Assembly (NCBI GenBank): GCA_021805775.1
Contig: JAJZED010000010.1
Span: forward strand, 1-64,000
Source: a bacterium
GTDB lineage: Bacteria > Vulcanimicrobiota > Vulcanimicrobiia > Vulcanimicrobiales > Vulcanimicrobiaceae
Direction: 5' to 3'
DNA length: 64,000 nucleotides
Position 1 is the stretch's first letter; each line of letters starts with the position of its first letter. Made by a program: the position numbers and the translations under genes. Below, one piece after another: positions 1 to 64,000 of this stretch. Below the pieces are notes generated by a model. It saw only the letters and a list, made by a program, of their open reading frames with translations. It was not told where the DNA came from and did not search any database.

Positions 1-96
1 TACATCGCCATCTGGTACAATCGTTTACGGACCCACTCGGCGCTCGGTTATTTGAGCCCCGAACGATACGAGTCGCAGCTGCCGATTGCAGTATAG
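1..96 (+). pseudogene. IS3-family transposase OrfB, C-terminal end (cut by window edge)
   Basis: The first 31 codons read through the window edge and end at TAG 94-96. They contain the stretch WYNRLRTHSALGYLSPERYE, the typical end of the DDE integrase domain of IS3-family OrfB proteins. Only this tail is visible, so whether the element is intact upstream cannot be judged. It is followed six bases later by a candidate terminal inverted repeat and then by a second, broken IS3 element, so two IS3-type insertions sit back to back at the left border of the polysaccharide island. Confidence 0.8.
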
Positions 97-101
97 TCAC
101 A

Positions 102-126
102 TGTCCGGAAAATCGGTACAGGCTCA
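102..126. repeat. Candidate right terminal inverted repeat of IS3-family element
   Basis: A 25-bp segment beginning TGTCCGG and ending GGCTCA lies just after the OrfB stop. Read on the other strand it starts TGAGCC and ends CCGGACA, the TG...CA layout of IS3-family ends. The left end is outside the window, so the pairing is not verified. Confidence 0.45.
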
Positions 127-137
127 AGGAGAATCCC

Positions 138-658
138 ATGACAAAGCGTTCTCGCCGGAACCACTCACCGGTTTTCGAAGTGCAAGTGGCGCTGCTCGGC
201 ATTTGCGGCGAACTTACGGTGGCCGAGTTGGCCAAGAAATTCGACATCCACCCCAACCTCATCCTGAAATTGAAGATGCAGCTGCTTGAAAAATCCGTCT
301 CGGCGTTCGATGGCGCTAGCGCGAAAACCGAGGAAGTGGACACCGAGAAACTCCACACCGATCAGGACAGCCAGTTCACCAGCGGCGACTTCGTCGCGTT
401 CATCGCCGAAGAACTTGGCGTTCGGCTCAGCATGGATGGAAAGGGTGCATTGCGTGACAACGTTTTCGTGGGGCGATTCTGGGGGACGGTGAAGCACGAG
501 GAGGTCTATCTGCGCGCGTACGAGTCGGGTTCGAAAACACGAGCTTCGCTCGGACGAGATATATCGCGTTCTACAAAAACGAGCGGCCGCACTCGCCGCT
601 TGACGAGCGTAGGCTGCACGAAGCATACTACTGCCTGCCAGCCGGAATGGCGGCATGA
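138..658 (+). pseudogene. IS3-family transposase remnant: OrfA start fused to OrfB end, with frameshift
   Basis: The reading frame starts with an OrfA-like N-terminus (MTKRSRRNHSPVFE, then a helix-turn-helix segment AELAKKFDIHPN). After about residue 70 it switches directly into the OrfB catalytic core (HTDQDSQFTSGDF...LSMDGKGALRDNVFVGRFW). About 800 bp that normally lie between these parts are missing, so the element carries an internal deletion. Around 556-558 an extra two bases (GA) break the frame. The expected tail (RYIAFYKNERPHSPLDE) continues in another frame to a TGA at 656-658. The catalytic D and downstream residues are not in one frame, so the copy is inactive. It marks the left side of the AT-richer sugar island and may be a trace of how the island arrived. 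Confidence 0.8.
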
Positions 659-839
659 CCGAGAGAAGCAATTATTTACGCATGGGCGATCCGTCGTTCA
701 AAACGTTCAAAAAACCAGGACCACCGTTTTTACATGAGCGGCAGTTTCGCTATTGTTTTTACTTGAGGTCGCATAGATACCGAACTTTAGATAAAATCCT
801 CTAGTAGCTCGCCGCCGAATAAATTTCACGGAGAACGCG

Positions 840-1814
840 ATGATGAATAAACTTCTTTCTGTAATTTCTCCCGCCTACAACGAAGAAGACTGCGTCCAGG
901 AACTTGCCCGCCGCCTAAAAGCGGTGGCGGCATCCCTCGCTGATCGCTACGATTTCGAATTTATTATAATTGAGAACGGGTCTCGGGATCGGACTCAGGA
1001 ACTACTTATGGAGATTCATAGATCTGATTCGCGGTTCAAAATTATTACACTTTCGAGAAATTTTGGAATTGAAGGCGCCCTCACGGCAGGCTTACGGGCT
1101 GCCCGCGGCGATGCGGCAATAATTATGTGTGCCGACCTTCAGGACCCTCCGGAGCTCATTCCCGACCTCGTCAGCAAGTGGGAAGAGGGATTCCAAAATG
1201 TCTACGGCATCATTACCGCACGACACGACGAGGGAACGCTTCGTAAGTTTCTTACCCAGCGTTTTTATAATCTTATCAATCGCGTTAGCGAACGGCCTAT
1301 TCCATCAAACGTCAGCGATTTTAGGCTCGTTGACCGTAAGCTATACCAGACCGTAAAACAATTTACCGAGCACGGGAGAATGCTTCGCACGATTTGGGCG
1401 TGGGCTGGTTTTCGCTCAATTGGGGTTCCGCACGAGCGCCCCCCAAGGCCCGGCGGGAGGTCGACCTACAACACCTTTGGGGCCATAGGATTCGCCTTCC
1501 GCGCCATTGCGAGCAGCTCGACTGTTCCATTGAAGATCATCCCTTGGATCGGGCTTGGTCTTTCTTCGTTTTCATTCGTGCTGCTTCTCGGTTTTGTCGT
1601 GCGGTGGATCGCCGAAGCTGTGCCTTTTAACGGCTTTGGAACAATCGTAGCTCTTCTACTGCTCTTGTTCGGCTTGCTCTTCATGATTCTCGGCATCATA
1701 ACCGAGTATATTGGCCTAATCTTTGAAGATACCCGGAACCGACCCCTATATATAATCGAATCAACTGTTGGTATTGAGCCTACAGCATATCTAGACTCAG
1801 GGTTAGGACAGTGA
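840..1814 (+). CDS. Family 2 glycosyltransferase, DPM1/GtrB-like, membrane-anchored
   Basis: This 324-residue protein begins with a GT-A domain: SVISPAYNEEDCVQEL at the N-terminus, the nucleotide-sugar segment IIIENGSRDRT and the metal-binding segment CADLQDPPE (about residue 100). Two hydrophobic helices follow near residues 235-300. This layout is that of polyprenyl-phosphate glycosyl- or mannosyltransferases (DPM1, GtrB, ArnC), which transfer a sugar from a nucleotide donor to undecaprenyl phosphate on the cytoplasmic face. A purine-rich GGAG lies 7-10 bases before the ATG. The gene starts the AT-richer island, followed by large multi-pass proteins that could use the lipid-linked sugar. 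A second protein of the same family is encoded at 25349. Sugar specificity cannot be read from the sequence. Confidence 0.9.
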   Translation: MMNKLLSVISPAYNEEDCVQELARRLKAVAASLADRYDFEFIIIENGSRDRTQELLMEIHRSDSRFKIITLSRNFGIEGALTAGLRAARGDAAIIMCADLQDPPELIPDLVSKWEEGFQNVYGIITARHDEGTLRKFLTQRFYNLINRVSERPIPSNVSDFRLVDRKLYQTVKQFTEHGRMLRTIWAWAGFRSIGVPHERPPRPGGRSTYNTFGAIGFAFRAIASSSTVPLKIIPWIGLGLSSFSFVLLLGFVVRWIAEAVPFNGFGTIVALLLLLFGLLFMILGIITEYIGLIFEDTRNRPLYIIESTVGIEPTAYLDSGLGQ

Positions 1815-1875
1815 AGGACGGCAGCATGTCTAATTTGCAGCACGAACTCCCGACAAGACTATTAAAGGCAGCTCA

Positions 1876-3702
1876 ATGAAGAACGGGACCGATCTGAGGC
1901 GAACGCTGGATTTGAGTGTGCCGATGGCGGCTGTTGTTGTGTTTATGCTCACGATTAGCGACCTTTGGCCGACGATGTCACTTGGTGCTGTTGGTGTCGA
2001 TTTTTATCGTTCGCAATTACGGGCATTAGCCACGGTTAGCCATGAGCCGATTATTGCGACGGTAATGGGAGCAGCACAATATGCTTCGGTCAAACACGGG
2101 GCATGGCTGCCACTTCAGACTATCCCGTTTCTTTTTTGGGCCGCATCTTCGTCAGGAACATTAGGCCGTTTGCTTCAGGTATTCGCCATCGGATTAAATG
2201 TCGTGACGTTCTTCTTCGTCCTCAGGAGGTTCTTGGGTCTTAGAAGTGCGCTATTTGCGTGTATGGTTGCCATTATGGGATTTCAAGTTCGGCTCGACCA
2301 TAGCAGCATATTGGCACCTTGCTTGGCTTTACCAATTTTTGTCGAGTTTGTTCTCGTTTCAATATTGGGAATTCAGCTTTTTTATTCGGGAATTATTCGA
2401 GAAGGAGCGATCTTGGCGGTTGCTGGCGCGGCTTCTGCATGTCTATTCAGCGTTACCGGTTTTTTAATTTCGTTTTCTTTCGGCATGGTTTCGCTAATAG
2501 TAAAAAGATCGCGCCACTTTTTGGCGTTAACCTTAAGCCTTACCTTCATTCCACTTCTTTGCGTACTACTTGCCTCCTGGCGCGGTTTTGGGACTGCGCC
2601 TACGGTTCACAACGAAACACTCCATGGAACTTTTCTCGACTTTTTGCGCTCCGTGGCCCTCCAATTTCTGTCGCCGCTACCAACTTCATATCGATTTTCC
2701 GGGGGACTGTTGTCCCACGTCGCGTTTGTCCCATTCCAATATGACTCGCGCTTCCAAGGTGTGCCTTCCCTCGGATTATTAGCATTCTTTGTTGGCGCCG
2801 GCGTGGCGGCGACGATTGCGATAACCTTTCCATGCAGGCAGACCTCAGCGCAAAGAGCGGCGGCTCCAGTCCTTATTGGAATAGGTCTGTCGCTTTGGCT
2901 CTTGCCCGCCCTCGTGAACCCCGCAGGATCAGCAGCGTCCACCATGTTGCCGACCTCAAGCCAATATCTATCTTTTAGCTATCTACAGGTCTTCGGAGTG
3001 GCTATTCTAGCCGCTGTCGCGGTACTGGCCTTTTCTGATTGCGTAGCCAAATGGCCATATCGCAATGTATTCGTGCTTACAGCCGGATTGGCTTCGTTTT
3101 TCGTTGCGAGTGGCAATGTCCAACTCAACAGCCTCGTTTCTTCTCGAATTGCCGGTATGTATGGTGCACCCAGGATCGTTACTCGCGCGGCCCGCGCGGG
3201 GGCATTTGCAGATCTTCCACTGCATACGACGATCATTCTCGATAATAGCCTTTCGCAATTTTTTGACCAACGATACCCTTTCGGCACGGACTCTGCCTTT
3301 TTATATAAAGTATCAAAGCGAAAGTTTAGGACCTTATGGTATGGCAGCACCGGAACAACCCAGTTTCTGCATTGTGCGAGTGGGAATCGTGTTCGCTGCA
3401 ACACCACCGCTAAAAACGCTTTTTTACTATCCGCGCTCCCGCAATTGACCCCGCCGGGAGTTGTTATAGCTCGCATTTCCTCCGTGAAAGATGCCGCGCT
3501 TTTCACAAGCGGCGCCATTGCATTCGTCCTATACCCTGATACTGCCAGCCGCGATCAGCAGTTAGCCGATCCATCTTACGAGCCTTGTGTCTTCATCAAA
3601 CGTACGGCGGTTGGGAATAGAGGGCTCATCATGCGATCGAAACGGCTCTGTGGAGACGTTGGCGTTTACTATCCCTTTACTTTGGGTAAACCACCCCAGT
3701 GA
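1876..3702 (+). CDS. Multi-pass membrane protein, unknown (possible GT-C-type)
   Basis: This 608-residue protein has many hydrophobic segments across the first ~400 residues and a soluble, presumably exported C-terminal part of ~190 residues. I recognise no domain motif. The general architecture, helices followed by an outside domain, is that of GT-C glycosyltransferases or polymerases in surface-polysaccharide clusters, and the neighbours support this loosely. It ends in a GTGA overlap with the next gene (GTG 3699, TGA 3700-3702), so the two are probably translationally coupled. Codon and base use are AT-richer than in the genes after 15 kb. Confidence 0.7.
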   Translation: MKNGTDLRRTLDLSVPMAAVVVFMLTISDLWPTMSLGAVGVDFYRSQLRALATVSHEPIIATVMGAAQYASVKHGAWLPLQTIPFLFWAASSSGTLGRLLQVFAIGLNVVTFFFVLRRFLGLRSALFACMVAIMGFQVRLDHSSILAPCLALPIFVEFVLVSILGIQLFYSGIIREGAILAVAGAASACLFSVTGFLISFSFGMVSLIVKRSRHFLALTLSLTFIPLLCVLLASWRGFGTAPTVHNETLHGTFLDFLRSVALQFLSPLPTSYRFSGGLLSHVAFVPFQYDSRFQGVPSLGLLAFFVGAGVAATIAITFPCRQTSAQRAAAPVLIGIGLSLWLLPALVNPAGSAASTMLPTSSQYLSFSYLQVFGVAILAAVAVLAFSDCVAKWPYRNVFVLTAGLASFFVASGNVQLNSLVSSRIAGMYGAPRIVTRAARAGAFADLPLHTTIILDNSLSQFFDQRYPFGTDSAFLYKVSKRKFRTLWYGSTGTTQFLHCASGNRVRCNTTAKNAFLLSALPQLTPPGVVIARISSVKDAALFTSGAIAFVLYPDTASRDQQLADPSYEPCVFIKRTAVGNRGLIMRSKRLCGDVGVYYPFTLGKPPQ

Positions 3703-4496
3703 CGTTGGCGCGGAATTCAATGCAGCGAACCGTGATCTATATAAGATCCCATAAGTACCAGGTGGCCGTCATTGCTTTTTGTCTCTTTTTTGGCGTAGCC
3801 CTGATCTTTAATGCTACACAAGCGGGCGACAACACATGGTATTGGTACGCGGAGCTACTGCGGAATGGGAAGACACTCTATGGCTCCCTCAAGGTTCCTT
3901 TCCAACCGCTAATGGTGCTCCAGACGGAGTTTTTTCTACTTCTTCTCGGAAAAAGTTGGCTGGCTTCAAAAGTTCCCACAATGATTTATCTTGTTCTCTA
4001 CGTCTTAGGAATGTATTTCATAATTTCAAATCCCAAATGGCGTGACTGGGAAAAAGGAGTCGTACTCTTAGGTGGCTTTCCCCTTTCGATTGGTTTCGAA
4101 GACTTTCGATTTGACGATTATCATGTTCTTGGAAGTGTGTTTATTCTCTTCTCACTTTTACTATTGTTTCAGCTTCCATCGCAAATAGATTCCCGCTCTT
4201 TGTATTTCCGTAGTTCTCTCCTAGGAGTATTAGTAGGCCTGCTAATTACTACGGGAATATCGTATGGAATACTTTTATTTGGAGCGACTTTCTTCGGAAT
4301 ATTTATATTAGCGAAAAATAGCCGTTATCGCTCATCGGCTATTTTTTGCAGGTTCAGCTATAATTATTGTTCTTACGGTGGTTCATGCAACCGGCAACTC
4401 GGTAGGTGCTTGGTCATCGAGTACAATTTTTCATTCCTCGAACATCAAGGGAGAGCGATTCGAACTTTTACGAAATTCATTCAAAATGTTTATTAG
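3699..4496 (+). CDS. Membrane protein, N-terminal part of a frameshifted gene
   Basis: Starts at GTG overlapping the previous stop. Residues 1 to about 210 are a clean multi-pass membrane sequence with a GT-C/GT39-like early loop (DNTWYWYAELLRNGKTLYGS). After ..AKNSRYRSS the translation turns into cysteine- and polar-rich sequence (FCRFSYNYCSYGG) that is unlike the rest. The hydrophobic sequence continues instead in another frame (RLFFAGSAIIIVLTVVHATG), which is open from 4312 onward and runs into the large coding region to 6765. The switch falls on or near a run of six T at 4342-4347. A one-base indel there would rejoin one protein of about 1020 residues. Real decay, programmed slippage or an assembly error are all possible. 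Confidence 0.6.
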   Translation: MTLARNSMQRTVIYIRSHKYQVAVIAFCLFFGVALIFNATQAGDNTWYWYAELLRNGKTLYGSLKVPFQPLMVLQTEFFLLLLGKSWLASKVPTMIYLVLYVLGMYFIISNPKWRDWEKGVVLLGGFPLSIGFEDFRFDDYHVLGSVFILFSLLLLFQLPSQIDSRSLYFRSSLLGVLVGLLITTGISYGILLFGATFFGIFILAKNSRYRSSAIFCRFSYNYCSYGGSCNRQLGRCLVIEYNFSFLEHQGRAIRTFTKFIQNVY

Positions 4497-6765
4497 CGCC
4501 TTCAATTATGTGCTTACCGTTGGATTATACCCGGCCGAACTTCTTTTGGGCCTTGCAATCGGAGTGGCCTTGTTATCATGGTCTCTAACAACGCATTGGC
4601 GATCGAACATTAAACTGGGGGTTTTTCCACGCATTCACGATAATGATAATGATGGAACCATATACCTCGCATCAACCGGCTTCATCGCAGGAATAGTTAT
4701 AGCTATCACCCTGCTTAGGGAACTTCTACACCACACAAGTGCTATCAGTTCTTTAGTGCCACAATGGCTCACGCTGGGGTTTCTCGGCTTAGGTATCATT
4801 ATTTTCAATAGCCACTTGCATAGCCAAATGAAAAATCTGACCCGATTTAGGAATTGGACCACGCGTGCCCGCTGGTCTTTTATCGCAGTATATGTCGTAA
4901 CGGCAATTAGCCTCCTTGTTGTAAACAATAATTTCTACGCGTTTGTTATCGTGGCGTTCACTGTTCTAATTATTTATAACCTTTATCGTGATACCCATCA
5001 CAATTTAGCGAGCTGGCTCGTCTTAATCGCAGCGGTGCTCGGCATGTGGGCGTATACACTTGGGCTTCCGTTTACACCGCTTCCGTTGGAGATGCTCGGT
5101 GCCACTCCCTCAACTTCCCTTGCATTGATGAAATTTTTCGGCGCCACCCTGCTTGTGTGGATCGCCCTCTCACAGTTTGCAGGCCCGGTAGGACATCGCT
5201 CACTTTTCCGGCAGGCCGTCGAGTACGCTACGGCGACACTTATTTTCCTTTGGCAGGGGCTCCGGATTGACGGCTTGACTTCCGACTGGGTCCCCTATCA
5301 TCGTTCTTATTGGACTGGCCCCGCAACCTTTATCCGCGAGGGCCATTGGCTTCTTTGGGATATTCCGTCGCAGTATGGTTTTCTCTCCGAACTTGTCATT
5401 GCGAAATTTCCAGGTGCCACCTGTGACCAATCGCTCTACCTGGTTTCGGCCATCGCTCTCGCAGGGCAAGCGTTGATGCTTTTTGCGATTCTTCGGTCAT
5501 ACGGAAAAGGCATTTTAAATTTTGTATTTGCACTTTCCATCTCGGCCGCAGCGTTTTTTAGTTTAGACGCGAGCCGCTATCCGTTTGGTGGGCGACTCTA
5601 TCCGCAAATGGGTCTTCGCTTTATTTGGGTGGAGGCATTACTCTTTATTGCCTATCTTATCTATCGCCATCCAGGTTGGCGCACCACCCTTCAACGGGTA
5701 GGCTTTGTCGTCTGGGCGATCGGGATTATGTGGTCTTTCGAAAGTGCGGCGTGGGTAACAGTCATCTGGGGAGGGTATATATTAGCTGACATTTTCGCAC
5801 ATGATCACTCGAGATCGGGGAACTGGTTGGCCGAGGCATGGTTGAGGTTTTGGCCGTTTCTCGCGATTCCCGCCGCCATTATTCTCTGTTTAGATTCCTA
5901 TTACGTCGTTTTCCTCGGGCACTTGCCGGACTGGTTGAGCTACGTCGAATTTAGCACTCTGTATCTTAGCAACCCAATATTTCGACAACCATTGAATCTC
6001 GTTGGTTCGGGCTGGTTACTAATACTCGCTTTTGGAGCCGTGCTCACTCTTTGGCTAGTCGTTCATAAAAACAGACGGTCTGAAGCGGTCCCGTTATTGG
6101 CGGCTGCGTGGATGACACTCTGGGCAACAAGCATTTATTTTGTTGGGGAGGCGTTCCACAATCATGTGAACGCCCTTTCCGGGATTCTCAGTCTTATTGC
6201 TGCGGTAATTGGTGGGATATATACACGCGAGGAGCTCTCCCGACGCACCGCAGCTCGGCTTTCGCTTTTCTCGTTCGCGCCGTTTATGATAATTTTGCTT
6301 TCGTTTTCATTTGGGAATGTCACGTGGAATATGCTGTTTCCGCCCTACATTAAGAACGTCGTGCGTGCCACGCCCCCCATCACAGGCCCGCTACTTAAAA
6401 TCATAGACGCGGCCGGCATTAAGCCTAGCGATAAGGTGATCCTACCCCAATCTATCACCTGGACAACGCTTTCCGCGGGGCTAGTTCTACCGTACATTCG
6501 AGTAAAAGGTGGCAATCGTGAGCTAGTTGCATGGCTTCCCGTTAGTCCTAATGGTCCCTACAATATGTGGTTTACGCTCTCGCCATCGCGGCGCCAAACA
6601 TATATAGATCGGTTCGTTATGATCGAAAAGCGGGGAGGCTGGATTATAACCCCGCATAGCGAGGCTGCAAAATGCAACCTTTTTTCCTCCAACAAGTATT
6701 TCAAACCCGAACGAACAATTTCAACAAGTTCCTATAACGCAACTCTTTGTACCTTTGCAATATAA
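4378..6765 (+). CDS. Large multi-pass membrane protein, C-terminal part of the same frameshifted gene
   Basis: Coding sequence in this frame is open from 4312. The GTG at 4378 is only the first possible start, so this part is probably the continuation of the gene starting at 3699. About 795 residues hold many transmembrane helices, with a short soluble C-terminus (about residues 660-795). One loop (SDWVPYHRSYWTGPATFIREGHWLLWD) looks like the first periplasmic loop of a GT-C enzyme with the conserved acidic residue after the first helices of a module. The total length could therefore represent two fused membrane modules. No family can be assigned with certainty. Its place between glycosyltransferase and nonulosonate-type genes suggests a role in building or exporting a surface glycan. 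Confidence 0.65.
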   Translation: MVHATGNSVGAWSSSTIFHSSNIKGERFELLRNSFKMFISAFNYVLTVGLYPAELLLGLAIGVALLSWSLTTHWRSNIKLGVFPRIHDNDNDGTIYLASTGFIAGIVIAITLLRELLHHTSAISSLVPQWLTLGFLGLGIIIFNSHLHSQMKNLTRFRNWTTRARWSFIAVYVVTAISLLVVNNNFYAFVIVAFTVLIIYNLYRDTHHNLASWLVLIAAVLGMWAYTLGLPFTPLPLEMLGATPSTSLALMKFFGATLLVWIALSQFAGPVGHRSLFRQAVEYATATLIFLWQGLRIDGLTSDWVPYHRSYWTGPATFIREGHWLLWDIPSQYGFLSELVIAKFPGATCDQSLYLVSAIALAGQALMLFAILRSYGKGILNFVFALSISAAAFFSLDASRYPFGGRLYPQMGLRFIWVEALLFIAYLIYRHPGWRTTLQRVGFVVWAIGIMWSFESAAWVTVIWGGYILADIFAHDHSRSGNWLAEAWLRFWPFLAIPAAIILCLDSYYVVFLGHLPDWLSYVEFSTLYLSNPIFRQPLNLVGSGWLLILAFGAVLTLWLVVHKNRRSEAVPLLAAAWMTLWATSIYFVGEAFHNHVNALSGILSLIAAVIGGIYTREELSRRTAARLSLFSFAPFMIILLSFSFGNVTWNMLFPPYIKNVVRATPPITGPLLKIIDAAGIKPSDKVILPQSITWTTLSAGLVLPYIRVKGGNRELVAWLPVSPNGPYNMWFTLSPSRRQTYIDRFVMIEKRGGWIITPHSEAAKCNLFSSNKYFKPERTISTSSYNATLCTFAI

Positions 6766-6844
6766 CAAGTGACGAGTTGGGCATGACTGCACACTTTAAA
6801 AAAACTTCACCCATCGCCTGCTGACCCATAGATGGGGGGACAAC

Positions 6845-7745
6845 TTGTCGTATAAGGGCACCGTGATCTTAATAAGCACAGCCCTTGCTGGCTATTGTTT
6901 GTTTGTCCTGTTCCCGAGCATTAGGACGGGAAATCTCAACTGGTCGGGTGGGCTTGCTGTCACGCGTTTGACCTTTGTATGGTTGGTCTTTAAATACATT
7001 ATGCTTCGGTCCGCGCACTCAGCCCAGACGACAGGCATTAAGACGGCCATGGTTGTGCTCATGTTTCCCCTTGCAATGCTTGCAACAGGGTCACTCTCGA
7101 CTGGCGGAGCTTTTTTTAGTCTTTACGAGCCGATCGGCTTTTTTGTTCTTATGCTACCGCTGTTGTTTTCGAATAAAATCGCTTTGCCACTTCGTGTGGC
7201 ATATCGCGCGGTCGTCGGCATGGCGGCGTTCTCTGGCGTTTCCCGGAAGATCCAGGATCCGGCTTCTTGGCTTACATTTAATACGCCACCGCTTTTTGCG
7301 ATCGCCGGTGGGTTGAAAATCGAACCTACGGGCCGATGTTTCTAAGCAATCGACTTAGCGGCTTTTTTAGTCAGGTCTGTTCGATTATTGGGAATGGGTC
7401 GCGGACCCCAACGCTACTTTCAATCCCATTCCCATTCGCAAACTACTACTGCGCAATCCCACCGTGGCGGAACTATGTGCAGATATGGTATGACACCGCG
7501 GGCCCCGCGGTGATTGATCGATTGGAGGTACAACTGAAAACTTCTCCGCCGGAATGGGTGCTTTATCAGCGACAACTCGCAGTCTTACGACTTCATGAGA
7601 AAGCGTTTAACAACGGCAAGCCGCTCCCGCAACGCTTCTTGGATCAGCTTATAATGTCGCGGATTCGCTCGGGAAGATGGACACTGGCCCTATATGCGCA
7701 TTTTGGAACGCCGGGATTACGAAGCGACTGGTATCTAATTAGGAC
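6845..7745 (+). pseudogene. Broken membrane-protein gene (two frames, frameshift near 7320)
   Basis: From a TTG at 6845 (preceded by GGGGGGA) a hydrophobic sequence of about 155 residues runs in one frame. Near 7318-7336 it must change frame to continue as RTYGPMFLSNRLSGFF and then a soluble part with WVLYQRQLAVLRLHEKAFNNGKPLPQ, ending DWYLIRT at about 7745. A single lost base around 7320 would join both pieces into one protein of about 300 residues. After 7745 the frame only reads antisense through the convergent epimerase gene, so the native stop appears to be lost. The tail (YQRQL...HE..FN.GKPLPQRFLD) reads like the end of a GT-C-type membrane protein. Confidence in decay is moderate, and sequencing error is the main alternative. 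Confidence 0.5.
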
Positions 7746-8812
7746 AGGTTGCGCGGTAAGCCAGTCGCCGAATCGCGATAATACGCAAGCGTTCTCTCTA
7801 AAGCGGCCTCCAGCGAAACCCGCTCTTCTACCCCAAGCTCATTCTTTATTCGAGAAACGTCTGGAAGGTAGCTGGGGACTGGACCGATATGTTCGGCTAG
7901 CCTTTCCGTTATGCTTGCGACCGAGTGAACCCTAAGCGAAATCAGGTCTGCTAGCTCGGCGATCGTAGTCGCTCTATTCGAGCCCACGTTATAGGCACGG
8001 CCTGCTTTCCCTTGGGCGAAGACGCGCCAAAGCCAAGCTGTCATATCTGATGCGTAGAGGTATGAGCGCATGGTTCGGCCATCGCCGCGAACAACGATCG
8101 GCCCGCCGCTGAGCGCATCACGGATGAAGTTACCGGCCGCAAATGTTCGATTGAGGGGTAAATATGGGCCTACGAAAGCAAACAAGCGAGCAACCTTCAC
8201 CTTCAAACCATCGTCGACCGCCGCCCGACAGAGAAACTCCGCTGCGCGCTTTCCTTCGGCGTAGGCCGAGTCCGACGACAGTGGGTCCGGGCCCGAGGTC
8301 ACCGTTTCTCCTAGCGCATGCGTTTGCGACGACTGTCGCCCATAAATCGCGCCGGAACTCGTGAACAGCATCGACGCTAGAGGATTCCGAGCCATTGCAG
8401 CGAGGACGTTTTCTGTGCCTCGCAAGGCCCCGTCGAATATGGCGCGCCCGGGGTTGTTCTGTTCATCATGGCCATCCGCCGGCACCGTCGCGGCGTGAAA
8501 AATTCCATCGAAAGATCCACCTGTCGATAGCGGACGCAGCACGTCGCCGTGGAGGAGTTCAACCTCGCGCGCTGACGCGATCTGAGGGAAACGGGTAATA
8601 AAACCGTGTACATTCCGCGCCAACAGGACTACGCGAATTTGCGCATTTAATCGCCGATTTGCCCAGAGCACCGACTCGACAAACCAGCGACCGACAAACC
8701 CTGACGCGCCGGTTATTAGGAGGCGACCGCCATGGAAAGTAGCAACGTCTACTTCAGCAACCTCTAGTATTTCATCGAGGTCGTCCGTCGTATTAAACAC
8801 GAGCGGCTCCAT
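7739..8812 (-). CDS. NAD(P)-dependent sugar epimerase/dehydratase (extended SDR)
   Basis: This 357-residue protein carries the Rossmann dinucleotide-binding motif LLITGASGFVGRWF near residue 30. It also has the SDR serine segment FTSSGAIYG and the catalytic YAEGK (Tyr-x-x-x-Lys), followed by the substrate-binding region GPYLPLNRTFAAGNFI. This is the extended-SDR fold of nucleotide-sugar 4-epimerases and 4,6-dehydratases such as GalE and RmlB. It is the last gene of a minus-strand operon with a ThDP enzyme and a NeuB-like synthase, and its ATG lies one base after the TGA of the ThDP gene. Function in nucleotide-sugar modification is inferred from family and context. The exact substrate is unknown. 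Confidence 0.88.
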   Translation of the reverse strand: MEPLVFNTTDDLDEILEVAEVDVATFHGGRLLITGASGFVGRWFVESVLWANRRLNAQIRVVLLARNVHGFITRFPQIASAREVELLHGDVLRPLSTGGSFDGIFHAATVPADGHDEQNNPGRAIFDGALRGTENVLAAMARNPLASMLFTSSGAIYGRQSSQTHALGETVTSGPDPLSSDSAYAEGKRAAEFLCRAAVDDGLKVKVARLFAFVGPYLPLNRTFAAGNFIRDALSGGPIVVRGDGRTMRSYLYASDMTAWLWRVFAQGKAGRAYNVGSNRATTIAELADLISLRVHSVASITERLAEHIGPVPSYLPDVSRIKNELGVEERVSLEAALERTLAYYRDSATGLPRNLS

Positions 8813-8813
8813 T

Positions 8814-10598
8814 TCATTTCAATATGGGCAAATATCGAAACACTTTACCTGCAATGTTTTCTGGAAGTTCCGGAGACATTAAATGAATCGGGTTTGATTC
8901 CATCGTGCCCGAAGCTGTAACTCGGCTCGTTACTTTTGGGAAATAGGTCTGTTCCGGATCGACCGGAACGATAAACGCAGATGGCCCCGGCTCGTTATAA
9001 GCCTTGAGGAACTCCGAGTCATGCATCCAGTCGCTAGCGAGGCTATGATACGGAATATTAAAGGCATCGAAAAGCTTAGCCCAACTCGGAAATCCGAGGC
9101 CAGTCGCCGTGTCGCAACCAAGGTAGGCGCCTCCAAAGTAGTTCCGTTGCGTTGTTCGAATGGATGCATATCCATTGTTGGCAAATATAAATATTTTGAG
9201 GTTAAGGAACCCAACACCGACCGTGGCGAGCTCCTGTAGATTTTGGATAAAGCCGCCATCTCCCTCAATTAGCGTAACTCGCCTATTTCTATTCGAGAAC
9301 GCCGCACCAATCGCTCCAGCAAGTCCATATCCCATACTTGCGAGCCCCTTGTTCGTGATTATAATTTGCCCGCTCAGAGGCTCAAATGCTTGCATGCCAG
9401 TTGAGTTGGCCCCGCCGCTACTACATGGAATAACGATATCATTACTCGTCGTGAGCGTCGAAAGATCCAGATAAAATTGAAAAGGATTTACGAACCCTGG
9501 AGCGGTTTGGTTCGCCGGGTCGTTGAGTGGAATAATGCGGCGCACTTCGTGGCAAAAATCAAGCCAACTCGCGTAACTAGGATACTGCTCCTCGCAAGCA
9601 AGACGAAGAAGTTCATTTGCGTCACCACAAATAGGTACGTCGATGTGTGGATGGCCTTTTTTTAGTTCGGCTTCGTCAATTTCGATTTGCACGATTTTCG
9701 CATCACGCGCGAATTCTTGCCAGTTAAAACCAGTCTGTTGAATCCCAAGCCGGGTTCCAAATGCGACGACAAGATCGCTTTGCCGCAAAAGTACGTTTGC
9801 GGACCGTTGACCCCAGGTATTAGGGCGGCCGATATACGTCGAAAAGGTGCGCGGAATGCGATCGGCACCGTTCCACGTCGTCATCAATGGGACGCCCGTT
9901 CGCTCTAAAGCAGGGAGCAAATTAGCGGCTACACTTCTCTTTACTCCGCCCCCGATTAGCCACACGGGGCGTTGAGCAGCTTGAGTAAGTGCAATTACAT
10001 TTGGTGCAGCGACGGCCGCACGCTCCCGAGCGTCTTCTCCTTCTTGCTCTAACACTTTAGATCTAGCGTCTCTGAGCGCCGCCGCGTCGACAGGTGCGCC
10101 TTGCGCATCGAGGCAGAACTCAATAAGCGTTGGACCCGGCCGTAGGTGACGCCCACGCATAATAACTGCGGCAATAGATGAGCGCGGCAGCGGCTGCTCG
10201 ATGCGCCTTGACGCGACCGTCAGACTTTCGCAGAGTTTCAACCCATCGATCTCTTGAATGCCGCGTTGGCGGAGCGTCGGCCCTGCAAGGTCTGTGCTTT
10301 TTACCTGACCCGCGACCACTAGCAGCTCGCGGCTCTCGAGAAAAGCCCCTGCCATAGCCGTTATAATGTTTGTAATACCGGGGCCGGCGGTGACCAAGGC
10401 GAACGCTTTGCCGTCTTCCGAAGCTTCATTAAAATATTCTGCTGCGATACCGGCCGCAACCTCGTGAACGACAGGAATGCAGATCATTCTCGTTCGAACT
10501 GAGTCCAGCAGGTGCATAATCGCGCCACCCGCAACGAAAAAACAATGGGTATATCCCATTTCGAGTAGCCAGTCGACAAATAGGTCGGAATATTTCAC
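8814..10598 (-). CDS. Thiamine-diphosphate-dependent enzyme, acetolactate-synthase-like
   Basis: This 594-residue protein has all three ThDP-enzyme domains. The N-terminal Pyr domain has the catalytic Glu in VVHEVAAG (about residue 46) and the GPGITNIITA segment. A central domain follows. The C-terminal PP domain has the ThDP/Mg motif GDGGFIQN and the downstream IFANNGYASIRTTQ (GDG...NN pattern). Family members decarboxylate 2-keto acids or make C-C bonds. Acetolactate-synthase-like paralogues occur in surface-polysaccharide loci where they act on sugar precursors. It starts at GTG 10598, five bases after the stop of the NeuB-like gene. Its role is probably specialised rather than branched-chain amino-acid synthesis because no ilv genes are nearby. 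Confidence 0.88.
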   Translation of the reverse strand: MKYSDLFVDWLLEMGYTHCFFVAGGAIMHLLDSVRTRMICIPVVHEVAAGIAAEYFNEASEDGKAFALVTAGPGITNIITAMAGAFLESRELLVVAGQVKSTDLAGPTLRQRGIQEIDGLKLCESLTVASRRIEQPLPRSSIAAVIMRGRHLRPGPTLIEFCLDAQGAPVDAAALRDARSKVLEQEGEDARERAAVAAPNVIALTQAAQRPVWLIGGGVKRSVAANLLPALERTGVPLMTTWNGADRIPRTFSTYIGRPNTWGQRSANVLLRQSDLVVAFGTRLGIQQTGFNWQEFARDAKIVQIEIDEAELKKGHPHIDVPICGDANELLRLACEEQYPSYASWLDFCHEVRRIIPLNDPANQTAPGFVNPFQFYLDLSTLTTSNDIVIPCSSGGANSTGMQAFEPLSGQIIITNKGLASMGYGLAGAIGAAFSNRNRRVTLIEGDGGFIQNLQELATVGVGFLNLKIFIFANNGYASIRTTQRNYFGGAYLGCDTATGLGFPSWAKLFDAFNIPYHSLASDWMHDSEFLKAYNEPGPSAFIVPVDPEQTYFPKVTSRVTASGTMESNPIHLMSPELPENIAGKVFRYLPILK

Positions 10599-10603
10599 GC
10601 AGG

Positions 10604-11761
10604 CTATACCTTAGGCGCAGTCGTCGTGCCGTTTACGGACGGGGAATTCTTCACGGCCGCGCCATCCGCATTTGGATTAAGGCCGCGGGTTTCAATGACC
10701 GATCGCAGATCGGCTGAGCGCGAGTATGGATTATCCAGCGCGTCTAACGTGATCGGGTGCGAAGCTTGGACTGCTTTGGCGAGTTTTTCGCCCGCAATAA
10801 GTTCACGACATGACAACTGCCCTTTGAGCAAAGGCACCGCGAGAAAAATGTCCTCTTCGCTTATGGCATGACCGGACGGCAAATCACGTTTTGCATATAC
10901 GCCACGTACAAGAGCATCCAAATATTCTATCTCCGCCCTAGACGGAACACGTTTCGAGCTACCTGCCCCTCCGCACATTTCCTTTGCTTTGTTAAACGCG
11001 CGAAACCATTCGTCCGCTTGTTCCGGAAGCGAACAATACGGCGAAACCGGAATGCCATCTGCGTCAATGTCAATATGTCGCTCGAAGGTGCGAGCACCTT
11101 TTGCGTATGCGATCATAATCGACGCGCGCCAGTCTTGGTGTTCGTGGGTTGAGAGGCCAACCGTCACTCCCGGATAACGATTTTTCAAGAAGTCAATTTG
11201 GTTTAATTCGAGGTCTGAATCTTCGCTAGGATATAACGACACGCAATGATTGAGCGCGAGGGGGATTCCCCTATGTTCGAAAAAAGTTACCAGATCATCG
11301 ACATCCTTTAGCGACGATCCGCCAGTGGATGCGATGACCGGCCGTTTCGTCCGGGCAATTGCTTCAATCAGGACCCAGTCGTTAATATCCGAGCTCGCTA
11401 TTTTAATGAACGGCATATCAAACTTCACGCAGAGATCGACGGACTTTTCATCGAAAGGGGTCGCCATGGGAATGCATCCGGACTTCCGAATAGTTTCGAC
11501 GAGCGTGGAAAAGTCTTCGATAGATAACTGAGTGTCCACCGTTTTTTTAATGTATCGGACGTCAGAGCGGTCGCGATAATCGCGGTGAATAAAACTTTGT
11601 ACGTCGCGAAACTGCAGCTTTATTGCCGCCCTCACGCCATTGTATCTAACGACCCGCGAGAAGTCGGAAATAATCCTTAAACCTCGTTCAACGCGTCCCC
11701 AATGGTTGTTCGCCATTTCAAGGACGAACATTTCGTCAAATATATTCTTATTAATCGACAT
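10604..11761 (-). CDS. NeuB/SpsE-like sialic (nonulosonic) acid synthase family protein
   Basis: This 385-residue protein combines a NeuB-type TIM barrel with a C-terminal SAF (antifreeze-like) domain. The N-terminal part reads FVLEMANNHWGRVERG, as in EIA.NH.G of sialate synthases. The barrel core has PMATPFDEKSVDLC, FIKIASSDINDW, RPVIASTGGSS and a YPSEDSDLELNQI segment. The SAF part has RGVYAKRDLPSGHAISEEDI. Family enzymes condense phosphoenolpyruvate with an amino- or deoxy-sugar aldehyde to give nine-carbon acids. It leads the minus-strand operon with the ThDP enzyme and epimerase, and a NANP-like HAD phosphatase lies nearby at 14203. CMP-sugar synthetase and other usual partners are not seen here, so the product is unknown. 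Confidence 0.85.
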   Translation of the reverse strand: MSINKNIFDEMFVLEMANNHWGRVERGLRIISDFSRVVRYNGVRAAIKLQFRDVQSFIHRDYRDRSDVRYIKKTVDTQLSIEDFSTLVETIRKSGCIPMATPFDEKSVDLCVKFDMPFIKIASSDINDWVLIEAIARTKRPVIASTGGSSLKDVDDLVTFFEHRGIPLALNHCVSLYPSEDSDLELNQIDFLKNRYPGVTVGLSTHEHQDWRASIMIAYAKGARTFERHIDIDADGIPVSPYCSLPEQADEWFRAFNKAKEMCGGAGSSKRVPSRAEIEYLDALVRGVYAKRDLPSGHAISEEDIFLAVPLLKGQLSCRELIAGEKLAKAVQASHPITLDALDNPYSRSADLRSVIETRGLNPNADGAAVKNSPSVNGTTTAPKV

Positions 11762-11923
11762 TCAGATAATCCTAATTTGATTCACGTGATTTTGACCTCG
11801 AAGAAACCACCGCTACTCACGTTTCCGAAAAAACGGGTGTGGGGTGCGCTCACTTGTCTATTTGTGCCCTCGGAAGGAATTCCTGCGAATTTAACTGATG
11901 GCTCCGCACACCCGGCAGGCGGA

Positions 11924-14206
11924 ATGGCACGACGCCCCCCGAACTTCGCCCAGAAGATGCGACATTGGAAGCAACGGCCTCTAGGACCCGCGGCTGATAC
12001 GGCGGCGACGATATCGGTGTGGCTGGCGACTGCTACGCTCGCGACGTGGAGCGTGATGGGGAATGGGATCCCGGCGCTGCGACACGATTGGCGCGCTCCG
12101 GCTTACCACCACGCCCTCAGCGGCTGGATATCGTCTTTTTTTCAGCCGTGGGCAACTAGCGGGATCGGAACACCTCATCCGTATCCTACATTTTACCTGT
12201 TGGGTTTCTCCCTTTGGCCATTTCAATGGTTCTTAAACATTTGGCAGATACTTGTTTTGCTTATCGGAGCGACTACTTTCTTAGCGGCAGTCGGGGGGAC
12301 GGCAATCGCCAAGCGCGCCGGCGCTCCGCGAGCTTCGGCGCTTGCAATTGGAGCCATTTGCACGTTAAATCCTTGGGTTTACTCAAAATTAGTCGCAGGG
12401 CATATCCTAATGATTTTCGCGTTCGCGGTATCAATGCTTTTAATAGCAGAATTACAGCGTGATCGGCCGCGCCGCGCGATATTGATCCTGCTTTATGCTC
12501 TTTCGATTACGCAAATCGAATATTTTATTATTTTGTTCATCCCCCTGTTATTTTGGAGTATCAAGACACGGCGACTTTTTGAACTTTATGCGATGTTGAT
12601 CGCCGCACTTCCAATTATCGTCGGAATACTCGGAAGGTACGGTTCGATTCGCGCCACCCCTTATCTGTTGCCATGGCAACTGAGCAATTCGGTCCCCCTA
12701 CTTCAAGGTATTCTTTTGCAAGGATATTCTTTTAATTACGCGCATGCGTTTGCACCCATATGGCCTGTTTTAACATTAATAACGCTCCTTTCCGTCGTTG
12801 GAATGATGTTCCTAAATAACATGGTTGCGCGGGTTGCTGCAATCGTGGGCTTACTGGGCTGGGTCTTTGCATCCGGCCTCGATGGGCCCATCGCGCCGTT
12901 CTACCGCACATTGGTTCTGGCGATACCCGAGAGTGGTTTGTTTCGCGAATTATATGATCTCATCGCTCTTTTAGTGGTCGCATATGCAATTTGTCTTGGC
13001 GCGATTGCGGCGAAAAGTAAACTCGCCAGCGGACTAATTATAGCCAGTGCAATTTGTTTAATTTTCCCGTGGATCACGGTGCCGGTGTCGCGCGAATTCG
13101 TGGATGCATCGACAATTCCGCAAATTACCCTACCTCGCGATCCTCAAACACGAACGGCGTTATTTCCCTCGTTTCAACCACTAACATATGTGGGGCGCGG
13201 TGAGGGCGTCGACCCGGACGCTTATTCCCAACCCGGCCGAAGCGCACCAATAAACCAGTATATGAACTCTTTCCCCGTCGACGCCGCATTTGGCAGCGCG
13301 CTGCACGGCAATTTCGGCATGCTCCGGGGGCTCTCCGTCCGGTACATCATCGTGCGTCCATACCTTAAATCCGATATCGCCTCTCTCCGATACCAGCTTT
13401 CAGCGCCGATACCTCGGGCAACTATACGGGCACGCACTATGCCTCCGTACCCAATCGTGGCGATTGTCCCGCCTCCGGAAACGGCAGCGCTCCCATTAGA
13501 CCCTCGCGAGGATGCCCGGTTTATCGGTGACGTTGACCGCATAAATCTCATGGACGTTATGCCGGATCGGTCGTCGATTAATCCGAACGACGCCTGGGTT
13601 GATGCGAGGCTTGCTTTTGCATCGTTTCCTCAAATCGAGACGCCATTTGATGGCGCCTTTTCGATGGGAGAGAAACATCTACAGATTCCTCCCGGCAAAA
13701 ATATACTCGCGTGGACAAGTGGCAGCATTAGGGGGTCAACAAAAGCAAATATCGCCTATACGACTAAACATTTGCGCTGGTGGCCGCTTCCGCCTAACAC
13801 ATCATGGGTCCAATGTCATGGCGTTTGTGCTGTTATCGCGGCGGCAGACATACCGTCACATCTTCCCCGTATGACAGCTCATGTCCGCGGAATCGCGGCC
13901 AGGGTAACTCAGAGGCTCCCATGGCTATGGGAGGCAAGCATACCGGCAAACTCGACCGGGTCGCTCCGATTTACCGAAACATACGATCCCTATTGGGTCG
14001 CGACAACAGGGATAGGCCTTTGGACGCACTACCGCCTCGATCTCTCTCTTAATGGCTGGGCAATTAGGCCGAGCACGCAGCGGCAACGGGTGTTTCTCAT
14101 AGAAATTTTGGCTGCATCCCAGTATATTCTCGAGCTCATTTCATACTTTATAATACTCCTAATGACCATCTCAGCGTGGGTTAGGTCGTCGAGGTCCATC
14201 CGGTGA
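11924..14206 (+). CDS. Large membrane protein with extracytoplasmic domain, unknown (GT-C-like)
   Basis: The frame is open from 11702, but the region before 11761 overlaps the divergent NeuB-like gene. A start at ATG 11924 (AGGCGGA directly before) or ATG 11957 is more likely. The ~760-residue protein begins with repeated hydrophobic helices (to about residue 390) including a first loop with WATSGIGTPHPYPTFYLLG, followed by a large soluble part and one closing helix near the C-terminus. This helices-plus-outside-domain layout resembles GT-C and YfhO-like glycan proteins, but I see no diagnostic motif. Its stop overlaps the start of the HAD gene (GTGA), so the pair is coupled. Confidence 0.7.
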   Translation: MARRPPNFAQKMRHWKQRPLGPAADTAATISVWLATATLATWSVMGNGIPALRHDWRAPAYHHALSGWISSFFQPWATSGIGTPHPYPTFYLLGFSLWPFQWFLNIWQILVLLIGATTFLAAVGGTAIAKRAGAPRASALAIGAICTLNPWVYSKLVAGHILMIFAFAVSMLLIAELQRDRPRRAILILLYALSITQIEYFIILFIPLLFWSIKTRRLFELYAMLIAALPIIVGILGRYGSIRATPYLLPWQLSNSVPLLQGILLQGYSFNYAHAFAPIWPVLTLITLLSVVGMMFLNNMVARVAAIVGLLGWVFASGLDGPIAPFYRTLVLAIPESGLFRELYDLIALLVVAYAICLGAIAAKSKLASGLIIASAICLIFPWITVPVSREFVDASTIPQITLPRDPQTRTALFPSFQPLTYVGRGEGVDPDAYSQPGRSAPINQYMNSFPVDAAFGSALHGNFGMLRGLSVRYIIVRPYLKSDIASLRYQLSAPIPRATIRARTMPPYPIVAIVPPPETAALPLDPREDARFIGDVDRINLMDVMPDRSSINPNDAWVDARLAFASFPQIETPFDGAFSMGEKHLQIPPGKNILAWTSGSIRGSTKANIAYTTKHLRWWPLPPNTSWVQCHGVCAVIAAADIPSHLPRMTAHVRGIAARVTQRLPWLWEASIPANSTGSLRFTETYDPYWVATTGIGLWTHYRLDLSLNGWAIRPSTQRQRVFLIEILAASQYILELISYFIILLMTISAWVRSSRSIR

Positions 14207-14919
14207 ACAGAGGGGTCCTTTTTGACTTAGACGATACGCTTCACGACGATAGATCCTCAGTAAATGAGGCGGCGATCGTCGTCGCGGAAACTATTGCAGG
14301 GCTCCATCGTTGCGATGTGAATACACTTTTCGAGGCTTTTTTGAGCGAGCTCGATTTGTTCTGGGAAAAGCTTAAGGTAGCAAGTGCAGCGGCCCCGAAA
14401 AATCCTCGCGTCGAAATGTGGAAGTCCGCCTTAAAATGCGCCGGGATTATAGTTCCTGGCCTAGCTGAGTCGGCGGCTCAACATTTTGAGGCCATCCGCG
14501 TAAGCAAGTCGCGCCTCCTTCCTGGTGTAATTGACTTACTCGTGTATCTCCGACAAAGAGGCGTCCGTGTGGGAATTCTTACGAACGGGCTAAAAATTAC
14601 CCACGAAGCTAAAATCAAAGCATTGCAAGTTCATGCTTATGTAGACAACATTTTCCTATCGGACGAAATCGGGTCAGCCAAACCCAATTTGGCGGCATTT
14701 GCGTTTGCACTTCGACATCTCGGCTTGTCGCCTGAGGACACGATCATGGTGGGTGATAGGTATGACACCGATATCGTCGGCGCACAAAATTTTGGAATGC
14801 GCGTAATATGGTTCTCGATCCGTGGATTTGGCGAGGACGGCCAGCACCTGAATATCCCCCAGGCGACTGGAATTAGCGAGTTGCGCACCACTCTCACATC
14901 AATGTTAGGACTGCGCTAG
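14203..14919 (+). CDS. HAD-superfamily phosphatase, YjjG/NANP-like
   Basis: This 238-residue protein has the full set of HAD motifs: VLFDLDDTLHD (nucleophile Asp and acid/base Asp), ILTNG (motif II), the Lys in GSAKPN (motif III) and MVGDRYDTDIVGA (motif IV). An alpha-helical C1 cap lies between motifs I and II. The closest family I recognise is YjjG / N-acylneuraminate-9-phosphatase-like enzymes. Together with the NeuB-like synthase this suggests removal of a phosphate from a nonulosonic-acid phosphate, although that specificity is an inference. It starts with GTG overlapping the stop of the membrane-protein gene, which argues for co-translation. Confidence 0.85.
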   Translation: MNRGVLFDLDDTLHDDRSSVNEAAIVVAETIAGLHRCDVNTLFEAFLSELDLFWEKLKVASAAAPKNPRVEMWKSALKCAGIIVPGLAESAAQHFEAIRVSKSRLLPGVIDLLVYLRQRGVRVGILTNGLKITHEAKIKALQVHAYVDNIFLSDEIGSAKPNLAAFAFALRHLGLSPEDTIMVGDRYDTDIVGAQNFGMRVIWFSIRGFGEDGQHLNIPQATGISELRTTLTSMLGLR

Positions 14920-14933
14920 GGAGTCCATATTTA

Positions 14934-16547
14934 CTACGCGATCGGCGCCTCTCGGTTTTCATACGGTCCCACGGTTCCGCGCTCGAATTTCGCGACAATG
15001 AGCTGGATGGCGAGCGATAGTTCTTCTGCCTTCAGCGCCAGAGCCACTGCTATGAACACCGTGCCGCCGATCGCGATCTGCCCGAAGAGGAACCAGAAGC
15101 GCGAGAGCAACGAGGCCTCGGGGTGAACGCCGAGCGCGGCGATCCAGTTGAGCGCCAGCAGCATCGCCGTCGCCGCGGTTGCGATCTTCAGAAAAGATCG
15201 CAGCAATTCGCGCCAAGCAAAGCCGTGCAGCAAGCGGCTCACCAGCGCGAGCAGCATCACCATCTGCACGCTCTGGCTCAGCGAATTCGCCATCAGCAAG
15301 CCGCGCGCACCGAGTGTCGGCAGCCAAAGCAGGCTCAGCAAAATATTGAGCATGACCGTAAAGACGGAAATCGCGACCGGCCAGGCGCTCTCCTGGCATG
15401 CAAAGCAGCAACGCGTCAACACGACGTTCGCAGCTAGCGCTACCAACCCGAAGGCGGCATACGGCAGCATCTCCTGTGTCAGCGCCACCGAGGCGGCGGT
15501 AAAGTGGCCGCGTTCGAAGAGCGTCTGCACGATCGGGTGCGCGAGCACCGCTAGCGCCACCACCGAGGGAATCGCGATGAACATCACCAGACGCAACCCG
15601 AGGTTCACGTTGCGGGCGACCGCGCGCCGGTTATCGCGTGCGAAATGCTGCGCGAGTAACGGAAAGATCACCGTCGCGATCGCCGCGGCGAAGATCTGCT
15701 GTGGGAAGTTGACGAGTTTGGTCGCGTAATTCATGCCGGCCATCGAACCCGGCGGCAACGTCGAGGCAAAAAAGCGATCGAAGAAGAGCGCGAGTTGCCC
15801 GGCCGCCGAGCCGACCATGATCGGCCCCAACATCTCCCAAATGCGCTTGAGCCCCGGGTGACGCAGATGGATCTCCAGGCGGTAACGGTGCAGCCCGATA
15901 AACGGCGGCAGTTGCACCAGCAACTGCGCGAAGAGCCCGAGCGCGGTTCCCAGCACCACCGCGTAGATTCCCATGTGGTGCGTCAGAAAGATCACGCAGC
16001 CCACCGTCACCACGTTCATCGCGATACCGGTGAGCGAAGCCCAACGGAATTTATGATAGGCATTGAGCATCGCGGAGAGCACGCCGCTTAAACTCACCGC
16101 GACGATGCTCGGCATCAGCCAACGCGTCATCCGCACCGCGACGGCCATCTGCGGTGCCGGGAAGCCGTGGGCGATGAGCGGAACGAACCACGGTGCCAAT
16201 AGCCACCCGATGCCGGCGCAGAGCACCAACAACACGGCGAGCACGTTGATGACGGTGTTGCATAAACGCCACGCGCTCGCTTCATCGTCGTTGGTGAGAT
16301 ATTCGGAGAAGACCGGTACCAGTGCGCTCACCAGCGCGCCGTTAAAGACGCCGAAAAGAATCGTCGGTATCGTTGCCGCCGCGAGAAAGGTATCCATCTC
16401 CCAACGCGTGCCGTAATAGCGCGCGTTCACCACCTCGCGCGCAAAGCCGAGCATCGTCGAGCCCAACGTCGCCGCCATGATGAAGAGCGTCGATGCAGCG
16501 ACGGCATGTATCGACGGGTCGCGTCGCGCACCGGCGATAACGCGCAA
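14934..16547 (-). CDS. murJ: Lipid II flippase MurJ (MviN)
   Basis: About 537 residues with the 14-helix pattern of the MATE-like MOP superfamily. The N-terminal signature LGSTMLGFAREVVNARYYGT corresponds to the MurJ helix-1 motif (S..LGF.RD...A..FG). Further matches are GALVSALVPVFSEYL, MTRWLMPSIVAVSLSGVLSAMLNAYHKF, LPPGSMAGMNYATKLVNFPQQIF and VLTRCCFACQ. MurJ moves lipid-linked peptidoglycan precursor across the inner membrane. The frame is open to 16610, but that stretch overlaps the upstream sugar transferase gene, so TTG 16547 (seven bases after its stop) was chosen. The start remains uncertain. Base composition returns here to the high GC of the rest of the window, marking the right edge of the island. 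Confidence 0.9.
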   Translation of the reverse strand: MRVIAGARRDPSIHAVAASTLFIMAATLGSTMLGFAREVVNARYYGTRWEMDTFLAAATIPTILFGVFNGALVSALVPVFSEYLTNDDEASAWRLCNTVINVLAVLLVLCAGIGWLLAPWFVPLIAHGFPAPQMAVAVRMTRWLMPSIVAVSLSGVLSAMLNAYHKFRWASLTGIAMNVVTVGCVIFLTHHMGIYAVVLGTALGLFAQLLVQLPPFIGLHRYRLEIHLRHPGLKRIWEMLGPIMVGSAAGQLALFFDRFFASTLPPGSMAGMNYATKLVNFPQQIFAAAIATVIFPLLAQHFARDNRRAVARNVNLGLRLVMFIAIPSVVALAVLAHPIVQTLFERGHFTAASVALTQEMLPYAAFGLVALAANVVLTRCCFACQESAWPVAISVFTVMLNILLSLLWLPTLGARGLLMANSLSQSVQMVMLLALVSRLLHGFAWRELLRSFLKIATAATAMLLALNWIAALGVHPEASLLSRFWFLFGQIAIGGTVFIAVALALKAEELSLAIQLIVAKFERGTVGPYENREAPIA

Positions 16548-16554
16548 TTGCGGC

Positions 16555-17232
16555 TTAATGGGCTCCGTCCTTCCGTAAAACGGCGGGAACGGTCTTGGCG
16601 ATAATCGCAAGGTCGCCCCACGGCGTCCAGGTATCGATATAGCGATTATCGAGCTCCATCCACTCCTCGAAGCCCACGTCGGAGCGGCCGTTGATCTGCC
16701 AAAGGCACGTCAAACCGACCGGTACGCTTAAGCGCCGCATCGCGTATGCATCGTATTCGACGGTCTCGCAGGGAAGCGGCGGACGCGGACCGACCAACGC
16801 CATCTCTCCGCGCAGCACGTTGAGCAGGTTCGGCAGCTCGTCGATCGAGGTGCGGCGGAGGATCGCCCCGAGCGGATGCAGGCGTGGGTCGTTGCGAATT
16901 TTGAAGACCGGGCCGCTCGCTTCGTTGAGGGGCAGCAACTCGTCGCGCATTTCATGCGCGCCCTTCACCATGGTGCGCAGTTTCCACATCTGAAAACGCG
17001 TGCCGTTGCGCCCCACGCGCTCTTGCGCGTAAAACGGCGCGCCGCCCGTCACCACAAAGACGCCGAGTGCTCCGATCGCGACGATCGGTAACGTCAGCAC
17101 GAAGAGCGCGCCCCCGAGAACCAGATCGGCCCCGCGTTTCGCCGCCCACCACCAACGCGGCACGCTCCGTTCGCGCAGCGCCGGAACGCTTCCGGCCTGC
17201 ACGATGACGATGCGTTCGTCGATCTCGCGCAT
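16555..17232 (-). CDS. Polyprenyl-phosphate sugar phosphotransferase (bacterial sugar transferase family)
   Basis: This 225-residue protein has one N-terminal hydrophobic segment (KRGADLVLGGALFVLTLPIV) followed by the conserved PF02397 core. That core includes PFYAQERVGRNGTRFQMWKL, the acidic KIRNDPRLHPLGAILRRTSIDELPNLLNVL region and MALVGPRPPLPCE, ending with GLTCLWQINGRSD. These enzymes attach a sugar-1-phosphate to undecaprenyl phosphate as the first step of exopolysaccharide or O-antigen assembly. It is of the short, single-helix type. The ATG at 17232 lies two bases after the deoB stop; the longer open frame upstream would overlap deoB and was rejected. Its neighbour murJ may share the transcript. 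Confidence 0.9.
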   Translation of the reverse strand: MREIDERIVIVQAGSVPALRERSVPRWWWAAKRGADLVLGGALFVLTLPIVAIGALGVFVVTGGAPFYAQERVGRNGTRFQMWKLRTMVKGAHEMRDELLPLNEASGPVFKIRNDPRLHPLGAILRRTSIDELPNLLNVLRGEMALVGPRPPLPCETVEYDAYAMRRLSVPVGLTCLWQINGRSDVGFEEWMELDNRYIDTWTPWGDLAIIAKTVPAVLRKDGAH

Positions 17233-17234
17233 CG

Positions 17235-18353
17235 CTAAATCAACAACGCGGCGCGCGCCGCGCGCCCCACGGTAAAGAGCCCCTCGATAATGCCGAGGTC
17301 GGCACCGGGGGCCGCGCTGCGGTGGAGGAACGGCACGTATTCGCGCGTGTGGTCGCTGCCGGGCGCGGTCGGGTCGCAACCGTGGTCGGCGGTCACAAGA
17401 AGATGATCGTCAGGTGCGAGCATACTCTCCAAACGCGGCAGCAGCGCGTCGAGTTCGCCCAACGCCCCTGCATATCCACGCACGTTGCGCCGATGTCCGT
17501 ATTTCGAATCGAAATCGTTCAAGTTCGTAAAAATCAATCCATGCTCGATCGCTTCGAACAGCCCGAACGTCTTCTCCATTGCATCGCGATTATCGGTCAC
17601 GCGCACGGTCGTCGCGATGCCGTGCTCGCAATAGATATCCCCGATTTTCCCGACGGCATGCACCGCGATGCCGCGGGCCGCAAGTTCGTCGAGGACCGAT
17701 GCCGGCGGCTCGATCGCATAATCTCGGCGATTCGCCGTCCGCACGAAAGCGCCCGGCTCCCCGACGAAGGGGCGGGCGATCACTCGGTTGACGGCATGCG
17801 GGGCGACCAGCATCGCCCGCGCCCGCTCGCACCAGTCGTAGAGCGTCGCCAACGGCACGATTCCCTCGTGCGCCGCGACCTGAAAGACCGAGTCGGCGGA
17901 GGTATAGAGGATGGGGCGCCCGGTCGCGAGGTGCTCGGCCCCGAGTTCGGCGATAATCTCGGTCCCCGAGGCGGGTTTGTTGCCGAGCGGCGCCTTACCG
18001 ACGATCGCGGTAAACGCCTCGATCACCTCGGGCGGAAAGCCGTCGGGGTAGGTTGGGAAGGGCACCTCGGTCACGATGCCGGCCATCTCCCAGTGCCCGG
18101 TGATGGTATCCTTGCCCCGACTCTGCTCGGCGAGGCGCGCAACGCGGGCCGCCGGGGTGGCGGTGGCGGGAAGGCCTTCAAGCGCGGTCAGGTTGCCGAG
18201 CCCCCAGCGCTGCAGGGTCGGCAGGTGGAGCCCGCCGATCGCCCGCGCGGTGTTGCCGAGCGTGTTCGCCGCAGGAGCATCGCCATAACCAGCGGCATCG
18301 GGAAGCGCGCCAACGCCTCCCGAGTCGATAACGAGAATTACGACGCGCGACAT
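17235..18353 (-). CDS. deoB: Phosphopentomutase
   Basis: This 372-residue protein is of usual family length. The N-terminus has VILVIDSGGVGALPDAAGYGD with the metal-binding Asp of the alkaline-phosphatase superfamily. The phosphothreonine region is KDTITGHWEMAG, and the C-terminal metal site is LVTADHGCDPTAPGSDHTRE. DeoB interconverts (deoxy)ribose-1-phosphate and (deoxy)ribose-5-phosphate, feeding nucleoside-derived pentose into central metabolism. The partner enzyme for that pathway, a thymidine/pyrimidine-nucleoside phosphorylase, is encoded nearby at 26305. The start ATG at 18353 opens a minus-strand run with the sugar transferase and murJ. Confidence 0.95.
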   Translation of the reverse strand: MSRVVILVIDSGGVGALPDAAGYGDAPAANTLGNTARAIGGLHLPTLQRWGLGNLTALEGLPATATPAARVARLAEQSRGKDTITGHWEMAGIVTEVPFPTYPDGFPPEVIEAFTAIVGKAPLGNKPASGTEIIAELGAEHLATGRPILYTSADSVFQVAAHEGIVPLATLYDWCERARAMLVAPHAVNRVIARPFVGEPGAFVRTANRRDYAIEPPASVLDELAARGIAVHAVGKIGDIYCEHGIATTVRVTDNRDAMEKTFGLFEAIEHGLIFTNLNDFDSKYGHRRNVRGYAGALGELDALLPRLESMLAPDDHLLVTADHGCDPTAPGSDHTREYVPFLHRSAAPGADLGIIEGLFTVGRAARAALLI

Positions 18354-18945
18354 AGCACGTCCAGCCTTCGAGTTGCTTGCTCGCTTGCCTTCATTACGCT
18401 CTTATCTTACCGAAGTGCCGGTAGCGCAAAGGTTGGAAGGGGATGAGGAGTCGCGGGGTGACAGCGAATGTTGCTGCGGGCTGGGCGCCCCGAACGCACG
18501 CGACGCCCTCTTTGATTCGACCCTGCGTTTGCTCCCTCGCGCCAGCAGCTTCCATGAAAACCTCGCGGTGCTTACGAACATTCCATTAATTTCGCGAACA
18601 TCAGACTACGAACGTAAGACGGCCTGGAAAGGCGGCTACGGCTCTCCTACGAGCCGGTGCCTACCTAGTGCTCGCAGGACTCAGCGACATCGTAGCGCTG
18701 ACGCGCCGCTAGGGAATGCCATAACTTTCACCCAATAATAGCGGACGTTTTTTCTTCGACCTCGCCCCGAAGCGCTCGTTTCTCACTGCTCGCTCGAGTG
18801 GCACGGCCCTCGCCGCGATATCGTCCGACATTTTTCGTCGCCGGCGCGAACGAGCAGGCGCCTTTGCTGCTGCCGACAACACGCCAAGAGAGCTGGTCGC
18901 GGAGTTCGGAAGAAGGGTTATGAGAAACCCGAACTCGCCGGTTTG
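18354..18945. other. Gene-free stretch with a decayed coding remnant
   Basis: No convincing gene is present. At about 18646-18712 (plus strand) one frame reads ALLRAGAYLVLAGLSDIVAL and then RR-stop. This matches, with changes, a segment at about 21619-21697 (ALLRAGAYQVLSKRDGIVVV, then NRAAR). Both look like the C-terminal end of the same membrane or secreted protein family left behind after deletion. The rest shows no clear repeat or RNA. Confidence 0.4.
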
Positions 18946-20031
18946 TCAACCAACCCACTGGAACCGTGCAAAAGCCATAGCGTCTAGGAAAAGGATCGCC
19001 AACCCCGCTACCGCGGCACTGTAGCCAATGAAAGGGAATCGTCGAAACCAGATTCCGAGAACGATCAAAAAGGGGACGCATGCGTATATGTAGCGACCGA
19101 CGGAAATTGGTGGACCAGCGAATAGAATAAGGAAAAGGCTAAACGCAATAAAGAAAATCGCCATCGGGTTCAGCGAGCGATGATATTTCATGGCGCATGG
19201 AATTCCTACTGCGATTAAAAAAAGCGATACGCGATCGTTGATGTTACCCAATAAGGCTCCTCGCGCGAGAGCGAGCCATCCGGCGCCATCAAACCCTGAT
19301 ACGTGGCGCCATGCATGGGCGGCGTGAACGGTCGCGAACGCGTCACCAAACCGAATCAAGCAATAGGCCGGGAACGCTACAACACCAATGAGTCCCGTTG
19401 CGGCAGCAAGAACTTCACGCGCATTTCGGCGCTCGACGATCGCTGAAATAAGTAGCGCAAATGCGAGGGCGGCGCCGAAAGGACGCGTTGCCGCTGCAGC
19501 TGCTGCAGCGATTCCCGCGTAAAGATACTGACGACGACATACAGCCCAGAACACGACCGCACTGAAAAGCAAGAAAACGCCTTCCGAATAGGCGACACTG
19601 CAAAAGAGCGACGGCGGAGAGGCACATGTAGCCACCGTGACCCAGCGCGCCGTTCGCTCGTCCGTGCATATGCAGGTATACCTGTAAAGTAGCAACATTG
19701 CAACGAGGAAAGCGAAATTGTTAACAAGAGCGCCCGCGAGCGGCCACGCGATCCCGGCACGAACGAGAATCGTTGAAAGCAACGGAAACAATGGAAAGAA
19801 GGCAACGTTATATTTCTTGCCATCCGTCGCAAATGCATAGCCGTGATGAACAATGGATCCGTACCAGGCGCCGTCCCAGTTTCCCAGCGCTCCGGCTACT
19901 CCGTGCGGTTCGGCTGCCAGAAAAGCGACGAGAATAACCACCCGCGTAAAGAACCAGAAAATTAGAGGAAATTTCAAACTCGATTTTCGCCCCGATATGG
20001 GAAGGGAGGATCGCTCTCTGGTATGTTGCAT
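18946..20031 (-). CDS. PIG-V-like mannosyltransferase (GT-C fold membrane protein)
   Basis: This 361-residue protein has about ten hydrophobic segments. The first outside loop carries NWDGAWYGSIVHHGY, followed by NVAFFPLFPLLS, then YSEGVFLLFS and AATRPFGAALAFALL. These are the hallmarks of the PIG-V / COG5542 family, in which the acidic residue of the W-D-x-x-W-Y segment is thought to be catalytic. Members transfer mannose from a polyprenyl-phosphate donor outside the cytoplasm. The GT2 polyprenyl-phosphate glycosyltransferases in this window (840 and 25349) could supply such a donor. The stop at 18946 faces the gene-poor stretch towards deoB. Confidence 0.8.
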   Translation of the reverse strand: MQHTRERSSLPISGRKSSLKFPLIFWFFTRVVILVAFLAAEPHGVAGALGNWDGAWYGSIVHHGYAFATDGKKYNVAFFPLFPLLSTILVRAGIAWPLAGALVNNFAFLVAMLLLYRYTCICTDERTARWVTVATCASPPSLFCSVAYSEGVFLLFSAVVFWAVCRRQYLYAGIAAAAAAATRPFGAALAFALLISAIVERRNAREVLAAATGLIGVVAFPAYCLIRFGDAFATVHAAHAWRHVSGFDGAGWLALARGALLGNINDRVSLFLIAVGIPCAMKYHRSLNPMAIFFIAFSLFLILFAGPPISVGRYIYACVPFLIVLGIWFRRFPFIGYSAAVAGLAILFLDAMAFARFQWVG

Positions 20032-20059
20032 TGAGATCTCTCCCTTCCCAAGTTCTAGA

Positions 20060-21286
20060 CTACGGCAGATTGGTAGCGCAAGCCCGGAATCGCCAGCACG
20101 GCGGGATCGTGGGCCTCGGGCCTGGGCTTCCCGGCCCTGGCGTGGGCGGCGGCGAGGCTGGTGGGACTGGTGGGATGTAGTAGTTCATCGCGCAACCCGA
20201 AGAGGCGTTGCTCCAGAGCGGTTGCATGGCGAACGTTTGCCCATTTGGGAAAGTGACATCGCCGGGCTGGATTCCCGGTTGTGCCCAATCGCATTTATCG
20301 CCGATTTCATTACCGTTGGCATCGCTCCAACCGGTTGCGCTATATGGACCTGGGCCGGCGCCGCCGGGATATGGATCGGTAATCATTTCCGCCAGCTCGT
20401 GCCCTGCAAGTATCGTAGCTCCATCGAGCATCCCCAGATTGCCCGGGTTCACGGCATTGGAATCACCGCAACTTGTCCCGGCCGCATATGGAAGAACAGC
20501 GTAGGGGGTGTAGCCTACAGCTGAATGTATTCCGCACCAAGTTGAAAGAAACCCGTTTGCCACAACCCCTGCCGGCGTCAAGATCAAATAATCCCAACCG
20601 TTCCCGTAGGGATTGCTTCCCGGTGCTACTGCATTGGATGCGCGTATTACTTCATTCTGGACATCGGCATTGGTGTAATTCGCCGGTGGGTACGACGCGG
20701 TGTCCGACCACTCAGCGACATAGCCGGGGCCGGCGGCATCCGTCGTAAACGGTGGAGAGCCCGTTAATCCGTCGTACTGCGTTAGCGTGTACATCCAGCT
20801 TCCATCTGCAGTATTTGTAGCCGCCTCAGCAAGGCTCAAAATGCGATTTGCCGCGCCCCACGGATCACGCGACTTATCATTAGGCGAGAAACCCCACGTT
20901 ACAACGAGGAGATTCGATTCGTGTTGAATGTAACCGCCACGATAGACCAGGTTACCACCCGATGCGGCAGCGTCGGCAAGCATTAATGTGTGGTGGGCAA
21001 CAATGTAGGCTGGGGAATAATCGTAATGAATTTTACTCGCGAGAAGTGGATGTTCCGGCGCGCCTAGCCACAACATTGCGGCGCGCTTGGACCCCTGTTG
21101 CCAAACCTGCGAACTCGCGTTTGGAGGAAGCGGAGCAACTTGCGTATTTTTCGGGAGTATCGATCCAGCATGGACACCGGAGCAAGCAGCAAGCGCGGTT
21201 GCCGCTATGCATACGGCAAAAACGCGTTGCGCTCTTCGTATAGGAACTGAGAAGTCGGATATTTTCAAAATAGAGGTTTCCTTCAA
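20060..21286 (-). CDS. Secreted lipoprotein with HELAE motif, unknown
   Basis: This 408-residue protein has a signal sequence with a lipobox (TALAAC, cleavage before Cys about residue 34). The middle part is rich in Gly, Tyr and Trp. Near residue 305 there is LAGHELAEMITDPYPG, a His-Glu-x-x-Glu segment that could be a metal-binding or protease-like site, followed by GNEIGDKC. The C-terminus is Pro-rich. Similar HELAE-ITDP proteins are known to me only as uncharacterised secreted proteins of soil bacteria and relatives of plant EXORDIUM, so no reaction is assigned. It precedes the PIG-V-like gene by 28 bp on the same strand. Confidence 0.7.
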   Translation of the reverse strand: MKETSILKISDFSVPIRRAQRVFAVCIAATALAACSGVHAGSILPKNTQVAPLPPNASSQVWQQGSKRAAMLWLGAPEHPLLASKIHYDYSPAYIVAHHTLMLADAAASGGNLVYRGGYIQHESNLLVVTWGFSPNDKSRDPWGAANRILSLAEAATNTADGSWMYTLTQYDGLTGSPPFTTDAAGPGYVAEWSDTASYPPANYTNADVQNEVIRASNAVAPGSNPYGNGWDYLILTPAGVVANGFLSTWCGIHSAVGYTPYAVLPYAAGTSCGDSNAVNPGNLGMLDGATILAGHELAEMITDPYPGGAGPGPYSATGWSDANGNEIGDKCDWAQPGIQPGDVTFPNGQTFAMQPLWSNASSGCAMNYYIPPVPPASPPPTPGPGSPGPRPTIPPCWRFRACATNLP

Positions 21287-21736
21287 CTAACCTGCACTTG
21301 TGTATCTGCGGAAATGTAAAGAATCCGCTACGTGTGCGGTTTCGTTTAGGGTCGGGTTGCTCCTCCGAATTCTCGCCGTATTCGATATCCGAAAGGAGGC
21401 GTCTTCACGCATTTTTTTCACATTTGACCTCGCGGTCTTGACGGCGGCATCAACCATTTCCTCGCGAAACCCGTGCCGTTTCGTGTGTTGCTCTATCTCC
21501 CCTGGTCCGCGACGGTGCCGCAATGTTTTCAAGTGTAATGGGCTACAGCCTTTACCGGTTTTCATGTACCATCGCACGCACAGCTCGGCACAGTGGCGCA
21601 ACATCGACCACCCGAAGCTCCGGGCCCTCCTGCGGGCCGGTGCCTACCAGGTGCTCTCCAAGCGCGACGGCATCGTGGTGGTGAATCGCGCCGCTAGGGC
21701 TGGAAACTGCCCGGCGGCGGCGAACCCCCGGGCGCA
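21287..21736. other. Gene-free stretch with a decayed coding remnant
   Basis: No intact gene. At about 21562-21700 (plus) the sequence encodes HPKLRALLRAGAYQVLSKRD, then GIVVVNRAAR, a plausible C-terminus without an N-terminal part. The related but more decayed copy lies at about 18646-18712. The remaining bases hold no repeat, RNA or promoter that I can support. Confidence 0.4.
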
Positions 21737-23506
21737 ATGCCTCGTCGCTTTCTAGCAATCGCGCTCTTCCTGTTGCTCTTCGTCGCCGCTCGTGCGAGTG
21801 CGGGCGCTACCGGCATGGCGATCGATCCCCTCATCCATCTCAGCGCAGATCGCATCTCGTTTTCGTTCGACCGCTATACCATCGACGCGCGCGGCCACGT
21901 CGTCGTGCGCACGAGCAACGGCCTCGTGATTCGCGGGCAAACCTTCTCGATGGATCTCAAACTCGACCGTTATCTGGTCGCCGGGCATGTGACGCTGCAG
22001 GCGGGCGGGCACACGCAGCACGGCGCCGCGGTCTCGGCCTATTTGCAGTTCAACCGGCTCTACGTCGTGCCGATCACCGGGGAACCCGACCGCTGGACCT
22101 TCATCGATAACGATCTCACCAAGCCCTATAAGGGGCTCATCATGCCCGGCGACGTGTTCTATTTTGCGAATTTCGGATCGAAGCGCCCGTTTCTCACCGC
22201 GCGCGCAGCGGTGATTCGGCCGCTCCATTACGTGCGCTTCGAACACGTCACGCTGCCTTTTCTCGGCGCACCGCTGCCGCTACCGACCTATTACCTCAAT
22301 TTTTCCGCCGATCCGAACTTAGTGCAGAACTCGCTCTCCGGTGCGACCTACGATCTCACCTATAATTTCGCCGGCAACGAACATGCGATCTCGGCGCTTC
22401 ACCTGCGCTACGACTCCATCAATAAAGGCTACGTTTCCTTCGAGCAGCATTTAAGCGGGCGCAACGGCTATGCCGTCGTCTCGCTCAATCCGGCGACGCG
22501 GCCGCAAAAATATTGGAATGCCGTTCTCGATTATCAACCGAACCAACGACTGAGCATTCGCACCTTCACGCAACTTTTCACCGACCAGACGTGGCTACAC
22601 AGCCCACGATCGGCAGCGCAGTGGTCGGTCGCGACGCTCACCTACGCGCTGCCGAAATCGTTCGTGCAGCTCACCGGATTCCAGACGAACTATCGGCTCG
22701 TCAACAATCCAACTGAATCGCAGAACCACCCGACCTACCTCCAGTTCACGGCGACGACCTTCCCGCACCAAGTCGGGAAATTACCGCTCTTCGAATCGAT
22801 GAATTGGGGCTTCGGCTTCAATCACGATTCCTACGGCGCCTACGGCAACGGCGGCCTGCAAAAGTTCGGCGGCTACAACTACACGACGATTTGGAACCAC
22901 GCGCTCGGCTTCACGCTCTACACGCCCTCGTTACGGCTCACACACCACGTGCCGGCTTCCAAGATGTACTATTTCAACGCCTCGTTCACGCATTCGCGAC
23001 AGTATTTCTCGGTGCCGCATTTCGTCGACGTCCAGACGACCTCGGCCTCGATTAGCCGACAATTCTCCACTTCGGTAGGCGCGTACCTCAATTACCAGGT
23101 GCAGAATGTCGGCGATATCTATAAAGTCGGCGGGTATACGCCGTACACGCCGGTGATCAACGGGGTCACCTACTCGAGTTTCGCTGCATTCCGCGGCATC
23201 GCGACCTTCCGCACGCTCGCGCTCGGCATCAACGGCTCGCCCGACCCGGCCTTTAACTGGACGATCCTCGCGCGCGTTCACCGCGATTTTCCCAAGCCGG
23301 AGATCGGCCTCTTCGCCTTTACTCCCTATAACGTGCTCGGCAATATCACCCCGCCCGCGCAACTCGGGGAGCCGCCCTACGATATCACCGCCGACCTGCG
23401 CTTCCGCGTCGCGCGCCACCTCAACCTCGAGGTTCAGCGCTCGTATTTCTTCCACTATGGTACGATTAATTGGAGCCCGACCTTCTTCGTGCAGTTCACA
23501 CCATGA
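21737..23506 (+). CDS. Outer-membrane beta-barrel protein, LptD/OstA-like
   Basis: This 589-residue protein has a signal peptide (FLAIALFLLLFVAARASAG), then an OstA-like beta segment (ISFSFDRYTIDARGHVVVRT, then RGQTFSMDLKLDRYLVAGHV), then a long region of alternating aromatic/polar strands typical of a beta barrel. LptD places lipopolysaccharide in the outer leaflet. This copy is short compared with proteobacterial LptD (~780 residues), and the conserved LptD cysteines are absent, so another barrel assembling or exporting surface glycolipid is possible. It is coupled by an ATGA overlap to a secreted CBM20-like protein. It is one of the strongest pieces of evidence for an outer membrane. Confidence 0.65.
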   Translation: MPRRFLAIALFLLLFVAARASAGATGMAIDPLIHLSADRISFSFDRYTIDARGHVVVRTSNGLVIRGQTFSMDLKLDRYLVAGHVTLQAGGHTQHGAAVSAYLQFNRLYVVPITGEPDRWTFIDNDLTKPYKGLIMPGDVFYFANFGSKRPFLTARAAVIRPLHYVRFEHVTLPFLGAPLPLPTYYLNFSADPNLVQNSLSGATYDLTYNFAGNEHAISALHLRYDSINKGYVSFEQHLSGRNGYAVVSLNPATRPQKYWNAVLDYQPNQRLSIRTFTQLFTDQTWLHSPRSAAQWSVATLTYALPKSFVQLTGFQTNYRLVNNPTESQNHPTYLQFTATTFPHQVGKLPLFESMNWGFGFNHDSYGAYGNGGLQKFGGYNYTTIWNHALGFTLYTPSLRLTHHVPASKMYYFNASFTHSRQYFSVPHFVDVQTTSASISRQFSTSVGAYLNYQVQNVGDIYKVGGYTPYTPVINGVTYSSFAAFRGIATFRTLALGINGSPDPAFNWTILARVHRDFPKPEIGLFAFTPYNVLGNITPPAQLGEPPYDITADLRFRVARHLNLEVQRSYFFHYGTINWSPTFFVQFTP

Positions 23507-24318
23507 AACGTATCCTTCCGCTTCTCGCCCTCTCGGCGCTGCTGCTCGCAGCGGTCGCCGCGCCTTCGGGCTTGCAGATGACCGGGCAAGTGCTCGATTT
23601 CGAACGCGGCTATATTTTTCTCACCACCGGCGACGCATTCAAACTCGCCGACCGGGTGCGCATTCTCGATGCGAAGACTCTGAAGCCGACCGCGAAAACC
23701 CCCGAGCCGCGCGATTTCGCGCGCATCTTCTTCGATGATTTTGGGAAGGTGACCGCAATCGAACTCTCCGGCGCGCCGTTGCCGATCGAGGTACCGCCGC
23801 CGATGGTGGAAAAATTTGTGGTCGCACTCTCGACGCCATATTCGCTGCCGACGCCGACGCCAAACCCTCACGCAAGGCCCGACCAGTTCCATCCGAAGTA
23901 TACAGGCAAAATCGTCGCCGTCACGTTCACCGTTCAGGTGCCGCCGAACACGCCGATGAACGCACAGGTTTTTATCACCACCGACGCGAGCAACTGGAAC
24001 CCGCAGGCGATTCTCATGCATCGCGTCGACGCGCTGCATTTCCGCGTCACACGAAAGCTCGCCTCGGGAACAGATTTCCGCTACCTCTACACGCGCGGCT
24101 CGTTGCAGACCGTCGAACGCGCGGAGAACGGCATGGCGCGCAAGCCGCGCACGCTTCTCATCAGCGACGCCGACGCGCGCGCGGTCGGCGATATCGTCTA
24201 TCGCTGGGCGGACGATTCGAGCAACGGCATCACCGCACAGCCCAACGCGATTCCGACGCAATTCAACCCGGCGCCGTTCCCGAATCTTCCGCCAGGCGTA
24301 CCGACTCCGCGCCCGTAG
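23503..24318 (+). CDS. Secreted protein with CBM20/AMPK-type glycan-binding domain
   Basis: The start is the ATG overlapping the preceding TGA (23503-23506). The N-terminus MKRILPLLALSALLLAAVAA is a signal peptide. Residues about 20-100 form a beta-rich domain of unknown type. Residues about 140-240 follow the CBM20/glycogen-binding pattern: VTFTVQVPPNTPMNAQVFIT, then DASNWNPQA, a central HFRVTRKLASGTDFRYLYTR, and SLQTVERAENG...VGDIVYRWAD. The C-terminus is Pro-rich. Such domains bind alpha-glucans. Coupling to an LptD-like barrel suggests a periplasmic or surface partner that touches a polysaccharide, but this is inference. No catalytic domain is present. Confidence 0.65.
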   Translation: MKRILPLLALSALLLAAVAAPSGLQMTGQVLDFERGYIFLTTGDAFKLADRVRILDAKTLKPTAKTPEPRDFARIFFDDFGKVTAIELSGAPLPIEVPPPMVEKFVVALSTPYSLPTPTPNPHARPDQFHPKYTGKIVAVTFTVQVPPNTPMNAQVFITTDASNWNPQAILMHRVDALHFRVTRKLASGTDFRYLYTRGSLQTVERAENGMARKPRTLLISDADARAVGDIVYRWADDSSNGITAQPNAIPTQFNPAPFPNLPPGVPTPRP

Positions 24319-24335
24319 GCCGCGCACTGGTCACG

Positions 24336-24635
24336 CCGAGTAGGGGGCTTGTCACGCCGAGTAGCTGCCGATTTTGTCAGCCCGAGTAGCTGCCGATTTT
24401 GTCAGCCCGAGTAGCTGCCGATTTTGTCAGCCCGAGTAGCTGCCGATTTTGTCAGCCCGAGTAGCTGCCGATTTTGTTAGCCCGAGTAGCTGCCGATTTT
24501 GTCAGCCCGAGTAGCGTGAAGCGCGTATCGAGGGCCGTCTCTCGCGCCGCCTCGATACGCTGCCTTCGGCAGCTACTCGGCGTGACAGAAACGGGCTACT
24601 CGGCGTGACAGAAGCGGGCTACTCGGGCTGGCAGC
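24336..24635. repeat. Palindromic repeat array, 25-bp tandem plus compound hairpin
   Basis: Seven near-identical 25-bp units start at 24351, 24376, 24401, 24426, 24451, 24476 and 24501 (consensus GTCAGCCCGAGTAGCTGCCG followed by ATTTT; the first unit has GTCACGCCG). They are followed by the inner arms GCGTATCGAGGG...CCTCGATACGC and by CAGCTACTCGGCGTGACAG, the inverse of the array unit. The array sits between the convergent gene ends at 24318 and 24648, so it could also act in transcription termination. Confidence 0.85.
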
Positions 24636-24647
24636 GCGTGCCGGTGC

Positions 24648-25268
24648 TTACTGAAGCGAGCCGCTGATGGTTTCGGTCGTTGCGGCACCCTGCGTCGTGC
24701 GCGCGATCACCAAAATCGAGATCGGCCCGCGCACGAAAAACGGATAATTCGGCACCGTGTAACTCAGCGTGAAGCGCCCCGGCCCGATCTTATCCATCGA
24801 CATGCTGTATCCGGCGATGCGCACTTCGATGCTCGCGACGTTGAGCGTTGCGAGGGCGGTTCCGTAAACGTGGTCGCCGGGGTGGAAATTCCGCTCGCTC
24901 AAGCTATAGGAAAGAATGCGCGGTGCGGGCGTCGCGGTTGGAGCCGGCTTCGGGGCCTTCGTCTGTTTCGGTGCTCTCGTCTGCGACGGCCGAGCAGTTC
25001 GGTTCGCGGAGACCGGCGTCGGGGCCGCAACCGGGCTCGGAGCCGGTGATGGGGCCGCGCTCCGCGCCGGGGTCGGCGTCGGGGCCGCAGTAGGGCCGAC
25101 CGCGGCCGAGGGAGAGGCGCTGGGGGTACTCTGCCTCGCCGGGGCCGTCTTCGGCGCGGCCGTTGGCGCGGAGGATGACGCGGGCGCGCCTGCCGACGGC
25201 GCCGGATGGCCCGAGCAAGCGACGAGCGCGAGGACGGAGAGCAGCAAAAGAAAACGCGAATGAAACAC
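24648..25268 (-). CDS. Pro/Ala-rich lipoprotein with C-terminal beta domain, unknown
   Basis: This 206-residue protein has a lipoprotein signal (LLLLSVLALVAC, Cys at residue 18). A low-complexity linker of Ala, Pro, Ser, Thr and Lys covers about residues 20-115. A compact ~90-residue beta-rich domain follows (SYSLSERNFHPGDHVYGTAL ... FTLSYTVPNYPFFVRGPISI). The layout is that of a surface or periplasmic lipoprotein whose folded part is held away from the membrane by the linker. The domain is not one I recognise. It is divergent from the GT2 gene at 25349 with an 80-bp gap. Confidence 0.7.
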   Translation of the reverse strand: MFHSRFLLLLSVLALVACSGHPAPSAGAPASSSAPTAAPKTAPARQSTPSASPSAAVGPTAAPTPTPARSAAPSPAPSPVAAPTPVSANRTARPSQTRAPKQTKAPKPAPTATPAPRILSYSLSERNFHPGDHVYGTALATLNVASIEVRIAGYSMSMDKIGPGRFTLSYTVPNYPFFVRGPISILVIARTTQGAATTETISGSLQ

Positions 25269-25348
25269 GATGCCGCCTCATTCGCGGCGCGCGGAGGCGC
25301 GTCCCACCGGGGAAAGCCTCTGCACCGACCGCGTCGAACGTGCGGCCC

Positions 25349-26308
25349 ATGCTTTTAAGCGTCGTCGTCCCGATGTACAACGAAGAAAAGAACGTCGCGC
25401 CACTGCTCGAGCGCTTGCTTCCGCTGCTCCAACGCACCGTCGGCGACGAGGGCTATGAAGTCGTACTCGTTAACGACGGCAGCTCCGACGGCACGCTTGC
25501 GTCGATGCGCGCCGCCGTCGAACGATACGCCGATATCGTCGTCGTCGATCTCTCGCGCAATTTCGGCCATCAACTCGCCGCGACCGCCGGCATCGAACTC
25601 GCGCAGGGCGATGCGGTCGTGCTCATGGACGGCGACCTGCAAGACCCTCCCGAACTTCTCGCCGAATTTCTTGCCCGTTATCGCGAAGGCTACGATGTCG
25701 TCTATGCAGTGCGCCGTACGCGCAAGGGCGAGAGCTACTTCAAGTTGCTCACCGCGCGGCTCTTCTACCGCATCATCAAGCGTTTGACGAAGGTTTCGAT
25801 TCCCGTCGATACCGGCGATTTTCGTTTGATGAGCCGACGCGTTGTCGAAGCGCTGCGACGCTCCCCGGAACGGCATCGTTTTCTGCGCGGCATGGTAAGT
25901 TGGATCGGCTACCGTCAGATCGGCGTCGACTACGACCGCGACGAACGCCTCTCCGGGGTCACGAAATATCCGTTCGCAAAAATGATGCGCTTTGCCGTCG
26001 ACGGCATCACCTCATTCTCCGACGTGCCTTTGCGTTTTGTCTCGTATTTTGGTTTCTTTACCAGCGCTGCGGCGATCGTTTACGCGCTCGTCGTCGTCGG
26101 TTTCAAGCTCTTTAGCCTGCACCCGCCCGGCTACACGCGCGGCTGGGCCTCGACGATCGTCGCCGTGCTCTTTCTCGGCGGCGTGCAATTAATCGGCATC
26201 GGCATCCTAGGCGAATATATCGGGCGCATCTACGACGAAGTCAAAGGCCGACCGCTCTATTTAATTCGCAGTATCGACCGTTCGAACGAGAACGCGGCGC
26301 AGCGCTAG
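25349..26308 (+). CDS. Family 2 glycosyltransferase, ArnC/DPM1-like
   Basis: This 319-residue protein starts LSVVVPMYNEEKNVAPLLER, with VLVNDGSSDGT for nucleotide binding and VLMDGDLQDPPELLAEF as the DxD-type metal site. SRNFGHQLAATAGIELA and DTGDFRLMSRRV complete the GT-A domain. Two helices near residues 230-295 anchor it in the membrane. It belongs to the polyprenyl-phosphate glycosyltransferase group (DPM1, ArnC, GtrB). The frame is open further upstream, but that part overlaps the divergent lipoprotein, and the family motif begins only at this ATG. It ends overlapping the convergent deoA-like gene by four bases. Confidence 0.92.
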   Translation: MLLSVVVPMYNEEKNVAPLLERLLPLLQRTVGDEGYEVVLVNDGSSDGTLASMRAAVERYADIVVVDLSRNFGHQLAATAGIELAQGDAVVLMDGDLQDPPELLAEFLARYREGYDVVYAVRRTRKGESYFKLLTARLFYRIIKRLTKVSIPVDTGDFRLMSRRVVEALRRSPERHRFLRGMVSWIGYRQIGVDYDRDERLSGVTKYPFAKMMRFAVDGITSFSDVPLRFVSYFGFFTSAAAIVYALVVVGFKLFSLHPPGYTRGWASTIVAVLFLGGVQLIGIGILGEYIGRIYDEVKGRPLYLIRSIDRSNENAAQR

Positions 26309-27555
26309 AGCTGCGCCAACACGAGTGGCGGCGGCGCCCCCGGCAGTGCCGTAACCGCGATCGCGTTTTGGATTTCGTGCGCGCTCGCGCCCTCTCCGTA
26401 GATCGTCGCCAACGGCGCTCCGCGTTCGACGCGCTCGCCGACACGAACGAGCAGTTCGATCCCGGCCGTCGCGTGCCGCTGCGTCAATCGTCGCGCGGCA
26501 TTCCCCAATGCCACCGCGTCGATCTCGGCAACCGTCCCGGCAAGCGCCGCGCGCACCTCGTGCGAGCGCGGCGCGATCGTAAGCGATTCCAAGGCGCCGC
26601 GCGTCGCTCCCTGCGCCTCAACCATCGCGACAAAACGCTCGTACGCACTGCCGTCGGCGAGCGCTGCGGCCGCCCGACGCGCGCCATCCGCGACGCCGCC
26701 AAGCGCGAGCATTTTCGCGGCCACGACGGTAACCAGTTCGTGCACGCGCGCATCGCTGCGCGCGCCGCGCAGAAAATCGCGCGCTTCGATGGTTTCGATG
26801 CCGGTGCCGATGCATCGCCCTAAGGGCTCGCTCATCGCACTCACGATTGCATGCGCCGGGCGACCGAAACGCCCCGCCACCTCCACGAGCCGGCGCGCGA
26901 GCAGCAATGCATCGTTCTCGCCATGCATGAATGCCGCACTACCGCACTTTACGTCGAAGACGAAGCCGTGCGCCCCGCCGGCGATTTTTTTCGAGAGAAT
27001 CGACGCGACGATGAGCCCGACGCTGGGCACGCTGCCGGTGCGATCGCGCAGACGATAGAGCCGTTTATCGGCCGGCGCGAGCGCTTCGCTCGCCGCTGCG
27101 ATCGCACAACCGATACGCTCCACCTGAGCGACAAATTCGCCGCTCTCGAGCGCGCTGCGAAAACCCGGTATCGCTTCGAGCTTATCGATCGTTCCGCCGG
27201 TGTGCCCGAGCGCGCGGCCGGAGAGTTTTGCAACCGGCACGCCGCATGCCGCGACGATCGGCACGGCGACGAGCGAAACGATATCGCTCACGCCGCCGCT
27301 GGAATGCTTATCGACGACGAAGGGCTCGCGCGGGAAATGCAGCCGTTCGCCGCTCTCGACCATCGCTTCGGTGAGCGCGACGATCTCGTCGAGATCGAGT
27401 TCGCGAAAATGGACCGCCATCGCAAGCGCCGCCATCTGCGCGTCGTCAACCACCCCGCTCGCGTACGCCGCGACGATAGCGTGCCAGGTTTCGGCCCCGA
27501 GGCTCTCGCCGTCACGCTTGCGCTCGATCGCCGTGCGCATCGCCTGCTCGTCCAT
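26305..27555 (-). CDS. Thymidine / pyrimidine-nucleoside phosphorylase
   Basis: This 416-residue protein has the family signature SGRALGHTGGTIDKLEAIPG near residue 115. The phosphate and pyrimidine site includes DKHSSGGVSD, and the C-terminal part carries the PYNP-C domain (AAALADGSAYERFVAMVEAQ). It splits thymidine, deoxyuridine or uridine with phosphate to base and (deoxy)ribose-1-phosphate, which deoB (17235) converts further. A deoA- versus pdp-type assignment cannot be made from sequence alone. It is divergent from the ligase gene at 27600 with 44 bp between start codons. Confidence 0.92.
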   Translation of the reverse strand: MDEQAMRTAIERKRDGESLGAETWHAIVAAYASGVVDDAQMAALAMAVHFRELDLDEIVALTEAMVESGERLHFPREPFVVDKHSSGGVSDIVSLVAVPIVAACGVPVAKLSGRALGHTGGTIDKLEAIPGFRSALESGEFVAQVERIGCAIAAASEALAPADKRLYRLRDRTGSVPSVGLIVASILSKKIAGGAHGFVFDVKCGSAAFMHGENDALLLARRLVEVAGRFGRPAHAIVSAMSEPLGRCIGTGIETIEARDFLRGARSDARVHELVTVVAAKMLALGGVADGARRAAAALADGSAYERFVAMVEAQGATRGALESLTIAPRSHEVRAALAGTVAEIDAVALGNAARRLTQRHATAGIELLVRVGERVERGAPLATIYGEGASAHEIQNAIAVTALPGAPPPLVLAQL

Positions 27556-27599
27556 CGACGGCGGGGTTTCGCCTTCCCGAAAGGCGAAGCCCTGCGTCC

Positions 27600-28955
27600 A
27601 TGCACTATCGCCCGGTGGTCGATCGATTCGTGGAGATTCCCGCGCTCGACCCCATTTGGCTCATGCTTTGCATCGCGGCGTTTTTTGCCGTCGCGCTCCT
27701 CACGCAACGGCGACCGTTCTACGGCTTGCTCGCCCTTATTGCATCGGCGCCCTTTGCCTTCGCGCACGCCGTCGGAGACACGACGGTGACCTTGCCGAAG
27801 GTCGCGCTGCTCGCCGTCGTGCTCGGCCTCTGCGCGCACCCGGCGCTTTTTCTGCGGCTTCGCTCGCGCGCGGCACGCTGGTGGATCGTTGCCTTTGCAG
27901 CGATTGCGGCGGCGACGCTGCTCTCGGTAACGCAGGCCGACTATCTCGCGCCCGCGTTGCGCGAGAGTTTGAAGGCGGTCGAAGCACTCATGCTTTTCGC
28001 CGCCGCTCTTCTTGCAAGCGACGAGCGCGATGTACTCGACCGCCTCGCCCTGCCGACGATTGCCGCGACGACAGTGCTCGTGTCGCTGCTCGCGTTACTC
28101 CAAGAGCTAATCGGGGCACCGTCGGGGCTCGCTCTCGGTGCGATCGTGCTTCCGCGCATCGCGGGGCCGCTCGGCGGCCCCAACCAGCTCGCGGGCTTTC
28201 TCGAGATCGCCATCGCGGTTCTCGTCGCAGCGCAACTCGCGCAACCGCGGCGCTACCTCGCGTGGGCACTCGCGGCGGCGTTCCTCGCCGATATCCTCAC
28301 GCTCTCGCGCGCCGGTATCTTTCTCAGCATCTGCATCGTCGCGCTGCTTGCGTTCTTGCGCCCGCAACACGTGCGCGCGATGTTTTTTCCGATTGCGGGT
28401 GCGCTCGCGTTAGCGACGCTCTTTGCTCTCAACGGCCTCACCGGAGGAACTTTTCTCAAGGTCGCACCGCGTGAGCTCCTCAGCATGCTCGGCGAAGGAT
28501 TGCGCGGCCTGCTCCGCATGGGCGCCCGGCAGACCGGCGCCGGCGGCGTCGGCACGCGCAGCGAACTCTGGCGCGCGGCGATTGCGTTGTGGCGAACGCA
28601 TCCGTGGCTCGGAATCGGAGCCGGGAACTTCCACCTCGAACTCGGCCGCGTCGGCCTTCCCAATGTGCGCACGCAACCGAACAGTCTCTATCTGCGCGCG
28701 CTCGTCGACGGCGGCATTCCGCTTTTAGCCGCGACGCTCTGGCTCTGGATCGGCGGAATCGTTCGCCTCGTCGCCGCACCGATTCGCAACGATGCATGGG
28801 CCGCAGCTGCATTCGCGGCGACGCTCGCACTCGCGGTGCACGGGATCGTCGATAACCTGCAGTTCTATCCGAAGGTGCTCACTTGGTGGCTCGTGCTCGT
28901 CGCTATCGCAGTGTCGCGGCAGATCGCCGGAGCATCGCACCCTCACGCCGAGTAG
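27600..28955 (+). CDS. O-antigen ligase / polymerase-like membrane protein (Wzy/WaaL family)
   Basis: This 451-residue protein has about twelve hydrophobic segments. The large outside loop carries RSELWRAAIALWRTHPWLGI and GAGNFHLELGRVGL followed by RTQPNSLYLRALVDGGI, the conserved P-x-x-G-x-G-x-x-x-F and H-N/Q-x-x-L type motifs of the PF04932 O-antigen ligase domain. Such proteins attach finished polysaccharide to a lipid or protein, or polymerise repeat units, on the periplasmic side. Its likely substrates are the products of the sugar genes in this window. A tandem 129-bp repeat array follows its stop directly. Confidence 0.85.
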   Translation: MHYRPVVDRFVEIPALDPIWLMLCIAAFFAVALLTQRRPFYGLLALIASAPFAFAHAVGDTTVTLPKVALLAVVLGLCAHPALFLRLRSRAARWWIVAFAAIAAATLLSVTQADYLAPALRESLKAVEALMLFAAALLASDERDVLDRLALPTIAATTVLVSLLALLQELIGAPSGLALGAIVLPRIAGPLGGPNQLAGFLEIAIAVLVAAQLAQPRRYLAWALAAAFLADILTLSRAGIFLSICIVALLAFLRPQHVRAMFFPIAGALALATLFALNGLTGGTFLKVAPRELLSMLGEGLRGLLRMGARQTGAGGVGTRSELWRAAIALWRTHPWLGIGAGNFHLELGRVGLPNVRTQPNSLYLRALVDGGIPLLAATLWLWIGGIVRLVAAPIRNDAWAAAAFAATLALAVHGIVDNLQFYPKVLTWWLVLVAIAVSRQIAGASHPHAE

Positions 28956-29637
28956 GTTGCGTTGTCACGCCGAGTAGGTTGCGTTGTCACGCCGAGTAGG
29001 TTGCGTAGCAACCGTATCGAGGCGGAGTGCCGGAGCTTCCCTCGATACGCGCTGCGCGCTACTCGGGATGACAACAGCTATAAGGTTGCGTTCTCACGCC
29101 GAGTAGGTTGCGTTGTCACGCCGAGTAGGTTGCGTAGCAACCGTATCGAGGCGGAGTGCCGGAGCTTCCCTCGACACGCGCTGCGCGCTACTCGGGATGA
29201 CAACAGCTATAAGGTTGCGTTGTCACGCCGAGTAGGTTGCGTTGTCACGCCGAGTAGGTTGCGTAGCAACCGTATCGAGGCGGAGTGCCGGAGCTTCCCT
29301 CGATACGCGCTGCGCGCTACTCGGGGTGACAACAGCTATAAGGTTGCGCTCTCACGCCGAGTAAGTTTCGTTGTCACGCCGAGTAGGTTGCGTAGCAACC
29401 GTATCGAGGCGGAGCGCCAAGGCGTCCCTCGATACGCGCTGCGCGCTACTCGGGATGACAACAGCTATAAGGTTGCGTTCTCACGCCGAGTAGGTTGCGC
29501 TGTCACGCCGAGTAGGTTGCGTAGCAACCGTATCGAGGCGGCGCGTCGGAGCGTCCCTCGATACGCGCTGCGCGCTACTCGGGATGACAGAGCGCTGCGC
29601 GCTACTCGGGATGACAGCGCCTACTCGGGATGACAGT
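28943..29637. repeat. Tandem array of compound palindromes, 129-bp period, five copies
   Basis: The core GTAGCAACCGTATCGAGGCG recurs at 29005, 29134, 29263, 29392 and 29521, exactly 129 bp apart. Each unit holds one or two outer half sites (GTCACGCCGAGTAGGTTGCG), the inner left arm CAACCGTATCGAGG, a variable 20-25 bp centre, the inner right arm CCTCGATACGCGCTGCGCGC and the outer right arm CTACTCGGGATGACA, then CAGCTATAAGG. Each unit can fold into a long imperfect hairpin. Because 129 is a multiple of three, a 223-codon open frame runs through the array, but it looks like a by-product. The array separates the convergent ligase and mfd genes. Confidence 0.9.
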
Positions 29638-29646
29638 GCGCCGGAT

Positions 29647-32600
29647 TTAGAGCGCTTCGAGTATTCCGCGTAAGAGCGGCATCCAGCGGCGTTCGTTCGC
29701 ACCTTCTTGCGCGGGCGGAAGATCGACGAGAATCTTCCCTTCGGCGAAGCGAAAGCGATTCTTCGTTAGCGACTGTAGCTGCGGAATTCCCGCCGGAGCG
29801 AGCGCAAAACCGGTTCCGACCCCGAGCGTCAGCCGCCGTTCGTCGACGACGACGCGCGTTACGTGTTTCGCTAACGCGATCGCACGCAATTTTGTAATTT
29901 CGACGAGCGTCTCCAGCGGGCGCGGGAGCGGGCCGAAGCGGTCGCGCACGCCCGCCGCGATCTCCTCGACATCGCTCTCGCTGCGCGCACGCGCGAGTTG
30001 CTGGTAGATCGCGATCTTCTGCGAGACCTGCGGCACGTAATCGTCGGGAACGAACGCACTGACCTTGACGTCGATGACCGCTTCTTGCCGTTCCTCCATC
30101 GTCGCGGCGGTTCCGCGGCGAGCGGCGATGGCGTCGGCGAGCAACTGACAGTAGGTATCGAAACCGACCGATGCGATAAATCCCGACTGTGCCGCACCGA
30201 CGAGATTTCCGGCGCCGCGAATCTCGAGATCGCGCATTGCGATCTGCAGCCCCGAACCAAGATGCGTGAACTCCCGAATCGCTTCAAGGCGCGCCTTGGC
30301 ATCTTCGGTGAGCACCTTATGCCCCTGATAGAGCAGGTAACAATACGCTTGATGGTTCGAGCGCCCGACACGTCCGCGCAATTGATAGAGTTGCGCGAGC
30401 CCGAAGCGGTCGGCGTCGGCGACGATCATCGTGTTGACGTTGGGAATATCGATGCCGTTTTCAATAATCGTCGTGGCGACGAGCACGTCGGTCTCACCAT
30501 CGATGAATTTTTGCATGACCGGCTCGAGCTCGCCTTCGGTCATCTGCCCGTGCCCGATGGCGATGCGCGCGCGCGGAACGAGCTGTTGCAAGGCGTTGGC
30601 GACGGCGTGAATCGATTCGACGCGATTGTGGAGGTAATAGATTTGGCCGCCACGATCGAGCTCGGCGGAGATCGCTCGCGTGACCACGGCGTCGCCACCC
30701 GGCAGCACCACCGTCTTAATCGACATGCGATTTTTCGGCGCGGTTTGGATGAGCGAGAGATCGCGCACGCCCATCAACGACATGTGCAGCGTTCGGGGAA
30801 TCGGAGTTGCCGAGAGGGTGAGCACGTCAACGCTGGTCTTGAGCTCCTTTAGGCGCTCTTTGTGCATCACGCCGAAACGCTGCTCTTCATCGACGACGAT
30901 TAAACCGAGATCGGCGAACACGACATCTTTTTGCAGCAAGCGGTGCGTGCCGATAACGATATCGACTTTCCCCTCTGCAAGCGCAGCAAGCACGGCGCGT
31001 TGTTCGGCTTTGGTTTTGAAACGCGAGAGCTCTTCGACGCGCAGCGGATAGGCCGCAAAGCGCGTGCTGAAGGTGCGATAATGCTGCGCTGCAAGCAACG
31101 TCGTCGGAACGAGAATCGCGACTTGCTTCTTATCGGAGACCGCCTTGAACGCCGCGCGCAGCGCCACCTCGGTTTTTCCGTAGCCGACATCGCCGCAGAC
31201 GACCCGATCCATCGGGCGCGCGCGCTCCATATCGCCTTTTACCGCCGTGACCGCCGTCGCTTGATCGGGCGTTAAATCGTAAGGGAAAGCTTCTTCGAGC
31301 TCGCTCTGCCACGCGCTGTCGGGCGAGAACGAGAAACCGCGACTCATCTCGCGCTCGGCGTACAGTTCGACCAGCCCGTCGGCGATCGCCGCGAGTTGCG
31401 AGCCGACGCGCGCTTTCGTGCGCGCCCATTCGACGCCGCCCATCTTCGAAAGCCGCGGCGTCGCGCCGTCACCGGCGGCGTATTTCGTTACTTGGTGCAT
31501 CTGCGTTACCGGCACCATCATGCGGTCGCTGCCGGCGTAATGCAGATCGAGAAAATCTTGCGTGACGCCGAAGAGCGTTTCGCTGCGTAAGCCGACGTAT
31601 TGCCCGATGCCGTGCACCGCATGCACGACGAAATCGCCGACCTTGAGATCGGCGAGCGTTACCGGAACGCCTTCCTTAACCGCGCGGAGCTTGACGCGTT
31701 TCGGCGGCGCGCCGAAGATCTCGCGGTCGCCGAGGATGCGGAGGCGCGCATCGGGGAGCGTGAAGCCGCCGTCGATCGATCCGTGCTCGATACAGATGCC
31801 GCCATCGCCGAGCGCACGCGAGATCGGCAGCACGTCGATGCCCGCCGCGCTGAAAATTTCGCCGACACGCGCGACGCCGGAGGTAAGAATGACGATGCTC
31901 TCGCGACGCGCGAGCGATTCGCGCACCGCTTCGAGGAAGAGCGTCATCTGACGGTTATAGTGCTCGCTCGGGCGCGTCTCGAGCACGAACGATGTATCGA
32001 CGCGCGGCAACCATGCGGGCGCGAGGCCTTCGATCGCACCCGGAAGGACGAGGCTTTGCAGGCGCGCGCAGGCTTCCCCGAGCGCATCGAGACGCGGGTG
32101 CGGTGCTTCGATCTCCGCTAATAATGCGTCGTCGACGAACTCGTCACGGACGTCGAGTTCTTCGGCGGCGGCATCGGCGAGCAAGGTGCTGCGCGCGCGA
32201 ATGCGCTCGTCGTCGAGCGCACTTTCGATCGCCGCGAGCGTCGCCGGTTCGACGAGTGCGAGCAGCGCGTCGGCGGGAAGATAATCGAAGATCGTCGCGG
32301 GACGTTCGTAGGCGAAGGCGATCCACGCATCGGGTAAATCTTCGCCGCGGTCGAGAAAGGCGCGCACCGCTCGCTCGCGCGGGCCGTCGCCGCCGATGCG
32401 TTCCGCGACGCTTCGACGGTAGCTCTCATCGCGCGGAATCTCGCCCCACGGTAATAGATCGAGCGCGTCGAGCGGCGCGACGCTGCGCTGGCTCTCGATC
32501 TCGAAACTGCGAATGCTCTCGATGGTATCGCCGAAGAATTCGACGCGCGTCGGGCTCTCGGCGGTCGCGGCGTAGAGATCGAGAATGCCGCCGCGCACCG

Positions 32601-33165
32601 CGTACTGCCCCACCGCGCCGACGATATCGGTGCGCTCGTAGCCGAGCCGATGCAGGTTGCGAATCGTCGCTTCCCAACCCGGCTCTCCGCCGACGCGCAG
32701 TTCGGAACGCAGTTCGCGCAGCAGCGCGCGCGGCATAACGTACGAACGCAGCGCGGCGACCGAGGTGAGGACGAGCAGCGGTGCATTCGAATCGAGCGCT
32801 GCGAGCAGCGTGATGCGGGCGCTACGCTCCGCGGGCGATTCGATGCTGCCGAACGCCGCTTCGCGCCCGCGATGCAAAAAGAGATCGCCGGCGTGCGCTT
32901 CGCCGAGATAGCAGAGCAGGTCGGCGTAGGCGCGCTCGGCGGCATCGGGGGTCGGCAAGATCGCAAGCGTCGGCCGCCGCCGGGCGCGATAGAACGCGGC
33001 GAGCAACGCCGGGCGTGCCGCGGGAATCGTTTCGTGCAGGGCGACCGCGCGAATCCCCCGTTCGAACGCGGCGAGCACCGCGGAGAGCGGCGTACGCTCG
33101 CCGGCGAGGCGGTCGAGCAGGGCGTCGAGCGCCGGGCGCGGGGGGCGGGCGAGCGTAGCGGTCAT
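29647..33165 (-). CDS. mfd: Transcription-repair coupling factor
   Basis: This 1172-residue protein has full Mfd architecture. A UvrB-like N-terminal part (REAAFGSIESPAERSARITL, and LGYERTDIVGAVGQYAVRGG) is followed by the RNA-polymerase-interacting CarD-like domain near residue 510 (LKVGDFVVHAVHGIGQYVGL). Next comes the RecG-like helicase with Walker A CGDVGYGKTEVALRAAFKAV, the DEEQ box VDEEQRFGVMHKERLKEL, LSATPIPRTLHMSL and QLRGRVGRSNHQAYCYLLY. A C-terminal TRCF domain closes it. Mfd removes stalled RNA polymerase and recruits UvrA. The gene is framed by palindromic repeat arrays at both ends. Confidence 0.97.
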   Translation of the reverse strand: MTATLARPPRPALDALLDRLAGERTPLSAVLAAFERGIRAVALHETIPAARPALLAAFYRARRRPTLAILPTPDAAERAYADLLCYLGEAHAGDLFLHRGREAAFGSIESPAERSARITLLAALDSNAPLLVLTSVAALRSYVMPRALLRELRSELRVGGEPGWEATIRNLHRLGYERTDIVGAVGQYAVRGGILDLYAATAESPTRVEFFGDTIESIRSFEIESQRSVAPLDALDLLPWGEIPRDESYRRSVAERIGGDGPRERAVRAFLDRGEDLPDAWIAFAYERPATIFDYLPADALLALVEPATLAAIESALDDERIRARSTLLADAAAEELDVRDEFVDDALLAEIEAPHPRLDALGEACARLQSLVLPGAIEGLAPAWLPRVDTSFVLETRPSEHYNRQMTLFLEAVRESLARRESIVILTSGVARVGEIFSAAGIDVLPISRALGDGGICIEHGSIDGGFTLPDARLRILGDREIFGAPPKRVKLRAVKEGVPVTLADLKVGDFVVHAVHGIGQYVGLRSETLFGVTQDFLDLHYAGSDRMMVPVTQMHQVTKYAAGDGATPRLSKMGGVEWARTKARVGSQLAAIADGLVELYAEREMSRGFSFSPDSAWQSELEEAFPYDLTPDQATAVTAVKGDMERARPMDRVVCGDVGYGKTEVALRAAFKAVSDKKQVAILVPTTLLAAQHYRTFSTRFAAYPLRVEELSRFKTKAEQRAVLAALAEGKVDIVIGTHRLLQKDVVFADLGLIVVDEEQRFGVMHKERLKELKTSVDVLTLSATPIPRTLHMSLMGVRDLSLIQTAPKNRMSIKTVVLPGGDAVVTRAISAELDRGGQIYYLHNRVESIHAVANALQQLVPRARIAIGHGQMTEGELEPVMQKFIDGETDVLVATTIIENGIDIPNVNTMIVADADRFGLAQLYQLRGRVGRSNHQAYCYLLYQGHKVLTEDAKARLEAIREFTHLGSGLQIAMRDLEIRGAGNLVGAAQSGFIASVGFDTYCQLLADAIAARRGTAATMEERQEAVIDVKVSAFVPDDYVPQVSQKIAIYQQLARARSESDVEEIAAGVRDRFGPLPRPLETLVEITKLRAIALAKHVTRVVVDERRLTLGVGTGFALAPAGIPQLQSLTKNRFRFAEGKILVDLPPAQEGANERRWMPLLRGILEAL

Positions 33166-33228
33166 GAGCGCCTGATTATAGCAGGTCGGCGAAGCCGACG
33201 GGCACGACCGTTACGCGGAAGAGGGTTC

Positions 33229-33412
33229 ACTGTCACGCCGAGTAGCCGTGCGCCACTGTCATCCCGAGTAGGGCGCACTGTGTCACGCCGAGTAGGGCGC
33301 GAAGCGCCCGTATCGAGGCGAGGGAAGCGGTCCCTCGATACGCGCTTCGCGCTACTCGGGATGACAGGGATGCGCTACTCGGGATGACAGGGATGCGCTA
33401 CTCGGGATGACA
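33229..33412. repeat. Palindromic repeat cluster upstream of mfd
   Basis: Holds three left-type half sites (GTCACGCCGAGTAGCC, GTCATCCCGAGTAGG, GTCACGCCGAGTAGGG), one inner pair CGTATCGAGG...CCTCGATACG around 33310-33342 and three right-type half sites CTACTCGGGATGACAG, the last two as 22-bp tandem copies. Same family as the arrays at 24.3, 28.9, 40.6, 41.2, 41.8 and 63.5 kb. Confidence 0.85.
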
Positions 33413-33421
33413 GCGCGGCGG

Positions 33422-35314
33422 CTAGAGTTGGAGCTCGCGAACGAGTTGGTTGCCGGCGTCGGTGATGTAGAGCGCGTTGTTCGTGGGATCGTAGGCGAGA
33501 AAATCCGGACGATCGAACATCACCGCAGCACCGATGCCGTCATTCCAACCACAGGCCCCGCCGGCGCCGGCAACGATCGTCGCGGTCGCGCTATCGGCGG
33601 TGCCGTTTCCGGGGGTCATTTGCCAAATCACGCAGTTCGTATAATCGGTGATATAAAAATCGCCGTTTGCGGAATCATATGCGATCCCCGACGCCTCTCC
33701 GAATTTTACGCTCGCTCCGGTTCCCGGAGCTATTCCGCACGTGCTGCCGGCGAGCGTCGTGACGGTGCCGCTATTCACCACGCCGTTCCCGGGGGTTACC
33801 TGCCGAACCGCGCAATTGCCGTTATCGGTAACGTAGAGATCACCGTTTACCGGATCGTAGGCGATACTCGCGGGATTCTTAAATTGCGCGGCGGGGCCGG
33901 TTCCATCCGTGAATCCGCAGGTCGTGCTTCCGGCGAGCGTTACGACCGCCGCGCTCCCCGCCGTTCCGTTTCCGGGGAAAATCTGGCGAACCGTACAATT
34001 TGCGTTGTCGGTAACGTAGAGATCTGCGTTCGTAGGATCGTACGCAATGCCGGCCGGGTTGAGAAACTTCGCTGCCGGTCCGGTGCCGTCGGCGAATCCA
34101 CAGGCGCCGCCGCCCGCTACCGTTACCACGGTTCCGCTTCCCGCCACCCCGCTTCCAAGAGCGACCTGACGAATCGCGCAGTTCGTTAAATCCGTGACAT
34201 AGACGTACCCGTTGGCGGCATCGTAGGCATCGCCGACCGGATTGTTAAAGCGCGCGGCCGTCCCGGTGCCGTCGGCGAGGCCGCAACCAGCTGGGCCACT
34301 CCCCGCAAGGGTAACGACGGTGCCGCTATTCGCGTTGCCGTTTCCGGGGCTCACCGAACGAAATGCACAATTGCTGGTGTCGGTAACGTAGAGGTCGCCG
34401 GTCGCAGAATCGTAGGCGATGCCGGAGTCGCCGCTAAAGAGAGCCGTCGTGCCCGTACCATCGACAAACCCGCTGGAGAAGGCGGCGCCGGCGACCGTCG
34501 TCGTCAGCGATACGAACGTCAGCGGCACGTTCGCCGAGAGCGGAGCCCCGGCGGCGGCGACGATCGGCGTCGCCGTCACCGCGAGCGTGCCGGTGCCGAG
34601 CGTCTGAGCGCTCACCGTAAACTCGTTGGGATTGCTTGCGTTCGGCGCAATGGCGATGCCCGACCCGCTGCTCGCACCGGTAATCGAGGCGGCGAGCGTC
34701 GGCGCGCCGGGGCCGATGATGAAATTGCCGTCCGCATCGAGCGTGGTGACGGAGAACGGCACCGAGAGCGTGCCCGCAAGTTGCAGCCCCGAAGTGATGC
34801 TACCGCTTACCCCGACGCCACTTCCCAGCGGGCTCACTAGCAGCGACGCGGGAACCCCCGCGAGCGTGACGTTGATGCTATTGGTTTGATTCGCCACGAT
34901 CGTCTGCGCGACGGTATTGGTGGAGAGCTTATTACCGGCTCCGCCCAAGGCATCGTAGGTGCTCAACGTAAACGTGTGCGAGCCCGCAGTCGCAGCGATC
35001 GGGACGGTGCAGGTGAGCGCACTCAAAGGGCCGCCGACGCTGCAATTCGGCGAGGTGGGCGTGAGGTTCTGCGCGGTCGGAGCCCCACCGTCGATTGCGA
35101 CGGTCAACGATTGCGTTGACGGCGAGACATACGCGGGGGCCCGCGAACCCGCCGCGGTACCGGTTCGCTGCGGAACGGTAATCACGACGCGCGCATCCGT
35201 CGTTGGATGAACGCCTCCCGCACCGGGAAGGGCAGCCGCTCCGCCGGCGCCGCCGCCGCAGCCGACGAGTGCGAGCGAGAGAGCAACGCTCGCGGTAAAG
35301 ATCAAACGTTTCAT
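33422..35314 (-). CDS. NHL-type beta-propeller lipoprotein
   Basis: This 630-residue protein has a lipobox signal (LSLALVGC, Cys about residue 19). An Ig-like N-terminal half includes PSTQSLTVAIDGGAPTAQNL and VPASLLVSPLGSGVGVSGSI. The C-terminal half has about five or six NHL-like repeats of roughly 55-60 residues with the pattern FNNPVGDAYDAANGYVYVTD, then NCAIRQV, VVTVAG and CGFADGTG. Such repeats fold as a beta propeller used for binding proteins or glycans. The ATG overlaps the TGA of the next gene upstream (35311-35314), a closely related paralogue, so the two are made together. A role at the outer surface is likely but untested. Confidence 0.8.
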   Translation of the reverse strand: MKRLIFTASVALSLALVGCGGGAGGAAALPGAGGVHPTTDARVVITVPQRTGTAAGSRAPAYVSPSTQSLTVAIDGGAPTAQNLTPTSPNCSVGGPLSALTCTVPIAATAGSHTFTLSTYDALGGAGNKLSTNTVAQTIVANQTNSINVTLAGVPASLLVSPLGSGVGVSGSITSGLQLAGTLSVPFSVTTLDADGNFIIGPGAPTLAASITGASSGSGIAIAPNASNPNEFTVSAQTLGTGTLAVTATPIVAAAGAPLSANVPLTFVSLTTTVAGAAFSSGFVDGTGTTALFSGDSGIAYDSATGDLYVTDTSNCAFRSVSPGNGNANSGTVVTLAGSGPAGCGLADGTGTAARFNNPVGDAYDAANGYVYVTDLTNCAIRQVALGSGVAGSGTVVTVAGGGACGFADGTGPAAKFLNPAGIAYDPTNADLYVTDNANCTVRQIFPGNGTAGSAAVVTLAGSTTCGFTDGTGPAAQFKNPASIAYDPVNGDLYVTDNGNCAVRQVTPGNGVVNSGTVTTLAGSTCGIAPGTGASVKFGEASGIAYDSANGDFYITDYTNCVIWQMTPGNGTADSATATIVAGAGGACGWNDGIGAAVMFDRPDFLAYDPTNNALYITDAGNQLVRELQL

Positions 35315-37236
35315 AGCTGCACCTGTCGGATCGTGTAGTTATCATCGCCAACGTAGAGCGAGTTGTTCGTCGGGTCGTATGCAGGGAAATACGGATAATT
35401 GAAACGGGCGATACTGCCGAGTCCATCGGCAAACGTACACGACAGTTGGCTCGTTCCGCCCGCGATCGTCGTCACCACACCGCTATTCGCGGTGCCGTTT
35501 CCCGGAGTTACCTGCCGCACGTCGCAGTTCTCATCATCGGAGACGTAGAGATCGCCGTTGGTGGAGTCGTAGCCGATGCCGTTGAGGAGGATTGCAAACT
35601 GCGCCGCCGTGCCGGTACCATCCGCGAAACCGCAGGTGCTGTTGCTTCCGGCGATCGTCGTGACGACACCACTGTTCGCGCTGCCGTTCCCAGTCGTCAC
35701 CTGCCGAACCGAACAGTAATCGGTCACATAGAGATCGCCGTTCGCCGAATCGACGGCAACGCCCTCAATATTAAGGAACGTTGCACTCGCCCCGGTGCCG
35801 TCGGTCGACCCGCAGTTCGACGGATTGCCGGCGATCGTGATAACGACGCCGCTATTTAGCGTACCGTTGCCCGGATTGACCTGCCGAACCGTGCAGCCAG
35901 GCTCGTCGGTCACGTAGAGATCGTGCGTTGCCGCATCGTAGTCGATTCCATCGGGTGAGTTGAACTGCGCTCCGGTTCCGGTACCATCGACCTCGCCGCA
36001 GGTGGTGTAGTTTCCAGCGATCGTCGTGACGACCCCGCTGTTCGCGGTGCCGTTCCCCGGCGTTATTTGCCGAATAGCACATCCGTCGGGAACGTAGAGA
36101 TCGCCGTTCGTCGAATCGTACGCGATGCCAAAGGGATATCGGAACTGCGCTCCCGTGCCGGTGCCATCGACATGGCCGCAGGCCATCGGGTTCCCGGCGA
36201 TCGTGGTGACCGTCGCGCTATTCGCCGTTCCATTACCCGGCGTCACTTCCCGAATCGTGCAACTATCGGCGACGTAGATGTTGCCGTTTGCGGAGTCGTA
36301 GGCGTCGCCGTAAGGAGCGCTAAACCGCGCGGTCGTTCCGGTACCATCGACGAGCCCCCCCGGTACGCCGGCTTGGCCGGCGACCGTCGTCACCAGCGCC
36401 GCCGCGGAAAGTGGGACGTTGGCGGTAAGCGCGCTTCCCGCGAGCGCCGCCGACGGGGTCGCGGAGAGCGCGAGCGTCGCGACGCCGGCGCCGGTTGACG
36501 AAAGCGTAAAGAGATTCGGATTGCCGCCGGCGACCGGGGAGATCGCGATCCCCGAGCCCGCGGTTACCCCGGTCAACGAGGCGGCGATCGTCGGCGCGCC
36601 GGGGCCGACGATAAAGTTGCCGTCGGCATCGAGCGCTACGACGAGAATCTTCGCGCCGGCGCCCATAAGAAACTGATAGCCCGCGCTCGCGCTGCCGGCA
36701 ATCGTACTCGACGAGGCTGCACTCGCCGGATCTATCTGAAACGAGGCGGGAACGCCGGCGAGGACGACGGGAATCGCCGGGTTCTGCCCGGTGACGAAGG
36801 TGACGGAGATGCTGTTCGCCGAGAGCTTATTCCCGGCGCCGTTCGGTTGATCGTAGGTGATGAAGGTGAGGGTATGCGAGCCTGCCGTGGCGCTGACCGG
36901 AACGGTGCAGTTCAGCGGATAGGCCGCGCCCGCACTCGAGCAGTTCGGCGAGCTCGGTGAGAGATTTTGGAGGGTCGGGGCGCCGGCATCGACCGAGACC
37001 GAGATCGATTGCGTCGCCGGAGAAACGTAAGCCGGGGCGCGCCCGGTGCTCGCCGTCGTTTTCGGAATCGCGATCACGACATGCGCACTCGCTTGGGCTC
37101 CCGTCGTCGAGGAAGCCCCGGCGCCTCCGGGCGGCAAGGCACTCGGCCCCGAGGCTGTGCCCGCGCCGCCGCAACCCGCCAGGGCTGCGAGTAACGACGG
37201 AACCAACAAAAAACACCAGCGATTCCCGTAGCGCAT
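35311..37236 (-). CDS. NHL-type beta-propeller lipoprotein, paralogue
   Basis: About 641 residues. The start ATG 37236 is chosen because a strong AAGGAGG lies seven bases before it and the signal peptide begins there (RYGNRWCFLLVPSLLAALAG, then Cys). The N-terminal half shares PAYVSPATQSISVSVDAGAP and NLSPSSPNCS with the downstream paralogue, and the C-terminal half has about six NHL-like units (GDAYDSANGNIYVADSCTIR, VTTIAGNPMACGHVDGTGTG). The stop overlaps the next gene in an ATGA. The pair probably arose by tandem duplication. A CGAACGCCGTTCG palindrome lies 22 bp upstream of the start. Confidence 0.8.
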   Translation of the reverse strand: MRYGNRWCFLLVPSLLAALAGCGGAGTASGPSALPPGGAGASSTTGAQASAHVVIAIPKTTASTGRAPAYVSPATQSISVSVDAGAPTLQNLSPSSPNCSSAGAAYPLNCTVPVSATAGSHTLTFITYDQPNGAGNKLSANSISVTFVTGQNPAIPVVLAGVPASFQIDPASAASSSTIAGSASAGYQFLMGAGAKILVVALDADGNFIVGPGAPTIAASLTGVTAGSGIAISPVAGGNPNLFTLSSTGAGVATLALSATPSAALAGSALTANVPLSAAALVTTVAGQAGVPGGLVDGTGTTARFSAPYGDAYDSANGNIYVADSCTIREVTPGNGTANSATVTTIAGNPMACGHVDGTGTGAQFRYPFGIAYDSTNGDLYVPDGCAIRQITPGNGTANSGVVTTIAGNYTTCGEVDGTGTGAQFNSPDGIDYDAATHDLYVTDEPGCTVRQVNPGNGTLNSGVVITIAGNPSNCGSTDGTGASATFLNIEGVAVDSANGDLYVTDYCSVRQVTTGNGSANSGVVTTIAGSNSTCGFADGTGTAAQFAILLNGIGYDSTNGDLYVSDDENCDVRQVTPGNGTANSGVVTTIAGGTSQLSCTFADGLGSIARFNYPYFPAYDPTNNSLYVGDDNYTIRQVQL

Positions 37237-37419
37237 AAACCGGCCTCCTTCAAGATACGAACGCCGTTCGTCCCCGTACAACGCTTGGTTGTCGCCGGGA
37301 GAAACGACGCTATATTTGAGGTTACACCAGAACTGCAGCAATCCTCTCCTCAAACCGTTTTTTGGAGCGCCACCATGTCGAAATTACGAAACTTTTTCAT
37401 TGCGGCGGAGTTATATATA

Positions 37420-37446
37420 TTGGCACTCAACCGCCATGACTGCTAA
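37420..37446 (+). promoter_or_regulatory. CIRCE-type operator (HrcA binding site) before hsp20
   Basis: TTGGCACTC-N9-GACTGCTAA has the exact 9-9-9 spacing of the CIRCE consensus TTAGCACTC-N9-GAGTGCTAA, with one mismatch in each arm. It follows a TATATAT stretch (37411-37419) that could be the -10 box and lies 18 bp before the hsp20 start codon. HrcA repression lifted by heat is the expected control. The hrcA gene itself is not in the window. Confidence 0.8.
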
Positions 37447-37464
37447 ACAAGGAGAAGAACCACC

Positions 37465-37848
37465 ATGAGCGAGCTCACCACTATCGAACGCCCCAGCCTC
37501 CGCCCCGGCCTCCGCAGCGCGCTGGATCTGCTGAACTGGGACCCGTTCCGCGGTCTCGTCGGCAACCTGCCCCAGGGCCCGTCCTTCGAGGTCGAACGGA
37601 ACGAGGAAGGCTACCAACTCGAACTCCCGGTTCCGGGCTTCAGCCCCGAACAGATCGAAGCGACCGTCAACGACGGCATCCTCAACGTCGTCGGCAAGAA
37701 CGAGCGCCGGAATTTCACCCGGACGATCTCGCTGCCCGATGAGATCGATAGCGATCGCATCGAGGCACATGTCGAACACGGCATGCTGACGCTGAAGCTG
37801 CCGCTGCACCCGAAGGCGCAGCCGAAGAAAATCGCCGTCCGCGGCTAG
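37465..37848 (+). CDS. Small heat-shock protein, Hsp20/alpha-crystallin family
   Basis: This 127-residue protein is of typical length for the family. The alpha-crystallin domain starts near residue 35 with GPSFEVERNEEGYQLELPVP and GFSPEQIEATVNDGILNVVG. It ends with EHGMLTLKLPLHPKAQPKKI, including the conserved G-M-L-T-L-K-L-P segment and a C-terminal K-K-I anchor. Such proteins form oligomers that hold unfolded proteins. An AAGGAGAAG lies about eight bases before the ATG, and a CIRCE operator overlaps the promoter region, so heat induction is likely. The gene stands alone before cysD. Confidence 0.95.
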   Translation: MSELTTIERPSLRPGLRSALDLLNWDPFRGLVGNLPQGPSFEVERNEEGYQLELPVPGFSPEQIEATVNDGILNVVGKNERRNFTRTISLPDEIDSDRIEAHVEHGMLTLKLPLHPKAQPKKIAVRG

Positions 37849-37930
37849 CACCGGGCGCTCCGAATTCGTGCGCCGCTCGCCCCGACGAGGGGGGAGCGGC
37901 GCGCAACGGAGGCCAAGGCTGCGCGATGTC

Positions 37931-38743
37931 ATGACGCGCGCGCAGTTACCCGAGGATCTCGAGGCGTTGGAATCGCAGAGCATCTACATTCTCCGCGAGG
38001 CGTTCGCGCGGGTCGATAACCCGGCGATGCTCTGGTCGATCGGAAAAGACAGCACCGCGCTGCTCTGGATGGTGCGCAAAGCCTTTCTCGGCGAGGTGCC
38101 GTTTCCGTTGGTGCTGCTCGACACCGGCATGGAGTTCGCGGAGGTCTATACCTTTCGCGATCGGCTCGTGCGCGAGTGGAAGCTCCCCGTCATCAACGAG
38201 ATCTGTCCGCCCGAAAGCGGTATCGACCCGAGCCTTCCGCCGGCGGCGCGCCATGCTGCGCGAAAGACCGCCGGGCTGCGCGCGCTGCTCGAACGCGAGC
38301 GCTACCGCGCCGTCATTCTCGGCATCCGTCGCGACGAGCAGGCGATACGCGCGAAGGAACGGGTTTTCAGCCCGCGCAGCAGCGACGGCTCCTGGGATCC
38401 GCAGCGGCAACCGCCGGAGTTATGGGACTATTATTCAACCGAGGTTCCCGACGGCGCGCACGTGCGCGTGCATCCGCTGCTGCATTGGACCGAACGCGAT
38501 ATCTGGCGCTACACGCAAGCCGAAGCGATTCCGTTCGTTCCGCTCTATCTCGCGCGTAACGGGCAGCGCTATCGGTCGCTCGGCGAAAGCAACATTACCT
38601 TTCCGATTCGCAGCGACGCCGACACGATTGAAAAAATCGTCGCCGAGCTCGCAACGACGCGCGAACCCGAACGCGCCGGACGCGCGATGGACGGGGAGAG
38701 CGAGGACGCCTTCGAACGGCTGCGCGCCGGGGGGTACATGTGA
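37931..38743 (+). CDS. cysD: Sulfate adenylyltransferase subunit 2
   Basis: This 270-residue protein has the PP-loop motif WSIGKDSTALLWMVRKAF (about residue 35), then LLDTGMEFAEVYTFRDRL and the conserved C-terminal RSLGESNITFPIRSDADTIE. CysD works with CysN to make adenosine 5'-phosphosulfate from sulfate and ATP. The ATG 37931 was chosen because homology starts there (LPEDLEALESQSIYILREAF); the longer frame upstream has only Arg-rich low-complexity sequence. It ends in a GTGA overlap with cysNC, so both subunits are coupled. Confidence 0.95.
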   Translation: MTRAQLPEDLEALESQSIYILREAFARVDNPAMLWSIGKDSTALLWMVRKAFLGEVPFPLVLLDTGMEFAEVYTFRDRLVREWKLPVINEICPPESGIDPSLPPAARHAARKTAGLRALLERERYRAVILGIRRDEQAIRAKERVFSPRSSDGSWDPQRQPPELWDYYSTEVPDGAHVRVHPLLHWTERDIWRYTQAEAIPFVPLYLARNGQRYRSLGESNITFPIRSDADTIEKIVAELATTREPERAGRAMDGESEDAFERLRAGGYM

Positions 38744-40575
38744 GCGCGCTGCGCGTCGTAATGTTCGGCGATGTCGATGCCGGTAAATCGACGATCCTCG
38801 GGCGCTTGATGCTCGATTGCGGCTACGTTCCGCAAGCGAAGATCGAAGAGATGGAGCGTTCGAGCGAGCGACGCGGCGTGCCGATGGAGTATTCGTTCTT
38901 GCTCGATGCATTCCAGATCGAGCGCGACCAAGCAATCACGCTCGACAGTTCGCGCATTTGGCTCACAACGCCGAACCGCGAGATCGTTTTCGTCGACGCA
39001 CCGGGGCACCGCGAACTCATTCGCAATCTCGTGAGCGGCGCATCGGAGGTCGATGCTGCGGTGCTCGTTCTCTCCGCCGAAGAAGGCGTCACCGCACAGA
39101 CGCGCCGTCAGGCGCTTTTTTTGCGCTGGTTCGGTTTTACGTCGGTGCTCGTTGCAATCAACAAACTCGATCTCTTCGCCGATCCGCAATCGCGCTACGA
39201 CGAACGCGCTGCCGAGGCAGATGCATTTCTGCGCGAACTCGAACTCGCGCCGCTCGCGATGATCCCGGTCGCCGCACGCGAAGGCGCAAACCTCGCACGG
39301 CCCGGCGACACGACGAAGTGGTGGCGCGGCCGCACGCTGCTTGCCGAGATCGAAGCGCTCCCAACGCTGCGCGGCGATCCCGATGCACCGCTGCGGATGG
39401 TGGTGCAAGATGTCTATCGCCGCGGTTCGACGCGTTGGATCGTCGGGCGCATCGACTGCGGCCGCATCACCCGCGGCGATGCGCTCACGTTTTGGCCGCT
39501 GCGAACGACGGCGCGCGTCGCGCGCATCGTGCGCTGGCCCGAGGACGTGGAGAGCGCATCGGCCGGTGCGGCGGTCGCGCTGGAACTCGACGAGCGCATC
39601 TTCGTCGATCGCGGCGCGGTCGCAACGCACGAAGATTCGGGTCCGACGACCGGGCATTCGTTGTACGCGACGTTGCTGTGGCTCGGCGAGCGCCCCGCGC
39701 GCGCGGGAACGACTCTCCGCATGCGTCTGGGCGCGCGTGAACTCGCGGTGACGGTCGCGCGCGTCGAGGAAACGTTCGACCCCGAAGATGGGCGCGGACG
39801 CGCCGCCGGCGAAATCGTCGCGGGCGATGTCGCTGCGGTCACCTTAATCGCGCGCGAAACGATCGCCGCCGACCCCGATCTGCCATCGTCGAGTATCTCG
39901 CGATTCATTCTTCTCGATGAGGGGCGCGTCGTCGCCGGAGGCAAGGTTCGCGCGCTCGCAGCTGCGGCACGCGGCGAAGGCGCGACGAACGTCGTCGCGG
40001 CGCGTTCGCAGGTGGGCCGCGACGAACGCGGCGCGCGCAACGGCCATCGCGGATATGTTTTTTGGCTCACCGGTTTACCGAGTTCGGGAAAATCGACGAT
40101 TGCGATGCGCGTCGAGCGGATGCTATTCGATCGCGGGCGCCACGTCTACGTTCTCGACGGCGACACCTTACGCACCTCGCTCAACGTCGATCTCGGCTTC
40201 ACCGAGGAGGATCGTCGCGAAAACGTGCGCCGGACGGCCGCGCTCGCCGGGCTCTTCGCCGACGCCGGGATCGTCGTGCTCACCGCGCTGATTTCGCCGT
40301 ATGCAGCGGATCGCGAAAGCGCGCGCTCGGCCTGCTCGGCGAAGTTCGCCGAGATTTACGTTGCCTGCGATCTCGCCACCGCCGAGCGGCGCGACGTCAA
40401 AGGGCATTATCGTCGCGCGCGCGCCGGCGAGCTCGAGCGTTTCACCGGCATCACATCGCCGTACGAGATTCCCACGAGCCCCGACCTCGTCATCGAAACC
40501 GCGCACGAGAGCGTCGAAGCATCCGCCGCCGCGCTCGCCGAGTTCATCGAACGCACCATCGCTCGAAGCGAATAG
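38740..40575 (+). CDS. cysNC: Bifunctional sulfate adenylyltransferase subunit 1 / APS kinase
   Basis: This 611-residue protein is a fusion. Residues 1 to about 410 are the CysN GTPase (P-loop VMFGDVDAGKSTILGRLM, switch VDAPGHRELIRNLVSGASEV, and NKLD). Residues about 430-611 are APS kinase (P-loop LTGLPSSGKSTIAMRVERML, then VYVLDGDTLRTSLNVDLGFT and REN.RR). It forms APS with CysD and then PAPS, as in NodQ/CysNC proteins. It starts at GTG overlapping the cysD stop. No APS/PAPS reductase is in the window, so the PAPS may serve cysteine synthesis or sulfation of surface glycans; the data do not separate these. Confidence 0.95.
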   Translation: MSALRVVMFGDVDAGKSTILGRLMLDCGYVPQAKIEEMERSSERRGVPMEYSFLLDAFQIERDQAITLDSSRIWLTTPNREIVFVDAPGHRELIRNLVSGASEVDAAVLVLSAEEGVTAQTRRQALFLRWFGFTSVLVAINKLDLFADPQSRYDERAAEADAFLRELELAPLAMIPVAAREGANLARPGDTTKWWRGRTLLAEIEALPTLRGDPDAPLRMVVQDVYRRGSTRWIVGRIDCGRITRGDALTFWPLRTTARVARIVRWPEDVESASAGAAVALELDERIFVDRGAVATHEDSGPTTGHSLYATLLWLGERPARAGTTLRMRLGARELAVTVARVEETFDPEDGRGRAAGEIVAGDVAAVTLIARETIAADPDLPSSSISRFILLDEGRVVAGGKVRALAAAARGEGATNVVAARSQVGRDERGARNGHRGYVFWLTGLPSSGKSTIAMRVERMLFDRGRHVYVLDGDTLRTSLNVDLGFTEEDRRENVRRTAALAGLFADAGIVVLTALISPYAADRESARSACSAKFAEIYVACDLATAERRDVKGHYRRARAGELERFTGITSPYEIPTSPDLVIETAHESVEASAAALAEFIERTIARSE

Positions 40576-40579
40576 CGGG

Positions 40580-40829
40580 CTGTCACGCCGAGTAGCTGCC
40601 GAAGGCAGCGTATCGAGGCGCCGCGATCTATCCCGAGTAGGCCCCGAAGGCAACGCCACTGTCATCCCGAGTAGGCCCCGAAGGCAACGCCACTGTCATC
40701 CCGAGTAGGCCCCGAAGGCAACGCCACTGTCATCCCGAGTAGGCCCCGAAGGGCCGTATCGAGGGAAGCACGCGCCTATTGCGGCTCCCTCGATACGCTG
40801 CCGTCGGCAGCTACTCGGGATGACACGCG
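40580..40829. repeat. Palindromic repeat array left of the GIY-YIG gene
   Basis: Begins with GTCACGCCGAGTAGCTGCCG, CGTATCGAGGCG, then a 39-bp unit (GTCATCCCGAGTAGGCCCCG plus AAGGCAACGCCACT) repeated three times. A complete compound palindrome follows: GGGCCGTATCGAGGG ... CCCTCGATACGCTGCC ... CAGCTACTCGGGATGACAC. It fills the space between the cysNC stop and the convergent GIY-YIG gene. Confidence 0.85.
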
Positions 40830-40836
40830 GCAGCTA

Positions 40837-41130
40837 CTACATCTTCCATTTTTTTCGTCCGAGCCGTTTTATTTCGTCCCAATTTCCTAAAGCGAGCGCC
40901 ATTTTCTTGCCGTGCGACCATCGCTTCAATTTTTTTTCGCACTCGATTGCTTCAACAACGTTATAATACGTCGTACTCCAAAGCAGGGATAACGGACGCC
41001 GCTGGAACGTATAGCAAGCCGGGTCCACGCCGATCGTATGTTCGGCGAGCCGTCGCTCGATATTTCCGGTGACCCCTATATAGATCGTATCGTCCGCGCA
41101 CGCAAGCATATAAACGTGGTAGTTTTTCAT
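40837..41130 (-). CDS. Small GIY-YIG domain protein (YhbQ-like)
   Basis: This 97-residue protein is a single GIY-YIG nuclease domain: HVYMLACADDTIYIGVTGNI (Y-x-Y and Y-I-G strands), RRLAEHTIGVD with the catalytic Arg/His region, and EAIECEKKLKRWSHGKK with the metal-binding Glu. The predicted C-terminus is strongly basic (RLGRKKWKM). The coding sequence is clearly AT-richer than its neighbours and contains runs of T, so transfer is likely. It is enclosed on both sides by the palindromic repeats, with no other gene. Cellular function of such stand-alone GIY-YIG proteins is largely unknown. A link to repeat movement or processing is speculation. Confidence 0.9.
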   Translation of the reverse strand: MKNYHVYMLACADDTIYIGVTGNIERRLAEHTIGVDPACYTFQRRPLSLLWSTTYYNVVEAIECEKKLKRWSHGKKMALALGNWDEIKRLGRKKWKM

Positions 41131-41149
41131 TTCATCGCTCTTCTGTGCG

Positions 41150-41311
41150 ATGTCATGTCACCGTAAAGTGCGGCGTCCCCTCGATACGGCCCCTGCAGGG
41201 GCCTACTCGGGATGACAGTGGCGCCTGGATACGGCTCCGGAGTTTACCCCGAGCCTGTCGAGGGGGCAGCTACTCGGGGTGACAGAGGGCAGCTACTCGG
41301 CGTAACAGAGA
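41150..41311. repeat. Palindromic repeat cluster right of the GIY-YIG gene
   Basis: Contains CCCTCGATACGGCCCCTGCA, GGGGCCTACTCGGGATGACA, a diverged unit with GTTTACCCCGAGCCTGTCGA, and two right-type half sites CAGCTACTCGGGGTGACAG and CAGCTACTCGGCGTAACAG. It lies between the start of the GIY-YIG gene and the stop of the next minus-strand gene. Confidence 0.8.
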
Positions 41312-41323
41312 TGCCGTCGCGCG

Positions 41324-41776
41324 TCAGCGATATTCGATGCCGTTGATAACGACGAAGCCGGGCGTGCTCCACGAACTATGGGTGCCGCTGACGCGATGCG
41401 TCCAATCGATGCCGTCGAATCCGTCACGGTCGCGAAAAAACCGTCCTTGCACCTCGGCCTTGTCGCCGATGCGAACGAGCAGCGGGCCGAGCACGCTCTC
41501 GTCGGCGATCACGCGCGCCACGACGTGCGGCGCGACGCGTACGTAAAACCAGAGATGCAAACCGCTACGCGTGCGTCGCGCGGTTCGCACGCGCACGACG
41601 GTGCCGCAGATCGTTACCTCGGTGCGGGCGTGCGCGGCTTTGCGCGCGGCGAGATACCCCGCGTTATCGCAGAGCCCGCTCTTCCCGTTGCCGATGCGTC
41701 CGGAGCAAGAAGCGAGCAGCACGCACGCGACGAGCGCAGCGATGGAGCGAGTGGCGACGGAGTTTGCGGATCGCAT
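41324..41776 (-). CDS. Lipoprotein with DUF3465-like OB-fold domain
   Basis: This 150-residue protein has a signal with lipobox (VACVLLASC, Cys at about residue 24). The rest reads as one small beta domain: VTICGTVVRVRTARRTRSGL, LWFYVRV, VRIGDKAEVQGRFFRDRDGF and GIDWTHRVSGTH...GFVVING. The pattern G-x-V...(F/Y)-x-V...GD-x-V-x-(F/V)-x-G-x-(Y/F)...(I)-x-W-T is that of DUF3465, a predicted OB-fold. The C-terminal part of the next lipoprotein (42354) shows the same pattern, so the two are paralogous. Function unknown; probably periplasmic-facing. Confidence 0.7.
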   Translation of the reverse strand: MRSANSVATRSIAALVACVLLASCSGRIGNGKSGLCDNAGYLAARKAAHARTEVTICGTVVRVRTARRTRSGLHLWFYVRVAPHVVARVIADESVLGPLLVRIGDKAEVQGRFFRDRDGFDGIDWTHRVSGTHSSWSTPGFVVINGIEYR

Positions 41777-41817
41777 TCAGGTGGATTCCGCGCGTGGGTC
41801 GGCTGAAACCTCGCCCG

Positions 41818-42350
41818 GGCCCTCGATACGGCCCCGGAGTTTACCCCGAGCCCGTCGAGGGGGGCCTACTCGGGCTGACAGATTTGTGCTCGGGCTGACG
41901 GAGTTCGGGCCCTCGATACGGCCCCGGAGTTTACCCCGAGCCCGTCGAGGGGGGCCTACTCGGGCTGACAGAGTTCGGGCCCTCGATACGGCCTTGCAGG
42001 CCTACTCGGGCTGACAGATTTGTGCTCGGGCTGACAGATTTCGGGCCCTCGATACGGCCTTGCAGGCCTACTCGGGCTGACAGATTTCGGGCCCTCGATA
42101 CGGCCCTGCAGGCCTACTCGGGCTGACAGATTTGTGCTCGGGCTGACGGAGTTCGGGCCCTCGATACGGCCCTGCGGGCCTACTCGGGCTGACAGATTTG
42201 TGCTCGGGCTGACGGAGTTCGGGCCCTCGATACGGCCCTGCAGGCCTACTCGGGCTGACAGATTTCGGGCCCTCGATACGGCCCTGCAGGCCTACTCGGG
42301 CTGACAAATTTGTGCTCGGGCTGACGGAGTTGTCAGCCCGAGTCGGGGTC
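41818..42350. repeat. Dense palindromic repeat array between two DUF3465-like genes
   Basis: At least eight units of CCCTCGATACGGCCCTGCAG / GCCTACTCGGGCTGACAG, interleaved with TTTGTGCTCGGGCTGACGGA. The first two units carry a longer centre (GAGTTTACCCCGAGCCCGTC). The outer arm here is the GGGCTGACA variant, matching the GTCAGCCCGAGT form seen at the right end of this array and at 24.4 kb. The differing unit lengths and orders point to repeated local duplication and deletion. Confidence 0.85.
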
Positions 42351-42353
42351 GTT

Positions 42354-43628
42354 CTACCAGTATTTCACGCAATTATTCGCGCTTGAATCGCAGACGGCGA
42401 CGTAACCGATATACGGCCACGATCCGGTGTCGTCTTCGGTCCAATCGATGCCTTGGCTGCTCGAATTATCGTAGTAGTAGCGGCCTTGCACGTAGACGTA
42501 GTTGCCGGTTGAAACCCACGGCCAGCTCGGCGGATTGTTGCTCGGCGCCTGCGCCATCGCATCGAGATTCGAGACGATCTCGATCGTGCCGCCGTTGGGA
42601 ATCTGCACGTAGAAGTAGCCGTGATTTCCGCTCGCCGTCACCTTCGAGGGCAACACCTGGGTGACTTGGCCGCAGATATCGACGAGTTGATCCCCCGAGA
42701 TCGTCCCCGCACCGAATGCGGCTTGATCGCTGAGGAACTGCGCATCGTCGCACGCATAGGCGCTCGGCACCGGCGTTGCCGTCGGCTGCGCGGTCGGCGT
42801 TGCCGTCGGCTGCGCGGTCGGCGTTGCCGTCGGCTGTGCGGTCGGCGTTGCCGTCGGTTGCGCGGTCGGCGTTGCCGTCGGCTGTGCGGTCGGCGTTGCC
42901 GTCGGTTGCGCGGTCGGCGTTGCCGTCGGCTGTGCGGTCGGCGTTGCCGTCGGCACCGGGCTCGGCGTTGGGCTCGGACTCACGCCGCCTGCGGTGAGGC
43001 TGACGTCGTCGAGATACTGGTAGATGTATCCACTCGTCCACCCGTTGCCGTAGACGCCGAAGAAGAGCCAGTAACTCTGCCCGGCATATTGGCTCAGGTT
43101 GTAACTGCGCTCGACCCAACCTTTCGTCGTAGCGGCTTCGCTGAAGATCGTGTCGACGACGTTGCCGGAGGAATCGAGGAGATCGGCCTCCTGATCGGCG
43201 TAGGCGACCGTATCGTTCGTGCCTTCGTTGACCCAGAACGTCAGCACGCCGTTGCTGGGAATCGTAACCTGCTGGCAGACGCCGGCATAACCGTTGACCT
43301 CCGGCGAGGAGGTCGCGCCGCTGAGCTCGCTATAGCTGCCGCTATGCACCGGGCTCGTGACGATCGCGGCATTCACGTTGCCGCATTGCTGCCAGAAAGA
43401 GAACCCGCCGCTCTCGAAGCCGCCGTCGGCGACGGCGTTCGTCGCCCCCGTCGCACTGGCTTTCCGCACGGCCTTCGCCGTCGGAAGAGCGATTCGTCGC
43501 GCGGTCGTAGGGCGGACGGCCCGTGACGATGCGGCCGGAAGCGAGGAAGGCGCCGAGCCGCCCCCGCCGCACGCTGCTAAAGAGAGCGCCATCAATAATC
43601 CGAGGGCGCTGAAACGTTTCTGCAACAT
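42354..43628 (-). CDS. Lipoprotein: jelly-roll domain, TPTAQPTA linker, DUF3465-like domain
   Basis: About 424 residues. The start ATG 43628 is preceded by CCTAGGAGAT, a good ribosome site, and by the signal FSALGLLMALSLAAC. Residues about 70-220 look like a carbohydrate-binding jelly roll (NAVADGGFESGGFSFWQQCG ... GWVERSYNLSQYAGQSYWLF). A linker of eight TPTAQPTA-type units follows. The last ~130 residues carry a DUF3465-like domain (LVDICGQVTQVLP...GNYVYVQGRYYYDN...QGIDWTEDDTG). The architecture suggests a surface lipoprotein that may bind glycan. It shares its last domain with the gene at 41324, across the repeat array. Confidence 0.7.
   Translation of the reverse strand: MLQKRFSALGLLMALSLAACGGGGSAPSSLPAASSRAVRPTTARRIALPTAKAVRKASATGATNAVADGGFESGGFSFWQQCGNVNAAIVTSPVHSGSYSELSGATSSPEVNGYAGVCQQVTIPSNGVLTFWVNEGTNDTVAYADQEADLLDSSGNVVDTIFSEAATTKGWVERSYNLSQYAGQSYWLFFGVYGNGWTSGYIYQYLDDVSLTAGGVSPSPTPSPVPTATPTAQPTATPTAQPTATPTAQPTATPTAQPTATPTAQPTATPTAQPTATPTAQPTATPVPSAYACDDAQFLSDQAAFGAGTISGDQLVDICGQVTQVLPSKVTASGNHGYFYVQIPNGGTIEIVSNLDAMAQAPSNNPPSWPWVSTGNYVYVQGRYYYDNSSSQGIDWTEDDTGSWPYIGYVAVCDSSANNCVKYW
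42770..42956. repeat. 24-bp tandem repeat inside a lipoprotein gene
   Basis: About eight in-frame copies of a 24-bp unit (GTCGGCGTTGCCGTCGGCTG plus CGCG/TGCG) encode the TPTAQPTA linker. Single-base alternation (CTGCG, CTGTG, TTGCG) between copies shows stepwise duplication. Copy number is likely to vary between strains. Confidence 0.85.
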
Positions 43629-43765
43629 ATATCTCCTAGGTGATAGAAGTGGAAGGTTGCGCGGGCCCCCCGCCACGCGCCGATGCCATTCTACCCCTTG
43701 GTTGTTAAATATATGTAAAGTATTTTAATATTCGAACGCCGGCCATCCTTAAGCCGATTAAGGCG

Positions 43766-44539
43766 CTATGCCGTGCGGAGCGCGTTGGCGAAGAGATAGA
43801 GGCCGAGCATGCTCAAGTGCGGGTCCACGATATCGATCGCGGGGCACGAGCGCGCGACGACGGCGGCGAGCCCCCCGGTCGCGACGACGCGCGTCCGCCC
43901 GCCCAGCTCCTCGCTAAAGCGTTCGATGACGAGGCGCGTCGCACCGACGACGCCGAGCATGACGCCGGCTTGCAGTGCCTCGACGGTGTTGCGGCCGATC
44001 GCGCGTTGCGGCGGATCGAGTGCGACCTGCGGGAGCTTTGCGGTGTGGCCGACGAGCGCGTCGATAGAAACGTTGATCCCCGGTGCGATCGCCGCGCCGA
44101 GAAATGCACCGGCCCGCGAGATCGCGGTGAAGACCGTCGCGGTGCCGTACGAGGCGACGATGAGCGGCGACCCATAGCGTGCGACGCCACCGATCGCGGC
44201 GGCGACAAGATCGGCCCCCACCTCTGCGGCCCGCTCGCTCTCGATCGGCATCAGCGGTTGTTTATCCGGCTCGAATATCGTCGGCGCGAGATGGAAGAAA
44301 CGCTTGCACGCTCCGACCAGCGCAAAATCGAGTTTCGGCACCACGCTGGCGATCACGATGCGATCGATCGTGCGCACGTCGAGTTTCGCAGTAGCGAAGA
44401 GTTGCGTGATGAAGACGCCGATCTCGTCGGGCGTGCGATTGGTGAGCGTTCGCACGCGCCACATCTGCAGCACCGAACCGTCTTCGTCGAGAATACCGAA
44501 TTTCGTCTCGGTGTTTCCTACGTCGATCGCGAGCAACAC
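43766..44539 (-). CDS. coaX: Type III pantothenate kinase (unusual active-site segment)
   Basis: This 257-residue protein is of usual length. LLAIDVGNTETKFGIL is the phosphate-binding N-terminus with the first conserved Asp. RAAEVGADLVAAAIG corresponds to the G-A-D-(R/L) segment with the catalytic base. The next conserved block, usually D-F-G-T-A-T-T, reads ASYGTATVF, so the Asp is replaced by Ser and the last Thr by Val. AGAFLGAAIAPGINVS and VVATGGLA follow normally. The enzyme phosphorylates pantothenate in CoA synthesis. It starts at GTG overlapping the coaBC stop (TAGTG). The substitution may alter cation binding; activity is likely but not certain. Confidence 0.88.
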   Translation of the reverse strand: MLLAIDVGNTETKFGILDEDGSVLQMWRVRTLTNRTPDEIGVFITQLFATAKLDVRTIDRIVIASVVPKLDFALVGACKRFFHLAPTIFEPDKQPLMPIESERAAEVGADLVAAAIGGVARYGSPLIVASYGTATVFTAISRAGAFLGAAIAPGINVSIDALVGHTAKLPQVALDPPQRAIGRNTVEALQAGVMLGVVGATRLVIERFSEELGGRTRVVATGGLAAVVARSCPAIDIVDPHLSMLGLYLFANALRTA

Positions 44540-45729
44540 TACGTTTTCCCCTTTAACAGCGGTTCGAGCGCGTCGAGCAGTCGCCCGGCGAGCGTCCGTT
44601 TCTCCGCATGCCCCAGATCGGTCCGCGCGCCGGAACGATCGAGCAGCACGTAGCCGTTTTCCTGCAAGCCGAAGCCGGCGCCGTCGCGAACGTCGTTTAC
44701 TACGATTGCATCGAGCGCTTTACGTTTCATTTTTTCGCGTGCGTGAGCCTCGTGATCGCTAGTTTCGGCGGCGAAGCCGACGAGACACCGCGAGCCTCCC
44801 GCAGCCGATAGCGCGGCGAGAACGTCGGGGGTGCGCTCCAAATCGACGTGCAGCGTTTCATCGCTCTTCTTCCGCTTCTCCGCCGATATCTCGCTCGGGC
44901 GCCAATCGGCGACGGCGGCGGCGGCGATGGTGAGATCGACATCGCGGCTTTCGCGTAGCGCGAGGGCGAGCAATTCCTCCGCCGTGGCAAAGCGCTCGGT
45001 GCGCACGCCGTTCGGCGGTGCGAGGAGGGTTGGGCCGAGTAACAACGTTACGTTTGCGCCGCGTCGTGCCGCCTCTTCGGCAAGCGCGATTCCCGTTGCA
45101 CCGGTCGATGCATTGCCGATGAAGCGCACCGGATCGAAAGGCTCCTGCGTCGGGCCGGCGGTAACGAGCACGCGCATGCCGAGTAGCGACCGGCGACGCG
45201 CGCGCGTGCGTTCGATCGCTTCGAGCAATCGTTCCTCGCTCGCGAGCCGACCGACCCCGTGCTCGCGCTCGGCGAGAAAGCCCGATTCAGGCTCGACGAT
45301 CTCGTAGCCACGCGCCCGCAACGCTGAAATATTTTCCGCCGTCGTCTCGCTTTCGTACATCGCGGCGTTCATCGCCGGGGCGAGCAGCACCGGAATTCGC
45401 GCCGCAAGGAGCGCCGTCGTTGCGAGATCGTCGGCGATACCGGCGCGCAATTTCGCAATGAGATTCGCGGTTGCCGGAGCGACGATCGCCACCTCGGCTT
45501 CGCGCACGAGACGAATATGCGGAATCCGTTCGGGGGCATCCCAGAGCGAGGTATAGACCGGGCGCGCGGTGAGCGCGGCAAAAGTGAGCGGTGCGACGAA
45601 TCGTTCGGCATCGGCGGTGAGCATGACGTCGACGGTCGCGCCGCGTTGCACCAACGTACTCGTCAACGCCGCCGCTTTATAGGCTGCGATGCCGCCGCTG
45701 ACGACAAGGAGTACGCGCGCGCCGTTCAT
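44539..45729 (-). CDS. coaBC: Phosphopantothenoylcysteine decarboxylase / phosphopantothenate-cysteine ligase
   Basis: About 396 residues. The CoaC half begins VLLVVSGGIAAYKAAALTST, with PHIRLVREAEVAIVAPATAN (active-site His) and APAMNAAMY. The CoaB half has LVTAGPTQEPFDPVRFIGNA, STGATGIALA and DLTIAAAAVADWRPS. It makes 4'-phosphopantetheine from phosphopantothenate and cysteine. In the CoaC half the substrate-clamp segment usually written L-A-C-G-x-x-G-x-G-R reads LAEREHGVGRLA, so the classical Cys is missing. The ATG overlaps the panC TGA (45726-45729). The open frame further upstream overlaps panC and was rejected. Confidence 0.92.
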   Translation of the reverse strand: MNGARVLLVVSGGIAAYKAAALTSTLVQRGATVDVMLTADAERFVAPLTFAALTARPVYTSLWDAPERIPHIRLVREAEVAIVAPATANLIAKLRAGIADDLATTALLAARIPVLLAPAMNAAMYESETTAENISALRARGYEIVEPESGFLAEREHGVGRLASEERLLEAIERTRARRRSLLGMRVLVTAGPTQEPFDPVRFIGNASTGATGIALAEEAARRGANVTLLLGPTLLAPPNGVRTERFATAEELLALALRESRDVDLTIAAAAVADWRPSEISAEKRKKSDETLHVDLERTPDVLAALSAAGGSRCLVGFAAETSDHEAHAREKMKRKALDAIVVNDVRDGAGFGLQENGYVLLDRSGARTDLGHAEKRTLAGRLLDALEPLLKGKT

Positions 45730-46553
45730 TGCGGGAGCCAGATGTTGTCGAGCAGCCGGGTACGGCCGAAACGGGCGGCCGCGATGACGAAAGAATTTTC
45801 GCGCAGCGCGGAGAGCGAAGCGAAACTCTCGGCGTCGACACACGCGAGATAATCGAGCGCTCCCGGCGGCTCGAGCAGCGCCGCCGCTTCGGCACGCGCG
45901 ATCTCGAAGGGTTCGCCGGTTTTTAAGAGTTCGACGAATCGGCGGAGCATGCGGTGTAACGATGGTGCCGCACGGCGCTCGCGCTCGTCGAGATAGAGAT
46001 TGCGCGACGACATCGCGAGGCCGTCGGTTTCGCGCACCGTCGGCACGATCGTCACGCCGCAATCGTAGCCGAGATCGCGGACGAGTTTGCGCAGCACCGC
46101 GCTCTGCTGCGCATCTTTTTGCCCGACGTAGAGCCGCTGCGGAACGACGAGATGCAACAGTTTTCCAACCACGGTTGCAACGCCGCGAAAATGTCCCGGA
46201 CGGAGCGCGCCCTCATAGGCCTCGCCGACGGGGCCGACATCGATAGCGGTGCTAAAACCCGGCGGATAGATATCCTCCACCGCGGGCGCGAAGAGCAGGT
46301 CGACACCGGTCGCGGCGAGTTTTTCGCGATCGCCGGCGAGATCGCGCGGGTAACGCGCGAGATCCTCCCCTTCGCCGAATTGCAGCGGATTTACGAAGAC
46401 CGAAGCGACGACGGCGGCGTTCTGCGAGCGCGCGAAACGCGCGAGATCGAGGTGCCCTTCGTGCAGCGCGCCCATCGTGGGTACGAAACCGACCGTCGGG
46501 GGCGCCCCGCGCCGCCAAGCGCGCAGATCCTCGGTCGTCGTCACCAGACGCAC
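45726..46553 (-). CDS. panC: Pantothenate synthetase
   Basis: About 275 residues, typical length. The ATP-binding HIGH-type motif lies in VGFVPTMGALHEGHLDLARF, followed by VASVFVNPLQFGEGEDLARY, GHFRGVATVVGKLLHLVVPQ, the KxD region YVGQKDAQQSAVLRKLV and SSRNLYLDERER. The enzyme joins pantoate and beta-alanine with ATP. GTG 46553 lies one base after the stop of the FHA gene and is chosen as the start because homology begins at once (TTTEDLRAWRR). panC, coaBC and coaX are linked by overlaps and form one CoA-biosynthesis operon. Confidence 0.95.
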   Translation of the reverse strand: MRLVTTTEDLRAWRRGAPPTVGFVPTMGALHEGHLDLARFARSQNAAVVASVFVNPLQFGEGEDLARYPRDLAGDREKLAATGVDLLFAPAVEDIYPPGFSTAIDVGPVGEAYEGALRPGHFRGVATVVGKLLHLVVPQRLYVGQKDAQQSAVLRKLVRDLGYDCGVTIVPTVRETDGLAMSSRNLYLDERERRAAPSLHRMLRRFVELLKTGEPFEIARAEAAALLEPPGALDYLACVDAESFASLSALRENSFVIAAARFGRTRLLDNIWLPQ

Positions 46554-46554
46554 G

Positions 46555-46851
46555 TTAGGGACGCACGAGAACGCGCAGTGCCGTCCGCCCGACGATAAAG
46601 GGCGTCCCGGGTTCGATCCGCACGGTTCCCACGATCTTCGCTCCCTCCACGCGGGTGCCGTTCCGGCTCTCGAGGTCGGAGAGCACGAGCGCCCCTTCGT
46701 CGACCTGGATGCGCGCGTGGGCACGCGAGACGTAGCGGTCGAGCGCGAGGCAGGCCTGAGCCGCCGCATCGTCGCGACCGATCGTGATTTCGGATTCAAA
46801 CTCCCAGCGTTGGCCGTCGAGCGGCCCGCTTACAACTTCAAGCACCAACAT
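46555..46851 (-). CDS. Stand-alone FHA domain protein
   Basis: This 98-residue protein consists of one FHA domain: ITIGRDDAAAQACLALDRYV with the conserved Gly-Arg, SRAHARIQVDEGALVLSDLE and SRNGTRVEG, the phosphothreonine-binding loops. FHA proteins recognise phosphothreonine on partner proteins. It is the first gene of the panC-coaBC-coaX group, with the panC GTG one base after its stop. This suggests co-expression, possibly under Ser/Thr kinase control, although no kinase is in the window. Confidence 0.92.
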   Translation of the reverse strand: MLVLEVVSGPLDGQRWEFESEITIGRDDAAAQACLALDRYVSRAHARIQVDEGALVLSDLESRNGTRVEGAKIVGTVRIEPGTPFIVGRTALRVLVRP

Positions 46852-46962
46852 CGTTCTTGCCGAAGGCGCTTCTCGCTCGGGGCCGCGCGCTCCCCGTGCC
46901 GGGCACCCGAGCCTTCACGGTAGCCTAACATATCCGGCCGACGGGCCGATGATTGGAGAGAA

Positions 46963-47190
46963 GTGACGATGAGCGACCGTATCGACGAGCTAATGCAGCT
47001 GGTCGACGTAGAGCCCGACGCCCTGCGCGAAGCCGAATTCGCTCAGGCGCAGGCGATTTTAGAGAACCTGGTCGGAAAGACGATCGCCGATATCGAGGTG
47101 GAGGAGACGCGCATCGTGCTCACCACCGCCGAAGGCAACCGGTTCTTTTTCTACGGCTTCCTCGGCGGCTCCGAAGAAGAAGCAACGTAG
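46963..47190 (+). CDS. Small acidic protein, unknown
   Basis: This 75-residue protein starts at GTG 46963 or, more likely, ATG 46969 (GGAGAGAAG upstream). The sequence is acidic and amphipathic (IDELMQLVDVEPDALREAEF), then a beta-like part (DIEVEETRIVLTTAEGNRFF) and FYGFLGG. No family is recognised. It is divergent from the FHA gene, and its end overlaps the convergent PilZ gene by 40 bp. Good RBS and codon pattern favour a real gene. Confidence 0.6.
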   Translation: MTMSDRIDELMQLVDVEPDALREAEFAQAQAILENLVGKTIADIEVEETRIVLTTAEGNRFFFYGFLGGSEEEAT

Positions 47191-47519
47191 CGCGCGATAT
47201 CCGTGCCGTCCTGCGCGGAGTACTGCGTGAAGGCGACGCCGTGGGCGTAGAGTTGCGCCGTCGCGTCGTAGAACGAGAGCACCACGCGCCCGCGCACGAG
47301 CAACTGACGCTCTTCATCTCCCGGTAACGAAAAACGCAGCACGACGTGCTGCCCTGCGGGCAGGTCGGCGCGCGTTGAGACGCGCATTCCGCCGCCGCCT
47401 AAATCCAATGATTTTGCAGGCACGACCAGTTCCAACCCCGGGACGATCAGTGTCACCGGTAATCCAATCTCGACGCGGGCGTGGCGCCGCTGCTGGGCGT
47501 GGCTGCCTTGTATGTTCAC
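47151..47519 (-). CDS. PilZ domain protein (c-di-GMP receptor family)
   Basis: About 122 residues from GTG 47519. QRRHARVEIGLPVTLIVPGL carries the R-x-x-x-R motif of PilZ, and AKSLDLGGGGMRVSTRADLP is the second motif, usually D/N-x-S-x-x-G, where Ser is replaced by Gly. The remaining beta strands (QHVVLRFSLPGDE...RGRVVLSFY) complete a single domain. It could sense cyclic di-GMP and affect surface polysaccharide, but the altered motif may weaken binding. The frame is open further upstream into the end of the PLP-enzyme gene. The tail overlaps the convergent small gene by 40 bp. Confidence 0.75.
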   Translation of the reverse strand: MNIQGSHAQQRRHARVEIGLPVTLIVPGLELVVPAKSLDLGGGGMRVSTRADLPAGQHVVLRFSLPGDEERQLLVRGRVVLSFYDATAQLYAHGVAFTQYSAQDGTDIARYVASSSEPPRKP

Positions 47520-47557
47520 GGAGGCCCATTCGCTTCTGCGTCGAGGGCTTCGGGCCT

Positions 47558-48808
47558 CTATTCCAAAATTGCACGCGCCGCAGCGAGCGCCCCGAGATAG
47601 CCGTGGATCGCATTCACGCCGCCCTGCAAGTAGAGCTCGTACGGTTCGCGCAGCGGCGCATCGCACGAAAGCTCGATCGTCGCTCCGGAGATGAAGGCGC
47701 CACCCGACATCACCACCGGATCGCGGTAGCCCGGCACCGCCCCGGGCTCGGGGCGGAAGCGCGCGTCGATCGGCAACACGCTCTGCAACCCGCGCGCAAA
47801 TTGCAGCACGCGCTCGCGGTTTCCCAGAGCGATCGCTTGCACGATGTCGGTGCGCCGAGCACCGGGGGCCGGATCGACGCGATATCCCAACTCCGAGAAA
47901 AGCGCGGCGGCAAAATCAAGAGTTCGTAAAGATGCCTCGACGATGCTCGGCGCTTGAAAAAGCCCTTGGATAAAGGCTTTCCCGAAGCCGAGCGTCGGGC
48001 CGAGCGCATCGCTCAGGCCGGGTGCATAGAGCGTTGCGGCGACGCGTTCGACGAGATCGGAGCGGCCGATGCAGTAGCCGCCGGTCGGCGCGAGCGCACC
48101 GCCGAGATTTTTAATGAGCGAGCCCATGACGAGATCGGCACCGACGTGCGTCGGCTCGCGCTCCTCGACGAGTTCGCCGTAGCAATTATCGACGAGGATC
48201 GGGAGATCGCCGCGCAGCGCGCGCAGCGATGCAAAAGCGCGTTCGAGTTCCGCGATCGGCAAGCTCGGCCGCGTCGCGTATCCGCGCGAGCGCTGCACGA
48301 AAATCGCACCGCGTTCGATCGAATGCATTTCGCGCTCGACGGCATCGCTATCGATCGTGCCGTCGGGGCGCAACGCGATCTCGCGATACGCGAAGCCGCC
48401 GAGATCGGCGAGCGAATCGGGCGCATCGCAGATCGCATTACGCAAGGTGTCGTAAGGGCGCCCGGAGATCGTCAGCAACGTTCCGCCGCGCGGCACGCAC
48501 GCGCGGAGCGCGAGCGCGATCGCATGCGTGCCGCTGGCGATCGTCAGCCGCGCGAGCGCCCGTTCGGCGCCGAAAAGGCGACGCAGCAACGATTCGTACG
48601 CCGCTCGTGCGGCGTCGTCGTAGCCGTAGCCGCTGCTTCCCGCGAGGTCGCTCTGCCCGATGCCTTCTTCGAGAAAGGCTTCGAGCACGTTCATCGTGAC
48701 GGCGCGCTGCGCCGGGTAATCCAGCGTTTCGACGCGCTGCCACGCGCGCTCGGCGGCGTGCGCGAGCGCGCCGGTAAAGCCGAAACGTTCGCAGAGTTCG
48801 ACGATCAT
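47558..48808 (-). CDS. Methionine gamma-lyase family PLP enzyme (COG4100, YnbB-like)
   Basis: This 416-residue protein is a fold-type I PLP enzyme. It has GSSGYGYDDAARAAYESLLR, SGTHAIALALRACVPRGGTL near the cofactor site, LPILVDNCYGELVEEREPTH (Asp contacting the pyridine nitrogen) and MGSLIKNLGGALAPTGGY with the Schiff-base Lys. The group is often named aluminium resistance protein or YnbB; its true reaction on sulfur amino acids is unclear. The ATG overlaps the EIIC-like stop (48805-48808). Confidence 0.88.
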   Translation of the reverse strand: MIVELCERFGFTGALAHAAERAWQRVETLDYPAQRAVTMNVLEAFLEEGIGQSDLAGSSGYGYDDAARAAYESLLRRLFGAERALARLTIASGTHAIALALRACVPRGGTLLTISGRPYDTLRNAICDAPDSLADLGGFAYREIALRPDGTIDSDAVEREMHSIERGAIFVQRSRGYATRPSLPIAELERAFASLRALRGDLPILVDNCYGELVEEREPTHVGADLVMGSLIKNLGGALAPTGGYCIGRSDLVERVAATLYAPGLSDALGPTLGFGKAFIQGLFQAPSIVEASLRTLDFAAALFSELGYRVDPAPGARRTDIVQAIALGNRERVLQFARGLQSVLPIDARFRPEPGAVPGYRDPVVMSGGAFISGATIELSCDAPLREPYELYLQGGVNAIHGYLGALAAARAILE

Positions 48809-50010
48809 GCGAGGCCGACTTCGTGACGCTCGTACGCCCATACTGCCGGCAGCCATAAGAGCGTCGCCAGAAGCAAATTCACGAATAGCAAAATCGGCGC
48901 GCGCCAGTCGAGCGTCGCCAGATAGACCGAGAGCGGCGCCGGAATCGATGACGGCACGTAAAAGGCCGCGCGGGCGACCCACCCGGCGCTGACGGCGGCG
49001 TAGGTGATGCTCGCCAGCAGCATGGGTATTCCGACGAACGGCAACACCAGAAAAGGGTTGGCGACGATCGGCAACGTGAAGAGCAACGGTTCGTTCGCGT
49101 TCACGAGCGCGAACGGCAACGTCGCGCGACCGATGCGACGCAAGCGCGGGATCTTGGAGAGCGCGAGCAGCGCCGCAAGCGGTAGCGTCGCGCCGGCACC
49201 ACCGGGAAAAACGAAGAGAAAGAGCGAGACGACGACGATATGCGGGAGCGGGAGATGCGCGGCAAAGGCGTGCGTGTTCTCCGCCTGCAGCGAGAGATAG
49301 ACCGGCGTGACGACGCCGGCGAGTAAGGCTGGGCCGTGGATGCCGACGCACCAGAGTGCCGTTTCGACAAAGACGATTGCCAGCAGCGCCGGGTAGCTGT
49401 CGCCGAGATGCGCGAGCGGCGCGAGCGCAGCTGCAACCAACGCGCCGGCATCGACGCCGAGCGCGTGCAGCGCGACGAACGGCAGTAATGCGAGCGGGGC
49501 ACCGAGATACCGTGCCGCGGGCAAAACACGCGCCGTCGCGCTCGCAACGAACGCGCAGAGCATGCCGACGATAATCGCTAGAAGCAACCCGCTTGCACCG
49601 ACACTCGATAGATAGGCGAGCGGCATCTCGCCGGTCTGCCAACGCGGCAACGCGAGCGCGAACGCAAGCGCGGTCGCCACGATCTGCGGAACGAGCGGCA
49701 ACGCGAAGCGCCGCGCTAGTTGCACCGCAAGCGCGATTGCGGTGACGCACGACATCGCGCCGAAGGCCGGCAACATCGCACCGGCGATTGCAGCGAGCGA
49801 AAACGCCGGATGCGGCGCGATGCGCCAACCTCCGGGTTCGACGAAGAGGATCGTTAATAGTGCTGCGACGAGCGCGCCGAAACCGATCGGCAGTGCGGTA
49901 TTGAGCGCTCGCATCGCGGGCGAAGCGGCGAACCCGGTGAGGGCGCGCGAGATTTTAGAGGCGGCGAATAACGGCTTCGACGCGCCCGACGATAACGACA
50001 TCGTCGGCAT
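48805..50010 (-). CDS. PTS EIIC-like membrane protein (lactose/cellobiose type), orphan
   Basis: About 401 residues with ten or so helices. WCVGIHGPALLAGVVTPVYL, SLQAENTHAFAAHLPLPHIV, GGAGATLPLA and ALVNANEPLLFTLPIVANPF match the sugar-binding and helical-hairpin regions of cellobiose/lactose EIIC permeases. EIIC needs EIIA/EIIB and HPr for phosphotransfer, and none is encoded in the window. The 5' end overlaps lexA (stop 49955). Because the family needs the residues around SKISRALTG..MRALN, an overlapping start is plausible, but ATG 49914 is a shorter alternative. It is coupled to the MGL-type gene. Confidence 0.75.
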   Translation of the reverse strand: MPTMSLSSGASKPLFAASKISRALTGFAASPAMRALNTALPIGFGALVAALLTILFVEPGGWRIAPHPAFSLAAIAGAMLPAFGAMSCVTAIALAVQLARRFALPLVPQIVATALAFALALPRWQTGEMPLAYLSSVGASGLLLAIIVGMLCAFVASATARVLPAARYLGAPLALLPFVALHALGVDAGALVAAALAPLAHLGDSYPALLAIVFVETALWCVGIHGPALLAGVVTPVYLSLQAENTHAFAAHLPLPHIVVVSLFLFVFPGGAGATLPLAALLALSKIPRLRRIGRATLPFALVNANEPLLFTLPIVANPFLVLPFVGIPMLLASITYAAVSAGWVARAAFYVPSSIPAPLSVYLATLDWRAPILLFVNLLLATLLWLPAVWAYERHEVGLA

Positions 50011-50560
50011 AGATTGGCTGCATGCGCGGGTTCTCCGGCTGCAAGCGCACGCGCCCCGCTTCGCGATAGAAGCGTTTCACGGTCGCATCGCCTTCGAGCA
50101 TCGCGACGACGATCTCGCCGTTGCGCGCGTCGTTCTGTGGGCGCACGACGACGAGGTCGCCATCGAGAATCGCCGCATCGACCATCGAATCGCCCTTCAC
50201 GCGGAGCACGAACGCATCGGATCCCTTCGGCAGAAAATCGGCGGCGACGAGGAACTCGCCCTCACGCTCCTCTTGAGCGGCGATGGGAACGCCGGCGGCG
50301 ACGCGCCCGAGGATCGGCAGCACCATCGCGTCGGGCATCGCAGAGCGCTCCGAGCGCATCGCGCGCGGCTTCGTCGCGTCGCGCGTGAGCAGCCCCCGTT
50401 TCTCGAGCGTTTTGAGGTGGGCGTGAATCGTTGAAGAGGACGAAAGGCCGACGATTTCGCCGATCTCGCGAACCGAGGGCGGGTAGCCGTGCTCGGCCGC
50501 AAAGCGCTCGATGGCGGTGAGAATCTCCCGCTGCCGCTCGCTCGGAGGGCGTTCGCGCAT
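49955..50560 (-). CDS. lexA: LexA repressor, SOS regulator
   Basis: This 201-residue protein has an N-terminal winged helix (REILTAIERFAAEHGYPPSV, REIGEIVGLSSSSTIHAHLK). The self-cleavage site is the Ala-Gly in GRVAAGVPIAAQEE. The catalytic dyad is Ser in LRVKGDSMVDAAI and Lys in LEGDATVKRFYREAG. RecA-stimulated cleavage would derepress SOS genes. The start ATG has AAAGGAT upstream. The gene is divergent from a LysM protein, and Gram-positive-type LexA boxes lie between them. Confidence 0.97.
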   Translation of the reverse strand: MRERPPSERQREILTAIERFAAEHGYPPSVREIGEIVGLSSSSTIHAHLKTLEKRGLLTRDATKPRAMRSERSAMPDAMVLPILGRVAAGVPIAAQEEREGEFLVAADFLPKGSDAFVLRVKGDSMVDAAILDGDLVVVRPQNDARNGEIVVAMLEGDATVKRFYREAGRVRLQPENPRMQPIYADDVVIVGRVEAVIRRL

Positions 50561-50656
50561 GCCTAAATCCTTTCTCTAGCGGTCGCCGTGGGCGACGACT
50601 GCCATGCGTATGGCAGAGCCATCGGCTAGAAACGTACCATAGAGTTCGAAAAATCG

Positions 50657-50670
50657 CAAACATACGTTCG
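50657..50670. promoter_or_regulatory. LexA box 1 (CAAACATACGTTCG)
   Basis: Matches the Gram-positive LexA consensus CGAAC-RNRY-GTTYG with one mismatch (A for G at position 2). It lies just upstream of the -35 box of the LysM gene and 97 bp before the lexA start, so it could serve either gene. Confidence 0.65.
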
Positions 50671-50676
50671 AGACTC

Positions 50677-50707
50677 TTGACACCCCGCAGAGCGGGCATG
50701 CTAGAAT
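50677..50707 (+). promoter_or_regulatory. Sigma-70-type promoter of the LysM gene
   Basis: TTGACA at 50677-50682 and TAGAAT at 50702-50707 are separated by 19 bp, somewhat long. A small hairpin (CCCGC-AGA-GCGGG) lies in the spacer. LexA boxes flank it on both sides. Confidence 0.6.
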
Positions 50708-50715
50708 CTAGTGGA

Positions 50716-50729
50716 CGAACAGCCGTTCG
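50716..50729. promoter_or_regulatory. LexA box 2 (CGAACAGCCGTTCG)
   Basis: CGAAC-N4-GTTCG arms match the Gram-positive LexA consensus perfectly; only one central position differs. It sits directly after the -10 box, where bound LexA would block transcription of the LysM gene. Confidence 0.75.
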
Positions 50730-50755
50730 GCCCAAGATATGGAGGGTTATCCACA

Positions 50756-51034
50756 ATGAGGTCCCGGAAACGAATGAGCCTGATGCCTGCGGTGGCGCTT
50801 GCCGCGCTGAGCGCGCTCGTCGCCGTTCCGACCCTCTCGATGGGTCGTCTCCACGCGGCACCGGTAACGCACTTTGCCCGCGTCACCGTGCAGTCGGGCG
50901 ACACCCTCTGGTCGATCGCCGCGCAACATATGGCGAGCGGCAGTATCCAAGAGCGGATCGACGAGATCGTCCGCGTCAACCATCTTCACGGCGCCTCCCT
51001 GGTTCCCGGCGAGCACATTCGGGTTCCTGAGTAG
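50756..51034 (+). CDS. YneA-like LysM protein, likely SOS cell-division inhibitor
   Basis: This 92-residue protein has an N-terminal membrane segment (LMPAVALAALSALVAVPTLS) and a C-terminal LysM domain (VTVQSGDTLWSIAAQHMASG ... VNHLHGASLVPGEHIRVPE). It has the size, topology and gene order (divergent from lexA) of Bacillus YneA and actinobacterial relatives that stop division during SOS. The ATG 50756 follows GGAGGG by nine bases. The two LexA boxes around its promoter support DNA-damage control. Function is inferred from position and architecture, since LysM alone only indicates glycan binding. Confidence 0.8.
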   Translation: MRSRKRMSLMPAVALAALSALVAVPTLSMGRLHAAPVTHFARVTVQSGDTLWSIAAQHMASGSIQERIDEIVRVNHLHGASLVPGEHIRVPE

Positions 51035-51128
51035 CCCCTAGTAGGCCCCCGTCGAGGCGTGCGCTGTTTTCATCGCACGCCCTTTACGCGTGCCCACCAT
51101 CGCGTGATAGAGTGATGGAGGGAAAACC

Positions 51129-51680
51129 ATGATGGCACAACCACTGGAGCCGCGCCTCTCGCGCCTTGAGGGAGCCTTCGAGCAGATCGTCGAGCGCCTC
51201 GGCGATACGAATGCGCGCCTCGAAACGCTCGACCAGAAGATGGAGCTCAATTTTCACGCACTCCTCACCACGATGGACGCGCGGTTCGCCGCAGTCGATA
51301 CACGTTTCTCCGCGATGGACACGCGCTTCTCGGCGCTTGAGCGCAAATTTATTGCTTTGGACGGCAAATTCACCGCGATGGACGACAAGTTCACCGCGAT
51401 GGACGACAAGTTCACCGCGATGGACGACAAGTTCACCGCGATGGACGACAAGTTCACCGCGATGGACGGCAAATTCGCCGCAATGGACGGCAAATTCGCC
51501 GCAATGGACGGCAAATTCGCCGCAATGGACGGCAAGCTCGAAGCGAAATTTACTGCGCTCGACCGTAAGATTGACTCGCGCTTTCAGTTTCTCATCGGCG
51601 CCTACGTGACGACGACGGTCGCGCTCGGCGGCATCTTCTTCGCTGCGATCGCTCCGCTCTACGCGCACCTCGCTCGCTAA
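51129..51680 (+). CDS. Coiled-coil protein with heptad repeats and C-terminal membrane anchor
   Basis: This 183-residue protein starts MMAQPLEPRLSRLEGAFEQI and forms a continuous coiled coil. The centre holds about eleven seven-residue repeats (KFTAMDD / KFAAMDG), each an exact heptad. The last ~30 residues hold one membrane helix (GAYVTTTVALGGIFFAAIAP). Similar tail-anchored coiled coils occur in phages and bacteria as short repeat proteins of unknown role. A GGAGGGAAA lies just before the start. The 21-bp repeats could change coil length by recombination without breaking the frame. Confidence 0.8.
   Translation: MMAQPLEPRLSRLEGAFEQIVERLGDTNARLETLDQKMELNFHALLTTMDARFAAVDTRFSAMDTRFSALERKFIALDGKFTAMDDKFTAMDDKFTAMDDKFTAMDDKFTAMDGKFAAMDGKFAAMDGKFAAMDGKLEAKFTALDRKIDSRFQFLIGAYVTTTVALGGIFFAAIAPLYAHLAR
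51358..51535. repeat. 21-bp tandem repeat coding for heptads
   Basis: About eight copies of the unit GACAAGTTCACCGCGATGGA (plus C) or its variant GGCAAATTCGCCGCAATGGA run head to tail inside the coiled-coil gene. Five are nearly identical and three form a second subtype, so two separate expansions are visible. Confidence 0.88.
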
Positions 51681-51694
51681 CGCAGAGAGCCCGG

Positions 51695-51895
51695 CTATGC
51701 GAGCACCGTGACGCCATGCTCGCCATGTTCGTCGAGAAATGCGAGCGCCTCCATCATCCAACTATCGAGGCCGTCATTCGAATGGCGGAGCACCTCGCGA
51801 GCGAGATGTGCGCGATCTTTGATCCAGCGCAGATTGCTGCGGGTCGTCAGCGGCGCAATTTCGCGATTGCATTCATCGCAGCGTAAACGTGGCAC
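51695..51895 (-). CDS. Small CxxC protein, unknown
   Basis: A 66-residue frame starting at GTG with CDECNREIAPLTTRSNLRWI (one CxxC pair), then helical residues including REVLRHSNDGLDSWMMEALA. It fills the space between the coiled-coil gene and the TonB receptor. No family is recognised and no clear ribosome site is visible, so it may be chance. Confidence 0.4.
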   Translation of the reverse strand: MPRLRCDECNREIAPLTTRSNLRWIKDRAHLAREVLRHSNDGLDSWMMEALAFLDEHGEHGVTVLA

Positions 51896-51958
51896 GAAGG
51901 GAGAGGTTCGGGTCGTTCGCTAACGCGCCCTACGACGCCGAGGAGAGCTCTGTAGTAA

Positions 51959-51995
51959 AGTAGCGGCCCCGGTGCTATGCACCGGGGCCGCTACT
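51959..51995 (-). terminator. Rho-independent terminator after the first TonB receptor
   Basis: A perfect 17-bp stem (AGTAGCGGCCCCGGTGC) with loop TAT. On the minus strand it is followed by TTTACTAC. It lies 32 bp after the stop of the receptor gene at 52027. Confidence 0.8.
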
Positions 51996-52026
51996 CCATT
52001 CACTCCGCTTGGAGTGCTATCGCCAA

Positions 52027-55000
52027 TTAAACCTTAACGTTCAACTGGAGGTAGACCTGGAGCGGGAGCGCGTTGTAGTTCGGGACGTACGCCTGCTGCA
52101 TCCAAGCCGGGAAATTTCCCGAGTTGTTTGCCGAAGGCGTCGCGCCGTTGTACCAGCCGGCCCCGTTGGTGTTGTAGGCCGTTGCCCCCGGCGTATAGTC
52201 GAGGTATCCATTGTTTTGGCTATAGCCGCAAATAATGGTTCCGGGAGGATACGCGGAGGACCACGGAGTCTTGCTGCCACCGAAGCAACGGTTCACCAAG
52301 TTTGCCACCGTCAACGTTGCGCCAACGCGAGCGTTGAACTGATACGAAACTTGGCCACCGATGTTCACCTGCCACGGATCCCGATACTGGCCATAGGAAT
52401 CGAACTGGCCGGTCGTCGGGTTCGGAATGACAAGCCCTGGGAACGAAGCTCCAGGCGTCGATGTTAATTGAGAGGTTTGGTAATCGCAGGCATTGGTCGT
52501 GCCCGTTCCCGTCGTTAACTGATTTGCGATACAAGTCGTCGGGTCGATGCCGGTAAAGGCAAACGGGTTACCGTAACGTTGACCTTCTTGGAGGTCGAGG
52601 TTCAGCGATGCCTGGAAGCGGTTCTTCTTATACGAAACATAGCCGGTAAACGCGTTCGGGGAGAGCGACGTGGTTTGATCCAGGCCGATCGCGGTGAACG
52701 AGTTCGGGAAGAAGTTCGTATAGGTTGGGTACCAACCGTTCGTCGGTGCCAACGACTGAATGAAAGCGCTGGCACTCGTGCCGTAATTGAGGTTGTAATA
52801 GGGGTTGGCAATATCGCCTGCCGCACAGCTCGGATCCGCGGTTCCGTTTCCGAAGTTGGGGGCAGGGGTATAGCAGGGCGCGCCGCCGCCGGCTTTGGTG
52901 AAGCCAAAGAACTGGGCGAGAGAGGCCTGCGCCGACACGAGCGGCGTTACACCGTTGACGGGAACGTACTGAACGCGCGCATGCGTGTACGTATAGCCGA
53001 GGAAGCCCGAGAATCCATTGCGAGAGGGATCTCCCTTCTGAATTCCGATCTCAAGGCCGGTCGTCTTGCGAGTCGACCCGTTGATTCCACCGGCCAGATT
53101 GCCGAGAACGAGCTCGACCAACTGGTTGCGGGTCGTATCCATATAGGGGGTAATGCGGAAGGTGATATCGGTACCCTTAATATGTTTCTCGAGCGAGAAG
53201 TCGAGATTGCTGCTCACCTGCAGATGGTTGGGATGCACGGTCGTGCGGAACCCATTATTGAAGTAGGCGGAGCTGTAGGTGAAGTTCGCCGTCTGATACC
53301 CATCGTTGTTCAGGTAGGTAACGAACGCCGTCTCGGTCGGTTGGATGAACCGACCCCACGAGAAACGGAGCACGGTGTTGGGATCGATGGTGTAGGTGGC
53401 CGCGATGCGCTGTGACATCGTCTTGTGAACCTGCGATGTCACCGGGCTAACTCCGTAGCCCGTCTGATTCGCGTGAACCAACTGGGCACCGTTTTGCGTT
53501 AACGGAATGAGATTACCGGCAGTCGATGCCGGGTTGTAGCAGAGCCCGGCCGTCTCGCCGGCAACCATATTCGGGACATAAATTAGGCCGCCACCCGAGT
53601 TGCGAGCGTTCTGGAAGGTTCCCGGGGTGACGCATGCATCGTTTGCAAATTGATTGAACCAGAAGGTCGTCTCAGGATCGGACGGCGGGGTGAAGTTGTA
53701 GGTGAAATTCTCGTACCGCACTCCGAGGTTGAGATCGAGCTTGCGGGTGGGGTGGAAGTCGTCCTGAAGGGCGAGCGTGGTAAAGAGCGGACGCACGGCA
53801 TTGAGCAGCTGGTTCGTCTTCGCCGCGGTAACCATCCATTGAGCGCCCGACGTTGCCGCCGCACCGACGACAGCACCAGGAGTCGCATTCAGGAGGTTTC
53901 CCTGTGAGAGCGAGGAGATACACGAAACCTGGCTGCCGGCCGGAAGGTTCAGAGCGTAATTGAAATCGATCGGTTTCCCGCGGCCATTGTTATTTACTTG
54001 ATAGCTGTAGCACTGGCCGGCCGAGTTGACGAGATTAGTTGCGAAGCTATTAAACGCTCCCGCTTGCCGGTTGTTGTTGCGAATAGCAGTGGAGGCAACA
54101 ACGTTTGCATCGAAGCTCAGCAGGTTTTTATCGTTAATCTGATTCGCGTAATTGAAGGTTAACCCGCGCGTATGAGTGTTCAATTCATAGGCCGTGTTGG
54201 CCGGGCCGCCCGAGCCGAGCGAGAGCATCCCTGCAAAGACACCGTTCGAACCAGCGTTTGGATTATTGTTTAACCAATCGGAGTAGAACGTATAGCCGTA
54301 GATACGGAAATACGAACGTTCGTTGATGTTGCGCTGATATTGCAGCTTGACGATCGAACCGTTATTCCAAATGCCGGATACCTGGTTCGGCGAAATTCCG
54401 GTGAATTCGGAACGGTTCATCGGCGAGCTTGGGAAGTAGTAAGGAACGGCGATGTTCGCACCGGCTGCATTGTACGCAACCGGGGTTCCATAGGTTAAGC
54501 CGGATTGCACTCCGTCGCCCCACGGAACGACCGAATAGCCGCCGGTTGCGCAGGGAGCATTGGAAATCTGTCCGTTAAAGGCAAGGTTGATGCCGGTTTG
54601 AAAGGCATCGAATTGGCAGAGATTTCCATAGGGCCCAGCGGCCCCTGGTGCACTGGCAATCGATCCGGGCAATCCGAACCCGGTGTAGACATTCTGGGCA
54701 TCGCCGGAGCCGACGAACTGTGAGTACAGGCCGTTGACGTAGCCGAGGCCGCCCTCTGCGTTGATGTTATCGTACGCAATCGTATGATACGCAAAGTTAT
54801 CGAACAGTAGTTGAACGCTGTCGCGCCCCGCATCGCGTTTGTGCGGGATAGCGAAGTTCAGGTTGATGATCGTATCGCGCGAGATGATCGACGAACCATT
54901 GCCGCCGACGCCGAGCGTGGATGAGATCGGGCCATAGGCCGTACAGACCGGCACTGCTCCCGGAGCGCCTCCGCTTAATACGCCGCCAAGAAAATTGGCG

Positions 55001-56115
55001 TTCGCGTAAGGACTGAGCGCTTCGGAGCCTCCGACCGGGGCGCCTCCGGGGCCGCAGGTCGCGAAGGGGCCGACCGCTCCCTGATAAGCGCCGCCCGGAA
55101 CCAAAGGCGCATAGTTTGCAAACCCGGAGTTCCAGATCGGGGCGATTGACGGCCCGGTGAGCGCGTACGGGTTCGAACCGTCGAACGCATAGTTGTCGCC
55201 GGAGGAGTTATTCAGAAAGCGGAACCCTTGCGTGGTTCCTCGCAGCCCAACGTAGTAGGAAAAGAGCCGATTCGGGGTCGCGCCGCCGGCCTCAACCGAA
55301 AGACTGCGATAGACCGAAGGGCCCGCCACGATCGCTGAGGCGTCGCCGAAACCGGGATAGGTTCCGGTCTTAATGACTTGGTTGACGTAGCCACCGAGCG
55401 TCGCCGAAGTCGCACTCGCAGGTGCGCCGCCGGTGTAGACCTGCGTCTCCGAGGTGCCAAGATTACTCAGCGAGTTCGCGCTGTAGTTGTCGAAAGCGCG
55501 GTTGACCGGGACACCGTCGAATTCATAGCCGACTTGGCTATACGAGCCGCCGCGGATGAAGAAGACCTGCCCGAAGCCGTAGTTTCCGATATACGAGGAA
55601 ACACCCGGCTGCTGGTAGATCGCTGAGTATGCGCTCTGTAAATTGCCGCCGCCCCCGGATCCCGAGAGGATCGATGCGGTGGCGGAGTTCACGGAGTAGA
55701 CGCTCGATGTGCTGCCTGGTTTCACCAAGTTGCCGGCAGCGGTAGATTTTACTGTTGCAATCGTCTTTAAGGCTTTTTCCGTGACCATGCTTAAGGTAAA
55801 GCCCTGATCTGCAAAAACAGTAACGCCCGAGACTGAGACGGTGTTATATCCGGCTTTTTTTGCCGTTACCGTATACGTATCGGGAGAGAGAGACAGGAAT
55901 TCAAAATGCCCTTGTACGTCGGTTATCGCGACTGCCGTCTGGGACGGCGAATTCGCTTCGATAACCGCACCCACAACGGGCGCACCCGCCTTATCGGTCA
56001 GCGTACCACTGAGGCGACCCGTCGTTCCTGCCAGTGCCCATGTTCCCTGGAACAGGAAGGCGACGAGAAGCATTAGTGCTACGGCGACGCGACGGAGGGT
56101 CCGTTGATGTTTCAT
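52027..56115 (-). CDS. TonB-dependent-receptor-like outer-membrane protein with carboxypeptidase-regulatory domain
   Basis: This 1362-residue protein has a signal peptide (VALMLLVAFLFQGTWALAG). It is followed by a CarboxypepD_reg-like beta domain (LSGTLTDKAGAPVVGAVIEA, GHFEFLSLSPDTYTVTAKKA). Next comes a plug domain (IRGGSYSQVGYEFDGVPVNR), then a very long beta-barrel region of aromatic, Asn- and Gly-rich strands, ending in LQLNVKV. Such proteins import large nutrients across the outer membrane using TonB energy; the substrate is unknown. A direct-repeat regulatory element (56230) and a terminator of the preceding lipoprotein (56274) lie upstream, so this gene has its own promoter. A related receptor is encoded at 57714. 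Confidence 0.85.
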   Translation of the reverse strand: MKHQRTLRRVAVALMLLVAFLFQGTWALAGTTGRLSGTLTDKAGAPVVGAVIEANSPSQTAVAITDVQGHFEFLSLSPDTYTVTAKKAGYNTVSVSGVTVFADQGFTLSMVTEKALKTIATVKSTAAGNLVKPGSTSSVYSVNSATASILSGSGGGGNLQSAYSAIYQQPGVSSYIGNYGFGQVFFIRGGSYSQVGYEFDGVPVNRAFDNYSANSLSNLGTSETQVYTGGAPASATSATLGGYVNQVIKTGTYPGFGDASAIVAGPSVYRSLSVEAGGATPNRLFSYYVGLRGTTQGFRFLNNSSGDNYAFDGSNPYALTGPSIAPIWNSGFANYAPLVPGGAYQGAVGPFATCGPGGAPVGGSEALSPYANANFLGGVLSGGAPGAVPVCTAYGPISSTLGVGGNGSSIISRDTIINLNFAIPHKRDAGRDSVQLLFDNFAYHTIAYDNINAEGGLGYVNGLYSQFVGSGDAQNVYTGFGLPGSIASAPGAAGPYGNLCQFDAFQTGINLAFNGQISNAPCATGGYSVVPWGDGVQSGLTYGTPVAYNAAGANIAVPYYFPSSPMNRSEFTGISPNQVSGIWNNGSIVKLQYQRNINERSYFRIYGYTFYSDWLNNNPNAGSNGVFAGMLSLGSGGPANTAYELNTHTRGLTFNYANQINDKNLLSFDANVVASTAIRNNNRQAGAFNSFATNLVNSAGQCYSYQVNNNGRGKPIDFNYALNLPAGSQVSCISSLSQGNLLNATPGAVVGAAATSGAQWMVTAAKTNQLLNAVRPLFTTLALQDDFHPTRKLDLNLGVRYENFTYNFTPPSDPETTFWFNQFANDACVTPGTFQNARNSGGGLIYVPNMVAGETAGLCYNPASTAGNLIPLTQNGAQLVHANQTGYGVSPVTSQVHKTMSQRIAATYTIDPNTVLRFSWGRFIQPTETAFVTYLNNDGYQTANFTYSSAYFNNGFRTTVHPNHLQVSSNLDFSLEKHIKGTDITFRITPYMDTTRNQLVELVLGNLAGGINGSTRKTTGLEIGIQKGDPSRNGFSGFLGYTYTHARVQYVPVNGVTPLVSAQASLAQFFGFTKAGGGAPCYTPAPNFGNGTADPSCAAGDIANPYYNLNYGTSASAFIQSLAPTNGWYPTYTNFFPNSFTAIGLDQTTSLSPNAFTGYVSYKKNRFQASLNLDLQEGQRYGNPFAFTGIDPTTCIANQLTTGTGTTNACDYQTSQLTSTPGASFPGLVIPNPTTGQFDSYGQYRDPWQVNIGGQVSYQFNARVGATLTVANLVNRCFGGSKTPWSSAYPPGTIICGYSQNNGYLDYTPGATAYNTNGAGWYNGATPSANNSGNFPAWMQQAYVPNYNALPLQVYLQLNVKV

Positions 56116-56229
56116 CGATTATTTTCCCTCAATCGAGTTTTAGTGAGCTGAACGGCAACAAATCGGCGACCCCGCGTTGGGTCGTCGAGCAGCTCCCGTT
56201 GGCTCGCTCTTACTCCCTACTTTGGTCGG

Positions 56230-56249
56230 TTCCTTCAGCAATCGTTAAG
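56230..56249 (-). promoter_or_regulatory. Direct-repeat element, copy B (11-bp spacing)
   Basis: On the minus strand CTTAACGAT-N2-CTGAAGGAA, followed by CCGACCAAAG. The half sites are 11 bp apart. A second copy lies upstream of the other TonB receptor at 61260. Tandem 11-bp half sites are typical for OmpR/PhoB-type response regulators. Confidence 0.5.
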
Positions 56250-56273
56250 ATTCCAATGGGCTGGGAGCGCAAC

Positions 56274-56312
56274 CTAAAAAAGAGAGCCCCGGAATTCTCC
56301 GGAGCTCTCTTT
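56274..56312 (-). terminator. Rho-independent terminator of the lipoprotein gene
   Basis: A 15-bp stem with one mismatch (AAAGAGAGCYCCGGA), loop of four bases, followed on the minus strand by a run of six T. It lies 30 bp after the stop of the gene at 56343 and before the direct-repeat element of the next gene. Confidence 0.85.
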
Positions 56313-56342
56313 GCCGAGGGAAGGCTGGCCCGTTCTTCGGGT

Positions 56343-57692
56343 CTAGCGGTTCCCGATCGTCGGTGGGCGTGGAGCGAAAGCGAAGGGCGAGCGGCCTACC
56401 GAAAGCGGTAAGGATGCCGAGCACGACGCCATGACCCCGCCGCCGGAATCGTACGTACAGGAAGCCGGGGAGATCGCGAGATCGTCCGACTTGTTCGCGC
56501 CCAGGTACGGCGGATTGGGAATTCCGGCACTTCCCGTCCCATTAACGCCGGTGTAGGACATCTCGTAGGCCGGGTAATCGAAACTGATCTGCTGGATTAC
56601 GATGTCGTCGCCGGGGGTCGCGGCCCCATCGGCCGCAGTGTTCTGCGCTGCCGAGCAGAGCGTCGGCGAACCATTGGGGCCCTGTGCGGCCGGGAGCGTC
56701 GGAAGAGTCCCCGAGTTCGTCCAGAGCGTGTAATAGACCGGCGAAGCTTTAGAGCTGCCGTTGCAACTCGCGGGCTGTGTGCTCGCCGTCGGATTCGGTC
56801 CGTAATCGACCACTTCAACGTACGCCTCGATTGCATTGGTCGGCAAGGCGAAGGCGCCGAACGTATTGGTCGTCACGCTGTACGACGGCGGGGTCGCCAC
56901 GCCCACCTGCGTGGGGGCGGCGGGAAGGGTGAACGGCGGCGCCGCGACGCTTGTAGCCCCGGTGTTCGCCGGGACCGAAACACTCAGGCCGTAGCTTCCG
57001 TTCGCAACCGGAGCGATCGAGGCAAAGACGTCGAGCCCCTCGCTGATTCCGGCCGTTCCGGTGGGATAGTTCGAGTTGCCGACGACCGAGTTACCACTAC
57101 TGTTCGGCAACACGAATGCCGGGGGACCGCCCCAGGGAACGAACTGATTCGGATCGTTGGCAACCGTATCGTAGAGCGGCACCGGGTAAGGTGCGACCTG
57201 GAACGGGGTGCCGATTTTGGTCACTGAGGGGGCGTTCGCCGGGCCGTAGGCATTAAAGGGCTCGAGCCCGAGCCCAAAGGCGCCGCCGGATTGCCCGAAG
57301 GTTGTTACCGTCGTGGTTCCTGCGGCCTGAGAGCTTCCGCCGATCGACGTCGTCCCGATCTCGCCGGTCGCTGGGCCGGTAAGAGCGGTTGAGAGCGCAT
57401 CGTAGGAGGAGGCGACGCCGGCGGTCCCGGCGACCGCCGCTGGGAGCGTGAGGGTCGGCGTGTCTACCAGTGCGCCGCTGTCACCGGGGGCGAAGCCCCC
57501 GGTGGGTTGGCGGAACGTCGTCACAACGTTGAGACCAAACGTCCCGTTCGGCAGCCGCGCGGTACCGACCGCGAACTGCAGAACGTTGTTTTGAATCACC
57601 GCCGGATTCGTCGGCGCGATCGGACTATTCGGATTCGCGCTGCAAGCCGTGAGAGCGATCGCGATCGCTCCGGTAAGTATCAGTCGTTTCAT
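56343..57692 (-). CDS. Secreted lipoprotein between two TonB receptors, unknown
   Basis: About 449 residues. The start at ATG 57692 gives a clear lipoprotein signal (RLILTGAIAIALTAC); ATG 57713, directly after the receptor stop, is also possible. The body is Pro-, Gly-, Ala- and Thr-rich with beta-type repeats (PNGTFGLNVVTTFRQPTGGF, NGSYGLSVSVPANTGATSVA, NTFGAFALPTNAIEAYVEVV). No family is recognised. Its place directly behind a TonB receptor, like SusD-type partners, suggests a surface substrate-binding or accessory lipoprotein, but there is no SusD similarity. Confidence 0.65.
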   Translation of the reverse strand: MKRLILTGAIAIALTACSANPNSPIAPTNPAVIQNNVLQFAVGTARLPNGTFGLNVVTTFRQPTGGFAPGDSGALVDTPTLTLPAAVAGTAGVASSYDALSTALTGPATGEIGTTSIGGSSQAAGTTTVTTFGQSGGAFGLGLEPFNAYGPANAPSVTKIGTPFQVAPYPVPLYDTVANDPNQFVPWGGPPAFVLPNSSGNSVVGNSNYPTGTAGISEGLDVFASIAPVANGSYGLSVSVPANTGATSVAAPPFTLPAAPTQVGVATPPSYSVTTNTFGAFALPTNAIEAYVEVVDYGPNPTASTQPASCNGSSKASPVYYTLWTNSGTLPTLPAAQGPNGSPTLCSAAQNTAADGAATPGDDIVIQQISFDYPAYEMSYTGVNGTGSAGIPNPPYLGANKSDDLAISPASCTYDSGGGVMASCSASLPLSVGRSPFAFAPRPPTIGNR

Positions 57693-57713
57693 GCTATTGA
57701 TTGCTAGCCCCAT

Positions 57714-60700
57714 TTAGATCCGGTGCTGGAAGAAAAATTGCACGGTGAAGGGTTGCAAAGGCGCAAACCCGGGCGTGCCGGCGGTGAAATTCCCGTTCGA
57801 GAGCAGGTACGCCCCGTTGCTAAACGCATTGATATTCATGGGGACGAACGGCGTGCATCCACGAGCGGTTCCGACTTGCGCCGTGCAAACGTTCACCCCG
57901 GTCTGAGGACCGGAGAGACCGTTGGCAACGGGCTGATAGTAGCTGTTGACAGCAGGTACGGAACCGTTGAATGCGTTCCCGAACAGGTTGAGCATCTGAA
58001 CTCCGAAGGTGTTGCCGTGCGAGGTGTATTGGATCGTGAGATCGGCGTACAGATTCGGATGGCTCAATTTGCCGCCGTTCGCTGAAGTGCCCGGGGTTCC
58101 GCGGGTCGCCGCGATATTCGGGTCGAGGGCACTTCCCGGGAACGCCGGGTCGTAGTAATTCGTCGCAATGCTCGCCCCGGGGTTCCCGCCGACGAAGCTT
58201 GCCTGGCCTCCCGTAATGCCGGGTCCAAAATCAACCTGGGGAATGTTGGCATAGATCGGTTGCCCCTTGGCGTTCGTCCCGACCTGTGCGGCAATCATGT
58301 TTCCTACCGAGTACGGATACCCGATATCGAACTGCAATTGCGGGCTGACGCTCCAGCCGTGCTTGAGGTTATCGGTGCCGCCGACCCGGATGGAGAACGG
58401 CGATACGTAACCGGCGCGATAGAGGTTACCGAGCGCCAAGGAGGCGGTCGGGATGAAGGGCACCGTCGTTTCGTTGCTCGAGAACGGCGGCGTCGTGCTC
58501 AGGACGTTCTGGTAAGTTGCCGTGAAGAAGCCGCTCAGCCCGAGAGCCCGCTGAGGAGTCGTCAGGCCCAGTTCGAGCCCGGCCGTTTTATTGATGCCTT
58601 GGTTCGAGACCGCAAAGATGCCGAGCACCGGGTTCAGGACGAAGAACGTCGGGAGGTTCGTCCCCCGCTTCACGAAGGGCGTCACACGCAGACCCCATCC
58701 ATTTTTGAACAGGTGCTGGAAGCTCATGTCCACGTTGGTGTAGAGCGCGGGGGTCCCGTTACCGGCATCGGGTGCTTCGAGCGCATCGCCCTGCCAGTAG
58801 AGTTGTTGCGCGTAACTCGTACACCCGAAGACCAGCGTCGCCGGGTTACCGCAGATCGCTCCGGCTTTTGCCGGGACGCTGAGATACGGCTGCAATCCGT
58901 ACAGGTGGAACGGCGTGCCGGCGGTCTGGGCATTTGCGAAGACGGCCGAGCGACCGTATCCAAAGCGGATCGAGTCGCGAGCGTCAATTTTATAGGAAAT
59001 CGAGGCGCGCGGCTGCAGCTCCGTGGGATGCAGTACCTGGTTGGTCCACGAGGACGCAGTGACGTCATAGGGGTTGTTGACCGGTGCCGAGGGGCACTGC
59101 GCGAAGTTCGCCGGATTGGTAGCGAACGCTGCGCAACCAACGACGTTATATCCGACCGCCGGTGCGCCGAGCCCGAGCGTTCCAACCTGGCTAAACCAAT
59201 GCTGGTTCTGGCCCTCGTCGCGGATGCCGAGATCGAGATAGAGCCGGTTCGTCGGCGAATACTGCAGCCGGAGTCCGGTTCCCCAGTTCTGGAAGTTCGT
59301 GCCGTTGTAGCCGATACCCCAGCTCGGGATACGGGGAACGCCGTTGGGGAAATAGCTCTGGAGGTATCCCCCGGGCAACCAATCCGAGGTCTGAGACGCA
59401 GCGGTACCCGGGAAATCACCACCTGCAAGGATCGAGAGCTGCGGTTCGTAGGCATTGAATTTCGGATAGAGGACGTTGTACGAGACGTTCAACGTCGCGG
59501 TGAGTTTGCTGCCGATCTGCTTTTCGAGGTCGGCGCTCATGCCGACGGTCGGGCCGCCGGTGTCGGTCCATGCCGAAATAAATCCGGGTGCCGTGCCGTA
59601 GAAACCGCCCGAATATTGATTGTCGGAGAACTGATCCTCGGCCCAGTTGAAGTAACGAACGTCGAGGTACGTTGTTTCGTTGAGGCTGTTATCGTATTCG
59701 AACTTCAGAAACCGCGTCTGATTGGAAAAATTCTGCTGCGGCCCGGTGATCGCCGCGTTGTAGGAAGGGACGCCCGGCCCGAGGCCGATCAAACTTGCAT
59801 ATTGCGCGGGTGAGTAGCCGGCGATTCCATAGAATCCGGCCTGCGTCAGCTGATCGTATGGATAATAGACGAGGGCGTTCGGATTGGTAACCGGGTTATA
59901 GGTTCCACCAGGGCCCGCTTGTCCGTAACCGCGCTGCGAGATGTTCGCATAGAGCACTTGGAACGTCTCGTGATTATTTTTTCCAAAGTGAAAGAAAAAA
60001 TTGTTGAGGATCTGGTCGGTCGTTTCGTATGTGGTGGAGAAATAGTTGCCGTATTCGGCGAGCGGCGTCGAATGATAGCCGACGTACGGATTAAACCGCT
60101 GCCCCGTGTACGCGAAATAATCTGAAAAACGACGATTCGGCGTTGCAAAGCCATAGTGGAAGCCGAGTTGATGGCTGAAGTTCGGCCCGCCGGTTTCAAG
60201 ATCGAGCGAGCCGGCCCCGGGCCCCTCGCCCTGCTGCGGAATGATATTGATCACGCCGGAGCCGACACCGCCTTGAGTGGCGTCGCCCGCACCTTCGACA
60301 ACCTGAACCGAACCAAGGCCGTTGAAAAGACCGGCCGAGCCGTTATTGCCGAGGAACGGTTCTTTGAAGGTAACGCCGTCGAACTGGTACCCCACTTCGT
60401 AGGCGGCACCGCCGCGAATCGTCGGAACGCCGTTGTTGGTGAGGGTTACGCCGGGGACCGCCAAAACGAGCGCATTCTCGTTCGTCGAGAACGCCTTGCC
60501 GGTGGTCTGGGTAACCGCAGCCCCGCTGACGGTGTAACTATCGATCGTTTGCGACGGCTGAAATGCGCTGGTTCTACTCACCGACTTCACTCGGGCAATC
60601 GTCTTGAGCTGTTTGGTCAAGGCGACCGTTCCGAGAGCGGTGGTTTGATCGCCGAACACGATCACTCCGGTGATCGATTGGCGTTCGTACCCGACGGCGG

Positions 60701-60989
60701 AGATGGAGACGCCGTAGCTGTCGGCATTCATACCAAGAATGGTGAAGAAGCCGTGAGCGTTCGTCACCGCCGTATAGGTGCCGCTGCCCGAGAGCGCGAC
60801 GATCGTCGCATCGGCAACCGGCGCGTGCGAATGCGCGTCAACGATCGTGCCGCTAAGGTTGCCGAACTGGCCGCCGGCAGCGAAGCTGGTCGTCGTTAGC
60901 GAAAAAATCATGGCGACGAACAACAACATCGCGAGCCCATGACGGGCTAGCGTATCTATCGAACGTGGCCGGGAACGTGGATTATGCAT
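57714..60989 (-). CDS. TonB-dependent-receptor-like outer-membrane protein with carboxypeptidase-regulatory domain
   Basis: This 1091-residue protein has a signal peptide (GLAMLLFVAMIFSLTTTSFA). A CarboxypepD_reg-like domain follows (GNLSGTIVDAHSHAPVADAT, GFFTILGMNADSYGVSISAV), then a plug (VPTIRGGAAYEVGYQFDGVT, VEGAGDATQGGVGSGVINII), then a large barrel ending FTVQFFFQHRI with the aromatic-rich C-terminal strand. It is shorter than its paralogue at 52027 but has the same domain order. The lipoprotein gene follows directly and is probably cotranscribed. A direct-repeat element lies 270 bp upstream. Confidence 0.88.
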   Translation of the reverse strand: MHNPRSRPRSIDTLARHGLAMLLFVAMIFSLTTTSFAAGGQFGNLSGTIVDAHSHAPVADATIVALSGSGTYTAVTNAHGFFTILGMNADSYGVSISAVGYERQSITGVIVFGDQTTALGTVALTKQLKTIARVKSVSRTSAFQPSQTIDSYTVSGAAVTQTTGKAFSTNENALVLAVPGVTLTNNGVPTIRGGAAYEVGYQFDGVTFKEPFLGNNGSAGLFNGLGSVQVVEGAGDATQGGVGSGVINIIPQQGEGPGAGSLDLETGGPNFSHQLGFHYGFATPNRRFSDYFAYTGQRFNPYVGYHSTPLAEYGNYFSTTYETTDQILNNFFFHFGKNNHETFQVLYANISQRGYGQAGPGGTYNPVTNPNALVYYPYDQLTQAGFYGIAGYSPAQYASLIGLGPGVPSYNAAITGPQQNFSNQTRFLKFEYDNSLNETTYLDVRYFNWAEDQFSDNQYSGGFYGTAPGFISAWTDTGGPTVGMSADLEKQIGSKLTATLNVSYNVLYPKFNAYEPQLSILAGGDFPGTAASQTSDWLPGGYLQSYFPNGVPRIPSWGIGYNGTNFQNWGTGLRLQYSPTNRLYLDLGIRDEGQNQHWFSQVGTLGLGAPAVGYNVVGCAAFATNPANFAQCPSAPVNNPYDVTASSWTNQVLHPTELQPRASISYKIDARDSIRFGYGRSAVFANAQTAGTPFHLYGLQPYLSVPAKAGAICGNPATLVFGCTSYAQQLYWQGDALEAPDAGNGTPALYTNVDMSFQHLFKNGWGLRVTPFVKRGTNLPTFFVLNPVLGIFAVSNQGINKTAGLELGLTTPQRALGLSGFFTATYQNVLSTTPPFSSNETTVPFIPTASLALGNLYRAGYVSPFSIRVGGTDNLKHGWSVSPQLQFDIGYPYSVGNMIAAQVGTNAKGQPIYANIPQVDFGPGITGGQASFVGGNPGASIATNYYDPAFPGSALDPNIAATRGTPGTSANGGKLSHPNLYADLTIQYTSHGNTFGVQMLNLFGNAFNGSVPAVNSYYQPVANGLSGPQTGVNVCTAQVGTARGCTPFVPMNINAFSNGAYLLSNGNFTAGTPGFAPLQPFTVQFFFQHRI

Positions 60990-61259
60990 GCGATTGCATC
61001 CCTCCCGAAGAGAATGCCGATTGGACGAGAGAACGCATGCGTTGACGACGGCAGCCGCGCAAAAGCAACGCGGCGAAACCCGAGGCAGATCTCTTCAGCA
61101 CCAATGTTTCCTGACGAGTATCGACCATGTGGTTCCGACCGATGTTTTGCAACGACGAAATCCGAGCTAGCGAGCGTACTGCGTTCATCCCCCAACAAGC
61201 GTAGTGAGCAGACGGCCCCATAAGGACCGCCTTCCCACCTTAGCTCTGGCTTTTGTCGC

Positions 61260-61279
61260 TTCCTTCAGATTTCCTTAAG
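61260..61279 (-). promoter_or_regulatory. Direct-repeat element, copy A (11-bp spacing)
   Basis: On the minus strand CTTAAGGAA-N2-CTGAAGGAA, with the half sites 11 bp apart, followed by GCGACAAAAG. It overlaps the sucD stop codon and lies 270 bp before the second TonB receptor. It shares sequence beyond the repeats with copy B at 56230, which argues against chance. Confidence 0.5.
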
Positions 61280-62156
61280 AGTTCAAAACTCCGATGGTCT
61301 TCTTAAGGAGCGCCGGAATATCGGATGGACGCTCGGCGACCGGAACGCCCGCTTGCTTGAACGCAGCGATCTTGCTCTCCGGCGTACCGAAGTTGCCGGA
61401 GATAATCGCCCCGGCATGGCCGAGCGATTTTCCCGGCGGTGCATTGCGCCCGCCGATGAAAGCAACGATCGGCGTCTCGCGCAGATGCTCGGCGATAAAG
61501 GCCGCGGCGTCTTCCTCATCGGATCCGCCGATCTCCCCGCAGAGAACGATCGCTTTTGTCTCCTCGTCGTTGGCAAATGCCCGCAGGCAATCGACGAATG
61601 TCGTGCCGATAATCGGGTCGCCGCCGATGCCGACGCAGGTCGACTGCCCGAGCCCGGCGCGCGTGAGCCCGTCGACGACTTCGTACGTCAGCGTTCCGGA
61701 GCGCGAAATCAAGCCGACGTTCCCTTGCTTGAAGATATGTCCCGGCATGATGCCGATGCTCGCTTTGCCCGGCGAGATCAGTCCGGGGCAATTGGGGCCG
61801 ATGATCTGCATTCCCGGCGTCGCGCCGACAACGCGCAAAACGTCGTGCACCGGAACTCCCTCGGTGATGCAGACCGCGAAACTGATTCCCGCCTCGTAGG
61901 CCTCGAAGAGTGCATCGCCGGCGAACGGCGGGGGAACGAAGATGCAGGTGTGAGTCGCACCGGTCGCCTCGACCGCCTCGCGAACGGTATTGAAGACCGG
62001 CAAGCCGTGCTCGCTCTTTTGCCCGCCCTTCCCCGGCGTGACACCGCCGACGACCTGCGTTCCGTAGGCGAGCATGCGCCCGGTATGGTAAGAGCCTTCG
62101 CCGCCGGTGATCCCCTGAACGATCACCTTGCTGTTTTTATCGAGATAGATACTCAT
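61275..62156 (-). CDS. sucD: Succinyl-CoA ligase, alpha subunit
   Basis: This 293-residue protein is of typical length. The CoA-binding N-terminus reads VIVQGITGGEGSYHTGRMLA, followed by GQSTCVGIGGDPIIGTTFVD, CGEIGGSDEEDAAAFI and the phosphorylated His in KSLGHAGAIISGNFG. It forms the alpha subunit of the TCA-cycle enzyme that links succinyl-CoA to nucleotide triphosphate. It follows sucC by nine bases. Confidence 0.97.
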   Translation of the reverse strand: MSIYLDKNSKVIVQGITGGEGSYHTGRMLAYGTQVVGGVTPGKGGQKSEHGLPVFNTVREAVEATGATHTCIFVPPPFAGDALFEAYEAGISFAVCITEGVPVHDVLRVVGATPGMQIIGPNCPGLISPGKASIGIMPGHIFKQGNVGLISRSGTLTYEVVDGLTRAGLGQSTCVGIGGDPIIGTTFVDCLRAFANDEETKAIVLCGEIGGSDEEDAAAFIAEHLRETPIVAFIGGRNAPPGKSLGHAGAIISGNFGTPESKIAAFKQAGVPVAERPSDIPALLKKTIGVLNS

Positions 62157-62165
62157 CGTCGCTCC

Positions 62166-63335
62166 TTAGGCTCCCGCCGCAATGCGCACGGCCTGCGCCG
62201 CGCCTTCGTCCATCGTTTCGACCGGCGTCATGCCGGCGTCGGCAAGAATCTTGCGTCCTTGCTCTTCGTTGGTGCCCGTCAAACGAATAACCAACGGTAT
62301 TTTGCGCGACGTCGTCGTCCGCAACGCTTCGACGATGCCTTTGGCAACTTCATCGCCGCGGGTGATACCGCCGAAGATATTGATGAAGAAAACTTTCGCG
62401 GGCGTGTGATTGACGACGAGTTCGTAACACTTGCGCACGCGTTCGGCGTTCGCTCCGCCGCCGACGTCGAGGAAATTCGCGATCTCTCCGCCGGCATTTT
62501 TCACGGCATCCATCGTCGCCATCGCGAGCCCGGCGCCGTTAGCCATCGTTCCGACGGTGCCGCCGAAACGACGGAAGTTACGGATTCCCAATCCCGATTC
62601 CGTGGCGAGTTTTTCGTCTTCATCGAGCGGCAGCACCGCGTGCCATTCCGCGAACTCTTTGTGTTTGAAGAGCGCGTCGTCGTCGAGTTCGACTTTCGCA
62701 TCCGAGGCGATGACGCGACCGTCGGTCGTCAGCGCGAGCGGATTGATCTCGACGAGTTTTGCTCCGTATTCGAAGAACAGTTGATAGAGCGAGGCAAGAA
62801 TCGCCGGCAATTGTTTGCGATAGCCGGGGTCCAGATCGGAAGCGAATGCCAATTCGCGGCCGACGAACGGCGAATAGCCGATCGCCGTATCGATGAAGAA
62901 TTTCGCGATCGATTCCGGGTGATCGTGCGCGACATCTTCGATATCCATGCCGCCGAATTTGCTGACCATCGCCACGGGGCGCTTCGTCGTTCTGTCGACG
63001 GTGATCGCGCAGTACGCTTCTTTTGCAATCGAAAGCTTTTCCTCAACGAGCAGCGAGTTAATCGCTTCGCCGTTGGGGTTCTGACGATTCGGCGGCATCG
63101 GCGTCGCCATAATCTCGCGCGCCGTCGCGATGCCCTGTTCGCGTCCGCTCGCGAATTTAATTTTACCGGCTTTTCCGCGGCCGCCCATCAGCACTTGCGC
63201 TTTAAGCACCCATTCGCCGGGGTTCTGGGCGAGAAAATCGCCGACCGCTTCAGGCGTGGTGCAATGTTGCGAGCGTGGAATCGGGATGCCGGAGCGACGA
63301 AAGAGCTCCTTCCCCTGGTACTCCATGAGATTCAT
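62166..63335 (-). CDS. sucC: Succinyl-CoA ligase, beta subunit
   Basis: This 389-residue protein has an ATP-grasp domain: MNLMEYQGKELFRRSGIPIP, KAQVLMGGRGKAGKIKFASG, LVEINPLALTTDGRVIASDA (metal site) and NIFGGITRGDEVAKGIVEAL in the C-terminal ligase domain. It starts the sucCD operon, and with SucD forms succinyl-CoA synthetase. Nucleotide preference (ATP or GTP) cannot be told. Confidence 0.97.
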   Translation of the reverse strand: MNLMEYQGKELFRRSGIPIPRSQHCTTPEAVGDFLAQNPGEWVLKAQVLMGGRGKAGKIKFASGREQGIATAREIMATPMPPNRQNPNGEAINSLLVEEKLSIAKEAYCAITVDRTTKRPVAMVSKFGGMDIEDVAHDHPESIAKFFIDTAIGYSPFVGRELAFASDLDPGYRKQLPAILASLYQLFFEYGAKLVEINPLALTTDGRVIASDAKVELDDDALFKHKEFAEWHAVLPLDEDEKLATESGLGIRNFRRFGGTVGTMANGAGLAMATMDAVKNAGGEIANFLDVGGGANAERVRKCYELVVNHTPAKVFFINIFGGITRGDEVAKGIVEALRTTTSRKIPLVIRLTGTNEEQGRKILADAGMTPVETMDEGAAQAVRIAAGA

Positions 63336-63473
63336 AGATGCTTTCGTGTACTCCGTTTCTTACGCGATGGAAGGCCGGGCGCGCATAGATCGGCGCCGAC
63401 GACCTTCTATTCGTAACGGTAGCACGATTCTTCTTCTTCCTACCGATGTCGCAAGCGAAGCCTTTTTGCCCCT

Positions 63474-63560
63474 CTGTCACGCCGAGTAGGCTGCCTTGTC
63501 ACGCCGAGTAGGCTGCCTTGTCACGCCGAGTAGGCTGCGCAGCAACCGTATCGAGGCGCG
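63474..63560. repeat. Palindromic half-site repeats before the tRNA-like RNA
   Basis: Three tandem 22-bp units of GTCACGCCGAGTAGGCTGCC, the last extended to GCGCAGCAACCGTATCGAGG. The matching right arms lie on the other side of the RNA (63812-63850), so the RNA element sits inside a larger repeat palindrome. Confidence 0.8.
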
Positions 63561-63617
63561 CGCACCGTCACGCCGAGCGACCTCTTTCCAGCGCAAGCGT
63601 TCGCGTGAAGGATCGCC

Positions 63618-63689
63618 GGGGCGTTTCGATGGTGTCGACGGCCGAACCGTCACTTCGGGCCGCAGCGGGTTCGATTCCCGCACGCTCCA
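63618..63689 (+). ncRNA. tRNA-like RNA resembling the tRNA-like domain of tmRNA (degenerate or novel)
   Basis: A cloverleaf can be drawn. The acceptor stem GGGGCGT / ACGCTCC contains a G3-U70 wobble pair, with A73 as discriminator. A short D-type arm TCGA-TGGTG-TCGA follows. A five-pair stem CCGAA/TTCGG has loop CCGTCAC. The T arm GCGGG-TTCGATT-CCCGC is perfect. The 5' part (GGGGCG...TGGTGTCGACGG) looks like the start of tmRNA, and G3-U70 is the alanyl-tRNA synthetase identity pair. The mRNA-like part and pseudoknots of tmRNA are missing. As a normal tRNA it would read GUC (Asp), but U33 is C and the D arm is odd. A deleted tmRNA, a tRNA pseudogene or a new RNA are all possible. Confidence 0.5.
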
Positions 63690-63759
63690 ACTCAAGAACG
63701 TGCATTTGCACTGCATTGAGAAAGGTGCTAGTCTGAAGTCGACGGTTCGGCCGGCACCA

Positions 63760-63793
63760 AATGCGAGCTGCTCCATACGGGGCGGCTCGCATT
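63760..63793 (+). terminator. Long hairpin, probable terminator of the tRNA-like transcript
   Basis: Arms AATGCGAGC-TGCTCC and GGGGCG-GCTCGCATT form 15 continuous pairs (two G-U) around the loop ATAC, followed by ATTTGTG. Between this and the tRNA-like element lie two smaller stems (CTCAA/TTGAG at 63691-63720 and GGTGC/GCACC at 63724-63758). Confidence 0.6.
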
Positions 63794-63804
63794 ATTTGTG
63801 AAAT

Positions 63805-64000
63805 GCGCGTCTCGATACGGCTGCTGCGCAGCCTACTCGATGTGACAAGGCAGCCTACTCGATGTGGCAAGGCATAATAATTTTGTCACCCCGAGTAGCC
63901 GCCGTCGGCGGCGTATCGAGGGGCGCACGCACGTCTCGATACGGCTGCCGCGCAGCCTTTTCGACGTGATAACTTTTCCTACTCGATGTGGCAAGGCATA
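63805..64000. repeat. Palindromic repeats at right edge
   Basis: Contains GTCTCGATACGGCTGCTGCG, CAGCCTACTCGATGTGACA, a compound unit GTCACCCCGAGTAGCCGCCG ... GGCGTATCGAGGGG ... TCTCGATACGGCTGCCGCGC, and diverged copies ending in CTACTCGATGTGGCAAGGCA. The outer-arm form CTCGATGTG is a local variant. The array runs out of the window. Confidence 0.75.

Follow-up and report, generated by a model that had tools for sequence, protein, structure and literature searches.

The window, i.e., the 64,000-nucleotide stretch analyzed here, which forms the start of contig C8 in a draft genome of 2.59 Mb, carries near its end a module of two small RNAs that is undescribed in Rfam: RNA1, which resembles a tRNA or the tRNA-like domain (TLD) of tmRNA, and, downstream on the same strand, RNA2, a predicted antisense RNA directed at the middle arm of RNA1. 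The two almost certainly form a real, co-evolving pair, and RNA2 very probably controls RNA1 through antisense pairing. The anatomy, conservation, covariation, pair specificity, promoters and distribution of the module are strongly supported by the comparisons described below, while its transcription, neutralization, molecular target, toxicity and alanylation are what we infer from them. As for its function, we see an even chance that it is an antisense-controlled, CDS-less tmRNA-like module, in which RNA1 would engage SmpB, AlaRS or EF-Tu and RNA2 would neutralize RNA1.

Table 1. Features of the RNA1/RNA2 module in the window, and tandem TLD-only RNAs of the viral contig L275 (last line, positions on that contig)
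Feature	Positions	Strand	Description
Putative RNA1 promoter	63584-63610	+	CTTTCC - 15 nt - GTGAAG; weak instance (CTTT), placed by eye
RNA1	63618-63689	+	tRNA-like/tmRNA-TLD-like RNA of ~72 nt, no tag frame; 101 bits with model R1
RNA1 acceptor	63618-63624/63682-63688	+	GGGGCGT/ACGCTCC, 7 bp, includes G3.U70
RNA1 D hairpin	63626-63638	+	short, with GG
RNA1 middle (P2) arm	63639-63662	+	24 nt, capped stem-loop in place of the tmRNA core
Antisense target in RNA1	63639-63651	+	CGGCCGAACCGTC; middle-arm 5' strand and loop, perfect complement of 63741-63753
RNA1 T arm	63665-63681	+	GCGGG-TTCGATT-CCCGC, perfect and canonical; preceded by a 2-nt linker
RNA1 A73	63689	+	
RNA2 promoter	63706-63734	+	-35 TTGCAC (63706-63711); 17-nt spacer; extended -10 TGCTAGTCT, hexamer TAGTCT (63729-63734)
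RNA2	63740-63797	+	predicted antisense RNA of ~58 nt; its predicted 5' end holds the antisense segment 63741-63753
Intrinsic terminator hairpin	63760-63793	+	15 pairs (2 G.U), AATGCGAGCTGCTCC-ATAC-GGGGCGGCTCGCATT, then ATTTG
L275 TLD-only RNAs	12198-12272 and 12279-12351	-	tandem

RNA1 displays the hallmarks of a tmRNA-type tRNA-like domain that the original prediction had recognized, namely the tmRNA-like 5' segment (TGGTGTCGACGG), the G3-U70 pair, A73 and a perfect T arm, and it equally lacks a tag reading frame: only 24 nt, forming a capped stem-loop without tag frame or pseudoknots, separate the D hairpin from the linker of the T arm. All the elements listed by that prediction were found where it had placed them, and the feature is well outside what chance would yield. 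The window copy folds into a cloverleaf with a minimum free energy (MFE) of -32.8 kcal/mol, and 65 of 69 copies, taken alone, fold with the cloverleaf acceptor in MFE predictions. In the RNA1 alignment, six of the seven middle-arm pairs vary on both sides, i.e., show compensatory changes, and the covariation score of the whole structure was reached by none of 500 shuffles. The loop of the middle arm follows the pattern YYGNNAM. The D stem is invariantly TCGA/TCGA in relatives near the window, whereas distant members have CTGC/GCAG, TCGG/CCGA, CTCT/AGAG or CTCCC/GGGAG instead; such covarying replacement of stems of 3-5 bp indicates that RNA1 has a real D arm. The tmRNA signature GGTGTCGAC is kept in most members and lost in distant ones.

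Within the acceptor of the 55 ungapped copies, G2-C71 is universal (55), G3.U70 is present in 54, G4-C69 in 51 and A73 in 53, with the remaining pairs being variable. Together these correspond to the bacterial Ala identity set (PMC9976931), in keeping with the earlier suggestion of an alanine-accepting RNA. Against simple alanylation, however, none of the 55 copies encodes a CCA at its 3' end and, in most members, positions -3 to -1 pair with 73-75, placing A73 opposite U-1 in a 10-bp stem. This extension covaries at position -2 (C-G, T-A, G-C) and is not present in the window's own genus. The CCA could be added to RNA1 after processing.

RNA2 is predicted to be a separate transcript with its own sigma70-type promoter and a start at about position 63740. 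That promoter, of the form TTGnnn-17-TGnTAnnnT, is nearly invariant across 69 units: the TTG bases are conserved in 67, 66 and 64, the 17-nt spacer in 54, the TG in 65, and the -10 T, A and final T in 64, 65 and 66, respectively. The antisense segment begins a few nucleotides past the -10 in nearly all units. The 15-pair hairpin noticed earlier is indeed present in the window, with two of its pairs being G.U, and a terminator-like hairpin occurs in 65 of the 69 units, giving a median predicted RNA2 length of 61 nt. RNA1 is preceded by a bipartite motif, CCTTGYY-13-nGCGTGATnGA, with C in 62, T in 66, T in 53 and G in 49, and G in 64, A in 61 and T in 42 of the 69 units, although the automatic alignment failed to place it in several copies of the window's genus. 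As the motif ends 5-6 nt upstream of position -3, RNA1 transcripts probably begin with the stem. The motif is unlike the sigma70 type used for RNA2, and recognition by an alternative sigma factor is possible.

The perfect 13-nt complementarity between RNA1 and the downstream segment, which the original prediction had pointed out in this one sequence, covaries unit by unit across the family. In 67 of 69 units the 5' end of RNA2 is a 12-22-nt antisense of the middle arm of its own RNA1; the two exceptions are a seemingly degenerate unit, L091_9998, and a decayed second copy in the window's genome. The median complementarity score is 39 against the unit's own RNA1, as compared to 19 against non-cognate units and 18 against shuffled sequences. 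Of 935 alignment cells, 88% are paired, each column containing 2-4 kinds of Watson-Crick pair, and sliding the register by 1-3 nt lowers this to 30-39%; the anchor of this slide control was picked by best match, making the own-versus-other comparison the fairer test. In a comparison of 14 genomes with at least two units, almost all intact pairs gave their strongest duplex between cognate partners, i.e., arrays hold mutually specific RNA1/RNA2 pairs. The three exceptions are the decayed second copy and one pair each in L071 and L081, in both of which the automatic promoter placement appears to have clipped RNA2 off register. Moreover, the antisense sequence varies among units occupying the same syntenic locus in different genera, which argues that RNA2 tracks RNA1 rather than a conserved outside target; going by this pattern, RNA2 appears to be dedicated to RNA1, with the pair drifting together. 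Three units of family f3 (L094, L095 and L098) have an extra hairpin between RNA1 and the RNA2 promoter, whose loop is, by eye, complementary to the RNA1 middle arm and which is possibly a second cis-acting inhibitor.

Relatives of a 200-bp segment spanning the unit are found in 13 of 60 related genomes, with tandem arrays in several. A 78-nt covariance model, R1, built from 16 relatives, recovers about 80 related units in about 40 Eremiobacterota genomes, bearing out the conservation, with compensatory changes in the middle arm, that the original prediction had proposed to look for in related genomes. At E<=0.01, 75 of 149 genomes have a match, roughly 40 of these scoring above 48 bits. The strong matches are spread across the window's family, and a handful occur in one other family of the class; upon inspection, many weak matches within the class proved to be true but diverged members, while those in families f11, f14 and f16 proved to be tRNA-Lys. 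The model finds zero copies in two non-Eremiobacterota genomes (6.3 and 9.3 Mb). A scan of 84,980 species genomes with an exact pattern returned nothing but Eremiobacterota and MAG records titled 'bacterium' (most of them identical with the former), plus two chance matches in Armatimonadota (L120) and Streptomyces (L125) that lie in coding-type sequence and have no model match. Many genomes of the window's own family are without the module.

Two unit loci are syntenic across genera: one, occupied in the window and at about a dozen further loci, lies between sucC/sucD and an acyl-CoA dehydrogenase, and the other (about fifteen loci) lies near pyruvate phosphate dikinase and prfB, with the neighbors being named by sequence inspection rather than family search. 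Clustering of neighboring ORFs in search of a conserved protein partner recovered only synteny groups of housekeeping-type genes; hence, we propose no protein component. A small conserved ORF starting ATGGTGTCGAC was rejected, as members with a shifted frame (L020) retain the RNA structure. The second copy in the window's genome lies just beyond the window (G000:C8:64196-64385; L099:9196-9385). It has lost the acceptor 5' strand and joins the RNA1 of one type to the RNA2 of another, which mismatches it; both parental types adjoin each other in G001, and the copy looks like a decayed deletion fusion of two units. Both sides of the window's unit (63477-63560 and 63805-64000) contain ~25-bp tandem and dispersed repeats, TCACGCCGAGTAGGCTGC... 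and the inverse CTCGATACGGCTGC..., and the longest inverted repeat pair near the unit gives a spurious Rfam match to MIR918.

We next consider what else RNA1 could be. The Rfam scan of the whole window recovered no family at gathering score, and on the RNA1 segment the tmRNA and tRNA models, with which the original prediction had proposed to check it, stay below gathering (the tmRNA models far below), with weak local matches to beta_tmRNA (18 bits) and tmRNA_permuted (16 bits). An ordinary tRNA, which would have spoken against that prediction, is what ARAGORN, and only ARAGORN, calls at 63618-63689, namely tRNA-Asp(gtc), but the Rfam tRNA model gives two RNA1 members just 23.6-27.9 bits as against a cut-off of 29. 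RNA1 might be a mistranslating tRNA that is charged with alanine and carries an aberrant anticodon, GUC in the window copy and GAU, GAC or others in further members, with RNA2 blocking its anticodon arm. The YYGNNAM loop does resemble an anticodon loop and the Ala identity set is present; however, the middle arm has a bulge and 7-8 pairs as opposed to the 5 bp of an anticodon arm, it lacks a preceding linker and is followed by a linker of just 2 nt, C is frequent at position 33, and CCA is absent, making a decoding role quite improbable. The original prediction also entertained a tmRNA that had lost its core, i.e., an ssrA copy that is now a pseudogene, and held that an intact ssrA should then exist elsewhere. 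The latter was indeed found (G000:C6:257704-258058, 129 bits, tag ANNNYALAA), along with SmpB at C23:38298-38720; the other tmRNA-model matches in the genome are ordinary tRNAs. The tmRNA 5' signature of RNA1, this intact ssrA, and the truncated second copy could all be accommodated by decay, but the approximately 80 copies across some 40 genomes, with conserved determinants, syntenic positions and compensatory changes, represent a conserved multi-copy family, and the covariation contradicts the pseudogene reading, to which we give hardly any credence. The intact tmRNA and SmpB likewise speak against both a dead ssrA and an ordinary tRNA.

The remaining alternatives concern the relationship between the two RNAs. 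The original prediction envisaged one discrete transcript of about 180 nt whose complementary stretches allow an alternative fold; in a cis-acting version, these would form a pseudoknot or switch and the internal promoter-like sequence would be incidental. In MFE predictions, which for so long a transcript are no proof of fold-back in vivo, the full-length read-through transcripts show pairing of P2 with the antisense in 63 of 69 cases and retain the acceptor in only 3 of 69, as against 60 of 69 once the RNA2 part is removed. Additionally, a helix is possible between the segments on either side of the antisense, as with GATGCCGT/ACGGCATC in G035 (by eye). Yet the conserved bases of the second promoter coincide exactly with those contacted by sigma70, at a 17-nt spacing, the antisense begins at the predicted +1, and no gene is consistently placed directly under such a switch. 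As this promoter is conserved in almost all copies, the ~180-nt transcript does not hold as the sole RNA, and the complementarity is mainly that of an antisense RNA; a purely cis-acting RNA is thus unlikely. Conversely, RNA2 might be the regulator proper, a trans-acting small RNA with mRNA targets, with RNA1 being a stable, tRNA-shaped decoy that is induced from a different promoter and titrates it. The differing promoter types and the small-RNA-like layout of RNA2, with its 5' seed and terminator, would suit such a sponge. However, a seed that matched conserved mRNAs is not expected to differ at syntenic loci of different genera and to drift with its own RNA1, and the conserved alanine determinants of RNA1 are left unexplained; we regard this, too, as doubtful.

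Returning to the antisense-controlled tmRNA-like module, we posit the following mechanism. The invariant part of RNA1, i.e., the acceptor, A73, the D hairpin with its GG and the T arm, would be the active part, engaging the readers of tmRNA or tRNA-Ala (SmpB, AlaRS, EF-Tu) and thereby competing with tmRNA. The middle arm would serve as an address, the variable part read by RNA2, whose pairing would break the cloverleaf and neutralize RNA1. Transcripts that start at the RNA1 promoter and read through would contain their antisense in cis and fold back into an inactive form, from which 3' trimming would free active RNA1; the above folding predictions, with and without the RNA2 part, suggest that the long transcript would be inactive until trimmed. 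Precedence for such competition comes from a DS6A-like TLD-only molecule, which strongly inhibits tmRNA whether chargeable or not, perhaps via SmpB titration (PMC4131195, PMC11915505). Given this, and given that the constant part of RNA1 is the part read by AlaRS, EF-Tu and, in tmRNA, SmpB, a competitor of tmRNA or of alanine charging is the most economical interpretation. Whether RNA1 acts on trans-translation or alanylation strikes us as evenly balanced between yes and no; SmpB/tmRNA is the single most likely target, a choice that we make tentatively. The tmRNAs have a D loop without a D stem, and recognition of RNA1 by SmpB is uncertain because RNA1 has a covarying one.

If so, the module could be an RNA-only toxin-antitoxin or phage-host conflict system, wherein a tmRNA-mimicking RNA jams ribosome rescue or the Ala-tRNA supply and is neutralized by a co-evolving antisense, with insulated pairs in arrays and in both bacteria and phage. 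We consider this plausible but somewhat short of an even chance, and would say the same of a toxin-antitoxin in the strict sense. The two position-conserved loci, and the many genomes of the family that are without the module, would be less usual for a selfish toxin-antitoxin. There are very few RNA-only toxin-antitoxin pairs, and we know of none with a tRNA-like effector. In hok/sok, the full-length transcript is inactive by fold-back, 3' trimming activates it and the antisense neutralizes it. By analogy, the module may share with such type I systems its predicted fold-back, trimming-dependent activation and antisense neutralization; it differs in that the effector is a structured RNA rather than a peptide-encoding mRNA, and in that the antisense lies downstream on the same strand rather than on the opposite one. 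With the type VIII systems (RNA toxin/RNA antitoxin, e.g., CreTA; PMC12737573) the module shares two small RNA partners with specific, cognate pairing, which is observed here in silico, and a probable interference with translation; the known toxic RNAs of that type are, however, not tRNA-like, and in the module no Cas involvement was seen and toxicity is putative.

Among structured RNAs, tmRNA (Rfam RF00023, including permuted forms) shares with RNA1 the 5' signature GGnnUCGAC, G3.U70, A73 and the acceptor/D/P2/T spacing; unlike it, RNA1 has no mRNA-like domain or pseudoknots, possesses a D stem, has a loop-closed P2 and coexists with a separate host tmRNA. Closer still in form are the CDS-less tmRNA of the mycobacteriophage DS6A and short plastid forms (PMC4131195, PMC11915505), which, like RNA1, comprise little beyond the TLD, with no tag frame and an alanine-type acceptor; a TLD with a closed P2 and no CDS is precisely what RNA1 is. 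RNA1 differs from the DS6A kind in that it occurs as a multi-copy family in bacteria, has a D stem that covaries, encodes no CCA and is accompanied by a dedicated antisense RNA with its own predicted promoter. The bacterial Y RNAs such as YrlA (PMC8394870) are also small RNAs with a tRNA-like module; however, a long terminal stem bearing a site for Rsr (Ro60) binding was not recognized in RNA1, Rfam reported no Y-RNA matches to it, and it has an antisense partner.

The DS6A TLD-only tmRNA is phage-borne, as is one RNA1 unit: the 64.5-kb IMG/VR contig L151 (IMGVR_UViG_3300047171_000080), which carries terminase genes, has an intact unit at 5100-5330 (88 bits) with a 16-nt antisense and clear promoters for both RNAs (TTGACC-17-TACGAT ahead of RNA1). 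This is a probable phage of Eremiobacterota, the host being inferred. TLD-only, alanine-type RNAs without a tag frame are also present on the viral contigs L272 (1632-1715, minus strand), L261 (1751-1833, minus strand) and L275 (two in tandem; Table 1), where the search for an antisense gave none above the shuffled range. Most further viral pattern matches (L152-L158, L159-L186) are due to chance.

If confirmed, the module would turn CDS-less tmRNA-like RNAs, so far curiosities known from one phage and some plastids, into a widespread regulated device acting on ribosome rescue or alanine charging. Its address-arm design, with a constant active part and a freely variable, antisense-controlled arm, would amount to a natural set of orthogonal RNA pairs. 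On the annotation side, the tRNA-Asp label that ARAGORN gives the window copy is likely a misannotation, which is corrected here. ARAGORN also misses the intact tmRNA of the window's genome. In every tmRNA read in families f1 and f2, from the window's family and order (L217-L229, L233-L236 and the genome's own copy), the T stem is intact (CGGGG/CCCCG in f1) but the T loop is aberrant, in most cases GGC[AG]G[CT]N in place of UUCAACU, while in f3 (L230-L232) the loop is canonical.
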